Shown here: in pieces, positions 1-64,000 of the stretch | Numbering within the stretch: the first letter of the stretch is position 1 | Layout: each line of letters begins with the position of its first letter | Source of the DNA: Basidiobolus meristosporus CBS 931.73 | Taxonomy: Eukaryota > Basidiobolomycota > Basidiobolomycetes > Basidiobolales > Basidiobolaceae | Length of the DNA: 64,000 nt | Direction of reading: 5' to 3' | NCBI GenBank assembly: GCA_002104905.1 | Contig: MCFE01000310.1 | Span: 33,725-97,724 of the forward strand | Program-made: the position numbers and the translations under genes | The notes under the pieces: model-generated | Seen by the model: the letters and a program-made list of their open reading frames with translations, nothing else | What the model was told of the DNA's origin: nothing | Databases searched by the model: none

Positions 1-625
1 AAGAAAATATGGCCGGGTCTACACCTGACTTGAGATTGAAAAAATCTGGGTTTTAGACTTTGAGAATGGACAGTAAAAAGCTAGAAAGCTTCAAGGGATA
101 TAACCTCAACCCAACCGCCTACGCCGTCGGCAACCCCTTAAATCATCGACATAAACGAGCCGTTAGTTGGTTTCGCGTTCAGAAGTTTATCCTACCCAAA
201 ACGCCACGGCCATACCTAGAATTGTACGACTCCTCGTGGAAGCTTCAAAGAAGGCGTCTTCTCCTGCATCTACTTTGCCAGGCAATTCCGGGGTTTTAGT
301 AGGGCTCATGCCGAGTCTGGGCGCCAACGAGGCTTGAGAGTTCTTTATGGCTCTTGGGATTTTGGGCAGCCAGCTACTCCCCACGAAGTATCGGAAAGTT
401 GGCGTTTTCATGGAGGTTCGAAGCAACTTGATACCAATTCCCACACCTACTCAACTGAAGATTTACCAAAAGTTTGAGCGAACCCAGTGATGTCAATGGA
501 GATTGATTTGGATAAATCAACCAAAAAATCCACCCAATTGAGAGTGACTCGATAGTTGTCACTGGCGAGGCTGAGATATGCCCCATAGCTCAGTTATGTG
601 AGAGCTATCTGTATCAACTAAAGCT

Positions 626-1182
626 ATGACGTTGGTTCCGGTGCCCAAAGCTTCCAGGGGGACAAAGAGGTAGCCGAGAGCTCTTTGATAGTCAAGAGCA
701 TGCTACAGGATCTTGGTATTTCTGATATGCCTTTGCCTTTGCCAAACGTTACAGAGGCTGTTCTTGGTAAGGTTAGTCACACCTTTTGCACTGCTAGGGT
801 GTGTACAAGTTGCCTTGGAATGTAGCATACGTTCACAGGTTATTGAGTATTGCGAGCATTACCGGAACGGTACCGAGGCTTTTACCGGAGTTGAGCTGAG
901 GGAGATGGTCGTAAGCGAATGGGATCAAGCTTTCCTCAAGGCAGATTACGGGCTGTTAATGGGGGTTATTGAGGCAGCTTCGTATCTCAATATCGAGCCT
1001 TTGTGGTATGCCCAAGCGAACAACCCTCTTGAAATGAGAAAGCTTACTTGATATTTACTATCTCTAATAGTGGTGTTGGTTGTAGAACTCTTGCTGACAT
1101 AATCCATGGTCGAACACCCCAAGAGTTTCGGAAGATCCTCAGGATCGAACTTGAACCCTTGGAGGTGCCTGATGATGAATAA
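626..1182 (+). CDS. SKP1: SKP1, SCF ubiquitin ligase adaptor (frame break near start)
   Basis: Skp1 links F-box proteins to cullin in SCF E3 ligases. Exons read as about 626-771, 839-1005 and 1071-1182. They encode a DKEVAESSLIVKSMLQDLG segment, then VIEYCEHY, VSEWDQAFLKAD, EAASYLNIEPL, and the C-terminal GRTPQEFRKILRIE...VPDDE, all diagnostic of the POZ-like fold and the F-box-binding tail. Introns 772-838 and 1006-1070 are canonical and keep phase. The ATG at 626 gives MTLV, but the frame must shift by one base at the TT of 636-637 to join the downstream Skp1 frame. A third T there would give a continuous Skp1 N-terminus. I see no upstream exon that solves this by splicing. Identity is firm from exon 1 onward; the exact start rests on the inferred missing base. 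Confidence 0.85.
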
Positions 1183-1437
1183 GCGGCAATTCTTGTGGAA
1201 TGGAATGCATGACTCCAAATATCCCTTCAGGAAGCTTTTACCTGACCAAAACTCACCATCAATCTCTCGCAAATATGCAGCATTACTATATATGCTCACG
1301 GTCACTGCCTTCATATTTAGTAGGAGTCAAGTCACATCACAATTCGTTGATCAAGTTTAAAAAATCTGGGTTGTTCGAATCCGATTCCACTTGCAAATAA
1401 ACTACCCTAATTCGCCCGAAGATACCCACACCACACA

Positions 1438-2391
1438 ATGTCTTTGTTAGGGTATCGCCCTTCAAAAGAACTCTGCACTTACACTAATTGTTATTGCGAG
1501 GAGAACATCTATCTTTTGTGTAAGCGTATACTAGAGGAAAGTGGAAGCTTAGAAGATGTATATGTAACCTTTATCTCAAATAAAGAGCAGAAGGTAAGTT
1601 GGCTCAACAAATTGCTTCCCATTTCGCCTCTTTACTGCACGTGCTGAAGTGGGCTGGACTTTCAGATTCCCTTGTGGTCCCAAGCGGCAGCAGAAGTTGG
1701 GTACCCGGTGGTATGGGTGAGTTCAATCGTGCGATACATTTCCGTTGGACAAGGGTGAATAATCATGCTGTCTCTTTGAAGGATTATCACGTTATACTGG
1801 TATGGAAGGGAGCAGCAAGGTACTGATTGGAGTGCGCCCAGTTTTTCGACCACAGGTTTTGATCGCTTTTCTTTAGCCTGGTGTACGATTTTGATTCCAT
1901 CCTGCCCTTCCCTTGCCCCTTCAAAGAATATTGTGAGAACACTATACCATCGGCGATTCCGTTACCCGACATCTTTCACCGGTTAGTTCACCTACTCTAC
2001 GCTTACTAAGAGCAACCAACTAATCCCTAGTCATAGGAACTACCGTGTCATTTCGGCCGCTGCTTATCTCGCCACGTTCGCCTCCGATCGTAGCCATATG
2101 GTATATCGAATAGTTTGCATTTACTTGGTTGGTAGAACAAAGTGTTTATCGATTGGAGTTTAGAGAACTGAATCTGGATGGATCAAGCAGCCTCCGACAT
2201 ACGAACCAATCTTCACACAAGGTAACGAGCTGGCAGAGCTCTCTGATTCCAAGATGTTGAACTCATAACTTCGCTATATATCAGAGAGTCGGATGAATCT
2301 TCCTGTCTTCATTGACATGATCAACAACCTGCAATCCAATGCGTATGGGAAGGTGCTGAAGGAGGAGGAGTTTCTGGAGTACTTCGGTTAA
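1438..2391 (+). CDS. NTAQ1: NTAQ1, protein N-terminal glutamine amidohydrolase
   Basis: Converts N-terminal Gln to Glu in the Arg/N-degron pathway. Six introns separate exons 1438-1593, 1666-1716, 1782-1819, 1877-1981, 2037-2100, 2164-2221 and 2285-2391; all junctions keep phase. The family signatures are clear: YTNCYCEENIYLLC carries the catalytic Cys, VVW|DYHV (the WDYHV motif, split by an intron) carries the His, and VYDFDSILPFPCPF carries the Asp. RVISAAAYLATFASDRSHM and the C-terminal EEEFLEYFG follow. Length is near the animal and plant enzyme. It begins about 255 bp after SKP1 on the same strand. The gene appears intact. Confidence 0.93.
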
Positions 2392-2530
2392 ATTTGAGCA
2401 TCACAAGCGCGGTCTATAATTTATTCCCGACTCCAGAATAAACAACTCCTCAATGTCAAAATACATTATATATATATATATAATATGTCAAATAATTTGT
2501 ACAATTCTAAGCCAAGTTGAATGGTTCGCG

Positions 2531-4428
2531 CTACACACAAAGTTGAGCTAATGAATCAAATCTGCTCGTGGTGAATTCCAGGATGCAGCTGTTGAATCTA
2601 GATTTTCTGGTCTTAGTTTGGTCAGATAATTTCAGCAGATTGGTGTGAAAGCTTACTCAGTAATATTGTCGACCACACCGACATACAGGCAATCCGACTC
2701 CTCCTCCGGGAAGCTAATGCCTGCTATCTCACCAAAGAAATCGATTTCTTGAGAACGGTCCAGAGATTGAGCATCCAAGATGTGTATGAAGTCGGCTGGC
2801 TCTGGGTTGATATGGTGTTTGGTGTTAGCAAGGTGCACCAAGGTTTACTTGGCGAAGAATGAGCTTCAATACCTGCAGCCACCAGGAATCTCCCATCGGG
2901 AGAATATCGTAAGGATCTGACTGCTCCCATCTGAGTCTCGAAGACTGAGAACGATTTTGCGAAATATCTAGTGTCATACAGCCTATCCCCTACATGTTAA
3001 CATCTCGGTGAATGTGTATTGTGCCGTAAGAATCATGTACCTTAATGTCATATCTAATAATATAATAAAAGATGAGGGTCTGATACAGTCCTTGGTTGCA
3101 AATAGTCAATCTAACCTTGGTTTCCCGTGGCCAAAACTCGCCCGTCTGGGCTCCAACATGTAGCAAATGAATAGTCAACATGCCCCGATAATGTGTTGAT
3201 AACTTGAAGATTGATAAGTATATTATCTATTGGAAATTTGCTGACTCGATCACTTACCTTCTCCAGATTCGGCGTTTAAAATTGAGCAATTGGTATCGTC
3301 TCCCACCACAGAGAGTAATCTTCCATCAGGGCTTACTACTGCACACTTTCGGATTAATCAGCGGATAAGTTAGTTTGCCATTTAGGATGGGTGAGCGAAG
3401 TGGATGTTCTCACGTTAACGGGCCAGTCAAAATCGAACGTCTTGGTTATTTGCAGAGTTTCCAGATCCATTATGCGGATACAGCAGTCATTACTCGATAT
3501 AATAGCCTGAAGAGCTATACAAGATCGATTGTGAATACAAGTAGATATTTGCATCCCAACGATTTCTGTGCCAACCTCCACTTCGTGACCGAGACATTTC
3601 CATATGATTCGTGATCCCATTTAAACTTTTGGTAACCGTTCCGGAGCGGAGATCGTTTTCTTCTCGTAAATTTTGGCAAAGAACTTCCCCATTGAACCCT
3701 GGAATCAAGGTTAGAGAACATTCTTGGCGCAACCGAGTATATATCATGCTTACCCCCCACGAGTAACAGATCTTCTTTACAAAGCAAGCTGCTTGCTTTA
3801 AAGTTGAGCAAGCTTGGATGATCCTCGTAGTCGATTATAGTCTGAGAGGTTCTAGAGACAGGAGACCAATGCTCAACACCGTAACTCGCTAACATGTTTC
3901 GGAAAGACTCAAATTTAACTACAGGAATAGCCGAGATCAACGTATATGAGCTCCATACATGTATAATAAACATCATTCTTGCTACCAGCCCATAGTAAAT
4001 TCCTCAGTTGGAAATGGGCAATAAAACAGGTATCCCTGAGTGATGCGTAATTAAACTTGAAGAAATTCGCATCATTCCGCAAAGGCGATATCTCCTGTAG
4101 TATCTAGTGTGAGATGTTTTCAAAGGAACCTCAATTTGCAGATATAAAAACCTTCAAGATCGCTTCCCGGGAAGTAGAGAGACTACGATAATTGGAATAC
4201 TTCCTAAGTCTACAGAGTCTCAATGAATGATTGCTTAAGTTTGCTTCCTTAATACAAGTGCCTGACCTTTCCCGACGTAATTTTTCCCGGTTGCGCTGAC
4301 CATAATCCCAAGAAAACCCTTGCTGTGGCGAAATCGTCCTTTTAGAAAAACATTCCTCAAAGTATATTGAGGGTTTATACACATACGATATCAGTTCCCT
4401 CGCGAAGATCTTCCGGAGTGACCTCCAT
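2531..4428 (-). CDS. WD40 protein, S. pombe C2A9.03-like
   Basis: Beta-propeller protein of the conserved fungal/plant group typified by S. pombe C2A9.03; its molecular role is not established. The first exons are 4387-4428, 4267-4322, 4152-4209 and one starting at 4094. They give MEVTPEDLREGTDI|QGFSWDYG..., then RLRKYSNYRS, then EISPLRNDANFFKFNYASL, in the order this family shows. Later exons carry ASYGVEHWSP, LLLVGG, DFDWPVN, a SPDGR repeat, AVRSLRYSPDGRF and EPADFIHILDA...QEIDFFGEIAGISF. The last intron joins VGVVDNITE to CILEFTTSRF before the stop at 2531. I fixed the start at 4428 because it places TDIQGFSWD against the family's DIQGIPW block. Middle exon borders are approximate. Confidence 0.85.
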
Positions 4429-5430
4429 CTTGTAGAAACATCAATATCACCAGGAATGATCTTGGCAGAAGGACAAGCTGGATTCTCACCTTGTTGAACA
4501 CCTGAATGTTAGGGGTATACCTCTCTAGCAAAAGTTGTGTTAAGAATAGCAACACTTGAAGATGTTCAGAATCAGTATTGGTAAATACGTTTTGGTTGGT
4601 TATCATTAACGAGCTCGAACGCTCCAGAAGTTTGATAGACCAGCTGGTATTCCATGTGAATGCTTTTGTGAGGACACTGGCGATATTAGAATAAGGACTG
4701 CTAATGGTAAAGAAAGTATTTAAACAAGATATCGATGGTATATGTTGACTTTTCCAGTAACAGCTGTACGCTTTCAAATACCAAGTATCACAGCAAAAAT
4801 CACGTGGATTATGGTGAGGATATAGAACCAATTAACTACAGAACAAGACACAGCTGATGCATCCTTTGGATAAATATAGATGCATGTGAGCATACAATAT
4901 TATAGATGATCACTCGTGAATTGTCGGGTGTAGATTGAATCTCCAACAAGGCCCTCTCATTCTAGAACTCAGATAAATAAAGATTCAATATAAAACACAG
5001 CTTAGCCCTAGCGCCTGTAATTGTTCCTGTAAAGATGCTGCTAGGGGATGGGATCCTATTCTTCGTTCGATAAGCGGGCGTTGTCCGGACCCATGTTGTA
5101 CAGCCAAATGCGTGATAAATTGCTCTGCTGTCAGTTGACTGTTAGACGATCCTTACCAATTAACTATCAATTAGTCCATCACTGTCCCAGTTTCCAATAT
5201 CGACAAAGGTCAGGAGCAGCCTTCCGACGTACAATTTGGTAGTGTCGCAGTCCAAATACAAGCCACCTGTGAATCGAACATTGACTCGTTGGCCCCGATA
5301 AGCAGCTACTTAAAACAGGTCTATTGCAACTTTACATACAGGCTTGCTGCTTGCTTTACTTATACATTTTAGTCAAATAGGTAAACAGACTCAAGTACAG
5401 AGATGGCTGATGCTGGCAACTTTATTCCTT
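4429..5430. other. Intergenic, no supported gene
   Basis: About 1 kb between the WD40 gene (reading left) and the metallopeptidase gene (ending at 5431). The open frame at 4391-4831 on the minus strand overlaps the WD40 start, has no family resemblance and is poor in charged residues. I treat it as chance. This stretch should hold the WD40 promoter and the peptidase terminator. I see no clear TATA box or RNA gene. Confidence 0.5.
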
Positions 5431-7245
5431 TTAACCAAGTATTACACAAGCAACTACGAAGCTTAAATTAATGGTAACCAGTATAAAACTATGCTTCCAA
5501 GACAGTGGCCTCTTCATTGTTCGGAACCCTGAAGTGATCACCTGGGGAGTGGTACGAGTAGCATAGTGAGGGTTTTCTTTTAATTTGTACCCAAGAGCTC
5601 TGAATACCTTTAAAATTCCTGGACCAAATGCACCAGCTACCAAGCCTACCCCTGGTCTATCCAACTGTACTCCCGTTTCGGCGCTTGGTCGCATTAGGAA
5701 CTCCAAAGAGCCCTTGTACTTTTCGCTATCGAAATGTGAAATGCTGCTGCCTTTTGTAAACGTAGTTGGGCTGTAGAGCGAGATCCCTGTCTCAGCAGTG
5801 ATGCTAGCAGCATTTACCAATTCTGTTTCGTTATATGACGATTCTTTCTCCTCCTCACTTGGAAATGAAAAAACAAGGCCATTTGGGACGGTTGCAAAGC
5901 TGAACAAGGCCTGGGCTGCGAGACCGCCAGGTGTCAAACTAAACGCCTTCAACCACTCCGCTTTAGGTGAAGGGGGTATTGCGTTGGCAGAGTCCATTAT
6001 CGACCTCTCGTAGCTATTCAATTGGATATTTTCTTTGCCAGCTACCAGATATTTGTCGAAAATGTTTAGCTTGCGAAAGCCCGTTAGCTTTCCTGAGCCC
6101 GGATCCTCCTCCTTCAGTGGGGGAGTAATCATGTTGAGACCGTCAACATATTTGTTCCAAGAAGAAGCGAATCCTAAGTATTCATTGATATTAGTCCAAT
6201 TATTGCTGTCTGTAATGGAGCGGCGATTGCATACCCAATCCATGGAGCAGCTCGTGGATCACTACATACAATAGCAATGAGGTCAGATCAACGAGCTTGG
6301 GCAACTGACAAGTGATAGAACATGCCTATGTACTCAAATTCGTATTGGTTAGACTTAATTGGACCGTCTTCCTGAGCGGGTTTCGATAATACTGAATTAG
6401 TATCTACGCCTATACACATGTCAGCAGCTTCTTACCTGGAACCAGACGGAGCTTCGCCGATCTGAGTTATGCTCTATATTTGTTGTGAGTAAGGCAGAGC
6501 ATAGGGACGGGGTGACAAGATGAACTCACCCACCTGCAATAATATCGAATTTAGTAAAAGCGAACTGGACTCCTAACTGCTTAACTAAAGCCTGGTTGCA
6601 CGAGTTAGCAAGGCCCAAAAAGATTCAACTGCGGTGCTTCATACTTGAGGATACATGTAATTGGAGTCGATGGAGTTTTCCTCGAACCCTTCCATAGCCC
6701 AATAAGAAGCAGCGCTTGCCTGACCCAAGGTGTTGGATTTACAAAGACGACTCATTTTCGATTCACAGAATCTCCTGATTTAGCACTATCAGAATCAACC
6801 CTATGTATGGTTGGTCGAATATAAGAAGCGTGTACCTTATATTCACTTGGATAGTTATTGGGGATTTGAGGTCCAGTACTGCCGTTATTCGTTGACCAGC
6901 ATTTTCATAGGCATTTCGAATCTTCGTGCAAACATCTTCTTTCGTAGTGGGGTTTGCACATTTGAACTCCTCAACAATAAACATATTTTGGGAGCTGCTG
7001 AGCACGCTTGCGGTACTCTTCCGATCGCCGGGAAGAGCCCAGGTGAGGTTAGACACTGGTTCATATTCAACGGCCTCTACATCAACAAGGTCTACCCTTT
7101 CCAACGGACGAATCATACTCCATTCATCACTTTTGAAGCCAAAAGTAACTGGAGAGCTTTGTAAAATAAAGAGCGAGCATGAGAGAGCAACGAACCAGAA
7201 CTTTGTAGAGCTTCCTATCCAAGACAAAGTCCTTGTGGTTTTCAT
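5431..7245 (-). CDS. Secreted zincin-like metallopeptidase
   Basis: Starts at 7245 with MKTTRTLSW and a hydrophobic stretch WFVALSCSLFILQ that acts as signal peptide or anchor. It continues with FKCANPTTKEDVCTKIRNAYENAGQRI, a typical N-terminal block of fungal secreted zincins. An exon around 6640-6720 gives SAASYWAMEGFEENSIDSNYMYPQ. Near 6255-6275 the minus strand encodes VIHELLHGLG|FASSWNKYVDG across an intron: the HExxH zinc site. The last exon (about 5431-6190) holds SLYSPTTFTKGSSISHFDS and ALGYKL, the C-terminal landmarks of this group. The protein ends in a hydrophobic tail (HSFILVTINLSFVVACVILG), which suggests a membrane or GPI anchor. Substrate unknown. Exon borders between 6240 and 6810 are only partly resolved. 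Confidence 0.78.
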
Positions 7246-7709
7246 TCGGACCTAACAGAGTTCGAAGGGTCGCACGAAGCTAAATTCTTTGAAGGGCCAC
7301 TGTAGCATAGATTCGTAGATCCTCCCCTTACTACAAATCTGGATGAAGGTAGTGCGCTATTGTATCGGCTTACTGAGAGGACGCTCTTACAATAGTTCTC
7401 TCTTAGCACCCGTCTGTTCCGACCAAGAAAGTAGAAGCAACTTGACCAAGTGCTCATATATTAATGTATGTTTCATTATTGATGACAGAAATCGATCATG
7501 AAACCCTCGCCACGGATGTATAAATCCGGCTTGTGTTTCATTTCCTGTTTGAGAATGTTGCGAATATGACAGTCAACAATTTCAACTCCACGATGAGTTG
7601 TGCGATGGTAACAACTTCCAGTTTTATGCTTCTAATTGAACAGATTATGAGTTTATTAAAATGCAGCTGTGTATACAAATTCATGATAAAAAGAAACTAT
7701 GTAGACATC
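7246..7709. other. Intergenic between metallopeptidase and TIM23
   Basis: Both flanking genes are on the minus strand, so this holds the TIM23 3' end and the peptidase promoter. An open frame at 7242-7457 (-) has no recognisable domain. No RNA gene or repeat seen. Confidence 0.4.
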
Positions 7710-8573
7710 CTAGGCGTAGTGTGGATCGCTCTTGAAGAGCTCAGGAATCTTTTCAATACCCGCTTGACCAAAGTTCCAAGCGGCAGCGAGAGCTGCGCAA
7801 ATACCTCCGGAAATCCCTGCGGCACGGAAACCGGCTAGTAATGATAAAAAGATTAGATCCGAAATAGTGAAAATAGATGTTTCTTCACGCATACCTGTGG
7901 ATTTGAAGACTGCGCCAGAGAGAGCTGCTGCACCAATACTGTTGAACATATCGTGTTGGCCACGAGCGGCACCAATTGAGCTGTTGAAAGTATTGTACAT
8001 CATAGCTAAGGAGCAGAGTTTAATATACGACTAAACATGGTGCATTGTGTACCAATGCCTCTTACCAATAACACCGAGAGAGTTTCCGACGAAAGGACCA
8101 CGGCGTGTACAAGAGTTGAGTACAGAGTTCACGCGCAATTTGAAGCTGTTTCCATCAGGCTTTCTAAGACCTTCCATAAGACCCCATGCACCGCCAGCGG
8201 TAAGACCTATGGCAACCAAGCTGATCAGTACTCCGTACCTTTACAAGGGTAGTTTCATCCAGAGTCTCATAAACAAGGTTCACATACCGAATAAGTAACT
8301 TGTACCGGTACCATAGCACAAATCATCACTCCAACCTCTGCTAGGCAAGGCTCCAGCAACGGGCTTTTGACCAACGTTAACGTTGGAGCCCATTTGGTCA
8401 TCAAGGAATAAATATTCAACACCTCCGAATGCAGAAATGGGATGCAACTTATTGGAGCTGACATCCATGCTGCCCAAAAAGTCACTGACGTTCACAGTGT
8501 CTTGAGGGAATTCATTGCTGGCGTAGGTTTGTTGAGGGAAAGCCTCTCCGTTTTCTTCAGAAGTAAAAGACAT
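7710..8573 (-). CDS. TIM23: TIM23, mitochondrial inner-membrane import channel
   Basis: Channel subunit of the presequence translocase. Four exons: about 8284-8573, then 8219-8100, 8003-7910 and 7840-7710. Exon 1 encodes the hydrophilic intermembrane-space domain (MSFTSEENGEAF..., ending GTSYLFGM). The others encode the four-helix Tim17/22/23 domain: LTAGGAWGLMEGLRKP, VNSVLNSCTRRGPFVGNSLGV, AMMYNTFNSSIGAARGQHD, and AAGISGGICAALAAAWNFG. The first intron uses the GTGAAC donor at 8283, which keeps the frame into YGVLIS. Start 8573 is the only ATG that fits. It is divergent from DPB4, sharing a short promoter region. Confidence 0.95.
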
Positions 8574-8950
8574 GATATGGGTATGAATACGTACAGGAAA
8601 TGATATATAAATGGGCGGGCAATATACGAACCAAGAAGGATGAGGAATATGTATTCAGGTGTCCAAGGTGATCTTGAAAAATTTTCGTTCGAAAATTCCT
8701 GGGCTCTGATTGGACTCGAGACTACACAATGGATAATCTACTCCAGAGAAAAATTGATCTGTCTGACACAATTGGTTTGCTACTCAGTGGGAACTTGAGC
8801 TTGAGCCTATTCAATTCATTCGTCAATGGGATGTTAGATGAGGGTTCTTTTTTAGAACTGGTGATTAAGCAGTCCACTGATGGAAGTGTAAACAAATAAC
8901 GTGCTCTTGGGCTCATATTCACATTGGTTGGTTGAACGCAGAATACACCC

Positions 8951-9649
8951 ATGCTACCACTTGACAAACTTGAACTACCGAGATCCGTGTTGGTGGAGAT
9001 TTCAAAGGAAGGGGTTTGTATATTCTGAATGCAGCTTGAGCGTGATTGCGAGTTGACCATTGAACAGTTGCCTTCCGGGAGTATAATCAACAAAGAGGCC
9101 AAGTCGGCCATATCCAGGGCGGCGGTTGTGTTTATTAGCTATCTAACAGCAGTGTATCCTTTGAAACTTTTTCCAACACTTCCTTTGCTTCCCTGTTTAC
9201 TTCCTCAACTAAAAAACCCAGTGCTAACGAGCATGCCGGGACGAAGAAAACCATCTCAACCAATAATGTATTGCAAGCACTGAGCACTGTAGAGTTTTCC
9301 GAGTTTATACCAACCCTGGAACTTGAGCTTATGGGTATATTGAACGCTAACCCGTTTGTGCAAAGTAGCATCTGGATAATTGACCCCGATTCTTGACATT
9401 TTGATAGAATATCGACGTATGATGAAGGAGAAGAAGGAGAGTAAGGCCAAAAGCAATGGCTCTACCTCTGCTGTAGAAGAAGAGGCTGGCGATGACCTCG
9501 AGGAGACCTGCATTGATGATCCGACGAGCCCTGTAGCTAGCGTAAGAAAGCGAAAAGTATCCATTGGATCTGAAGAGGAGGAAGAGCCAAACAAAAATCG
9601 CAGAACGAATGGATCAACTCAATCGCTTGAATCTCCTTCATCCGCATGA
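8951..9649 (+). CDS. DPB4: DPB4/POLE3-type histone-fold protein
   Basis: H2B-like histone-fold subunit of DNA polymerase epsilon and of CHRAC-type remodelers. Exons encode LDKLELPRSVLVEISKEG|LPSGSIINKEAKSAISRAAVVFISYLTAV|ANEHAGTKKTISTNNVLQALSTVEFSEFIPTLELELMG|EYRRMMKEKKES, matching the family helix by helix. The protein ends in an acidic tail (DDLEET, EEEEEPNK). Three internal introns keep phase. Start: the ATG at 8951 gives the usual length. An upstream ATG at 8729, joined through a canonical 54-nt intron (8888-8941), would add 57 residues (MDNLLQRKIDLSDTIG...) in frame. That segment looks coding, so a longer N-terminus is possible. The stop at 9647-9649 lies inside the first unit of a 36-bp tandem repeat. 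Confidence 0.88.
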
Positions 9650-9772
9650 GCCTCTGCACCGGCTGAATCTTCTTCATCCCTGTGAGCCTATGCATCGACC
9701 GAATCTCTTCCATCCCTATGAGCCCATACATCGACCGAATCTCTTTCATCCCTACGAACCTATCCGTGTAAT
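9629..9772. repeat. 36-bp minisatellite, four units
   Basis: Units start at 9629, 9665, 9701 and 9737, each opening with GAATCT(C/T)(C/T)T and containing CATCC...GAGCC or close variants. Copies drift by several substitutions but spacing is exactly 36 bp. Unit 1 overlaps the last codons and stop of DPB4. One plus frame stays open across all four (HP-E-P-HR-LN 12-residue repeats), but that frame has no supported start. Confidence 0.9.
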
Positions 9773-11018
9773 CGTTGCTCTCTAACGGGATTGGAACAAA
9801 CTTGTGATCATCTGAAAACTGGTTTGCTTAGTCCGTGGGCCATCATGAATAAAATTAGTCACAGTCCAAGGAAATATCAAGGAGCATGGTGTCTTGCATT
9901 AATTTACAAATCTAGGAACAACCAAGCTACGATTTTTACGTTCATCAAACATTCAGGTGAAGATTTTTGATTTGCATGAGGAAGTGAATTTAAGCAAAAT
10001 CTAGCCACCAGGTAGGAGCAGTACGTAATGAACATCACGCACAGAACCAGATTTTAGCAAATACCCCAACTAGGGAGAGGGAAGTGGTTGTGTGGATTCC
10101 AAGACACTCCATCACAACGGCGTTCCTTCTACAAGACGTGTAAAAACATCCCATAAATGGGAGAGATTTTTCCAGTGCATAAAGTGGTTTATGATTCGTG
10201 TATCAGTGAGGTTAAGCTGGAACGATGGAGGTTAAGGCTGTTGGCCTTATCGCATATGCGAATACTGTGAGACTGGTTTGGAAATCGCTGACATGACAAA
10301 AACTCTCCGGGCAAATAAGGTGATGCTACTATACGATGGCTGCATATCTCACCAATACGATGGCTGCATATCTCACCAGATTGGATATGAGAAACAGGGT
10401 ACTAGTGGCTGAATCTGCCAGGATGGAATCAATGGAGTCTGCCCTGTGGTAGGATGCCTTAGAGTAGCTTCCAGTATAGAGCCAATGATGCTCCAAATGT
10501 CATCAGGAACAGCTTGAGAATGCCACCCACAAAATATCTTAGTTGGTGAAGAAGGCAGAGCTCAAGGCAAATACGAGATCTACAAATTACAATTGATGCT
10601 CCAATATAGCGCCACCTCAAGGGAGATCTTGAGTAAATCTGTCAAGTGGTTGCTGGTCTTGGAGTACCACCAAACCGGCTTTTCTTGTGGGCAATGTCTC
10701 TAAATGCATCTTGATCCAAGAGTATCTGCCACCAATTGGTGCAGTATGTTTCTGAGGCAATATCATGCAGAGCCGTTAAAACTTTGGGATCCGAAGTAAC
10801 GGGCTTAAGGGATGCTAATTGGATTTCAACACTGTGTTATTGGACTGGTAACGTAGCTCTGGTAGCAATAATAGTGAGTATTAGATACAACTGAGCTGGC
10901 CGTAGTCTCACAAACCTGTTTACTGGGAGGTGAGGTGAAGCCTAGTGTGCTATTCGACCGAAACAGCCCCACCTTGCTGCATTTTTTCTAGGTTTGGGTT
11001 GTTTTTCTAGTGGTGGGT
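9773..11018. other. Gene-poor stretch, possible transposon relic
   Basis: No open frame of note on either strand. A 24-bp unit (ATACGATGGCTGCATATCTC plus ACCA) is duplicated exactly at 10331 and 10355. On the minus strand between about 10780 and 10440, short pieces (KKSRFGGTPRPATT; DIWSIIGSILEATL) faintly recall Tc1/mariner-type transposases, but with stops and no catalytic residues. I do not claim an element. Confidence 0.4.
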
Positions 11019-11106
11019 ATGTACACCATTTCACCTCCGCCCTTTCGAATCACCATGTACACCATTTCACCTCCGCCCTTTCGAATCATCATGTACACCA
11101 TTTCAA
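11019..11106. repeat. 36-bp tandem repeat, about 2.4 copies
   Basis: Two near-perfect 36-bp units begin at 11019 and 11055 (ATGTACACCATTTCACCTCC...CGAATCAYC), with a partial third unit from 11091. Located about 400 bp upstream of the C2H2 gene start. Confidence 0.9.
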
Positions 11107-11424
11107 TTTCCGTAAAGCGCTTCTCCTTGTCACTCGTTGCTAATGACGATCGCATGGATTGTACAGTTCATCAATCGATTGTTTGATTATCCACGCCCTG
11201 GCGAAAAAAGGAAAGATTGGAGTCAATCATCATGGAAGAAGGCTTACATACACTGACATTCATATTGATATGGGGGTTTTACATTAGCATGTAGTGGTAC
11301 AGATCCAACTCCAATTTGGCTGGCTTATCCGCCTTCAGGTCGCATGTGGCCAAGGGGAATAGGTTTGATACAGAGCATAGGGGCCATGGAGTTGGGGAAA
11401 ACCCATTTCCTGTTTCGCCGTCGC

Positions 11425-11432
11425 TATATAAT
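11425..11432 (+). promoter_or_regulatory. TATA box of the C2H2 gene
   Basis: TATATAAT lies 72 bp before the ATG at 11504, in a pyrimidine-rich leader with no other start in frame. Position and sequence fit a core promoter. Confidence 0.55.
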
Positions 11433-11503
11433 GGGAAAGTCGGTCACTCTCTCGATTCAAGAAATACGTTCCTCTCCAGTTCATTCATTTTTCCAAATAT
11501 AGC

Positions 11504-12250
11504 ATGAGATATCCTAGCAACGACCAGAATTCAGCGGAATGTCCCATTCTGCCCAGTCCGCGTTCTCTCTTCCCAGAGATATTCAGCGAGAATCCTCAGA
11601 TCAGTAGTGCTTTTAAGCCGAAGATCGCAACCTCCAGCTCCCACACAAATCTTGACAAATCCTTAGGTTTTGGTTTTGTTCAAAAACACAACGCGCTAAA
11701 TCTCTTTGGATGTTGCGAGGTCGGCTGCAACTGCGATGCAAATATGTTGGGTGGTTCATCGCCTTCAGATACCTTCTCCAGCCCCTCATCATCGTCTCCA
11801 ACCCCATCCTCTCCCGGTGGTTTTGAAAGCTTGCTACAGACTCAAGAGCGCAAGAGAAGAGCGGAGGATTACGCCCCGGATTATTTCACGTATCCTAGAG
11901 CAAAGACTCACAGAATGGACTCTAATCCTGGGCCATTTGGATTCACCGCCACTGAGATCGCTGATAATCCCGTCAATCTTCAAAGGCCATACCCCCTTAC
12001 TGCAAGCCCAGCCAAATCTATGCCGACGACCATTCGTAAGCCATACCAATGCACATTCTGTGGCAAACGCTTTGCCCGTCCCAGCTCGTTGAAAACACAC
12101 ACATATTCACACACTGGTGAAAAGCCATTTGTGTGCCCAGAAGAGGGTTGCCATAGTCAATTCTCTGTCCTATCTAACCTTCGTCGCCATGCCAAGTTGC
12201 ATGCCAGCATGAAAGGAGAACATGCTGACGCTATGAAGAACTACTCATAA
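11504..12250 (+). CDS. C2H2 zinc-finger transcription factor, two fingers
   Basis: Single-exon protein of 248 residues. The first ~175 residues are low-complexity, rich in Ser and Pro (for example SPSDTFSSPSSSSPTPSSPG). Two adjacent C2H2 fingers sit near the C-terminus, residues about 182-233: YQCTFCGKRFARPSSLKTHT and a second finger with a C-x4-C start (FVCPEEGCHSQFSVLSNLRR), joined by the HTGEKPF linker. This arrangement, two terminal fingers after a disordered region, is common in zygomycete regulators. Targets cannot be inferred. A TATA box lies 72 bp upstream. Confidence 0.88.
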   Translation: MRYPSNDQNSAECPILPSPRSLFPEIFSENPQISSAFKPKIATSSSHTNLDKSLGFGFVQKHNALNLFGCCEVGCNCDANMLGGSSPSDTFSSPSSSSPTPSSPGGFESLLQTQERKRRAEDYAPDYFTYPRAKTHRMDSNPGPFGFTATEIADNPVNLQRPYPLTASPAKSMPTTIRKPYQCTFCGKRFARPSSLKTHTYSHTGEKPFVCPEEGCHSQFSVLSNLRRHAKLHASMKGEHADAMKNYS

Positions 12251-13058
12251 TACGCCTAGTATCAATGGTATTCTTTCATTCATGTTTCGATGTATTATAT
12301 GTATTTTTATGACAAGTCTGCTTTCTAATTCTTCTCATCATCCCTGAATCCATTTCTAAGCGTCGTTTCTCCACATGTTTCCTCACAACTCGAATGTATT
12401 ATTATATGTAAAGTAACCAACTGCGTGGGTTATATGTTCTATTAGTCAATCACTAATTGAATTAAAGTTGTTCTCAACTCCATTTCATTCCATGCACGGC
12501 CCCAACGTCGTTTGGCGGACCGGGTATTTCCGACATACCTCCCCAATTTCCCGCTCAACTTTATTTCGCCACCTGCGTGCATTGAAATGTTGGAGTATTT
12601 AATTTCCAAGCAAACACTTTTGTCTCCTTAAACACTCGGCTCATCCCTGCAAGAACGTAAATGGGAGGGCAGCCTATATTTTGGATTCCATAGGATCTAG
12701 GGAGGGCAATTGACTCCTACTTCAACTGGATCGAATATTAGAATGCAACCCCAGATATGATACTTGGCAACAGTCTGACTTTTTTGGATGAAACTAGCTC
12801 AATATCTCCACTTTTGGCAATACATGGTTTAGATTGAAGTGCATCGCCATGCAAGGTTGGTAATGGATCTGTTGATCGCCCAAGCTCTTCGCTCTCCAAT
12901 TCATTTTGAATACATAGCTGACTAACTTAGAGCCAAATTTAATCAAATCAACTCTCCCCAATTTCCCAAGTAAAGGAATGTCTACTCTACACAAAATTCT
13001 TATTTGAAACAAAATCACTTGAACAAGTGTCGGTGAATACTGCACCAAATACAAAGAG
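12251..13058. other. Intergenic, no supported gene
   Basis: Between the C2H2 gene and the J-protein gene. A minus-strand frame at 12794-13054 has no recognisable domain and abuts the J-protein start. I see no RNA gene. Confidence 0.4.
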
Positions 13059-15516
13059 ATGGATCCTTCACTCGCACCAGAAACAGTAGGTGATGCTTTT
13101 GATCAGGACTTGGAGGAGCAAAGTTTGGATTTTCAGAAGTTACTGAGAACCCCTGTGAGCGATTATTATGGCCTCTTGAGTATCCCCAAAACGGTACCTA
13201 TCCTTATTGTCCATTGGATGCTGTTTCTTTGAAAACTAAGGATGTTCTCTTGTTTGGCTTGGGTTGGTAGGCGAATCTGGAAGAAATTGAAGCTGCTTAC
13301 AAAAATGCCTGTGCCTCGCTTCATCCCAACAACTATTCCGAACAGGAACTAAAGGATTTAGCGCAAGTAAGATTCGAAGCTGTACAACGCGCGTATGATG
13401 GTACGTTTCATGTTCATGAGACCAGCACTGAGGAAAATTGCCGATATATGTGAGATTCAAACCATGCTTCTCAATGTCTAGTTCTTGTATCCGTAGAGAA
13501 GCGTCCTATTTATGACCAGTACGGCGAAAAAGGCCTTAATAGCACCGGGGAGGTGGGCCCGAGAATCAAAACCCCCAAAGAGGTACACTAGAATGCCCAA
13601 AATAGCTGTATACAAATACTAATATCACTCTATATTGGTATTTAAAAGATGGAAGAAGAATACGAGCGTATGATCCAGAGAATACATGAGAAGGAGTTGG
13701 AGAATATCGTAAATACAAAGGTTGGATTGCTTCCACTCTACGCTCTACCATCTTGCTATTAACACTCCTGTATTGATTAGAGCCAGATTAATCTCGGCCT
13801 TGACATGTCCTCCGTGTTTGACCCATACTTTACACGCTACAACGAACCTGGCCTAATGAGCAGACTCTCAAAGTGTGGTATTAGCCAGCTTGAACTTAAG
13901 CATTCGATCCAGGTATATCGTATAGAGACTTTCACCTTACCGCCAGATTATCAACAACAACATTTTAGACAAACCTCTCAGACAAGACTGTGGCCATTCT
14001 ACGCGGAAACATGAATACAAGAAAAGGAATGGGTGGTGGAAACATTCTCGGAACGGTCCGACACACCTTCAATCCACATCTGTGGGCTGAGGTAGAGCTG
14101 CATTCATTCAGATTTAATTGATGGCATTCATTGTTGACGTGCGTGTGTTCTCTAGTTTACCACCTCTTTATTCGACCCGAAATTTGTTGGGGCCAAAGTG
14201 TTCCATACACTTTCAGCCAATAGCTTCCTGGTTGGTGAGACTTACACCGGCACGTGGCGCGCCCCTCCTGTAGTTCGACTGACTGCCGGAAGACGTATCG
14301 GAGAGGAAACAACAGGATATGTCAAGTTCAAATCCGGGCAGTATAGTATAGGACCATGGGGGGAATACTATGGCAACGTATTTGATTTCGAACAAGAGTT
14401 TTCTACCGCAGCGGTCGGCATGTCTAGACAAAATCGCAATAGTAAATGCTCCGTCGAGTTTCAGGTAAAATATTGGCGTGATGAGTGCACCGAATGTCTC
14501 CCCGTTGACAATCCTTTATTCCAGGCAGGTGCTGGGATGTCACGCATCTCTTTTAGTTACATAAGAAAACTCAACGCTGCGACCAACGTTCGCGCTGCGC
14601 TCAATTGCACAACCAACGGAATTATCGCGGCCATCGGTGGGGACACGAAGGTTTCCGAGCATAATAGAGTAGGACTTGCGGTGGAGTCTGGAGACAGCAA
14701 CGGTGTTACTCTCAAACTCAGGTATTATTCATTTATTGTTCGCGTTCCATTTGCACTATACTCACTTCATGTCGACTTAGACTAAGTCGCCTCGGACAAC
14801 GCTTGTCCCTGCCTATTATGCTAACTCCAGAGTTTGATCTTTCTTTCACTCTGTGGGCCATCGCCGCTCCATCCGTTAGCTTTTATTTGTTGGATAGATT
14901 GTGGCTTTCACCCAGAAGAAAACGATTGGCAATCGAGTAAGTGGTCTTTAGGTCAGATTCTGGCGATTATTGGATGATTGACAGGTATTTTCTGCAGAAA
15001 AATCGAAACCCTTAGGAGCCATCACAACGAATATTTGGAAGAACGCAAAAAGGAGGCGGTTGATGCCATGAGACTCATGAAGGAAGCGGTCGGTCGCAAG
15101 CAGCAGCAGGAAGACTCCAAGAATGGTACTTTTAACAACTGGTCTTCGCTTTTTCATTTGTTAACGACTTCCATATCCAGGTCTGGTCATTACCCAAGCA
15201 CTCTATGGCAATTTTGAAGAATCCCGCACGATTGATGTTACCATTGCTGTTCAAGCATTGGTAAACAACTCCCAACTGATCATCGCTGGCGGCCATTCTA
15301 AGGTATTCCATGAACCACACTTGACTTGTACTCAACATGTATTCTTACCTTCCATTCCAGTCCAATATCATTGGATTCTACGATCCTTGCTTTGGCTCTC
15401 GCAAGCAGCTCAACATTTCGTACAAGTTCCAAGGTCAAGAGCATCAAGTGACCATTGGAGATACTAGCCCCTTAGCCTGCCCCATTCGTGAACATATGCG
15501 CGGTCCACATTACTAA
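13059..15516 (+). CDS. DNAJC11-like mitochondrial J protein
   Basis: DNAJC11 is a mitochondrial outer-membrane protein associated with MICOS and cristae organisation. Exon 1 (13059-13193) gives VSDYYGLLSIPKT; exon 2 (from 13271) gives NLEEIEAAYKNACASLHPNN; then KRPIYDQYGEKGLNSTGEV, SQINLGLDMSSVFDPYF, and a long DUF3395-type beta region (14198-14785 and flanks). Near the C-terminus come a charged helix LEERKKEAVDAMRLMKEAVG and the DNAJC11 ending (EESRTIDVTIAVQALVNNSQ, IIGFYDPCFGSRKQLNISY). The J-domain HPD motif reads HPN, so classical Hsp70 stimulation is doubtful. Nine or so introns; middle borders approximate. Confidence 0.88.
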
Positions 15517-15722
15517 ACAAACGTTTTGGGCATAGAAATAACATCAGGCAAATATTATGGCATTCATCTATGTCGGACAGAGATCACCATAATTTCACAT
15601 TTTGCATTCCAAATTCACACCACGAAAAATAAACATAGGATCTGTTTAGTGTATCTTGGCTCCGTCTGGTGCAAGATTGTAAGAAGGTAGGAGGTCAGCT
15701 CTAGGTGTTTATTGATGAGAGA

Positions 15723-18700
15723 TTAGTGGCTTCTAGTGTGTGTAAAACTGAGTTTGGGGGAGATATGGTATTTCAATGGTTCAGGTGTGATTTGAATTAC
15801 TAAGCATTTGGAATTGATGGCATGCTGTGTCTGAAGCCTTCTGCATTGGTTGAGAATGAGGTTGTCATATTTCGGAATGTCCGGCTCAACCAGTTTGATC
15901 AAATGGAACTCGATGTAACAGTTGGCTAGTTTAAGGATATCAGTAAGTCTCTCAAAATCGTCATGAACCGTAGCCACGTTACCAGTCCACGCATTCTGTT
16001 TGATGTCCAGTTTGGTGTTTAATTTGAAACAGTACGGCCGTATGGGGGTGAATTTGGATGATGACGGCCAGAAGGATTCCACCGATCGATCAGGATATGT
16101 AACCTATTTCAAAGGATTAGATCGCACAACCGCAGGCTCAAACAGGAAGCACTCACCTGAAGACCGATTGTTCCAACATCAACAACGTTATACAATTCAG
16201 CCTCAATTTGTACTCGTAACGGAATCATTGACAAATACTCCACGGGCTTTTCCGGGTTGGTGATGGGGGAGATTATTTCACCAGCAGTTTGTTTGATAGT
16301 GCTTCTGAGATCAGGCCTCAGCAGAGTAAACTCCTAGAGCTCTGATCATGAATAAAATGTATGATTGCTACGAATGGTCTTAAGGAATACCGTAATATGC
16401 GGCAACAGCAGAAAGAGATAGTTGGGCGCAGCAGAGCTCTGGATTTTGATGAGTTCGGATTTCAAATGATCGATCCCGGCAAGACATATGCCCTCCCGTT
16501 CTGATATCCTGTCAAGATGGGTTGGTAATGGACCTTGGAGATACATGGAATAGGGCTTACCTTTGAATGTATGTGATCCTGTTTACAAATAATTGTACAT
16601 TTTCCTGTAGACTAAATTGACTGCTCATTGTTAGTTGAACTATGTATGCACCAGGCTCAAAGCCCACTGTACCTGCTGCTACCGTTTAGTGATCCAATGA
16701 GCCATAGTGTATTTGCCAACAAGCGGATGTGGATTACGTCAAGTTTGGTGGTTCCAGTCAATCCCAGGAAGGTTTTCTCCAAGCGATACGAGATTTCTAG
16801 CAATTTGGACGCCAATTGAGGAGCCATGTTCATGAAGCCGAGCTGAAGGTGAGCTTTCTTGGCCTTGGAAAATCATTAGTGCGCCGAATATGTGCAGTCG
16901 TAGATCTCAGACTCACTTGAACTATCATCGTGTAACATTCTAATAACAATATACAAAACTGCGCTTTGCCAACAAATAGTGGCTTGAGTTGATTGATATA
17001 TCCAAGATCCCTGGTTAACCAGCGGTGTTAAAAGACAACAAGCGACACGATGGGGCATGTTGGTGGCCATACCTGGTGCAATTCTCAATGATCATATCCA
17101 CGTCCAGATGCTTATCCAAGAAGATTGTCTCGTAGATCTCTTGCACTCTGGTGAAGACCCTGTTTGTGAAATCCGTAACATGTGCTACGTTCATTAGGAA
17201 ACATTAGCATCGATGATATACCCATCAAGCACAGGCACACTTCAATATATACCATCCGAATTTGCAATATCCAGCTTTTGGCACCCATAGGTGTTGCTCT
17301 CAGCAGATACAACAATACCCGAAGACTGCATTGAAAATGTGTTGGTAGGCGGCAATGAAAACAGTGGAGAACTCTGTAGAATACCTCGACGTCAGGGAAG
17401 CAGCCGGGAAACTTGCTCTGTAGGTATGGGTAATGTTTGTAAACAAATTTCGGCAGTATGGGAAGGATTCTGGTATTTTTGACCGCGGCGTTCATAACCA
17501 AAATCAAGTGACCAACATCTACAGCGAACTTTAGCAATTGAGGACAATTTGCTGACATCGGTTAAAGAATCATTACATTGTGGGTCATCTGGATTGGCCT
17601 CGCGGGTCATGAAGACCTTGTCCAGTTTAAGTAGATCGGCCACCTGCGTTTCTAAAGCACGTATCAATGCGACAACGCCCATCACTCAATCTGCCAGTAC
17701 ATCAAGGTAGCATACCGATCATCTCGTTGTGGCGTTGCCCAATCTCTCTAAAACATTTGTATATGGACAGTTGGTCCCCTGGATACCGATTCATGTTGTT
17801 CATTAAAGCCTCTAGAAACATGGTGATACACCCTCCAGACTCCATGAGCACGACCCTAACCCATACTATCAGCAAACGAGCAATAGATTTGTTCTGAAGT
17901 CAACCTTACTTGAGCATTCCATGGACAGACTCTCTGACTATTCGGTTGGCGTCTTCCAAAACACCCAGTACGATTTGCAACTGCTCCGCGTCCAACTTGA
18001 TCAAGAATTTGCTTCCGATTTTCCGCAAACTATTAATGGCATTGAGGCGAACATGGTCGATATCATCGTTAAACATATCTATAGGGTTGAATAAGATGAT
18101 GGCGTCAAGAAGTGAGTGGCGGAAGCGTCGACAGTTGATTAGAAATATTCACTTACCCACCAGGAAATCAACAGCGCGAGCGGCAAACTCCTCGGAATAC
18201 ATGCATAATTCGCAGATAGAATCTATTCAAATACCCATCAACACTAATCCAAGTCCATAAAGCACAAGCGGTAACTAACCTACGGCAGCATTCCTCACCT
18301 CCTGGTACTCATCTTCCAGTCCGTGAATGAATGCACCACAGGCCCCCGAATCCAGTAATCTGAATTCATCAGATTCGACATCCAAGTCACCCTCTGGCGT
18401 GGGTATGCTTTTTCCTTTCTAAGGATATCGGGAAGAGACGAGTCAATTCTCAGGCTGAAGCCACAACTACTAGAAGATCGAATAGTTACTTGTTTTCCTT
18501 TGGGTGTTGGAGCGCCCCCAACTGTTCTGTGGGTAGGTCTTTTCAGATGCGACATGACTTTTTTGCTAAACGTTTGCGAGAGAAATTTGAAATCAACATA
18601 ACGGTAGCCACCCATGATGCTGCACGCCTAAGAGACATCAGCCACTGCACTACAACACAACAATCCACTGCCATATCTACCTTGGTTCGGACCTTTACGG

Positions 18701-19690
18701 ATATGTCGTTTACCATGTCACATATCTTTACAAAAGCGTCATCCACAAGACGAATCTGCTCGTTAACAGTTTCGTGTGGGACTCGAACCATATGCTCTGG
18801 ATACGTAGTACTCAACACCCTATCAATTAAGCTATGCGTAAGTAGAGACGAATTTCGAGACACGCATCCACATTGTATACCAAATCAGCTGCAACGCCTC
18901 GGTTCGGACTTCCTCGAAATCGTCCTTCAGAGCCGATAAACTCAGTCGGTATATAATCAGATCCAGTTTGTATCCGCGCAAATGTAATTGATACAGAGTA
19001 TGTAATGATGTCTAAAGTATCCCAAAGTAAAAAGGGCTGTGAGCACCCATGTTTGGATACGCATCATGTTGCTGTCAAAGACATACTTGACGAACTCGTG
19101 GATCTCCGTCAAGGGCGTAGTTCCCTATAATCATTTGCAACTCCCTTGAAGTAAGCACTCTAGGATCTACCACTTTTTCGAGAGCCTGTTCACTCCATGA
19201 AATCAAACTTATCCAAGCTATTAATTCTATGCAAGCTTTACGAATCAAGTATTGCTGGTCCGACAATTCTAAGATCAGGGTGGAGGTGTATGACTTCAAC
19301 TGATCCAATACAGGCTTTACAGTAGCGAAGATTCTTGACCTGTGTAAATGGGCTGGTTAGTGCATAACATGGCAAAATGGGTATATTCACTCCACATACT
19401 TTAAGTAGCCATATTAGCTTGCTATAAGTGGTATATCGGACAGTTGTCGATTTTGAAGAGGCCTATGAAGAGGAGCATTTGTAAGCAAGAGGATTTATTT
19501 TGTACATCCAGTCTGCTCGAAGTACAAGAATTGAGATCAATACCTCGTTTAAAAGTGTTTTGACTAACTCTTGAGAATCCACCTGCTCGTTCAGATCTGA
19601 ACTAATACTTTCTGGTAACTATCGATTGACTTAATTCAGCTATATTGCTAATGACCGCTATGTTCATTCACTTCTTCATACCTTAGTCAT
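15723..19690 (-). CDS. INTS4: INTS4, Integrator complex subunit 4
   Basis: HEAT-repeat scaffold of the Integrator 3'-end-processing complex, partner of INTS9/11. Start inferred at 19690: ATG ACT AAG, an intron, then LPESISSDLNEQVDSQELVK. Clear landmarks: a HEAT repeat DQQYLIRKACIELIAWISL, GNYALDGDPRVRQVCL (19075-19150), EQIRLVDDAFVKICDMVND (about 18720-18770), the S-rich linker PTHRTVGGAPTPKGKQ, VRNAAVDSICELCMYSEEFA (18200-18290), and DMFNDDIDHVRLNAINSLRK (about 18020-18080), which is nearly the animal sequence. The last exons (16350-15723) form the C-terminal beta domain. More than 12 introns. Presence of INTS4 argues against a yeast. Confidence 0.88.
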
Positions 19691-19935
19691 AGAATTGGTG
19701 GTCAATGTCTTTCAAACACCACCAGATTGATTGGTATCCTGTCACTGATATGGCTGTGACCGAACAATTTTCTAATTTGCAAATTGATGAATACTTCAAT
19801 CATGCTTTTATGCAAATGTTTAGGATGGCTATGATCTGTTCCTTTCGACAGATATGGCGACATCTACATCCCAGCAACCCACCTAAACATTTCCGCTAGC
19901 GTTTCTCGCAACTTTCATTCTTCACGTCACTCGAG

Positions 19936-20412
19936 ATGACAGATTATCTTGGTTACGGTTTTGGTGCTGCTGTAGCTGCTGGTGGAATTCTTGGCTATGC
20001 AAAAGCTGGTAAGTATTAGTGAACACATTTCCCGTTCCCATCCGTTATTAACTTAAGTGTAGGTAGTAAGCCCTCGCTAGCCGCTGGTCTCTCCTTTGGA
20101 GGGCTCATCGCCTATGGCGCTTCCAGAGTTAGCGAAAACCCTAAAGATGCTCATGTGGCTTTTGGTACACTATGCTCATTAACAAACATGCAACGAAGCG
20201 TAACTAACATGTATGATTTGTACAGGTGTGAGTGCCGTGCTTTTATGGATCATGGGTAAGAAATACTATCGTGGTAGAAAGTTGATGCCTGCTGGTATTA
20301 TTGCACTTCTCAGGTAAGGTTGACCAAAAATATTATCATATACCCTTGCTAAATGTTTTACGCTTCCAGTCTGGTCATGACCACTCGTTATGGGTATTTC
20401 TTGAAGAACTAA
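19936..20412 (+). CDS. TMEM14 family membrane protein
   Basis: Four exons give a protein of about 100 residues: MTDYLGYGFGAAVAAGGILG..., SKPSLAAGLSFGGLIAYGAS, FGVSAVLLWIMGKKYYRGRK, and a final helix ending RYGYFLKN. This is the four-helix, glycine-rich TMEM14 (UPF0136) fold. Animal TMEM14C works in mitochondrial porphyrin transport, but function in fungi is not assured. Introns are about 60-80 nt and all keep phase. Head-to-head with INTS4, sharing the 19691-19935 gap. Confidence 0.93.
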
Positions 20413-20519
20413 CTGCCTGTTTACTACACCACTCGTAGTGATAACACTCATGATTGGAAATGTTTATTGTCTGTCAATAAATAAAGATGTATTTACATGT
20501 CAACACTGGTCGAAGCTGA

Positions 20520-21264
20520 CTAATTTTTGCCAGTAGAACCAAAGCCACCAGCGCCACGCACAGTTTCTTCCAAATCCTCCACAACTTGTACTTCAGGTGT
20601 CACGATTTTCTCAAGAACCAATTGAGCAATACGATCACCAACGCTGATTTTGAAAGATTCTTCCTTGTTGAAGTTGAACAATACAACACCAAGGTTTCCC
20701 TAGAAATGTATTGAAAGCCAGCTTAGTCGCGACGAACATCAATCAGATTGATAGATCAAATAATAATAACCCTGTAATCTTCATCTACAACTCCTGCGCC
20801 TACGTCAATGAAGTTCTTGACAGCGAGTCCACTTCTGGGTGCGACCCTTCCGTATGTACCGGGAGGAACGTGAATACTTATGTCAGTCTTGACAACAGCA
20901 CGAGTTTGGGGCTCCATAACGACGTCCTCAGCACTTGGATAGGGCTATTAGTGAGTTCTCTCAAATACACCGAGTCAAAATATATATACCTGAACAAATC
21001 GTAACCGGCAGCACCAGAACTGCCTCTGGCAGGAGCTTTGGCTTTGTCACTGAGGAGCTTGACCTTTAGGGAAGGGATTCTCTCGGTTCCCAAGTCAGAA
21101 GAGCATCTGCGCTTGGGGATTTTGGTAGCACCCGAGTCACAGGAATCAGTGGGGCTTGGAATTGCGTTACTAGAACCCATTTGTTTGAAGTGATATGTCC
21201 CGAGGCGTGAAGTCAAAGGCTGTGAGAAAACTCTCAAACAAAGCTGTCGTCGTGTTGAAAACAT
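20520..21264 (-). CDS. DUT1: dUTPase (dUTP pyrophosphatase), possible dual start
   Basis: Hydrolyses dUTP to dUMP. The five dUTPase motifs are present: [10 protein letters not shown] (I), PRSGLAVKN (II), [18 protein letters not shown] (III), [11 protein letters not shown] (IV) and [12 protein letters not shown] (V, at the C-terminus). Three exons; stop at 20520-20522. Two starts are in frame. The ATG at 21180 gives MGSSNAIPS, a nuclear/cytosolic-type start. The ATG at 21264 adds 28 residues, [20 protein letters not shown]..., basic and amphipathic and free of acidic residues: a typical mitochondrial presequence. I annotate the longer form. Confidence 0.9.
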
Positions 21265-21624
21265 ATCAGTATTTATGAAAATAAAATAATGAAAACACGC
21301 CACGGAACGTGTAGGCAATCCCTGAATAGTGAAGAAAAACAAACTCTGTTGATTATGTGGGATTGCGGCATGATGTGCTCTGAAACTACGGTGGTTTCAA
21401 ATTACAGATACAATCATCGGAATTGTCGATATTTGGGGGTCACGTTGATGGTCATTGAAAAATACGAGCGCGTCATAAGGTTGTGATTAATTAAAACGCG
21501 TTATTTAAATGAGATACGTTTTTCGAGGCAGTAGTCGTGAATGGATTTTCACGAGAATTTTCATTTTAATTTATATACATCAAAACACCCAATAAGCTTT
21601 GTGAGTTTGTAGACTGCAGCTTTA
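21265..21624. other. Divergent promoter region, DUT1 / NF-YC
   Basis: 360 bp between two outward-facing genes. It carries several ATTGG/CCAAT-like words and AT-rich blocks (for example AATTAATTAAAACGCG near 21487). No other gene seen. Confidence 0.4.
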
Positions 21625-22751
21625 ATGTCTTTACCTGCCTCTTCTTCCAGCCAGTTGCCCTATCAAAGTATGACCCCCGTTGCAAACACAGGTTTGGAAC
21701 ATGTGGCAACTGGGTATCCACAAGTCCAATCCCAAAACCAACCGCCAGCAGTACACGTAGCCGCCAGTCACGCCCAGGCTCAAGGCCAAGCTGCCAACCA
21801 ACAACTCTCGCAACAAGATCAATTCTTACAGAACTTCTGGGCAAGCCAGGTTTCTATTGCAGAGACATACGAGTCGGACTTTAAGCTGCACCCACTTCCT
21901 TTGGCTAGAATTAAAAAGGTTATGAAGACTGATGAGGACGTCAAGGTAATGTGATATTACTTTGTACCAGGCAATACACGATCTCATCGCTAACCAAAAG
22001 TTCCCCTGTTGCTTGTTTCACCTCAAATCCGCCTTAATTAGATGATAAGTGCTGAAGTAAGCATTCTACTCGTGGGCCTTGTGTCATACGTTTGAGCTAA
22101 CGCTTATTTAGGCGCCCATTCTTTTCTCCAAAGCCTGTGAGATATTTATTACGGAGATCACTATGCGTGCCTGGATGCATGCAGAAGAAAACAAACGCCG
22201 AACTCTACAGCGAAGTGATGTAGCGAGCGCTGTGAGCAAGTCGGACCAGTTTGACTTCCTTATTGATATCGTACCTCGCGAGGACCTGTCTAAGGCTAAA
22301 AGGCCTAAGGAGGAGGTAAGAACACACGCGTTTAGTTTTCAATTTGACCTCACTAAACATGTCGTATCTAGTCTGAGATTTACGATCCAAATGCCTATGC
22401 CGCTTATTACCAGGCTGCAGGCCTTTCACAATACCAAGGGGTAACTTTGATGGCTTAACAAGTAATATCTATTTCTCTTATTTATATTTTACTCTTCTCC
22501 GAAGGGACTTGCTGTAGATCAACGCGTAATTGATCCTGCCTATTACCAGCAGGTACGACTGTATGTCACTTATCTTGTACTTTACACATGCTCAACCAGC
22601 TATTTAGTTTACCCAAGAGCAGCTTCAGCAGTATCAGCTTCAGTTGCAGCAGCAGATGCAACAGTCCCAGCAATATCAAATGCGTGCACCTACCGGGACA
22701 GCTTACACGACGCCGGGTCAAGGGCAGCCACAGCAATCATCGCAAGAATAG
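21625..22751 (+). CDS. HAP5: NF-YC / HAP5 CCAAT-binding subunit
   Basis: H2A-like histone-fold subunit of the CCAAT-binding NF-Y/HAP complex. Exon 1 has a Q-rich leader and [12 protein letters not shown]...[23 protein letters not shown]. After introns come [20 protein letters not shown] and [43 protein letters not shown], a complete NF-YC core with the HAP2/HAP3 contact helices. The C-terminal exons are Q-rich ([18 protein letters not shown]), typical of activation regions. Start at 21625 is the first ATG in frame. Last exon borders, between about 22310 and 22615, are approximate. Confidence 0.93.
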
Positions 22752-23574
22752 TAAACGGTCTACTCATTCATTTTGCTTGTGCACGACTTCAATTAGAATC
22801 ACCTCGAAATGGGACCAGCTACCTAGCAAACTCCCACTAGACTTGGTCGTCAACGCGCGGGTCTTCGCCCACAAAGTTAAACGAGTTTCACCATTTCGTA
22901 ATGTCCTTTTCCCCGACTTCGGGCAATTTTTATGCATATAGTTTTTACTTGGTTTTTGCCTTTTCTTTATTTCTGTTCGATTTCGATTTCGATAAATATT
23001 TGTGATAATCGTTTTAATCCCTTTGAAGATGTAGTAGATGGTAATATTAAATCTTCTTGAAACCCACAGTTTGTGATTCCTCGATTGTTGGTTGCAGCGC
23101 GGATTGTGTATATATGATAGCGCCAGGAGATGCACACCCAAAGGTTAATGTCTTTCAACAATGCCTGGCTCATGATTAGTGATTCTGACAAACAGAATGA
23201 AGTTGTTACATGGACCATAAACAACGTTGCATTAGGATACAGGCTGAGTCCGGTGAATTTTAGGGAATAAATAATGGTTTTCATTTCGGTTGGGCATGCA
23301 GAGGGCCGAAGTGAAAGGGCACAATAATTCAAACAATGATGGCAATAATTTATATTGTTGCTAGAGGGCAAGGTACTTGAATTCATTCATTCAAAGGTAT
23401 ATATGTTGGATACCGGGATCCTGTGCCTACGGAGGCTTTTCTCGATTAATATATATTGTCTGTCAGCCGAATACGAAGTGTATATCTTGAATACTCTTGA
23501 TTCTAAACCCTCAGCTGTTCATTGCTGACAGTTCTTCAAAAGTGCTTACTCACTGACCATTGGTTATCAGCGTC
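22752..23574. other. Intergenic, no supported gene
   Basis: Open frames on the minus strand (22764-23386) are low in information and match nothing I recognise. A promoter for the cyclin gene is expected near the right end. Confidence 0.4.
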
Positions 23575-24192
23575 ATGGCAAACAACCTCCTTCCTTTTGA
23601 ACACGCCCAGCTGGCCACATTTTCGAAAGAGAAGGTGTACTCCTTGTCAAGACTGGCTTCGGAGCTGATGTTTACCATGCTCCACAAGAAAGAAGAAGGG
23701 TCGTGTCGAGTGACAGGAGCCTTTTTTACCCACTTCTGCCATAATATAGTTTCGAAAAGCTCGATATCGACCGCAACAGTGTATCTGGCCCTGAAATATG
23801 TCCAAAGGATCAAAGAACATGCCGCGGTGTTGGAAAAGGAACAGGATTTCGAATTCAATTTATTCCTTGCAGCGGTTGTCCTTGCCCACAAGAGTCTCGA
23901 GGACTGTACTTATGCTAATCGCACCTGGTGCCAATTGAGTGGACTATCGTTGAACATACTAAATCAATGGGAGAAAAGACTGCTCTCCATGATTAAGTAC
24001 AACACCCATGTGTCTGCCGAGGAATTTTTCCAGTGGTCACTCTACATTCGCCAGTTTGAGCGTCATAACACAAATTTAATTCAACCCCAAGCAGCACCTA
24101 CAACTGGGCGCCGTTGGTCTTTCCCCAACGTGCATCAGGGTGGCAACGTAATGGGAAACTCTTGGGAACCCATATCTGTGCGTCGGAGATGA
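23575..24192 (+). CDS. Cyclin-box protein (PCL-like)
   Basis: Single exon of about 205 residues beginning MANNLLPFEHAQLATFSK. The cyclin box spans roughly residues 40-160: TGAFFTHFCHNIVSKSSIST, ATVYLALKYVQRIKEH, FNLFLAAVVLAHKSLEDCTY, TWCQLSGLSLNILNQWEKRLLSMIKY. The pattern (KSLEDCTYANRTW, LN.WEK..L..I.Y) is closest to fungal Pho85-type PCL1/2 cyclins, which pair with Pho85/CDK5-like kinases. The C-terminus is short and without a PEST block. The open frame extends upstream to 23560, but ATG 23575 is the first Met that lies next to the conserved start. Confidence 0.8.
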   Translation: MANNLLPFEHAQLATFSKEKVYSLSRLASELMFTMLHKKEEGSCRVTGAFFTHFCHNIVSKSSISTATVYLALKYVQRIKEHAAVLEKEQDFEFNLFLAAVVLAHKSLEDCTYANRTWCQLSGLSLNILNQWEKRLLSMIKYNTHVSAEEFFQWSLYIRQFERHNTNLIQPQAAPTTGRRWSFPNVHQGGNVMGNSWEPISVRRR

Positions 24193-24754
24193 TGTCCACG
24201 CCATTCACGGCTGTATGGAACAATATTTTATATCTTAATCGCATTCAAATATCCCCCCTCCCAAATATCTAATCGAAATCGGCGAAACTTTGGCAGAAGC
24301 TTAACTAACTTCGCATTTATCATGGATATATGTACATAATGAAACTAACATGCTTATCAATGAAGACATAAAGCGCTATCTATTAGAAATCCATATCGCT
24401 AGGTTGCAGCGGGGCCCTGGTGCAACATTCCTGTTAACGCTCCAAACAGGTGGGTAGCGTGGTCCCTTAAACACACGGTTGTTTAAATCTTTTGTAAGGG
24501 CTTCATGATCAATGGTCTCCTTTTCCATTTAAAGAGAAAGCGCTGTTGATATGGTTGTGTTACAAATTCCATCTTCGATGAGAATGTGAGTCATTTAATG
24601 GCTTAGCCATTAATAAATATCGCTGATGACGAGTTGAAAACGCGTGGACGTACCGCTTTAGGTATAAATACAGATACGGGTGGCGTAGGAAATACCGTTT
24701 TCCGTATCACTGTAGCTTTCTTTATCGTTGCTGTACAACTTGCTTTCGTTTGTC
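24193..24754. other. Intergenic, DPP V upstream region
   Basis: Contains a TATAAATA at about 24663-24670, roughly 90 bp before the ATG at 24755, the likely core promoter of the peptidase gene. No gene seen. Confidence 0.45.
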
Positions 24755-26953
24755 ATGAGGTGGCCGCACTATTACTACCTTGTGCTTGCTGCGACAGCAT
24801 CTGCTCTTCGGCCATTCACTATTGAGGATTTAGTCAGTCTTGATAGACCCTCTGCCGCAATCCCCTCTCCAAATGGGCACTGGGCTGTTTTGAGTAAGGC
24901 ACAGTATTCCATTGAAGAAAGCAAATTCTATAAAAATCTTGTGCTCATAAGCCTAATTACCGGGAAGGTACTTCCACTTACTACACCAAATACCTATGGA
25001 GATAGAGAACCCATTTGGCTTGACTCTACTACTGTTGGCTTTATTTCAGACCGAAGCAACTCCTCCCAGCTATGGTCAATCTCCATCGACTTGCGCTCTG
25101 AACCCGTGCAGGTCACAGAGTTCCCGGTTGGCATAGCTAATATCAAATACAACACTGAAATGTCACTGTTGACCTTCACTTCTTCGGTGTATGAAGATGG
25201 GTCCTTGGAGGAGGCAGCCCGTCTAGATAACGAGAAATCGAATCGGTTTGACTCGGCCCTGGTATATGACGAGTTGTTTGTTCGTCACTGGGATCATTTT
25301 GTTCAGAGCAAGAAAACGCAGATATTTTCAGCACGTTTGGAGAGAAGGCGAAACGCGTTCAACCTATCTTCCCGACCTGTCAATATCATGCAAGAAACCC
25401 CTTTACAATCCCCAGTTGATCCCTTTGGCGGACCGCAAGACTACGACGTTTCCCCTGACGGTAAGGAAGTTGCCTTCCTAGCAAAGAAGCCAGGCAGAGA
25501 TCAAGCTTGGGAAACAGACACCAAAATTTATATTGCGCCTATCTCAGGCGACAAAAAGCCAATTACAATCACCGAATCAAACCGGGGAGCCTGTTCTTCG
25601 CCCGTTTATTCGCCTAGCGGGAGATACCTGGCTTGGTTACAGATGGAAACCCCAAAATACGAGTCTGATCGGCGCAGAGTCGTCTTGTACGACAGGTCTA
25701 GCGGAGAGCGTAGATATTTAGTTGAGGACTGGGACAGAAGCCCTTCAGCACTCAGTTGGTCCAAAGACTCGAAAGTCTTGTATGCTATTTCTGAAGATGA
25801 AGGCAAGGCAAAGTTGTTTTCTATCAACGTCCGACGCAATGGTCTTTCACAGCTGTCGCAGGATCATTACGCTTGGGGGTTGAAACCCTTCCGTGGGTAT
25901 TACGGGCATATGCTTGTGATGCAGAACTCCTTCACGTATCCATCTGAAGTGTACACTATCTCGCCCAGAAGCGGAAGACTGGAGCAGCACACGGACTTCC
26001 ACAAGAGCAAGCTCAAGGATGTATTCATGTCCAAGCCAGAGGAGTTTTGGTTCGAAGGCAGTTATGGAGACAAGGTGCACGGGTTCATTTTTAAGCCCAT
26101 CAATTTTGACCCATCTCAGAAGTACCCTCTGGCATTTTTGATCCATGGTGGGCCCCAGGGCGCGTGGACTGACGGCTTTAACTTCCTGTGGAATCCACAG
26201 ATTTATGCATCGGCAGGATATGTTGTTGTTGCTATTAATCCCCGAGGCTCTACAGGCTATGGACAGAAGTTCACCGATCAAATCAATAGAAACTGGGGTG
26301 GTGCGCCTTATCGCGATCTAATGATGGGGCTTGACTTTGTTCTTGATGAGTATGATTTCATTGATGGCTCCCGCATGTGTGCCCTGGGCGCTAGCTATGG
26401 CGGCTACATGATCAACTGGCTGAACGGACACACCAAACGATTCAATTGCCTGGTCAATCACGATGGTGTTTTTGATACCATTGACCTCTACTACTCGACC
26501 GAAGAGCTGTATTTCCCCGAATTCGATTTCGGCGGCACCCCATGGGATCCGGTGGCGAAGCAGGTGTATAAGCATTGGTCCCCTGCCAAGTTCGTCTCTC
26601 GATGGACCACCCCCACATTGGTGATACATGGCGGCAAGGATTACAGAATCGTAGACGGAGCTGGCCTGTCCACCTTCACAGCTCTGCAACGCCAGGGTGT
26701 CCCATCACGTCTGGTGTATTTCCCTGATGAGAATCACTGGACCCTCAAGCCTGGAAACTCCATCCGTTGGCACCACGAGGTGTTGGGTTGGCTAAACAAA
26801 TACACCTCAGTGAAGGACCAAGCGATATTCCAATCTCAAGAAGAAGCTTTCCAGAGCTGGAATGTGTTCCAGGAGGACCAAGTGACCACGGAAGCGCCAT
26901 ACAACTCCACTCTCGGGTGGGATGATGAGTCGATGTCGCCCTGGATGATGTAA
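24755..26953 (+). CDS. Dipeptidyl-peptidase V, secreted S9 serine peptidase
   Basis: Secreted prolyl-oligopeptidase-family peptidase of about 732 residues in one exon. It starts MRWPHYYYLVLAATASA, a signal peptide with a cleavage site after ATASA. The first half is a beta-propeller with DYDVSPDGKEVAFLAKKPG and SPSGRYLAWLQMETP blades. The second half is the alpha/beta hydrolase domain: HGGPQGAWTDGFNFLWNPQI, NPRGSTGYGQ, nucleophile Ser near residue 545 in CALGASYGGYM, Asp near 628 in HGGKDYRIVDG, and His near 660 in DENHW. These match fungal DPP V (S9C). A start 27 nt upstream is not an ATG. The gene is intact, and lacks introns, unlike most neighbours. Confidence 0.93.
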   Translation: MRWPHYYYLVLAATASALRPFTIEDLVSLDRPSAAIPSPNGHWAVLSKAQYSIEESKFYKNLVLISLITGKVLPLTTPNTYGDREPIWLDSTTVGFISDRSNSSQLWSISIDLRSEPVQVTEFPVGIANIKYNTEMSLLTFTSSVYEDGSLEEAARLDNEKSNRFDSALVYDELFVRHWDHFVQSKKTQIFSARLERRRNAFNLSSRPVNIMQETPLQSPVDPFGGPQDYDVSPDGKEVAFLAKKPGRDQAWETDTKIYIAPISGDKKPITITESNRGACSSPVYSPSGRYLAWLQMETPKYESDRRRVVLYDRSSGERRYLVEDWDRSPSALSWSKDSKVLYAISEDEGKAKLFSINVRRNGLSQLSQDHYAWGLKPFRGYYGHMLVMQNSFTYPSEVYTISPRSGRLEQHTDFHKSKLKDVFMSKPEEFWFEGSYGDKVHGFIFKPINFDPSQKYPLAFLIHGGPQGAWTDGFNFLWNPQIYASAGYVVVAINPRGSTGYGQKFTDQINRNWGGAPYRDLMMGLDFVLDEYDFIDGSRMCALGASYGGYMINWLNGHTKRFNCLVNHDGVFDTIDLYYSTEELYFPEFDFGGTPWDPVAKQVYKHWSPAKFVSRWTTPTLVIHGGKDYRIVDGAGLSTFTALQRQGVPSRLVYFPDENHWTLKPGNSIRWHHEVLGWLNKYTSVKDQAIFQSQEEAFQSWNVFQEDQVTTEAPYNSTLGWDDESMSPWMM

Positions 26954-27387
26954 TGAGAATCACACACGTACAGGCGAATCACCTAGCAAGTCCGCCTAAC
27001 AAAGCACTCAAAATAAAGCATTATTCAATTCATTTGTCAGCAAACAAATCTCAGGATGATATGACTGCTAATCAGATTCGGATATATATCTTAGATTGAA
27101 ATTAAATCAAATCTATTGCTTGTACCAGTGATTCCCAATCAGCTTCGATTCATTGGTAAAGATAATATGATTCAATGTAAGAAGTGCAGTGTCCCGCTGT
27201 AGTTAAATTGCTTGATATTTCCTTTCCATCCCCATAATCCTTCCACAATCCTACCTTAATCCTGCGTGCTTCTATTTTAGTGAAATATATGTCATCGCAC
27301 TGAATCATTATTTCGCTTCTTTCCCTACCACCTGTTGTTTTACAGAATAGATTTTCCCTAGTTTTGTTTGTACTGAGCTAGCTCAAC
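26954..27387. other. Intergenic, DPP V to EFR3
   Basis: AT-rich spacer in two same-strand genes. AATAAAG at about 27012 could be the DPP V polyadenylation signal. No gene seen. Confidence 0.4.
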
Positions 27388-30147
27388 ATGGTGCGCTCAG
27401 TGATCCATATGATTTTCACCAAACACGCCAAACTTATAGAAAACTGTTATCCCAGACAAACGTCCCAAAAAGGCCCCAAGCCAAGTGAAACTTCTTATCT
27501 CATATATTACGCAAGTTCCAGGCCCGTGAAGCTGCTGAAGGTCGCGCGTTACCTGGAAAGGCGAGTTGCCCAAGATGCAAGCAGAAAAAAGTTTACTGAT
27601 ATCGAGGTCTCCCTGGCCATATGGAATGAATTGCTTCAAGGTTGTGCCCGAGATGTCAATTTATTTGCCAAAGGCGTGTTGAGTTCCCTCGAAATTGTCC
27701 TTAAAATTGGGGCTTACGAGTCTACGCTTGCTGCTGTGCAGACTGTATGTTCTCCTTCAAAGTACGTTTCAAGTGGAGAGATTCTTATGTTCGTTGTCCC
27801 ATTTTTAGTTCTCCCTGTTTTGCTCGAACTACGATGGCACCTCTCTCGGCATTGATAGTGAACTAGCCTCGCTCTTGGATACTTTGTTGACCGAGTTTAG
27901 TAGCTGGTCCCAGTTATCAGACACTTCTTCGGAAATCAACCAAAGGTATCATCTTATTGGTGTGGATTTCTCCTTTCGCAGCGTGTCTGACCCCTCTCAT
28001 TTTTACCAAGAATGCGTACCCTCGGCATAAAGGCGCTCTCTAGTTTTGTTACCTCACTGTCTGGTAAATCGACATACGCAAAAAGATACCTCGGCTTTAT
28101 TTTACCTGCGCTTCTATGTAACATCGACATTGCTCAGCTTCACCCTACGTAAGGCACTTTCATATCCATCGCACTTCATCCAACTCTAAAATCTCAGCGA
28201 TTTTCTAGGGAAAATGCCAAAACGATCAACCTTAAATCGCTGAACACAATGGATGAAGACCTAAATGAGCTTGCATCGATTTGTTTGGCAAACTTATTAA
28301 ACAACACCAATGCTGCCAACATTAGTGTGATCAGCAAGCGCCTATTCAGGTGGGTTGTGGGTCGAAACCTCCTGTTGGGAAGTGTGCTCACCTTACTCCA
28401 ACAGATATCTAGACGAAACTCGTGCTTGGGATCGCCACGAGAGCGTAATCGATATCATCCGCTACATCTTGGATACAATGGAGGTAGTTCTAGTGCATTG
28501 ATCTTGGCTCAATCCGGAATACTAACTGAATTCGTCAACATGCCAGCCAAGATACCGGTTTATGATCATTAACGAGATCATCAAAAGAATCGACGCAGAA
28601 TCGCTAACCCCCAAGAAGCATACGCTCACAGGATTGCTCGTATCACTTCTGTTGAACCACACACTAACACCTGGAATCTCAATCCTGGAACTCCTCGGTG
28701 CCCTGGTAAACTACTTCAGTGAATGCTTGAAATCTGGTGATATGGCCGAGGAGCTTGTAACCATAGAGAACAACCTAATCAACGCGATCGGCGCTTTGGC
28801 AAAAAACATCTACTACGTAGATCAAATCACTGATATCCTCTCATATATCCTCGGGAAGATGAAAATCAGCGAGAAGCGTTCCGAGATTGACGGAGTCCCT
28901 GCCTCCTTGTTCAGAGTGAAGATGCTGCAATGTTTAACCGCTGTACTGGATAACAACAAGGTAGCATCCGCATCCAACTCGATTGTTCCTCGAGTCACTT
29001 TTCGGGTGATATCTCTTGCCCTCCCGCTATTGAAGAGCGAATCCTTGGGTAAGCTGTTGATGTTCCGGACCACAGACACGAGATGATGCTAATCCGCTTC
29101 TTAGAAATCAGAAAGGCCTGTGGTGGTTTCTTGTTGGCGTGTGTTGAGAGTGAAAATATCGGCACCAGCCACATTCCTAATCGTAAATTGACCATCAACA
29201 GCCGTCTTGTACGTCGTAACTCCAACCCCGATCTGAAATTCCGGAATTCCATCCACAAAATACTCGTTGACTGTGTGACAAAGAAATCGGCTGCTCCGGT
29301 GGACTTTGCCATAGCATACGCCATCTTCAGCAAGATGCTGCACCGCTACGTGTTTGATGAGCTGATCCTAACCGTCCCTGTGATGTTTAAGCTTCAAAAA
29401 TTCAACGAGGCCAATGTGGACGGGGATTTCGCATCCAGGGTATTGCTGGACCAGCTGGTGGGCCTCTATATTCGTCGTCTTGGAAGCCAGCTAGACATTG
29501 CCGAGGTCGTAGACCAGGCGGAGCAAGTCGTCGAGAAACGAAAACTAGCGGACCAATGGTTCTCTCTGTTCGGTGACGACGAGGACGAGAACCTTTCCAA
29601 CCTCAGTGATCTATCAATGAACGATCTAAACGCCAAAAGCCTCGGCCCTGCGGACTATCAGTCTATCCCACTATCCTTCCATGATATCCTGAGAGTCCTT
29701 AACCATCGAGTGGAATTGAAAAGACGCTTCACAGAGTTGGAGAAGCAGCTGACCACGGACAACTCCATCTTCATCACGGAGGATTCTAAAAAGCTCATCA
29801 GTCGGACCATCTCCTCAACCTCTAGAGTGATGCATGGCCTAATCCCCAAATTTACATTCCCGACCTTGCATAAGGCAGAGTACAAATCCAATGGAATCCG
29901 CAAACCAGTGAAGTTTGAGACGCTCAAGGAGGCCCTTAAGCTCTCCTGGGATTCCATCAACGAGCACGACGCGGATTCATCGGTTAGACGCACCCCCTCC
30001 CAAACCACCAATTCAAAGAGATCGCAGAGGAGCACCCGCTCCGACATGTCCACTCTGTTGAAAACCATCACAACCAGCTCTTCCTCGGCATCGTCTTCCC
30101 TGGTGAACACTCCACGATTATCCTCAACCTCATACACGCAGGTTTAG
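27388..30147 (+). CDS. EFR3: EFR3, plasma-membrane PI4-kinase scaffold
   Basis: Efr3 anchors the Stt4/PI4KA-Ypp1/TTC7 complex at the plasma membrane. The start at 27388 leads to MIFTKHAKLIENCYP...PKPSETSYLIYYASSRPVKLLKVARYLERR, the hallmark Efr3 N-terminus including the basic, lipid-binding KHAKLI region. Later exons give a HEAT-like rod: ASFVTSLSGKSTYAKRYLGF-type helices, NELASICLANLLNN (28249+), LEILGALVNYFS-type repeats, and after a canonical intron ending in TTAG (about 29102) EIRKACGGFLLACVE. The C-terminus is disordered and Ser/Thr-rich (SSSSASSSLVNTP). The apparent stop at 29086 lies in an intron. At least eight introns. Confidence 0.9.
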
Positions 30148-30401
30148 TTCCCTTGGTTGATCCAGGGCTACAAAGCCGCCGCGTATACCTAACTGTAGAG
30201 AAAATTCCCCGTCCGCTGAGCCTTCTCGTTGTAATCTAACCCCCTCCTTAATAAAGCAATGCTTGTATTCATCTTCGACTCCCAAACAATTGGTATTTAT
30301 TTTCGAACGTTTGTAATTAAGGCAAAGATGAGGAGAGCTCTGAATGTATAAAAAGGTCTAACTTATAAAATGCGATTTCTCGTCTTGATTCCTCGCTGAA
30401 T

Positions 30402-31077
30402 TTACAATAAATCATAATCATCCAACTTGTCGTTGTATTTGAGAATCTTGCGTTTGATCTTGGATGTATCAACCCATGTGATGAAGTCCTCCAGATTGCG
30501 GGACACCAGGTATGCAGGGTCGGTGACGGTCTCGGGACCAACGCGAATATGGCCTTGCTCGACAAAGGTGACCGCCTCCTTGACAGTTTCTGCCATCTTC
30601 AATCGACACATCATGATTGGAAGTCTACGTCTAAAGGGATAGCGAAAGGGGACGTAAGCAAACGCCCCGTGAATGTCTGCGGCTGAAGTACGTACCTGCA
30701 GAAAGAAGATACAGTGATCTTGTCGCATTGTGAGAAGGTCTTTTGTGTGGTTATCAGCCCCATATTGTACAATTTTTCCAACAAGGCCTCCTCTTTTTGG
30801 CTACGGAAGGGGTCTCTTGGATCCAACAGAGAGATACGGTTGGCGAGTTTTTTGATTTGACCACACAACTTATTATATCTGAATAGAGCACTGGTTAGCT
30901 ATCGAGGGTATGGAACCTTGGTCAGGCGGCCGTAACCTACTTCACGTAATCCTCACGTTTCTGCAGATGATAGCGGCGCATGACGTGAATCTCGTTTCCG
31001 TTGTCCACCGACTTCCATTGCATGAAGTCGACTTTACGCAACAGCTTTTTCTCATGATGTTTCAAGTGACGGACCAT
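30402..31077 (-). CDS. IMP3: IMP3, U3 snoRNP protein
   Basis: Component of the Mpp10 module of the small-subunit processome. Three exons give [20 protein letters not shown]...[30 protein letters not shown]...[20 protein letters not shown]|...[20 protein letters not shown]. An S4 RNA-binding domain follows ([20 protein letters not shown]) and the typical end [19 protein letters not shown]. Start 31077 and stop 30402 fit the usual length of about 180 residues. It converges with EFR3 (254 bp apart) and diverges from OPA3. Confidence 0.95.
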
Positions 31078-31448
31078 GTTGAAGGGAGCTAGCTATACAA
31101 GAGAAACAAAGTAAAAAGTCCTTGGTCGCTTGGAAATAGGTTGACCCAACGATACGCCCATTTCTTTTTCAGTTATTTTACACACTGTCGAGCAGGGAAC
31201 TTTTTTTTTTTCTGCAAGACGGCTATTTGGCCCATCTGCTACGGAACGGATCAGGCCCCATCTCACTTGAGGGTAAATATCGACTTTCGATTTCTCGTTA
31301 ATTTACACCGGACATCAATCCACTCGTATGACCCAGGCGAGAGTGGTACCTAAAATTCTCTCATCAGCATTGTCAAGACACCGGTGAGGTCAAGCTTCGT
31401 TAGAGTCGGTTCAAGTGGCTACACGCTTTATTCGGAGGGAAAAACGAT
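31078..31448. other. Divergent promoter region, IMP3 / OPA3
   Basis: 371 bp with an 11-base T run at about 31201. No gene seen. Confidence 0.4.
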
Positions 31449-32220
31449 ATGGATACGGTCAAGATTTTCTCCCTATTGGTCAGGACCATAGCCAAACCAG
31501 GTTAGTGTAGCTTTGGCTGGCTTCTTCCTGTCCCGACGGCAAATACTCAATTGTTTCTTCGTGCTGGGTAGTGGCCAACACTATAAAAAACAGGACCAAG
31601 TCCAACCCAAACTTTCGAGCCATGTGTATCTCTGTTGCTCAGGTATTACCCCTACCAAGGATAGTAGTTTGTCGAGTATACCGAGTTTGCTAAGCGCATT
31701 GGAATAGTGGACACACAAGGCCGAGATGAACCTGAAAATGAAGTTCCTTGGCTATAACAAGGAAAAAATCAGGCCACTTAACGATGCCAAGTAGGGCGCT
31801 TTACATGCAACGGGTACATCTGTGAAAAGACTCACCACCTCCAATAGGGCCATCGAAGCCGGAGCCAACTTTCTTGGTGAATCGATTATCTTCACCATTG
31901 CCGGGTCACTGATAGTTTTCGAGACCTTAAGGTAGTTCCTCAATCCATTGGCCATCTCTTATGACGAACGACTCATCCAGTCTGGCTTTTCCCTCAGAAC
32001 TCGACGAAACAAAGCGAACGAGCGAAATGAGATGAGCGACAACATCACCATGTTACTGTCGGACCGCACGAGAATGGAGAATCTGCTTGTGCAGCAGCAG
32101 GAGACGATGAACGAGCTACGCGAAGAGATGTCTGAATTAAAGAGCCATCACGAGGCGGTCACCAAAATGCTGGACGAGATATTAACAGTATCCATGAGAG
32201 ATTTTATGAAACGGCATTAG
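31449..32220 (+). CDS. OPA3-like mitochondrial protein
   Basis: Exon 1 starts MDTVKIFSLLVRTIAKP. Later exons give SNPNFRAMCISVAQ, EMNLKMKFLGYNKEKIRPLNDA|KAIEAGANFLGESIIFTIAG and SLIVFETLR: the OPA3 core with its conserved helix pair and the GANFLGE...IAGSLIVFE membrane segment. A final exon, entered at a CAG near 31998, gives RTRRNKANERNEMSDNITML and a coiled coil (ENLLVQQQETMNELREEMSE). Opa3 is an integral mitochondrial protein affecting morphology. Introns at about 31498, 31640, 31798 and 31935. The open frame at 31948 begins inside an intron. Confidence 0.86.
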
Positions 32221-32429
32221 TGGAGGTATCCACCCTCCCCTCCCTTTGACTTCGAGTATCTTTATTAGTACAGCATTTCCATCACCTCTCCAATGCCCCC
32301 CTCCCCCACACTGTTTACAAGCACACGCATATAAACCGCAAATGTAGATGCGAAACAAACGACATTCCATCCCAAACGGTGGCGTCCCTCATATATCCAA
32401 AACAATCATTACTATAAACTAATCTGCGC

Positions 32430-33113
32430 TCAATGGTTTGTCGAGCGATTCCAGTGACAATACTGAACCCCCAGCTGGAAGAACTCCGCTGGATCCAAAA
32501 GTCTGTACATGTACAGCCTGGGGACATCGCTCGGTGACTGGACGGATTCGAAAAGTCCCCTCAAGCAATCGTTGCACAACACCCTCGTATATTCTTGGGA
32601 TTTTGATCGTGCCCGGAACCGTAAATTCTCCACTTCAACAGAGGCGGTGATCAGTCTAGCTAAACACCTGGTTCCACTAGCATCCAGCTTGCATGCTGCT
32701 CTGGCTGCAGCCCCATTGCCCCAACTACCCAGCACGCTTTCGTCGTCTGAGTCGAGCTCGTTGGAGCATGCGTAGCCTATCATCTGGGAAGCAGATATGG
32801 TAGCCGGAAGGCACCTTGCAGAGCATACTGTGTCCACGGAGGCAAAGGCCAGGGGCAGCCGATAGCAGCCCCCAAGAGCCTTGTGTCTCAGCAGTGCTCG
32901 AGCGACTCCTTCTCGGCATTCTCTCGATGGGGAAAGAATGTCGCTCGCGAAATTCTCTTTGACCAAAAAATCGCCACCCATGCCAGCGTCCTGTGTACCG
33001 CTCAGACGATCAAAAGTGTTCTCGAGGTTCCCGATTGGAAGTGGCTCTGGTAAACATTTAACCAGGTGGATGTTGAGATAGAGCAAAAAGAGCACGAATA
33101 CAAATCCCCCCAT
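32430..33113 (-). CDS. Secreted cysteine-rich protein, DUF7729-like
   Basis: Single exon. The open frame extends upstream to 33257 without an ATG; the ATG at 33113 gives MGGFVFVLFLLYLNIHLVKC, an excellent signal peptide. The mature protein of about 205 residues has many Cys (for example CREGVARALLRHKALGGC, CKLDASGTRC and LCNDCLRGLFESV). The C-terminal CNDC...L pattern resembles fungal DUF7729-type extracellular domains. I cannot name a function. Its 3' end faces OPA3, 209 bp away. Confidence 0.7.
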   Translation of the reverse strand: MGGFVFVLFLLYLNIHLVKCLPEPLPIGNLENTFDRLSGTQDAGMGGDFLVKENFASDILSPSRECREGVARALLRHKALGGCYRLPLAFASVDTVCSARCLPATISASQMIGYACSNELDSDDESVLGSWGNGAAARAACKLDASGTRCLARLITASVEVENLRFRARSKSQEYTRVLCNDCLRGLFESVQSPSDVPRLYMYRLLDPAEFFQLGVQYCHWNRSTNH

Positions 33114-34107
33114 GCCGATGAAAGGAATCGCGATACAACCACGACCAAGAAAGTTTTCGCGGTCGTGGCGAGCAACGGTGCGCTTATATATGCGCTCGTT
33201 CCAAGTGGTTTTCCAAAGGGGCGGGGACGATCGACGCTTCGTGCGTAGCGATATCACAATTCATAAAAGAGACCCTCCTTCGCGTATCAATCAAGGGAGG
33301 TGCTCGAGATACTTGATAATGCATTGAATTATGCGGCAATTCAAGGCGATCATTTTCAGACAATGCTAGGGAGCATCTGGCAAAACTATCATACGGAATT
33401 TCATGCAGCTCATCCGGACGCCTTCCAGCAGGAATAGGGGAAGCGAAGCAGGAGTATGTTCAGGAATATGACAGGTGACAGAGTGCAAAATATGGCCACT
33501 ATCCCACCACCGAACTGCTTACCACATCTCACTTCACCCGCTACCCACCACACACCACACACCATACCCCACGCCTTGCTTCTAGAATGTTTTTTGTTTT
33601 CATTGTATTCCTGATCTTTTTGGTATGATTCATGTGCAATCACGGTCGGATGCATGGACGGACACACAGACTCTAGAACCGGAATAGAAACAAAAGCCTG
33701 GAATAGTGGATTGACTTATCTAGGTGAATCCATAGCCACCTGGCCCCACAGCCAATCACCAAGACCCCGGTGAGATCTCAAATCTCGATCCATTGGAGTA
33801 GCAGAGTCTAATATATTTAGATTCTCTCGATATTCGCCACCGTTTTAGATGGGTATTTGCTATCAGATCTGGCCATCTTCTATAAAGATCCACGATTACT
33901 AGATGGAATCTCATGGCTACATAGGCCTTTATTAGGGAATACTGGTTTGCGTCCGATACATCTCGATGTTATTTAAGCCGGCGGCCGCCAAACTTTCGAG
34001 AGCTCTTAATCACTTCGCCCTTTCCTTCTCTCACCACCCAGCTGGAGCTCGAGTGTGTTTCTTGATCGTTTTGTTATATTACCAATAATACCTCCCATTT
34101 CAGCCAC
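33114..34107. other. Intergenic, no supported gene
   Basis: Nearly 1 kb between divergent genes. It has a CA/CCACAC-rich patch at about 33540-33565. Open frames overlapping the secreted-protein gene on the plus strand are shadows. No RNA gene seen. Confidence 0.4.
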
Positions 34108-35074
34108 ATGGTGAAATCCTCATTTATTTCCATTTCCAATTCCACCAACACTGAAATGATTTATTTATCTCGGAGTTTTGAGGATGTGTTGGGTTTCTCT
34201 AGGAGGAACTGGGTAGGAAGGGCTCCAATAGATTTGTTTCATCCAAAGGACCGTGAAGGTGTTTCCGTGGTCATCGAAACGTGCATCAAGCTTCAGAAAT
34301 TGGCCACCCTAATGTACACCCGAATCATCTCGGCCACTGGTATATCAGATACTGGAAGTTTGTGTGAATTATTGTTGTGATATTCTGGTCTGTACAAATC
34401 GGTTACTTCAAGAGAAAGACCTACCCGGCATATTTGGTATGTTGCAAAGCATTTCTTGTTTGTACTTGCGCTTTAGTCGTTTCTTTATTGAGCCATGTAT
34501 AAATTTGTATCAAACCAAGCAAGAACGTCCCTTGCTGATAACATCATAACCGTTACCGACAATCACAACATTAACGTGCTGGTAAGTGAGCATAACCCCT
34601 TTGTTCCCGGCCAACCACTAACCCGCCAGCCATGAATAGGGAAGTCCAGAAGTATTCCACACCCAAGTAAAGCTTGGCCAGGTTTTGTCGCAGACCGACG
34701 TCGGCCCAATTAGCTTGGAGCCGGAGGAGCGTATATGCTTGGTGCTTGACCACCAGAAATCCTTTCAAATCAAGTACTGCTCAAGTCTCGCTGTCCCCAT
34801 TTTTGGCTCCACTTCCAAAGAGCTGGAGAGGACGTCTTTATTGAATTATATTGACTATGACGATTTATACGACGTCCAGGAGGAGCTAAACGAGGTTGTC
34901 AAAGAGGAGGCGGTAAGCAACCGGATAGACTTCGCCTTCGTTTCCCTTTCCGGGCATAAAACGGAGCTTCAGGCCATCGTCAGCTACACAGATGATGGAC
35001 TCATCCTGATAGCAAAACGCAATCCAGAAGAGGTATTGCACACAACAGCGAAAAATGATATTATAATTTGTTGA
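34108..35074 (+). CDS. PAS-domain protein (one frame break)
   Basis: Starts MVKSSFISISNSTNTEMIYL and carries a PAS fold: SFEDVLGFSRRNWVGRAPID, LFHPKDREGVSVVIETCIKL, YTRIISATG. The continuation EVCVNYCCDILVCTNRLLQE is required by the family but lies in another frame, with no room for an intron: a one-base break at about 34336-34342. After introns at 34437 and about 34580, the protein goes on as GSPEVFHTQVKLGQVLSQTD and a second PAS-like part (LEPEERICLVLDHQKSFQIK, LAVPIFGSTSKELER) ending at 35074. Similar two-part PAS proteins are common in zygomycetes, some related to WC-1 sensors. No LOV cysteine motif was seen, so light sensing is not supported. Confidence 0.72.
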
Positions 35075-36206
35075 AGTAAAAATACCATAAATATAGAAGC
35101 TTGTATTTATCCAAAACATTCATTGACCCAATTCACTGCTTAACCTTAAGGGAGGCTCTCCTCCAAGTTCGCTGGCCGGCCGTTATTTTCTGACGCCTTG
35201 CCAAAACCTTGTGGGTGGCTAGTTACAAGCGGCCGCATCGAAGAGGCAGAAATAGTCAGACATGTATTTTCCAGAAAATCTCTTTGTTGCTAGGGCACTC
35301 AGATGGTGACGTGAAAATCCTTCTGGAATTAATTGTTGGACTGGGTGGAAGCGGGACGTTCAATGCCAACATGCGGAAATGATCGGAATCTCGATAGAAA
35401 CCCTGATTATTTTCATATGTATATAATAATCATGCCCCAGTGGTATCTGATTTGAAATTAGCCAATCAAAGGATCCATCAGCCAGTAGGGACCTAGTTAT
35501 CAGTGCTGAAAGAGTTGGGTCATTGGGATTGGACCCTGATTTATACAGAATCAATGTGGTGTGAACGAATTCTGCGAATGCCCCATGAATGGCGTATTTT
35601 AGTGTTACTATATCACCTCGCTTTCACTGTGTGTGTGAATTAGGCTCAACGAATTTGAAACTGGATCCCTGGCTAATGTTAACTAGTCGACGGTGACGGT
35701 TATGGATGCAAGCCTCATGACTTAGGAGTTATGATTCATGCTACGGTTAATATATCCAGTGGGTTCTATGTATTATGCACATTATGCGGTTTAGCCATAA
35801 AATGGCTAATCAGTCTATATTGAACTAAAATAACCGATCAGCACAATGCTGTAAACCCACTATTGTGTGATCTGCTACAATGACGGTGCATCTTCAAATC
35901 GTGGTAGACCACACAAAGTGCCCTTGTTCACACCGTGCAATGGACTATATCAGGATGCAACGGTTGAAACTCCTGGCTCTTTGGAACTTTGAAAGGAATC
36001 GGATTGTTCTCTTTTGGTGGACTACCGAGGTCTTCTCAGAATATGATTTGAGGCAATCTGTATGCTAATCTATAATAAGCCATCGCCAAAGGTTAGGCTT
36101 GGCCGCAAACCAGTTGTTTGGTGATTTCCAAGTATATCTTTGCACAGCATCCAGGACCATATAAAGGCTGTCGCCCTCTCACAACAACAACAGGACCTCC
36201 TGAGTG
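35075..36206. other. Intergenic, no supported gene
   Basis: AT-rich, short open frames only. NotI-like GCGGCCGC occurs at about 35229. The right end holds the promoter of the small secreted gene. Confidence 0.4.
36160..36166 (+). promoter_or_regulatory. TATA box of the small secreted gene
   Basis: TATAAAG 41 bp before the ATG at 36207, followed by a CAACAACAACA leader. Confidence 0.5.
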
Positions 36207-36486
36207 ATGAAATCGGTACTCGTGTTGCTTCTATCTATCCTACATGGCATAACAGTGGCAGAAGCCCATTCTCGACCTAGACGAGGAATCAAGGATGTGT
36301 ACGGGAATACCCTGAGCTATGTTTTAATTACGTTGACACCAAGTAAGGAATTATTCAGTTTCCAGCATTTGAATTATTCTAATCTTGGTTTGGAATACAG
36401 CCCCCAGTAGTCATGTGAGTCCAAAGCCGACCAGTGTCCAAACCGCAATTTCCCAAATCCCCAATGCAACCTCGTCGCTCGAATAG
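36207..36486 (+). CDS. Small secreted peptide, Thr/Ser/Pro-rich tail
   Basis: ATG at 36207 gives MKSVLVLLLSILHGITVAEA, a strong signal peptide. A dibasic site follows (SRPRRG). The first exon ends at 36342; a GTAAGG donor and CAG acceptor remove 36343-36400, joining to a tail of about 28 residues rich in Ser, Thr and Pro (TPSSHVSPKPTSVQTAISQI) with a stop at 36484-36486. Without splicing the frame would end at 36410. No Cys. I do not recognise a family. The TATA box, clean leader, signal peptide and intron together make it a credible gene. Confidence 0.6.
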
Positions 36487-36595
36487 GGCTATCTAGTTAT
36501 TTACGACTTGACACATTGAAACGATGGTTCAAGAATCTAAAATCTCCTTAATAAACGTGGCGACAAATATGGCTAATCTCCTGTACTTGCTTCCC

Positions 36596-37668
36596 TTAAA
36601 GTGCTGGCCCAATATTGGCTTCAGTGGATTGACTAACAAGGCTCTCGGACAACAATGGATTCTGTTCAGGATTGAAGGATCTAGATATCTTGGATCCTAG
36701 AGTCAACCTATTTCTTCCGCTTAACAACGAAGATGGATCTGATCTAGTTTCGAATGGCCTCTCCGAGTGTGCCAGTTTAAGCGACGGGTAATACTGATGG
36801 TAGGAGAAATAGGCAGCAGCCAAGCCTGATGATTACAAATGGTATCAGCGAATGCGGCATGATTGGCTATCAAAATCAATCAAGAACCTATCAATCCACC
36901 GGCCACCACATCGGACCAATGATGTCTGTAGTCCTCGATTCTAGATATTCCGATTAAACTAGCACCAAGTAGAGGGGTGAGCACCAGAAAGCACTTATAA
37001 GTATGGCCGCGTTCATCGAACAAATGGAGTTTACCCGCAAGATAGAAGCTGAAGAAACCTAATCCTGAAAACGCCACTTAAAGTAGATTCATTTAGTATG
37101 GTGGTTCGTTTACCCTATATGGAAAAAGATGCTTACTGGTCGTATGACCACTGGGAAAGCTTTTCATCCCATCGTTGAGGATATATTGATCCGGTTGAGT
37201 GCAGATTTTTGTTGAGCTTAGTCTCAAGGGTGGGTCGTTTGGTGGAGCTCCGTTTTCGAACTGCGGTCTGCATCTGTCGAGGAAGTCTGGTCTGTGCCTT
37301 CCGACAGACGATTTGAGGATCCCAGTGACGAGAAACGACAGTGATACTGCCAGGATCAGGCCCAACAGCCCATTGTGCGAGTCGAGAATCCCTTGCTTTT
37401 TTAAGTACGAAATCCCTACGATGAGTAGGGCGGGAAGGAGAATGGATAGCACCATGTCCATGCCGATATTCAGCCTCTCGTGTGGTTGAAATGGGTAGCT
37501 GATGGTTTTGTCTGCCATGGAGAATTCCTTCTCGAAGGGGTCTATCTGGTCGATCCAGAAAAATATGCAGGTGAGAACGCCCACAATGATCCAATCCCAT
37601 ATGTAAATTGATAGCACCGTACGAAGTGAGATCGAATCTCTTCCAAATTGTACCGTTCTTGTGGTCAT
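36596..37668 (-). CDS. PAP2-type lipid phosphate phosphatase
   Basis: Integral membrane phosphatidate/diacylglycerol-pyrophosphate phosphatase (LPP1/DPP1 group). Exon 1 (about 37133-37668) contains several membrane helices and signature 1, [17 protein letters not shown], then signature 2, PSGHTT, where an intron falls. The next exon (36880-37077) gives [20 protein letters not shown] and signature 3, [20 protein letters not shown]. The last gives [20 protein letters not shown] and a hydrophilic tail ending IGPAL. All three catalytic motifs (K-x6-RP, PSGH, SR-x5-H-x3-D) are present. Size, about 320 residues, is normal. Confidence 0.92.
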
Positions 37669-38093
37669 TCAAATCAAGCTTGTATTGAGAATTGTATGAT
37701 TCCCAACAAGACGTTATCAGGATATATATATACAAATTTATTTGTGCCAAACTGGTCGATCATTATGGTTGGCTGATGGTGTTCGTTTTTGCCTCTGACT
37801 TGCCTTGTGTGTGTGTGTGTGTGAGTGTGTGTATATGCATGAAGGGGTTTTTGCAATTTCGATGATGGTTGAGACACTTGGTGATGTATACGCTTAATCA
37901 GATATGACGTGTAGTGATTAAGTGTCTGCTTAATTAAGTAGATATTTATGTCGAAATCGCCAGATCATTACGACACCAGATCAAACGTCACATCACTCTC
38001 AGTTACGTGAGAAAAATCAATCCAGCAAATAATTAGCACACATTATCCAGTATTTCGAACACCTTCCTTTTCTCATAAAACAAATGGCTTCGC
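37669..38093. other. Intergenic with GT microsatellite
   Basis: A (GT)n tract with one GA interruption at about 37807-37832. Divergent promoters of the PAP2 and ZNG1 genes lie here. Confidence 0.5.
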
Positions 38094-39925
38094 AGGATCC
38101 AAGTATAGACGTTGAGTGTCCCATTTTAGTTGAGTAAGAAGAGTTTGTTAGTTTTTGCCGAGGCTCGAATCTTGAAGAGTGCGCTCAACAAGCATTTTAT
38201 TTTAGCACTGAGGAAGTCCCTGACCTGATTGAGGTCCAAGAGCACGCTGTGAATAAGTAATTGACCCAGAATCCTGCTGAGACTTGCCAACAGAATTTTG
38301 ATGGATTTTCGCTTGAATTAGGCCTCTGGAAGAGAGTGACATCGAGAAAAAGATTCCCATCACCATTGTGACCGGTTTCCTTGGTTCTGGGAAGACCACT
38401 TTGTTGAATTACATACTTACCGAGCAACATAACAAACGTGTCGCAGTTATCTTGAACGAGTTCGGAGAAAGTAGCTTTCGTTCCCCTAGAATAAACCACT
38501 CTATCGCCTCCAGTTATTAATGCTTTATCCATTAGGCAGCGATATTGAGAAGTCTCTTTCTGTCAATCAAGACGGAGAGTTGTATGAAGAGTGGTTGGAG
38601 TTGCGCAATGGATGTTTGTGTTGTTCTGTAAAGTAAGTCCAAATAAGCACACTGTTCATAAACGGCGATAGTAATGTTTCCCAGGGATTCAGGAGTCAAG
38701 GCCATTGAGAATCTCATGACCAAAAAGGGAAAGTTCGACTACATTCTCTTGGAAACCACCGGTACATGATCATTTTATATCTCGTTTTAGAAGGGTTTTA
38801 TTGATGGTTCTCTGTTTATATATAGGTCTGGCCGATCCAGGTATGTGTGAATCGACCTGACATAGAACCAAAATATGGAAAATCATGACAAGCCATGACC
38901 TTTAGGTCCTATTGCTTCGATCTTTTGGCTGGACGATCAATTATGCAGTGAGATCTTTCTTGATGGAATTATCACTGTTGTAGATGCCAAACATATCGAA
39001 CAGGTAATTCCAAACCCTTCTCGCAGATAAGAATACCCACTTACGCAATCGACCCAGCAACTCAAAGAGAGAAAAGACAACGATGAAGTAAATGAGGCTA
39101 CCAGGTTAGTATCTAGGGCAATCCAGACAGTTCTCTACTCCGCTTCTTAAACGAAACCTACCTCCATTACAGACAAATCGCACTTGCTGATAGGATTGTA
39201 TTGAACAAGATTGATTTGGTGAAAGAAGATGAGGTGGAGAATCTCGAATCAGTTATCAGGTAAATGGTCTCTGTTAGGATACACGGAAATGTGAGATATA
39301 CACTTACACCCTCGCTTTTAGATCAATCAACTCTGAGACTAGGCTGTTGAAAACCGAAAAGGCCAAGTAAGACCATCTACATCAACCAACTGGGTCATTG
39401 AAGCTTGACCGACTCATCCAATCCTTAGAGTACCAATGGACTTCATCCTGGATATTGGAGCATACGATGTCAATACCACCAAGAGTGCACCTGAGTTTGT
39501 CAAGTCGTCGGCCAAGAGTCATCTGGATCAGGTAGCGTTTGATGTACAGCACACCAAGCGAATCGTTGCATTTGATTTACGTCGTTGATTTCCAGAACGT
39601 AACCACGGTTTGTATCCGATTCAAAAACGACTGTGAGGATGTGAAGAAGGTGGAGAGCTGGATTCAGGAGCTGTTGTGGGAAGGGAAGGTTCCCGGCCAG
39701 GAAGAGAGTGGTAAGGAGGTGACTGTCTTGAGATTGAAGGGTATCTTGACGCCCCAAGGTCGGCCTCAAGTCAGAGTAGTTATCCAAGGGGTTCAGCAGA
39801 TTTACGATATGCAAGAGATTCCAATCACTTCGGATACCACGAAGGAGAGCAAACTTGTACTGATTGGCAAGGGATTGAATCAAGCTCAGTTGGAACAATC
39901 GTTGTGGAGTTTCCTAGGTCACTGA
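38094..39925 (+). CDS. ZNG1: ZNG1, CobW-type zinc metallochaperone GTPase
   Basis: G3E GTPase that delivers zinc to methionine aminopeptidase 1 in animals and yeast. It starts [29 protein letters not shown] occupies the place of the CPELVP motif that binds the METAP1 zinc finger. Then [17 protein letters not shown] (Walker A), [20 protein letters not shown] (the CxCC metal site), LETTGLADPGP (Walker B), [19 protein letters not shown] (NKxD). An intron at 39533-39594 joins HLDQ to [12 protein letters not shown], and the CobW C-terminal domain follows ([31 protein letters not shown]). Stop at 39925. About eleven short introns, phases consistent. The first intron (from 38145) is unusually long. 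Confidence 0.94.
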
Positions 39926-40066
39926 CTTGCATCAATTCTACCATCTGTCGAATTTCCCATTTATGCACACGTTAGAATTAAACTTCATATATTTCATGTC
40001 TGTGTTCGACTCGGTTCTGTTCCAACCAAGCACGAGCTATGTTACATTTGGCTATGTTATGGTGGT

Positions 40067-40501
40067 TTATTCTTTGGTCTCTTCATTCTCTTGTGATTGG
40101 TTTTTAGAACCAGGAACTACGATGTTAATGCTAATCTGCACTGGGATCTCCTCCTCACCGCATCGAACCTTTGCTTTTCCTGTGGTTGACCAGCCGTAGC
40201 TTCCGGTAGACATCTTGATTGGCTTCGCAACCAAAGACGCGACGGTGACTTCACTTCCCTCAGCATCTTCATAATCGTTGGAGAGGGTTACATTTAATGG
40301 GTGGGCCAACTCCAAGAAGGTTTCCAAAGGCGGCAAGGCCTGGGACATTGGGGGGTCAGTAAGACAAAGGTCGCTGGGTTGGATACAAATGCTTACCTCA
40401 GTTTTGGACTTCTTCGGCGACTGCTCTAGTTTAGGTTCTTCCGGCTCAGTCGGCTCCTTTCTTTTGGCTACTTCCGGAGTATCTACTTTCGTGTCTGGCA
40501 T
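40067..40501 (-). CDS. Small protein of unknown function
   Basis: ATG at 40501 gives a charged N-terminus (MPDTKVDTPEVAKRKEPTEP...SPKKSKTE). A canonical GTAAGC...CAG intron of 57 nt (about 40340-40396) is a multiple of three and stays open if retained. The second exon encodes a compact part: LPPLETFLELAHPLNVTLSN, then KPIKMSTGSYGWSTTGKAKV and EEEIPVQISINIVVPGSK. The alternation of beta-like segments around GSYGW suggests a small beta domain; similar GS.GW blocks occur in unnamed fungal proteins. No function assigned. It sits between the ZNG1 and PEX7 3' ends. Confidence 0.65.
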   Translation of the reverse strand: MPDTKVDTPEVAKRKEPTEPEEPKLEQSPKKSKTEVSICIQPSDLCLTDPPMSQALPPLETFLELAHPLNVTLSNDYEDAEGSEVTVASLVAKPIKMSTGSYGWSTTGKAKVRCGEEEIPVQISINIVVPGSKNQSQENEETKE

Positions 40502-40780
40502 TGCTCTGATGGAAGGATTTCTGCAGATGGATGGGAAGTCGTCGTATGGCAATTTATACTTGCTGTGGAATAGGGGCAGCTGTGTTGTTGGCGAGGACGT
40601 ACCTATTAGGTCATATTATTGCAAATTCAAACCGGAATTCAATATGTGCGCGGATGGTACCACATCAGAGCAGGCACATCAGTCCAGGTTAGATCGAAAT
40701 GATGTAGTAAGCATCGACCAATTCCAGGAATGTTGGTGAATTTATTTGGTTTGAAGGTATTTAGCACAGAGGGCTGATCA

Positions 40781-42012
40781 TTAAGGTGTGTTGAAGATAT
40801 GGATATGCTCATCCCAAGCACAAGTAGCGACCTGTCCTTCATGGTAGAGGTTGAAATCGATTCCAAGTACAAATTCGGTGTGGAGATCATGCACATGGAC
40901 TAATTGTGATTTGGTGATGTCCCAGAATCTTGTAGTCATGTCGTAGGATGTAGTGGCGACTAAATCACCATGATGTGGGGAGCATTTCACGTTACGAATG
41001 GCAAACTCGTGGCCACGTAGCGTTGTCACCGGGCGATCTGGGAACCGAATATCCCATACCCTTGCGGTGTTATCCACCGATCCCGTAACAATCATCCCCT
41101 CGCGGTACTTGTTCCAATCTAAAGCAAGAACCTCGTTCGAGTGGGCCCGAATGGTTTGGATACTGTTGGGCATTTTGGTGTCCCAGAGCTTCACGGTGTG
41201 ATCACCAGATGCAGAGGCAAACATGTCAGGATTTGTCGGCGACCAGGATGCATTATATACACAGTGTGAATGCTCAGCAAAGGTCATAAGCGAAGTGGGG
41301 CTTTGCGGTGACCACTACATTGTAATAGCCTGATAAGTAAACGTCAACTGCATGCACGTGTGTCTCGTGATGCTTACCAATTTGATGGTGTGATCCCAAG
41401 AGCTAGTTAAGAAAGTGTCTTTTTTGATGAAGTTCCAATTGACTGAGAAAACCTCTCTTTGATGCTCCTGCCAGTTACTAATCGGAAATTGCTACCGAAG
41501 ACAGATAAATAGATAAGTTCAAAAGCCCAAATCCGCATCGGCCAAGAAGAAACCCACCGGTGCGTTCACGTCCCACAACTTTACTGAGCCGTCCCCGCTA
41601 GAGGTAGCCAAATGGTTTTCATTTTGCTCACTCCAAGAAACATCGTATAACCCGTCCTGTGTATCATACCTAGACAAAAGTATCGGATTAGTGTCGAGAT
41701 AAGGATATAGGCCTAACATTATGGCTCGTACATATTGGCGACAGCTACTCCAGCTGGCCCAACGCCAGTATCCAACACGTAAAGTCGGCCATTGCCGACT
41801 AAACCGAAGTTAGCCGAAGCAGCGCAAGCCAGCTTGTTTTCAAAAAAGGGGCTGAATTGGACCTATTGAACGGGTGCACTTAGTAAAAGCCAATGCTCAG
41901 GAGGTTGAGCGACCAATGTCCGCATGTACTCCATAGATGCAAATCGCTCTCCAGCCAAAATAACAATACTTACCGCATAACCGTTGTACCCTTCGGTGCG
42001 AAATTTGAGCAT
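40781..42012 (-). CDS. PEX7: PEX7, PTS2 import receptor
   Basis: WD40 receptor for peroxisomal proteins with PTS2 signals. The ATG at 42012 gives MLKFRTEGYNGYAV|QFSPFFENKLACAAS..., the Pex7 N-terminus. Exons then give WSEQNENHLATSSGDGSVKLWD, NWQEHQREVFSVNWNFIKKD, WDHTIKLW, then one long exon (40781-41287) with three more WD repeats: SHCVYNASWSPTNPDMFASA, GSVDNTARVWDIRFPDRPVT, SYDMTTRFWDITKSQLVHVH. The end is ATCAWDEHIHIFNTP, the family terminus. Four introns. Appears intact. Confidence 0.95.
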
Positions 42013-42387
42013 GTTCGATTTGTATTTTGAGGGTAGAGACTCCAAGAAAACGTGAGGCGCAAGGAACTACGTAATGAGACTACCGCCGATTCAATTAGTC
42101 CCGGATTACAACCAAGTCAGAAGTGGAAAGCTCGAACGGAAGTGAAATATATGAAACAACGCACGATGACTTGTAACTTGGATAAAATAGCCTACTTTCC
42201 CCATTCACACTACTGCCACCCAGGCTCTATTGCACGTGATTCCGAGTAGATTATCGTATCTGGCAAATTGATTTGTCATTGTATTCATGCCAACCTGAGA
42301 TGGAGTTCAATAGGGAATCAAATTTATACACAGATCTCTCGACGTTTTATTATCTTGGGTGGATGAGGAAATACAGGAGAATGGGGC
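42013..42387. other. Intergenic, PEX7 promoter / cactin 3' end
   Basis: 375 bp, no gene seen beyond short open frames. Confidence 0.4.
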
Positions 42388-44388
42388 TCAGCGACGATAG
42401 AAATGTCTTCTGAAGTGGAAATGAAGCTGAAGCACACCACGATCGAAGCTACTACGGAACCCTTTTTTGTGCGAGTATTCCCACTCTCTATTGACAATGC
42501 GGAAGGCTATGTCTTCGTAGGGCGGCCCTGCAACGAACCTGATGAACACCGTCTCCCCGTTCACCGCCTCGGGATCCGGCTCGATCTTGTACGTTGGTGC
42601 TTGTGACTTGTCAATCAGATCGGGATAGAATATGTTGAACTTGTAGCCCTGGACAACCTTGGGTGGTGGGTTATCCACGTCGTAATGTGTTTGGTTGTAC
42701 TTGTTCCATTCGTAGCCGGTGTGAACACGGTTGAAGAACCTTGGCTTACGGGGTCGGTACTTGTCCTCCCAAAGGTAAGTCGTCTTGGCAAGGGAAGCCT
42801 CGATGTTGAAGAAATCTTCATCCTCATCCAGATCCTGTGCCGCTTCCTTCTCGTACAGGATTCGCGAAATCTCCGAGTCAAGGTCAGTTTGTATGGCCTC
42901 CACAGGCTTCCTGATTATCTCCAGTTTACGAGGGAAGAAGTGGTTCTTCTGGACATTTTGACGTGCTTGGAGCAGCTTCTGAAGCTCCTCCTCAGGGTCC
43001 AACACTGGCAAATCCCGGTCTTCACGGGGAATCTCGCTACACAAAATGGGACTCATTGCTCTGTTGTACGGTATCCCTTGCTCTACCTCTGTTGTCATGG
43101 GCTCATCAGCTTCGTCACCCTTGGCAATCTCTTGCTGTAGCGTCTCTTGGAGCTCGTGCTGTACCTTCAGTGCATCCTCTCGCTGTTTATTCCGAAGCTG
43201 CTCAAGTCTCTTCTGGATGATCACCGTGTGCATGTTTCTAAGCTTAACCTTGGCTTTCCATACCACCAGAGCCTTAAGAAGCTGCTCCCAGTATTCGGTA
43301 TCTATAGGCTCATTACTCGCGAGTTTACGGTGGATTTGTTCTTCGAGAATAGTTAGCTGTTCGTACGTTTTGTTTGACAGCAGGTTGGTTATATCGTCAG
43401 CAACTGCATCAACAATCCCGCTTGGATTGCTTGCTTGTGCCCGTAGTGTGGAGAGCTTGTCTTCGCATACAACGCTCATCGACTCCCAGAATTCAATATT
43501 TTTTGGCTTTTTCTCGAGCGTCAGATACAATTGGAGGTCGTTTTTGAGTTCGACAACATCGTCGTACTCCAGGTTTTCGAAAATCGCATACGGCTCGTCC
43601 ATACTTATTTCCAACCCGAGATCCTCGGCTTTATCCCCTTCGTCAGCGAGTCGAATGTTGATGGCCAAAATATCGATAGGCTTCGCCCGGTTCTCCTTGA
43701 TGCGAATCTCCGCACGCAACTTGGCTTGCTCTAGATGGAACTCGTCCTCCTTTGATTGCCAATCCCCTAGTGCGGCCAAATCCGCCTCTCTCTGTAGTCT
43801 AGCCTTCTCCTCTTCTCTTAATTGCATTTCAATCTCTCTTTCGGTACGTCTCTTATTCAGCTTTTCGAGTTCGATCTTGGCCTCCTCCCGACGCTCTCTT
43901 TCGCGTCTAGCGATCTCGCTTTCCGATAAACCCAATTTCGAATCTTTCTCCTTCTTCTTACGCCACACGAACTTCTGACCCAGGTTGGAGTCGCCGAAAG
44001 GGTTATCGACCTCGGTGTAACCAAAATTCTCCGCTATGGCCAGGATTTCGCTTCTTTTCTCTCTTCTCCTTTGCTCTTTCCGCAGCTTTCTCTCCTCGGA
44101 AGTTTCCCGTCTCTTGGACTTCTTTTTCTCCTTGCTTCTTTTGGATTTTCTGGAGTGCTCATCGGAATCGGAGGGAGATCGGTGTTTTCTTGAGCTTTTA
44201 CGACTCGGGGAGCCACGATCTCTATCATTTGATGCAGATCGGCTTCTATGCCTTCTGCGTGGAGAACGTGACCTTGACCGTGACCGTGACGGGGACCGTC
44301 GACTCCTTCGATGGCCATCCCTGGAATCATCTCTATCACGTCGCCTGGAATGGCGGGATCGCTCCGGGCTAACGGAGCGGCGTGGCAT
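42388..44388 (-). CDS. Cactin, splicing-associated protein
   Basis: Single exon of 666 residues. The N-terminus is an RS/RD-rich tail (residues 1-95, e.g. RSPSRSRSRSRSPRRRHRSR) typical of spliceosomal proteins. Then FGYTEVDNPFGDSNLGQKFV, a long charged helix, the mid domain (EPYAIFENLEYDDVVELKND, DITNLLSNKTYEQLTILEEQ, DTEYWEQLLKALVVWKAKVK), and the C-terminal cactin domain: KPRFFNRVHTGYEWNKYNQT, GYKFNIFYPDLIDKSQAPTY, FVAGPPYEDIAFRIVNREWE, and the terminal RR after a beta-rich segment. Cactin acts in pre-mRNA splicing and heterochromatin silencing in S. pombe. Absence of introns is notable beside intron-rich neighbours. Confidence 0.95.
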   Translation of the reverse strand: MPRRSVSPERSRHSRRRDRDDSRDGHRRSRRSPSRSRSRSRSPRRRHRSRSASNDRDRGSPSRKSSRKHRSPSDSDEHSRKSKRSKEKKKSKRRETSEERKLRKEQRRREKRSEILAIAENFGYTEVDNPFGDSNLGQKFVWRKKKEKDSKLGLSESEIARRERERREEAKIELEKLNKRRTEREIEMQLREEEKARLQREADLAALGDWQSKEDEFHLEQAKLRAEIRIKENRAKPIDILAINIRLADEGDKAEDLGLEISMDEPYAIFENLEYDDVVELKNDLQLYLTLEKKPKNIEFWESMSVVCEDKLSTLRAQASNPSGIVDAVADDITNLLSNKTYEQLTILEEQIHRKLASNEPIDTEYWEQLLKALVVWKAKVKLRNMHTVIIQKRLEQLRNKQREDALKVQHELQETLQQEIAKGDEADEPMTTEVEQGIPYNRAMSPILCSEIPREDRDLPVLDPEEELQKLLQARQNVQKNHFFPRKLEIIRKPVEAIQTDLDSEISRILYEKEAAQDLDEDEDFFNIEASLAKTTYLWEDKYRPRKPRFFNRVHTGYEWNKYNQTHYDVDNPPPKVVQGYKFNIFYPDLIDKSQAPTYKIEPDPEAVNGETVFIRFVAGPPYEDIAFRIVNREWEYSHKKGFRSSFDRGVLQLHFHFRRHFYRR

Positions 44389-45373
44389 TGTACAAACTAG
44401 TCTATCAACTCAACGCCAGGTTGAAAGAGCCAAGATTAAATTGTAGGGGTAGGATATTGTATGATAATTCGAATTTACTAGAATTAAATAGTGGGCAAAT
44501 TCCATTAACTGATTGCTTAATTTTCATGGCTAACTTATGCTTGGTAGCTCATTATTCCTCACACAATAAGACAGCCTAATCTATGTTCGTTCTATGATGG
44601 GATATATATCACATACTTGCTAACTTGGCATAGTGTGTCCTGGTGTTCAGTATGATGAGAATATCCCACTAAGGTTTGTCGATTGTCAACATGAAGAATT
44701 GTCACTCAAACTATACCTTTGTCTCTATGCCAGACGGATCGGAGTATGTAAAGTGGTGCTTATCATTTTCATTGGGTAATTGAGCTGTTGCTTTGTATTT
44801 GAAAATTTCAATAGGATATGCTTACTATCCAAATGATAGATGAAATCATATAGCAAGATTCCGACGGCTTCCGATCGATCAAAAATTATCATCCGATCAA
44901 TCATTTATTGATCAGCTTGATCATATTCATTTTCCGCTTATCGGAAAATAATACATTCGGTGGCTTAGATACTTCGAGGTTGTTTATCCAGTTAGGTGGG
45001 TGTAAATGCTTCATGTTCGCGTAATAAATAGCTTTCTATCAATTCTTCAACTCGTTGTAAATGCCCTTTTTAGCGTAATATCCCATATCAGCTATAAATA
45101 TTCAATTCAAACATTTATTTTCCGTCTAAGCCACTGTTTCCAACAGTGGATGGCTTGTACTGTGGGTGGTCGTCAGCATCTTTATGCAAAATATTCATAT
45201 TACGAGAGAGAGATCAGTTCAGCATGTGATAGTGGAGGGTAGTGGCTTGTAGACATCATCCACCTCACTGTCTCTGAGGAAATACTCTTGCCAAGTGGCG
45301 ACATGGTCCGGAATCTTCGGTAACATACTATCAATCCATCGAAGTAACCGAAGCCCGATGATAAACATACCTG

Positions 45374-45389
45374 GAGTCAATAAGAGTCA
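45374..45389 (-). promoter_or_regulatory. Paired Gcn4/CPC1-like sites
   Basis: GAGTCA (TGACTC on the minus strand) at 45374-45379 and 45384-45389, 10 bp apart. TGACTC is the core of the bZIP site for general amino-acid control. CPA1 orthologs are under that control in yeast and Neurospora. Distance to the uORF start is about 425 bp. Inference only. Confidence 0.35.
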
Positions 45390-45707
45390 TCTACATCAGA
45401 TCAATGACAAAAAAACCTGTGCGATGTTAGTGGGACCCAATTTCTTCTTCAGGAAATTGCTGAAGAGATTTCATTATCATGTGGGTGAGTTTATAGGTCG
45501 AATTGGATATATCTGGCAATAATGTAACACTTGGTGGGGTCGATATCCATGCCGATATCTATACCCCGTACCTATATTCCTCAAGGGTCAAGGGTTTATT
45601 GGCTTCATTCCACACCAACAGTAAAATCCTTTTATTTCCGAGGGATGCGCGTATCAGCCGGGTCAATCATGATTGGTCATGTATACTGAGAGCAACACAT
45701 TCTTTTG

Positions 45708-45715
45708 TATTTAAG
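45708..45715 (+). promoter_or_regulatory. TATA-like element of CPA1
   Basis: TATTTAAG about 100 bp before the uORF ATG at 45815. Confidence 0.3.
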
Positions 45716-45814
45716 CACACCAAGTGGTATACGAAATGCATTCCTCATCCCTCTGTCATATCTACCAACAGATCCTCTGACGAAGACAAAAGCAAGCTAA
45801 CCTTCAAGGTTTAT

Positions 45815-45954
45815 ATGTACATTCACACTCAAGAGAAAAACTCCGCTGACTACATCTCTGATCAAAGTATGAATAATTGGCATCTCTGGGTGTTGACGGC
45901 GGATACTAATCCCTTTTCTCTACAGTTTGGAAAGCCCTTGCCCAAAGCTGTTAA
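45815..45954 (+). CDS. Arginine attenuator peptide uORF, intron-split
   Basis: Leader uORF of CPA1. Exons 45815-45866 and 45926-45954, joined across a 59-nt intron (GTATGA donor, TACTAAT branch-like word, CTACAG acceptor), encode 26 residues: [17 protein letters not shown] then IWKALAQSC. The core DYISDQIWKAL matches the arginine attenuator peptides of yeast CPA1 (DYISDHIWK) and Neurospora arg-2 (DYLSDHLWRAL). The Asp is at position 12, as in Neurospora, where it is essential. Known AAPs stall the ribosome at the uORF stop in the presence of arginine. The spliced stop is 77 nt before the CPA1 ATG. Unspliced, the frame runs to 46087 and overlaps that ATG out of frame. Confidence 0.87.
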
Positions 45955-46031
45955 TTCACTACCAAACCGGAAACGCTACATCAACCACTTTTATAAGAAA
46001 GCCATCGCTCAATATCTACATTACCAAGAAA

Positions 46032-47349
46032 ATGCCCATCCTAACAAAGTCAACCAACGCTCTCCTTGGCAGCTCCAAGCTTGCTAGAAACCTATACTCC
46101 GTTCGTAAGCTGGCCACAATCACCGACTCTCCTGTGCACTCCACTTCATTTGTCCCTCCAGTTGTTAATTCGACCTCATCTCTTGCTGCCTTGAAGCTGA
46201 AGTCTGGTCACATCTTCAAGGGCACCTCTTTCGGTGCTTCCCAATCCACCTTCGGCGAAACAGTATTCACTACTTCGCTAGTCGGTTACCCAGAATCCAT
46301 GACTGATCCATCTTATCGCGGACAAATCCTTGTATTCACTCAACCACTCATCGGAAACTACGGCGTTCCTGGTCAAACCAAGGATGAATACGGGCTGTTG
46401 AAATACTTCGAGTCCGAAGGCATCCACTGCCGAGGTATTGTCGTCAGCGATTACGCTACCAAGTACTCTCACTGGAATGCTGTTGAGTCCCTTGGTGAAT
46501 GGTGTGCCCGCAGCAACATCCCAGCTATCAGCGGTGTTGATACCAGAGCGATAGTGCATGTTCTTCGCGACCAAGGCTCAACACTGGGGCAACTTGCAGT
46601 TGGAGCGCATGATATCGAGGCACCTGTCACTGAGTTCGAAGATCCCAATCAGACCAACCTTGTTTCTCAAGTATCCACCAAAACTCCGATCGAATACAAC
46701 CCCAAGGGAGATGTGAAGATTGCCGTTGTCGACTGTGGTATCAAGCAAAATATCATTCGTTGCCTGGTATCTCGTGGCGCCCACGTGACTCTTTTGCCCT
46801 GGGATTATGATTACAACAAGGAGGCCTCGAAGTATGACGGGTTGTTCATTTCCAACGGCCCTGGATCCCCTACTGCCCTTGGCGCCACCGTAAACCATCT
46901 CCGTTACCGCTATTGACTCCTTTAACAAGCCCATATTTGGTATTTGTATGGGAAATCTGGTTCTTGGACTTGCTGCCGGATTGGATTCATACAAGCTACG
47001 ATTTGGAAATCGTGGACACAACCAACCTGCTGTGAACGTAGTCAATGGCCAATGTGTTATCACCTCTCAGAACCACGGTTACGCTCTTCAAGATAACAAT
47101 TTGCCCTCGGGTTGGGCCAAATACTTCATCAATGCGAATGACGGCTCCAATGAAGGGATTCGACATATGAGCAAACCCATCCGTTCTGTCCAATTCCACC
47201 CCGAAGCCAAGGGCGGGCCACAAGATACGGAGTACCTATTCAATGAATTCCTTGAAGAGGTCCGTGCTGACAAGGCCAAGAGATATGGAACCAGTGTCTT
47301 TGTTGAGGAGACGATCCCTGTTCAAAGAGAAAGCATTGCCGTAGCATAG
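46032..47349 (+). CDS. CPA1: Carbamoyl-phosphate synthase small subunit (frame break)
   Basis: Glutaminase subunit of arginine-specific CPSase. Start at 46032 gives [20 protein letters not shown]...VRKLATIT, a mitochondrial presequence. The N-terminal CarA domain follows ([58 protein letters not shown]), then the class I amidotransferase: NGPGSPT, FGICMGN (nucleophile Cys), [19 protein letters not shown], and FHPEAKGGP (His/Glu). The frame breaks at about 46907: the upstream frame stops at 46914, the downstream frame resumes as [16 protein letters not shown]. One surplus base would explain it. An intron from the GTAAAC at 46890 is possible but would be short, lack a YAG acceptor and remove a conserved helix. 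The Q of the usual GHQ/GNQ triplet is Leu. Confidence 0.88.
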
Positions 47350-48340
47350 TTCCGAATCCCATCCGTATAACTATAACTATCCATACCTGTATATTTATTA
47401 AACCCATCTCCATCTTACGAAGGTAACTATATAGAACCAATAAAAAGCTCGTTACTTGGCTGAAAAGGTCGCTTTGGATTTCATGTAAGTTGTTGCGTCA
47501 CAATAAAGGAATTAAGAAGTGCCATCTTTACTTGTGGATTTGCATTGTGTTTGAAAGAGAAAGCAAACCAATATTATTGTTACCAGAAGTGCTTATCCGC
47601 GACTCAAAAGAATAGCTAAAGTAAAATCATGGCTTGCGATTTACTAGGTACCACATTAGCTATATACACACACATCGATCCTACTTTCTAAAGCTTGGGA
47701 AAGGTAGCTGCTACCACGTGTTTTGTTGGATAGTAAAGATATCCTATGAAAATAGCATACTTGGATTTCATATGGTATTCTGATAGTGTTCCACTGGTAT
47801 TTTCAGCCAATTTTTCAAGCGTAAATATCTCAGGAGTCAGTAAGCTGGCTATTGCCATATTTGGTGTGAAGACTACTCAGGCACAACACTTACTAGGATC
47901 TATGTCTACTTGACCTCAAAAGGACTAGAAATTCTGATATTGAAAGCTGTGACTAAAAGGAAAAATGGATTCTGCTGGTCCTTTGCAAGTTTTTTTCATA
48001 GGGATATCTATGCACTTGCTCTGCCACTGTCCTGAACAAAGTGCTCCACACCCATGTTCTTGTGTGAAAAGCTGGATTCTTGGCCAACTAACGGTAATTT
48101 TAGTCATATCTGGTTCAGCCCCATACTGTAAGGCTGTATGCAATTTAATGGTGAAATTACTAACGACACTCCATTTGCATGTGTAGAGACAGGAATCTGC
48201 ATTTACATGAGGTTACATAAGCATGTTGAATTTGACACTCTCAAGGGTTTAATGTCTAATACGCTTGATTGTTGGTGATATATTCATTTATTAATTAATG
48301 TTTTTGAGTGGCTCAAGGTGAACCGTTTGGAAGCTTGTAA
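47350..48340. other. Intergenic, convergent 3' ends
   Basis: About 1 kb between CPA1 and LHS1 3' ends, longer than most here. Short open frames only; no RNA gene or repeat identified. Confidence 0.4.
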
Positions 48341-51233
48341 CTATAATTCATCATGGTCTGGCTGTTTTGTTTCAGCTGCAGGCACCGAGGTTGTCTCTGC
48401 CTCCTTGGGTTGTTCGGAGGCGGACGGCGCATCAGTGACAATTGAAGGTGTGGTATAAGAGTCGGACTCGCTTTCGGGGTTAGGTGTAGTGGACTCGGTA
48501 GCGGTGCTGGTAGTGGCAGTGGTGGTGGTTGACTTCTGAGCTTGTCTCTTGGCAATTTCTACCTTGTGAACGAGCCCAATCAAACTCAAGTGGAATTCCT
48601 GGTTTTTGGCCTCTAGATCCTTCACAAGTACAACAGGGTTTTCGTACAGAGGAATCTTGGACTGGGCTTCGATTTGGCCATTTAACCATTTCTCGGTCTC
48701 GTCACCTATCTCCAAGATGTTCTTCAACAATTTGTCAAGAGTTGGAGATTCGATATCCGTCATGTTGGCACGAGTGCCTTCCACGTAATCTCTGGCATAT
48801 TGCATAGAGTCTTGAATGGTTTTGATCAACTCCCCACGCTTGCTAAACTCCTTTTGTCTGTTCTGGATAGGTTTGTACAAACCATCAAGAGTGCCGTATT
48901 GCTCTTGGAAGTCCTTGGTAGTACCGCTCTCTTCATTCTCCCATAGCCACTCCGAGGCTTCACTGACTGCTTTCTGAAGCTGTTCACGCTGCTCCTCAGT
49001 ACTGACCTTCAAGACCAACTCCTTCTCGAGAAATCAGGGACAGAGTAAATGAATGATTCGAGCTTGTTTCTGGATTCCTCACGTGCTCTTCTAATAGCAT
49101 CCTCATCGTCCATGACCTTGATTCTTGCGATGGCTGCTTGTTTGGCATCGGTATCCATTGGCTTTACACCCAGGTTTTCGACTTTCATGCGGAGTTGAAT
49201 CTTTTCAACCTTGGGCCCCTCCTCAGCGGTTTGATTGAATTGGGTACCATTTTCCTTAGAGGCGATGTTATCAGGGTTCACGGTCTTATCGTTGCTAGCT
49301 TTCTCATCGGCCTCCTTGGTCTCCTCAGATGCTTCTCCCTTGATGAATGAAAGCATACGATCCTTCAGGGACGCTTTCTTTTGCTCCTCGGTCAGGTTGG
49401 TGCTGGTTTCAACGGTAGCGACAGCTTTGAGGATCGAAAGAGTACCAGATTTGTTGACTCTTAGCGATACTTGTACCTTTGGCTGGTTGACCGCAACCTC
49501 ATCGAATGCCTTAAGTCCTTCGGTGAGCCCTTCCACATGAACTCTGGCGATTTCTTTGGGACCAAAGCCGTGCTCATACTCCTCCTTCAACTTACCGTAT
49601 TGCACTTCGAATTGGAAATCGCTGGTGCGCTTGAAATTCATGATCTTCTTGACATTGAGCGGTGAGAACTCTTTGAATAATGTGGTTTGAATTTGTTTGG
49701 TATTTTGATTGCCATTCTTGGGCTCGGAGTAGTAGGTGACATCCACAGGGAAGGTGGTGATGTCGTTTAGACGGATCTCCCGGACTTTGAACTGGCGGCT
49801 GGTTCCAGCTCCACGGAAGGCAGCACCCAGAACTGCCGCTTCGTCACCGTTGACATTCTTAGCAATCTTGTTATCTCCAATATAATCCTTCAGAATCGAT
49901 TGGATTCTCGGGATGCGTACACTGCCGCCAACAAGCACTAGGGAACTAATGTCGGACTTTGATAGACCAGCTTGGTTTAGAACAGAGGCAATTGGGTTGG
50001 TGACACGAGCGAACAAGTCGTCGGAGATGGTTTCGAACTTGGCTCTGGCAACATGGGTACGGAAGTCGTGTTCCTCGAATAGATTTTCCACTGATGCGAT
50101 AGTCTCGGTGTTGGCACTAAGAATTTGCTTCACACGCGCCGCCTCCTTCAATAATCTAGCCATCGCTTTACCAGAGTCGCGAATGTTGCTTTTGACTTTG
50201 GATCCCATCTTGTTAATAAACTCATCGGCCAAATGCTCCTGTAGCTTGTAGTCAAATTGATGTCCACCAAGAGTGCGATCGTAACCTACGGCCTTGACTT
50301 CGACTTGAGTGATGGATTTGTTGTATTTCCCAACATCCTTAACGGAAATGGTTTTAAACTCCATAAGACTGGCAACAGTGCTACCAGCACCCATGTCGTA
50401 GAAGATGTGGTATTCGGGCTCCTCAGTAAAGGTTCTGGACATGGCGTAATTCAAGGCAACTAGACACGAATGAGTGAGGATGGACCTTCATGATTGATTG
50501 CGAAATGGGCATTACCTGCACTCTCGTCGTTAATGATCTCGAGAACGTTCAAGCCGGCAATACCCGCAGCGTCCAATAATGCCTGTCTCTCGAAAGTGTT
50601 GAAAAATGGAGGTACCTAAATGTGAAGCTCGGGTTAATCTCTGATTGCTTGTGTTCGCTCTATTGGTACTTTGGGACTTACGGTGAGGATCGTGTCTTTG
50701 ATCTTCTCCTGTGCGGTATCTTCGGCAAGTTCTTTGGCGTGTCTGAGCTGCATGGCGATTAACTCCTCTACTGAATAAAGGCTGCCGTCATCATGCTTGA
50801 AGCTGGCCGTTCCTCTAACAGGATCTTGACCATAGTGTTCATGAAAGTGTTACGGTAGTTTTGGCAGATATCGTCGTCATACAAACGACCGACCAGGTTT
50901 TTGAGTGCAGGATATGTGAGCTTGGGGAAGCGAGTTCCCTACATTCACTGGATTAGGCTGAAGATACAATAGTGGGGGAAACAATAGTTAAAGTACCAAG
51001 TTTAGGCCGTCGACACCGTAAATTCTTTCGTTGTTTCTAATGGCGACCACGGATTGGATCTTTCTCTTTGAATCTCTACCAAGAACGACGTCGATAGGAG
51101 TGCCGGTTTTCACCAAACCGACCTTAAACCATTCAGTTCCGTAATCTATGGAGATGATAGCAGCGGAAATCGGCTGCATAAATGCGGCAAGCGCCAACAA
51201 CGCCGTTGTTAAAGTGACCTGTTTGAAACCCAT
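48341..51233 (-). CDS. LHS1: LHS1/HYOU1-type ER Hsp70 chaperone (two frame breaks)
   Basis: Large ER Hsp70 of the Grp170 class, nucleotide exchange factor for BiP. The ATG at 51233 gives signal peptide MGFKQVTLTTALLALAAF...ISA, then IISIDYGTEWFKVGLVKTG. Exons meet at GLNL|GTRFPKLTYPALKNLVGRLY and NDESA|VALNYAM. Hsp70 signatures: FYDMGAGSTVASLMEF, LVLVGGSVRIPRIQ, GDEAAVLGAAFRGA. An extended C-terminal helical region follows, with a Thr/Ser-rich linker, and the protein ends HDEL, the ER retrieval signal. The frame breaks twice: at 50844-50846 (between YRNT and FHEHYGQDP) and at 49031-49033 (between VPDF and LEKELVLKV). In both, a fourth A on the plus strand would restore the frame. All domains are otherwise intact. 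Confidence 0.92.
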
Positions 51234-52386
51234 GTCCAACGAAATCACTAGTTATCACCGGCTGCTAAACGAGGGGAGAGAAATAGGTCTTTCGAGCTCT
51301 TGCGTTGACTTGAGAAAACTCGACGGTTCGAAAATACGTTGTGAAGGGAAAAGAAATTTTCTGGTTAATAAAGGTAAATATCCTTACAACGATGACTGAG
51401 GAACAGAGTACACCATATTCATGCTATAAGAATTGACCAGTCATAGATCGACAAATCACAAGATTCTCTGGAAAACCGTATGCCTCTGCTACGTCCTGTA
51501 ATTGCCTTAATTAACCGCCAATCATTTCTGGTAAATTCCATCATACAACCTTAATTAACTAACCATATTCGGCATCAAATCATTTTGCTACACATCCTAT
51601 CATCAGTCATCGAACTGATTTCCTGGTTAAACTAGCGCTTAATTTTATGGAACTTTAATCAGAATACAAATACTAATCCGGAATTGGAGACTGTCTTTTC
51701 TTATTAGTCGGGATTTTGAGCAACACTGCACCATGCGGAAATCAACCCAGATTCCTCAACCGCGCTCATTAACATCCCAACCAAACTCCCCTACACACCT
51801 CGCAACAGTCCAACGGTTGTAATATTTGATTTTTGCTGGACCAAATCAATCAACCGGCCATACCAGATCTTCAGATGCTTAGCCGATAGGCTCAAACTCG
51901 ATGGAACGTAGCATCTCAGTAGATCCTCATCACCCCCACAGCAAGACTCGGCTGTAGTGTAATGATTTTGGAAGTCTGTGTCGCACAATCAATTACATTC
52001 ACTTGCACATATTATCTGCAGAGCCTCTTGTTTGACTGATTCGCATCTACGCCTATGCAATAGCAGTGAGAAGCTTGATGGGGATGCAGGGAAAATCATT
52101 GGTGTTCGAGGAATGAACCCAAATTCAGTACGACCCGGCTGTCATGATGGAGCGGGCAACGTGGGTTAGAAATGAGTTTATTCCTCGAATGTTAATTTAC
52201 AAGATCGAAATATAGACAGACTGGAGTTGTGACCTCGACAACCGTGATAGTAAAATAAACAGTGGGGATAACGTATAAATCACATAACGGGTATATCATG
52301 AATTTGGGTATGGAATCGGAATCGGAATCAAAAAAATACACAGAAGGCAAAAAAATCTAATCGAGAAATCTATACAGTGACGTTGT
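51234..52386. other. Intergenic, no supported gene
   Basis: 1.15 kb between LHS1 start and the forkhead gene's stop. Repeated TTAATTAA/TAATTAAC words near 51510 and 51550. No UPR element or gene confidently recognised. Confidence 0.4.
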
Positions 52387-53766
52387 CTACTCGAGGTCGT
52401 CCGAGAAACATTGGAAGAATGAACTCTTTCCTGGCTCTAACTGGTCCGTGACGGGCAGACTGTAGGCGCTGGATTGGGAAAGGCAGTTCTCCGATGCTGA
52501 ATCGTTGTAGTAAAGATTCATCTCCGGCTCACTGTTAAACCCAGAATTGAGCAGATGGTAGTTTTGGAACTGGTTGTTTCCAAACATCATGTCTGCATTA
52601 CCCGGCTTCGATGGCGTCCAACTCATACCAGTATCGCAGAAAACTGGCTCAATCATGTTCGATGCGCATGGGGTGTTCAACCCGTAGTCACTTGGCATAC
52701 TATTTCCTAAGAGGTCAAGTATAGCATTGGGATCGCAACCCGAGTAGAATGTGTTGTCCGTCTCCGTAAAAGTATTGCTGGGCGTTAACAGCTGTTCGTT
52801 ATAGAGGGATTGGGGTGTGTCTACAAGCTCAGGAGTAAAGAGATTGGCTTGAGGGGTAACGTTGTTGGCACTTGAAGAGTTCATGGCAAAGTAATCCCTA
52901 TTCTGGTTGGGCGTCCTGGATTGCTCCGTAGCCTGGATAGGGGTACGAGGGAGTTGGACTATCCGGGTATAAGGCATAACTTTGGCGCGCGTTGCGCTGC
53001 CACAGCCGATACTTCTCTTTTTGTTGGAGATGCGGTATGTGGATTTTTGGCCTCTAAACGTGTCCACCGCCTTTTCGGCCTTTTTGGAACTCTTCGCGGA
53101 TTCTTCGGATACCTTCTTCTGTATATCGTCTGATCTGCCTGGCGTACTTTCATTCTTGATGTTGCCTTCCTTGGATTCTGAGGAGTCCTCCTTGTCTTGT
53201 TTTTTATCAAGATCGTAACCCTTTGGGATATCCAGCTGCCCGTGCTTGAAAAACTGCTTGTAGTCCTCTTTGACTATCCAATAGCTTCCTTTCCCCGGAG
53301 TCCCCTTTTCTTTGGGTAATTGGTCAAATGCACGATGAAGAGAGAGGTTATGACGGATAGAGTTCTATGAGGATTCGAGTCAATCATCGTGTAGGCCATC
53401 TGATAAACAGAAAGAATACCTTACCTGCCATTGCTTACTGCAGTATTGATAGTATGTATAGTGTTTTTTGATATATGCGTATATGTCTTGAAGCAACAAG
53501 CGCTGGTCTGGCGAGTTCAAGATTGCTTGGGCGATAAGGGAGGCGTAGGTGAAATCAGGCTCGAGAACCAACCCTTTCGGGGTAAAAGCGTAGTTTCCCT
53601 GAGGATTGTGTGCGTGGAATGGAACTTGGTAGGGAAGAATCTCGGTTGCTGGGGTACAGGGAAGACTAGAGAACGAGCAATCGGAGGAAACCGACGACTC
53701 TCTTGAATAGCTAGGTAGCGACATGACCTCATGCGCGAAACCCATGTATTCTGGAAACTGTTGCAT
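52387..53766 (-). CDS. Forkhead transcription factor
   Basis: Two exons, 53425-53766 and 52387-53364, split inside the DNA-binding domain. The forkhead spans about residues 73-155: DFTYASLIAQAILNSPDQRL, IYAYIKKHYTYYQYCSKQWQ|NSIRHNLSLHRAFDQLPKEK, KGSYWIVKEDYKQFFKHG. Recognition helix NSIRHNLSLH is intact. Lysine-rich stretches follow (KKAEKAV, SNKKRS), then a long Asn/Ser/Thr-rich tail. The group resembles fungal Sep1/Fkh/Hcm1 cell-cycle regulators but no FHA domain is present, so it is not Fkh1/2. Start at 53766. Confidence 0.92.
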
Positions 53767-55801
53767 CTTTCAAGTGCGGTGAAGAGCTTTTGAAGAAGGA
53801 TATGCGAAAGGGCAATATTTGGGATGGGAATGGACACAGGAGACACAAGCCAGCTAAGTCTTTACTATTTTGTAAACACAAGAATCACCAGGACTAACAG
53901 AAGCAATGGACGCTTTTGTTGTGGTAATAATATTTATATATCACCTGAGTTTTGACCGCCTCACCACAGGGGGCTCCCCCGGTAGAATCAGAATCGAGAA
54001 TTATTGAATTTACTAATGTAGGTGGCAAGACAGGAATCTGTCTGGAAGTCGCCCAGAAATTGTGGATTCAGGAGAATTTACTCAATCATTTGACCACGAA
54101 TGTTCAGCATCAGCCAGCCAATCACTGAGCCCTATAGGTCTTGGGTCTTTAGTTCGAGACATCAATCCATATAATGATTTATATATATCTTGCGACTTTA
54201 AAAATATGTACATCCCTTCCCTTTCAACCAACTCTTCACTCAGGGATTATTGGGGAGTTCGCATCGATTAAGTGAATCGGAGGCTGTGGGATGGGATGTT
54301 CCCAAAACTTGAAAAACAGTAAACAAGCCGCTGGCCAATCGTCGAAATGTCAACAATGCTGGGCCAGTCATCATCGATGCTGACTGGATGCTCGTGATAA
54401 TTGGAGCATGACTCCCATTGATTTGCCAATCATTTATATTGATCTTGGGTTAGGTGATTGAGCGCAGTTTTGCCGGCCAGGAAGCCCACATATACTACCT
54501 GGGGATTCAAACCTCCGGTAATCATTACGTTAGTCATCAGCATAAAAGCCATTGTTGTCCGGTTTCGGAAATTTTTCTGGTTGCTCGATAATTCTCCGCT
54601 TTATTGGCTGAGACGACGGTTGTTTATACGAGGAGGCTTTTCCATACGATAAAGTGAAACGGCCATCGATATTGATCCGACTAGTTGCGTTCAATCAACG
54701 TTGCTTGATTCTTCATTTTTGAGGGGCAGTCCGGCACCCATAGTTGCCAGGTCTCGAACAAGATCGGAGCATGGTGGGTGGTCGGATCGGCACCATTGCC
54801 CATTCAGATAGCCTTTTGGTACTTGGGACCAAGTCTTCCCAGTCGGAGGTAGAGATTGTGGATGGGCAATGCACGACTATCGGATTTTCTATTTGACCAA
54901 CTCCAGTGGATCATGTAACCAAATATCCCTCCTGAGTTCTCTTACGGAGGGTACATTTTCCCTATCACACTGAGGTTACGCAAGATCAGAGTTCTGATTT
55001 GTACAATAGATTCTCTTGGGATTTCTATAAGCGTTACGTCACGAAGGAGTATCGGTGGGCAGGTGGGTCTAAGTCACCGAAATTAATCCAACACCGACTT
55101 AATACAATGGTCCCTGGCGAGCTTAAAAATAGTTTTCCTGACAACCAAACCAAAGAGGGACGTGTATTGCAATAAACTTAATTCAATCTTGTGACCCCTG
55201 GATCCAGAGTCACCTACACACATAGATATATGTTACTAAGCTTATCCCTCAACCATGTTCTATTCATTGTGTGCTAGAGCATCGCTGCGGTCTCTTTCGT
55301 ACATACCACTTGCTTATTACCTTATTTTGTGGGTATTTCAAAAGAGTATGTATTGAGCGGCCCAGGGCATTGTTTTGGTATTCACGGACTCAACGTTTAG
55401 ATAATTGCACGAAAATTGCGAGTTGTGCTAATGATGCAGCCCACGCATTTATTAATCTATGGCGTGAAGGTAGTCTTTGTTATATTCATTATTGCTAAAT
55501 TAGCACCATGGTTAAGCGATTTAAGACTACATATATAATATTCTTATTCACTAAAGCATACATGCAAGAGTTGGCATCTTTTAGACAAGCTTGCAAATCA
55601 CATCCAAACAATATCTGCTATCTAGCTGAAATTATTATATAGCCCTGATATTAGGTTTGGGCTGGAAATAGTTTGGCATGTGATGCTGCAAGTTTTGGAA
55701 CTGCACCTAAATGTGCCTCTGCTGAAGAGTTGGATGTACCAAACCATCATGACTGAAAGGTGAATATAAATATGAAAATGATGCTGAAGGAAGTAAGCTA
55801 A
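53767..55801. other. Gene-free stretch before the transposon cluster
   Basis: 2 kb with only short open frames. The forkhead promoter lies at the left end. No family resemblance, RNA gene or repeat was identified. Sequence right of about 55620 may already be transposon-flanking. Confidence 0.4.
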
Positions 55802-56158
55802 TGTTGTAAGAGTCTTGGACATATTGGAAGTGATTTGGGAACAAGAGGATTATATGGTTTCCACTTAATGATTAATGAATGTAAAAGTAGTATTTATACA
55901 TTTACATGCTCTAGGCATAACAAGCACCCAGAATATGTGTAGAAAGGTCTCAAGAATATGTGTGCAAGGTTTGGGGCTGTTTGAGCAACTTATCTAATTT
56001 TCATGTTCTGGGTACCTGATGTTTTGGTGAGAATATTCCAAGTAAATACCAACAAGGAATTTAGTCAGTATTCTCTAAGATTTGTAGGTAAAGATCTGAG
56101 TGGCAAAGTTGGGTGAATATTTAGGTATAATTATGAGCTTCTATAACACTCCCACTCA
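55802..56158 (-). repeat. Copia LTR (i), minus orientation
   Basis: Starts TGTTGTAAGAGTCTTGG and ends ...TATAACA on the plus strand; it is a diverged inverted copy of the LTR at 57912-58259. The minus strand just outside its right end is GAGTGGGAG, the polypurine tract seen at the other copies, so it is a 3' LTR with almost no internal sequence left. Confidence 0.8.
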
Positions 56159-56881
56159 GCTAACCCTAAAGCTCAACCATCTTGAAAGAGCTTGGTGCCA
56201 TATGAGGGCTTAGAAGTCAGCAGTCTCATGTATATCATGCTTGTAACATGTCCAGATATCTCATATTCAATATGTATTGTCAGCCAACAAAATTAGAACT
56301 ATGGATCTGATCATATTGCAGCAGTTAAGCAGATTTTTATACACTTAGAGGAGCTACTGATATTCACTTAAGGTACACCTATAGTATCTGGAACAGGATC
56401 TTGTTGGATACCCTAATGCAGATTGGGGACAAAACTTAGATATCAGAAGAGTCACAATAGGTTACATTGTTTTTAGTGCAATGGAGCAATTCAATGGAAT
56501 TTAAGGAAGCAACCTACAGTGACACTTTCTATCACAGAGGAAGAGTGTATGGCAGCAAGTGAAGCTGCAAAAGAAGCTATGTTGCAAGAAAGCTTTTTAA
56601 AGACTTGGAATATGTCAAAAAGCATCAACTACATTATTTCAAGATAATCAAGAATGCATATAATTTGGTAGAAATCCTACTTTTCAGGCAAGAACTAAGC
56701 ACATAGATATTAGACATCACTTGGTATGTGAAGCTAGCTTGTTTAACTTAGTTAGCTTAGCTTACTGTTCCACAAATAAAATGATTGCATACATATTTAC
56801 CAGACCATTAGCTAGTGACAGATCTGAATATCTTTGATCATAATTAGAATTAGTTTATGTGTATATTTAGTTGAGCAGGAG
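56159..56881 (+). pseudogene. Copia pol fragment: RT end and RNase H, degenerate
   Basis: Plus-strand reading gives SLMYIMLVTCPDISYSICIV, DHIAAVKQIF, then GYPNADWGQNLDIRR, IQWNLRKQPTVTLSITEEEC and MAASEAAKEAM: the end of a Ty1/copia reverse transcriptase and its RNase H domain. Several stops and frameshifts. RT catalytic YVDD region, integrase and gag are absent. GAGCAGGAGGG before 56882 is its polypurine tract. Confidence 0.85.
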
Positions 56882-57228
56882 GGTTGTAAGAATCTGTTAC
56901 TCCACCTAAATACTCACCTAGCATAGTCACTTATATCATCACCTACAAATCCTGGCAAATACCAATCCAATTCCCGGTTAGGATTTATTTGGTGTATTTT
57001 CACCAATATATCAGCCATCCAAAACAAGAAGCATGTCAAAGTTGTCCAAACAGCCCAAAGCTTTGCATATATGATTTTGGGGTCCTCCTAAACATATTCT
57101 ACATACTTCTACTCTCAAAACCATGCCAATGTATAAATACTATTCTTACATTCATCAAAGCATTAAGTAAAACCACACACTCTACTTGTTCTCCCAATCA
57201 CTCCCAATATCTCCAAGACTCCTACAAT
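56882..57228 (+). repeat. Copia LTR (iii), plus orientation
   Basis: GTTGTAAGAATCTGTTACTC at the left end and CTCCAAGACTCCTACAA at the right align with LTR 57912-58259. It is preceded by a pol 3' fragment and followed by a primer-site-like and gag-start region (57229-57349), so it is both the 3' LTR of one copy and the 5' LTR of the next: a tandem LTR-internal-LTR remnant. Confidence 0.8.
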
Positions 57229-57349
57229 GGTCAAGAGCCATGATATGTTGGCATCACTACAAAGCTGACACTATGTGTAATATCTACTACAGTTATGTCT
57301 AAACTTTTCCCTCGGCTGATATGCTGGAAGGATCCAACTACCACATCTG
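57229..57349 (+). pseudogene. Copia gag start remnant
   Basis: Aligns with 58260-58365 (e.g. AATATCTACTACAGTTATG against AATGTCTACTACTGCTATT, and AAGGATCCAACTACCA against ATGGATGTAACTACCA). Cut off by the inverted LTR at 57350. Confidence 0.7.
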
Positions 57350-57696
57350 TGTTGTAAGAGTCTTGGAAATCTTGGAAGTAATTGGGAGAACATGTATATT
57401 ATATGGTTTTTGCTTAATGACTTATTGAATGTAAAATCATTATATATATTTTACAAGGTCTTTGTATTACAAGCATGTAGAATAGGCTTAGAAATATCCC
57501 AAGAACATGTGTGCAAAGTTTGGGCTGTTTGGACAACTTTGAGAATTTTCAGGTTCCTTGTGCCTGATGTTTTGGTGATAGTATTCTAAATTAATCCCTT
57601 CAAGGAATTTGGTCAGTATTCTCTAAGATTTGTAGGTAAAGATCTAAGTGGCTAAGTTGGGTGAGTATTTTGGTGGAACTACAAACTTTCACCACA
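57350..57696 (-). repeat. Copia LTR (iv), minus orientation
   Basis: TGTTGTAAGAGTCTTGG at the left and GGAACTACAAACTTTCACCA at the right match the inverted LTR consensus. Minus-strand GAGTAGGAG adjoins its right end as polypurine tract. Confidence 0.8.
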
Positions 57697-57911
57697 CTCC
57701 TACTCAACTAAATGCTGATACTGACTAGTCCAAATTGTGGCCTAAGATATTCAAATTTGTCTCTAGCTAATGGTTTGATAAATATGTCTGCAACCATTTT
57801 ATCTGTGGGACAGTAAACTAAGCTAACTAAGTTATTCTCTATAGCTTCACATATGAAACAGTGTCTATCATATATGTGTACTTAATACTAGCATGAGAAG
57901 TGAGATTTCAC
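57697..57911 (-). pseudogene. Copia RNase H C-terminus remnant
   Basis: Minus strand reads ICEAIENNLVSLVYCPTDKM, VADIFIKPLARDKFEYLRPQ, the normal end of copia pol. It is interrupted at 57912 by the next element's 5' LTR. Confidence 0.8.
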
Positions 57912-58259
57912 TGTTGTAAAGTTTGTAATTCCACCTGAATATTCACCTAACTTAGTCACTTAGATCTTTACCTTCAAATCCTAGAGAATACTGACCAAAT
58001 TCCTTGCCAGGATATACTTACAATATTATCACCAAAATACCAGGTACCCAGAACATGAAAATTCTCAAAGTTGTCCAAACAGCCCCAAACTTTGCACACA
58101 TGCTCTTGAGACCTTTCTTAACCTATTCTACATGTTGGTAATGCCAAGACCATGTAAAAGTATAAATACTACTTTTACATTCAATAAATCAATAAATGAA
58201 AACCACATAACTACTTGTTCTCCCAAATCCCTTCCATTATCTCCAAGACTCTTATAACA
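57912..58259 (+). repeat. Copia 5' LTR (v), plus orientation
   Basis: 348 bp, TGTTGT...ATAACA ends. Contains TATAAATA at about 58160. Followed directly by a primer-binding site and gag, so it is a 5' LTR. Confidence 0.88.
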
Positions 58260-58271
58260 GGTTATGAGTCC
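58260..58271 (+). promoter_or_regulatory. Copia primer-binding site, half-tRNA-iMet type
   Basis: GGTTATGAGTCC directly after the LTR. This is near-complementary to the anticodon stem-loop of initiator tRNA-Met (GGGCTCATAACC), the priming mode of Drosophila copia and yeast Ty5. Confidence 0.7.
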
Positions 58272-59391
58272 TGAGCTGTCACTCTCTGCAATGTCTACTA
58301 CTGCTATTATTGGAATTATTCCCTCTGCCAAGAAGTTGGATGGATGTAACTACCAAGTGTGGAAGGTGAAGATGAAGATGCTGCTACAAGAAAGAGGCCT
58401 TTGGGATATTGTCATGGGAGAAGAATGCCCTCCTAAAAATGTGGGAGAGGAAGCCTTAAAGTATCAAAAGAAAGAGCAATGTGCCTTTAACTGCATTTGC
58501 CTTAATATTAAGGACAAATTGATAATTCAATGCTCAAGAGCAAAAACAGCAAAGAATGCTTGAAAGGCTTAAGAAGACACCTACCAGTCATGTTCAGCTG
58601 CTAAGAAAATGTATCTGAGACAAAAATTCTTTACTACAAAGATGCTGCCAGGAGAAAAAATGAAAAATCTAATTAACAGAATCACCCTGCTGGTAGATGA
58701 AATGGAATCTGTGGGTGTACCAACTACTGATGAGGATGTGATTGTTACCATCCTGAATAGCCTGACAGACAGGTTTTAGGGCGTTGTATCTTCCCTAGAG
58801 CCCAGAACTGAAGATTTGACCTTAAATTACGTATATGGAAGGCTCCTGGATGAAGAATTAAGAAAATCAAGTGCCAATAAGAAGGAAGAAGAAAATGCTT
58901 TAATAAGCAATGATAACCAACAAAAGAGGTACCCAAGACCCTACAAAAGCAACAGCAACCTGTTTTGCAACTACTGCAAAAGGAAAGGACGCACATCAGA
59001 CCGGTGTCTTAAAAAGAGAGATAATCTGCATAAGAAGCCTGAATATGGAGATGTTGCAAAAACTGAAGATAGACTATTCATATCTGCACTGAATATGACC
59101 ACAAACAAGGATTCTCAGGCATAGTATATTGACTCTGGAGCATCTCAATACTTTACAAACCAAAAAGAACTTTTTACCCAATATCAAGAAGTTCCAATTA
59201 AGAAGGTTTTCATGGGTGACAATAGAACACTTGATGCAGTGGCAGAAGGAACTATCCAAGTAAACCTTAGAAGCAGTGAAGGAAGCAGTACACTGACCTT
59301 TAAAGAAGTACTCTATGTACCAGAAATAGCCAAGAACCTACTATCTGTAAGCAAGGCTACAGCAGAAGGACTTGTTTTCAACTTTGACAAA
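58264..59391 (+). pseudogene. Copia gag-protease, broken by in-frame stops
   Basis: One continuous frame with scattered stops. Gag: KLDGCNYQVWKVKMKMLLQE, NLINRITLLVDEMESVGVPT; zinc knuckle FCNYCKRKGRTSDRC; aspartic protease YIDSGASQYFTN and LYVPEIAKNLLSVSKA. Stops fall at 58561, 58570, 58777 and 59122; three occur where copia proteins normally have Trp (TGG to TAG/TGA), that is, G-to-A changes. Interrupted at 59392 by a solo LTR. Confidence 0.88.
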
Positions 59392-60067
59392 TGTTGTGCA
59401 TCAACATTTAAAACTTGGCCAGTTTCACTCTGTTAGAAAATCTGGTACCCTGACTGATTTTCCCTAACCCAAACATAACTAATCCCTGTTAAGGTTTATT
59501 TTATCACTTCTCAGAATCTATTTTTAGCTGTCACACCTGATCAATTTTCATGTGGTCATTACATCCTCAACTGATCTGCTAAGCCTTTCCAAGTGATTAG
59601 TCATCTGAGATTTATCCAACCACTTAGCAGTTGCCAAGACATCACTGATTAATGGTGCAATTTCTCATTTATCTTATGCACCTATCAACACCCCAGCAGA
59701 TTTCAATTAGTTCAGTCTCTTGGTGCTTACTAATGCAACTCAATTAGAAAAGTATAAATAAAGTTTACTGAACCTTTTGGTTTAGTGTGTGTCTCAACAA
59801 AATTAAGAATTCAACAAATCCATTCTAATCTCTACCCAAGCTTAGCATATTTAGCACTCTCAAGAATACCAAGCCTAGCCTGCATAGCAAACCTACTCTG
59901 TTGCCTTTATAGCCCAACTCAGCTATATATACAACCAATATTAGACTAGAACCTCTCTGCTAATATTTCTGAAACTCTTGACAATTCTAAGATTATGCAC
60001 TTAGTTGTCACTTAGGTTCAGTTAACTCATTCAAGAGTTTTATTACACTTTTCTCTTGGATACAACA
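59392..60067. mobile_element. Solo LTR of another family, inserted in copia
   Basis: 676 bp with perfect 6-bp inverted ends TGTTGT...ACAACA, flanked by ACAAA (59387-59391) and ACAAT (60068-60072), a 5-bp target duplication with one change. Insert plus one duplication is 681 bp, a multiple of three, and the copia frame continues on the other side. Contains TATAAATAAA at about 59754. No coding sequence. Its body does not match the 348-bp copia LTR. Confidence 0.85.
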
Positions 60068-61283
60068 ACAATTCTGGATGCAGGATCACTGATCAAAATG
60101 GTGCACATATTGCTTTGGGTATCAGAGATCAGAATCTATACAGGTTGACTTATATTACATCATATTTGGAAGCCAATACAAGTAACTTGAATGAAGATAC
60201 ACCAGTGCTTTGGCACAGAAGACTTGGCCACATCAATTTTGATTATTTGTGCAATAATGATCAAAGATCAGCTAATTTCTGGAGTAAAAATTGCTCCCCC
60301 AGCTAATTTGGAGCACTGTGAAGCCTGCATATATGGGAAACAAGCCAGACAACCATTCAAGAGCTCTGGGTTAATCAAAACTAAGAAAAAATTAGATCTA
60401 AGTCTGAGTTTAAAGCCATGGTGGAGAGAGAAACTGGTGAAGAAATAAAGAAAATACACTCTGACAATGGTGGATAATATACCTCAAGACTTTTCATCGA
60501 CTTCTGCAAAGTTCTAGGGTAGTGCAAGAGACTACTGTACCATACTCTTCACAGAAAAATGGAGTAGCAGAATGTGCAAACAGATCAATAATTGATATGG
60601 CAAGATCTATGATCCCTGATCCAAACTTATCCTAAGATTTTTGGGTGGAATCAGTTGCTACAGCTGTATACCTTAAAAATAGGAGTTATAAAAGAATACC
60701 TTGTGATTCTACTCCATTTGAAGCATGGTATGGATGCAGACTAAGTGCAGAACATCTAAGAACATTTGAGTGTACAGCATATGCCAACAAAATGCCTGGA
60801 AATTAGTCAAAATTTGAGCCAAAAAGTGTAAAATTCAAATTCTTGGACTACTGCAATGTGAGTAAGGCATACAGACTCTAAAATACCAAAGCAAAGAAGC
60901 TAATCAAGGCCAGGGATTTGTTGTTTGATAAAAATTCAAAATTTTCACAAAAAATGACATCAGATGATGACAAAAATCTGATCTCCAGTCCATCAATTGT
61001 CAGGATTGAATCAGAGCAAAACAATGAAGATTTTTTCATTCCAGAGGACTCTACAACCATGTTTCAGCCTGAATTGGTGCCCAGAAATATCCCAGAAGTT
61101 AGCATTCCAGTATTAAATGCCTGGAGATCCAATCAGACAATAAATGTTATGAATAGACACAAGGCAGGAGGAAAAGCTAGGCACGGCAGGAAAGGACTTA
61201 GGTGTGGACCATCAAGGCAAGGCAGGATTCAAGGCAAGGCTGTTTATTCAAGACCTGTGTTTATCAGACTGAGGAATACTTAA
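60068..61283 (+). pseudogene. Copia integrase remnant
   Basis: Continues the same element: ITDQNGAHIALGIRDQNLYR, LWHRRLGHINFDYL and LEHCEACIYGKQARQPF (HHCC zinc finger), IHSDNGG (core Asp), TVPYSSQKNGVAECANRSII (core Glu), then SKFEPKSVKFKFLDYCNVSK. At least two frameshifts and several stops. It ends near 61283; the reverse transcriptase and RNase H are missing. Confidence 0.85.
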
Positions 61284-61326
61284 GGGGGGATAGGACTATA
61301 TATACTTTTTGGCTATATTGATGCCA

Positions 61327-61667
61327 AGAGATGTTAGCTAATACTAATGGGGTTGTGGGGTGAGGCACAGCAATGGTGCTGGGGATAATGACATAGATGA
61401 CACGGTACTGAGACAGGATGGGGGAAATGGATTGGGTCACCTGATCATGTGACTAAGTCATGTGACCTGGTATTTCCATATATGGTACTGGACTATAAAA
61501 AATACGATGGAAAGCTTCCATGGAATGTTCCATTGTGTAACAATGGTTTGGAATGGTCAGGAACTTTTCTGGAAGGTGGTAGAAGGTTCCGGAAGGAATC
61601 TCTTAGAAATTGAGCTGGGAAGCTGAAACCTGGCATGGGTGTTCATGGTTGTCATGTGATCATGACA
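61327..61667 (-). repeat. Gypsy 3' LTR with left flank
   Basis: LTR 61332-61667, 336 bp, reads TGTCATGATCACATGAC...GCTAACA on the minus strand: TGT/ACA ends. The five bases before it (AGAGA, 61327-61331) are the candidate target duplication; the partner lies beyond the window. Contains TATAAA-like sequence and two TCATGTGAC direct repeats inside a GGTCAC/GTGACC inverted pair (61435-61467). Confidence 0.75.
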
Positions 61668-64000
61668 CTATTCTCCTCTTCCGGGCGGAGCTCTGTTTCC
61701 CTTTGGGGCAGGCTTTGCAGGATATTGTTGGTGGAACTGGGTAACTAGTTCTTGACAATTAGTGAGATGTGTAGCTGGTTCCCATGTTTGGTCACTTGGG
61801 CCATAACCAATCCAGTCTACTAAGTAGTACAGCTTTGACCGGATATACTTGGAGTCTAGAATCTGTTTAACTTCAAATTCTTGATGTTGGTCAACCTGGA
61901 TAGCTTGGGGCTTTGCTTCTTGCCGGTTTGGCAATGTGTTCCTACAATACGGCTCCAGGAGGGACACATGGAAAGTATCATGGATTTTCATACTTGCTGG
62001 TAACTGTAGCTGATATACTATAGGGCTAAGCTTCTTCTTGATCTTGAAGGGACCAAGTTTCTTGAAATCCAACTTGTCACAAGGGCGGTTGGTGCTGATG
62101 TTTCTTCTGAGCAACCATACAGAATCTCCTTCATTAAGATCAGGGCTGGGATGCCGTTTTAGATTGGCAAATTTCTTGTAGCTTTCCTGAGCTAAGGATA
62201 GCTCTTCCTTGAGGGTGTTCTGGATGTCCTGGATTGCTTGGGCATGTTCAGCCGCATGTGGGCTCATTGGGTTTGTTGGAATCTGGATATCAAACTGAGG
62301 GTGGAATCCATAGTTTGCATAGAATGGTGTAAAACCGGTTGCACTATGACTTGAGTTGTTGTAGGCAAACTCAGCAACAGGGAGTAGATCAACCCAATTG
62401 TCTTGCTGGTAATTGATATAGCACCGGAGGTATTGCTCCAGAATCTGGTTGATTCTTTCAGTCTGGCCATCAGACTGTGGATGGAAGGCAGTAGAGAGCT
62501 TGACTTGAACACCAAGGTATTGCATGAAGTGTTTCCAAAACTTGGACACAAACTGTGGGCCTCTATCTGACACAATATCACTGGGGATACCATGAAGGCG
62601 GAAAATATTCTTCAGGACTAAAGCAGCAGTTTCTTTTGCATCAGTGTTCTTACAGCAAGGGATGAAGTGAGCCATCTTGGTCAGCCGGTCAGCCACTACA
62701 AGTATAGCATTGAAGCCACATGACTCAGGGAGGTCAGTAATGAAGTCCATAGATATAGATCTCCATTGGTGTTCTGGGATAGGCAGGGGTTGAAGAAGTC
62801 CATAGGGCTGGTGTCTGGCTGGTTTTGCACGGTTGCAAATATCACAAGTCAGAATGTACTCTTTGATAAGAGTTATCATTCTAGGCCACCAGAAATCTCT
62901 TTTGATAGCATTCAGGGTTTTGGCAGTACCAAAGTGGCCTGCAGCCATTGAATCATGCCGAGACTTAATGATGTCTAGCTGGGTGGCAAGGTCTGGGACA
63001 TAAAGCTGCTGCTTGTGGTAGATGAGGTTGTTTACCAAATGCAGGTTCTGGATGTTTGGGAACTTGGGAGGGGGCCCAACTGGGGATTCCAGATATTTCT
63101 TGATGGTGCTGGAAGTCATATCAGAGGCTTGGGATTCTGATATCCTTACTAGGAATGAAGGGATGACAAGACTTGAGGACTGGGTGGCAAGAATCTCAAA
63201 ATGTTTCTTGCTCAGCAATGGGTGTTCCATTTGCCGACAGGCATCATCTCCCTCTTCCAGGGCATATTCCTTTTTTCTGGACAGGGCATCAGGCTTTCCT
63301 TGCTTTGCACCAGGTCTATAGGTGATAGTAAAGTCAAAGCTAGACAGGAAGAGTGACCATCTGGCTTGTCTCCGGTTTAGTACTTTGGAAGTTGTAAAGT
63401 ACTCAAGGTTCTTATGGTCACAGAAGACTTTGATTTTGTGTTTTGCACCGTCCAGGTAGTGTCTCCATTGCTCAAAGGCTACAATGATGGCAAGCAACTC
63501 CTTATCATAGATATCATAGTTGATCTCTGCAGGGGAAAACTTCCGAGAGTAGAATGCAATGGGGTGCAACACATTGTCCTCATCATACTGGGAGAGTATG
63601 GCACCAAGGGCAAAATCAGAAGCATCAGTCTCCACTATGAATTGCTTCTCAAGGTCAGGGTGGGCAAGCAGGGGGGCCTTCAGGAAAGATTTCTTGAGTT
63701 GGTTGAATGAGCTGGATTGCTCCTCATTCCAGGCAAAAGGTGTGTTCTTCTGGGTAAGCTTTGTCAGAGGGGTGACTATCTTGGAGTAGTTGGCTATGAA
63801 CCTGCGATAGAAGTTGGCAAATCCCAGGAAGGATTGTACTTCCTTGACTGAGCTTGGAGTTTTCCAGGATTGGACTGAGTCAACTTTCTTTGGGTCCATT
63901 CTTGTTCCCTCAGGGCTGATGAGATAACCAAGAAATTCCACTTCTCTCTGGTCAAATTCACACTTCTCTAGCTTGGCATAGAGACCGGCAGAGTCTAGTT
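61668..64000 (-). mobile_element. Ty3/gypsy chromovirus pol, open, 5' part outside window
   Basis: One unbroken frame from beyond 64000 to the stop at 61668. In order: end of reverse transcriptase (EVEFLGYLISPEGTRMDPKK), thumb/connection (VQSFLGFANFYRRFIANYSK), RNase H (ETDASDFALGAILSQ, YDKELLAI), integrase HHCC finger (HDSMAAGHFGTAK...CDICNRAK), the D,D(35)E core (MDFITDL, SDRGPQF, FHPQSDGQTERINQ), and a C-terminal chromodomain (VKQILDSKYIRSKLYYLVDW, TWEPATHLTN). At least 757 residues without a stop or frameshift, so it is young and possibly active. The last codons overlap the polypurine tract. Confidence 0.95.
61671..61682 (-). promoter_or_regulatory. Gypsy polypurine tract
   Basis: Minus-strand GGAAGAGGAGAA, then TAG (pol stop), then the LTR's TGT. 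It primes plus-strand DNA synthesis in LTR elements. Confidence 0.75.

Follow-up and report, generated by a model that had tools for sequence, protein, structure and literature searches.

The arginine attenuator peptide (AAP) is a textbook example of a nascent peptide by which a small molecule is sensed within the ribosome. The upstream open reading frames (uORFs) encoding it in yeast and Neurospora are unsplit, and to our knowledge the peptide has been described in Dikarya, that is, in ascomycetes and basidiomycetes. Basidiobolus belongs to the Zoopagomycota or to a neighbouring early lineage.

The yeast CPA1 uORF has a poor AUG context, with leaky scanning supplying CPA1 with ribosomes, and in the presence of arginine its AAP stalls ribosomes at the uORF stop codon, a response abolished by D13N (accessible text of PMC7969011). 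In Cryptococcus, the CPA1 homolog CND01050 shows an AAP uORF that is strongly ribosome-occupied, with the main ORF repressed and NMD-sensitive in vivo, according to the available part of PMC7049704. Other leaders relate splicing to uORFs: in fungal TPP riboswitch genes and the SAM decarboxylase leader of N. crassa, splicing sets the uORF that is met by the ribosome (PMC5640933, in the portion available), and the conserved plant/eukaryote uORF group 8 shows introns within its coding sequence at conserved positions (PMC2075485, likewise in part), so that introns in conserved uORFs are already known as such. No report of an intron inside an AAP uORF was found in the part of the open-licence literature that was covered.

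The locus described here lies in a 64,000-nt stretch of the Basidiobolus meristosporus CBS 931.73 genome (the window; contig C548 of the 89.0-Mb, 1,311-contig assembly that was searched). It shares with N. crassa arg-2 and S. cerevisiae CPA1 the gene, the place of the uORF, the core DY[IL]SD.[IL]W[KR], the length class, D12 and W19 in Neurospora numbering, a weak uORF AUG and a separate stop before the main AUG, whereas the Basidiobolus uORF is split by an intron in codon 18 and its unspliced RNA has a frame overlapping CPA1. Cryptococcus CND01050, as far as its available account goes, likewise has the AAP uORF on a CPA1 homolog, in a different phylum. In the TPP riboswitch and SAM decarboxylase leaders, on the portion of the source available, splice choice adds or removes uORFs, whereas in Basidiobolus splicing would create the stalling peptide itself; unlike the TPP riboswitch leaders, window 45000-47500 contains no riboswitch matching Rfam. 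The group 8 uORFs encode a different peptide without a role of arginine, and the available text does not say that their intron cuts an arrest core. The Basidiobolus uORF is thus an AAP by peptide, gene and place with an anatomy that departs from yeast and Neurospora, and prior publication of this variant is uncertain.

Results

Organization of the CPA1 leader

The features of the CPA1 leader and gene in the window are the following, all on the forward strand:

45708..45715, +: TATTTAAG, a possible TATA element, by pattern alone
45815..45866, +: AAP uORF exon 1, codons 1-17 and the first base of codon 18, ATG at 45815
45867..45925, +: spliceosomal-type intron of 59 nt that interrupts codon 18, with GTATGA as donor and CTACAG as acceptor
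45869..45871, +: intronic AUG in the frame of the unspliced uORF, A at -3
45904..45910, +: TACTAAT, branch-site-like, seen in the sequence
45926..45954, +: AAP uORF exon 2, remainder of codon 18 to the stop, IWKALAQSC and stop
45815..46087, +: 90-codon frame that stays open when the intron is retained and overlaps the start of CPA1 in another frame
46032..46904, +: 5' part of CPA1, encoding the small subunit of arginine-specific carbamoyl-phosphate synthase; position -3 of its AUG is A
46905..46908, +: 1-nt frameshift, four bases where relatives show one codon; the stop ends at 46916
46909..47349, +: 3' part of CPA1, with what remains of the glutamine amidotransferase domain, read in the shifted frame

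The initial annotation had read this leader as an AAP uORF whose signature, DYISDQ/IWKAL, becomes legible only after removal of a 59-nt intron, and this reading is correct to the base. The intron (GTATGA...TACTAAT...CAG) occupies 45867-45925 and interrupts codon 18 inside the core, as had been claimed, with DYISDQ on one side of the cut and WKAL on the other; in a second copy of the gene an intron is found at the identical base. The spliced uORF contains the predicted 26 codons, ends 77 nt upstream of the CPA1 ATG at 46032, and is the sole AUG-started uORF remaining from 45815 to the CPA1 AUG. The annotation had further held that the unspliced frame meets no stop in the intron and runs past the CPA1 ATG in another frame: the intron contains zero stop codons in the uORF frame and the stop ends at 46087, 56 nt within CPA1 and in a frame other than that of CPA1, and the second copy behaves likewise. 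That 45815 forms part of the transcript is assumed.

Immediately 5' of the AAP AUG, a short sequence conserved in the two copies (window ~45793-45814, L013 ~1501-1525; CAAGCTA..AACCTT.CA.GTTT) looks like a branch site with its acceptor (CTACTAACCTTTCAG in the paralog copy). To judge from this pattern, the 5' leader may contain another intron, ending directly before the AAP AUG.

Identity of the spliced peptide

The spliced 26-aa window peptide matches Pfam PF08252 (Leader_CPA1) with 22.7 bits (E 6.4e-05) and the spliced paralog peptide with 25.6 bits, both above the cut-off of 18.5. This match belongs to the spliced products only: neither the 90-aa nor the 109-aa unspliced product matches PF08252 at E up to 10, a search limited by the HMMER filters, which discard most matches above E 0.1. 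The unspliced window product shows one weak unrelated Pfam match (E 0.46), and no homologue of its 90 aa was found in the protein database. The AAP core D[YF][ILVM]SD.[ILVM]W[KR][AT] fits one of the 30,864 ATG plus GT-AG products scanned on the two window strands (15,385 + 15,479; introns of 45-120 nt and first exons of at most 90 nt), which is the uORF, and a looser AAP pattern adds none over the same products. The match thus lies far outside what chance would give. At the 4.5-kb paralog locus the core fits one of 1,851 splice products.

Among solved structures, the Neurospora AAP 2xl1 alone was matched; its residues 9-22 align ungapped with residues 9-22 of the spliced peptide at 15 bits; with E 0.18 this is an alignment, below significance by itself. 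D12 and W19 have the same numbering in the spliced peptide and in 2xl1, and the Asp required for the arginine response (D13 in yeast) corresponds to D12 of either copy, which aligns with the Asp of 2xl1. Peptide, gene and place together support the assignment of the spliced window uORF, at the level of sequence, as an AAP.

A PF08252 search of the entire unspliced genome gives four weak matches, the best of 15.1 bits, and none above the 18.5 cut-off; the 14 control genomes of this search were all prokaryotes, with a fungal positive control absent. An unsplit AAP elsewhere in the genome was rejected on this result. The family thus finds nothing above its cut-off in the unspliced genome despite the two AAPs, from which it follows that searches that do not splice the leader miss AAP and other peptide uORFs.

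A second CPA1 copy and the frameshift in the window copy

The genome contains a second CPA1 copy on contig C440, with 77% DNA identity to the window copy over the coding part and 84% over the uORF stretch. Its uORF exons are at L013:1526-1577 and 1654-1682 (C440:60025 onward) and give the spliced peptide MYFHTQEKNSSDYISDQIWKALNQTN. The intron lies at the same base of codon 18, measures 76 nt (GTAACC...TTCTAAC...CTAG) and shows scant likeness to the window intron; intron and leader DNA have diverged between the copies, and the peptide core is retained. Between the copies, uORF codons 1-22 show eight synonymous and two nonsynonymous differences (pS 0.70, pN 0.037, pN/pS 0.05) and the whole uORF ten and seven, the latter mostly after WKAL (pS 0.74, pN 0.109); these rates are uncorrected counts from a purpose-written script and are rough for a uORF of 26 codons. 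Counted in the same way, the 288 CPA1 codons upstream of the frameshift show pS 0.68 and pN 0.099, and the 146 codons downstream of it pS 0.76 and pN 0.071. The synonymous divergence of the uORF is near that of CPA1, and together the values indicate that the copies are old and the peptide constrained.

The CPA1 proteins P0001 and P0003 match PF00988 and PF00117 well above the cut-off, the product is named carbamoyl-phosphate synthase small subunit, and the best named relatives are fungal. The amidotransferase nucleophile motif GICMGN is present in 108 of the 120 CPA1 relatives listed (P0001-P0120), the motif pattern having caught another stretch first in the other 12; by this comparison the GICMGNLV of the window is ordinary for the CPA1 group. 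A third CPA1-like match, on C918 (L014; 44.5% identity to P0001), was set aside: by eye, large-subunit-like sequence stands next to it in the same frame, and a small-subunit region followed by such sequence points to a pyrimidine-type CAD-like enzyme. A scan of viral contigs with P0001 gave one locus (L079, 53%), of bacterial-looking layout and with no D[YF][ILVM][STA][DE] in its three forward frames.

The paralog CPA1 is intact and open over 440 codons. In the window copy, the deposited model P0003 fits the DNA if 40 nt are skipped at the break, with the loss of 13 residues that are present in the paralog and in B. ranarum; this 40-nt 'intron' appears to bridge the frameshift and to remove conserved residues. 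Low pN/pS after the break suggests that the frameshift either arose in the assembly or is a very young loss, and the window CPA1 copy may be inactive unless the frameshift is an assembly error. In a 12-protein tree, in which the window protein is the deposited model short of 13 residues, the single B. ranarum CPA1 is placed with the window copy at a support of 0.93. By this placement, both the duplication and the intron appear to pre-date the split of the two species. The comparative basis is one paralog and proteins without DNA.

Splice signals

The window intron was compared with other introns of the genome, taken from 37 exon pairs chosen from CCT and proteasome matches: 36 pairs contain a candidate intron and one does not. 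The main counts use 22 candidates, among which wrong calls are possible and two have GTATCC (U12-like) donors, after 14 scoring below 6.0 were dropped; two overlapping pairs on C467 were excluded. Candidates gained score for GT[AG], for [CT]AG, for a branch-like site and for their fit to the profile; donor positions +4 to +6 did not count. The length is 56-74 nt in 18 of the 22 introns, a range that contains the 59 nt of the window intron, the 76 nt of the paralog being slightly longer. A G at +5 is present in 15 of 22, and the branch site is CTRAY-like in most. The GTATGA donor of the window also occurs in one CCT intron just below the score cut (C685, 5.9), and the paralog donor GTAACC, which has no +5 G, occurs in none of the 36.

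By its signals (59 nt, GTATGA, TACTAAT, a pyrimidine-rich tract and CAG) the window intron is an ordinary one, and its sequence shows the marks of a major-type spliceosomal intron: GT...AG ends, a branch site, the usual length and a restored frame. A minor (U12-type) intron was ruled out, the donors GTATGA and GTAACC standing against a GTATCCTT-like donor. U12-type-looking GTATCC donors do occur in CCT-gene introns at C335 and C467 (L035, L033), and B. meristosporus has the highest minor-intron density known among fungi according to the available part of PMC10639083.

Between 45000 and 47500 of the window, Rfam gives no match at E up to 1, and hence no known aptamer. The leaders do not fold more stably than shuffled sequences (z 0.90 in the window and 1.48 in the paralog; 167 of 200 and 93 of 100 shuffles, respectively, fold equally well or better). 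A riboswitch or structured leader was rejected on these two results. Ordinary splice signals, the lack of an Rfam match and the lack of a stable leader structure make routine removal of the intron the simplest reading.

The intron-retained frame

In both copies the uORF frame is open from codon 18 past the CPA1 AUG if the intron is retained, ending 56 nt (window) and 65 nt (paralog) inside CPA1, and its relation to the CPA1 frame is identical. The remaining two frames are closed, with two and four stops in one copy and three and four in the other. The fraction of dinucleotide shuffles that stay open over the whole segment is 0.041 for the 166 nt in the window and 0.029 for the 214 nt in the paralog; for the introns alone these values are 0.38 and 0.40, and for the downstream leaders alone 0.29 and 0.16. 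The joint chance of ~0.0012 is post hoc, and the fair figure is the 0.029 of the paralog, the copy that played no part in forming the idea of the initial annotation. Among the sampled introns, 17 of 22 (26 of 36 overall) would reach an in-frame stop if retained. Each of the two introns contains one AUG in the retained frame; position -3 is A for the window AUG (45869) and T for that of the paralog. The openness of the retained frame is at most suggestive.

Start contexts agree between the copies, the uORF AUG showing T at -3 and the CPA1 AUG showing A at -3, with the strength of each AUG judged apart from Basidiobolus' own start preferences. With this difference, some ribosomes should scan past the uORF.

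Surroundings of the locus

The nearest large ORF upstream of CPA1 is a cactin gene (PF10312, PF09732) at window 42391-44388 on the reverse strand; cactin is a spliceosome-linked protein. The window also contains part of a chromodomain retroelement at 61671-63899 on the reverse strand, with RNase H, integrase, Tf2-1-like SH3 and chromo domains. The 15-mers GATTATATCTCAGAC and GATTACATCAGTGAC occur on many contigs, mostly on one strand each; their pattern appears genome-wide 75 times forward and 188 times reverse, against 37 and 35 for the control, and this recurrence and strand bias make them probably parts of repeats. Two TGASTCA sites, which we take to be of the Gcn4/CPC1 type, are found at L013:841 and 895, ~630-685 nt upstream of the paralog uORF. 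Window 44800-46031 contains no TGASTCA, GAGTCA alone being present at 45374 and 45384.

Discussion

The locus is probably explained by an arginine attenuator uORF of Basidiobolus CPA1 that is assembled by splicing, most likely an ordinary AAP made by routine splicing. Since in both copies the AAP is spelled only once the intron is cut, splicing must precede arginine control. In the mechanism that we infer, the pre-mRNA would carry the short intron in codon 18, between DYISDQ and WKAL, and its removal, most likely routine, would give the 26-codon AAP uORF. Part of the ribosomes would pass the weak uORF AUG and scan on to CPA1. At high arginine, those translating the uORF would be expected to stall on its stop codon in the manner of Neurospora and yeast, and this would lower CPA1 translation and probably mRNA stability too. 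RNA that retains the intron could not make the AAP; its uORF would run beyond the CPA1 start, and little CPA1 would be expected from it. The initial annotation had such RNA block CPA1 constitutively. The retained frame does overlap the CPA1 start, but 'constitutively' overstates the case, given the T at -3 that makes the first AUG a weak one. The intronic AUG of the window (45869), with A at -3, would tighten the block, and that of the paralog, with T at -3, would do so less. Nuclear retention or degradation of the unspliced RNA may occur too.

Two further readings draw on the open retained frame. One of them, put forward in the initial annotation, is a regulated switch, in which intron retention would vary with arginine or another signal and the uORF overlapping CPA1 would be a second control layer. 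In its favour are the retained frames of the two copies, which reach beyond the CPA1 AUG (P 0.041 and 0.029) with the other two frames closed, the 17 of 22 (26 of 36) sampled introns that would hit a stop, the same-frame AUG in each intron and the weak donor of the paralog. However, the splice signals of the window are ordinary, Rfam is empty at E up to 1 and the folding is unexceptional (z 0.90 and 1.48); shuffles are often open for the intron alone (0.38, 0.40) and not rarely for the leader alone (0.29, 0.16), and the pattern comes from two copies in one genome only. We regard regulated retention as unlikely. Selection may instead keep the retained frame open as a fail-safe, so that unspliced RNA that arrives at ribosomes cannot make CPA1 free of arginine control. 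This needs no regulation of splicing and is compatible with the AAP made by routine splicing, to which it adds selection on the retained frame. It accommodates an open frame together with ordinary splice signals, but with the joint ~0.0012 being post hoc and 0.029 the fair value, chance or a by-product of composition could also leave the frame stop-free, and we hold the fail-safe as a tentative possibility.

That the uORF or the whole window copy is a non-functional relic with a left-over likeness to the AAP is suggested by the 1-nt frameshift in the window CPA1. This is very improbable, given the low pN/pS of the uORF (0.05 in codons 1-22) and of CPA1 on both sides of the break and the 440 open codons of the paralog, with a single-base assembly error as a simple alternative. 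The preferred reading remains the AAP uORF completed by routine splicing.

An AAP in Basidiobolus places this peptide outside Dikarya. It is conceivable, though we think it somewhat doubtful, that arginine control is gated by splicing here, the spliced mRNA being tunable by arginine and the unspliced RNA silent for CPA1, as a second layer or a fail-safe that would pre-date the CPA1 duplication. With the core split by an intron, one leader would give two RNA products of opposite behaviour, and the link between splicing and nascent-peptide control would be directly testable in the split AAP core.
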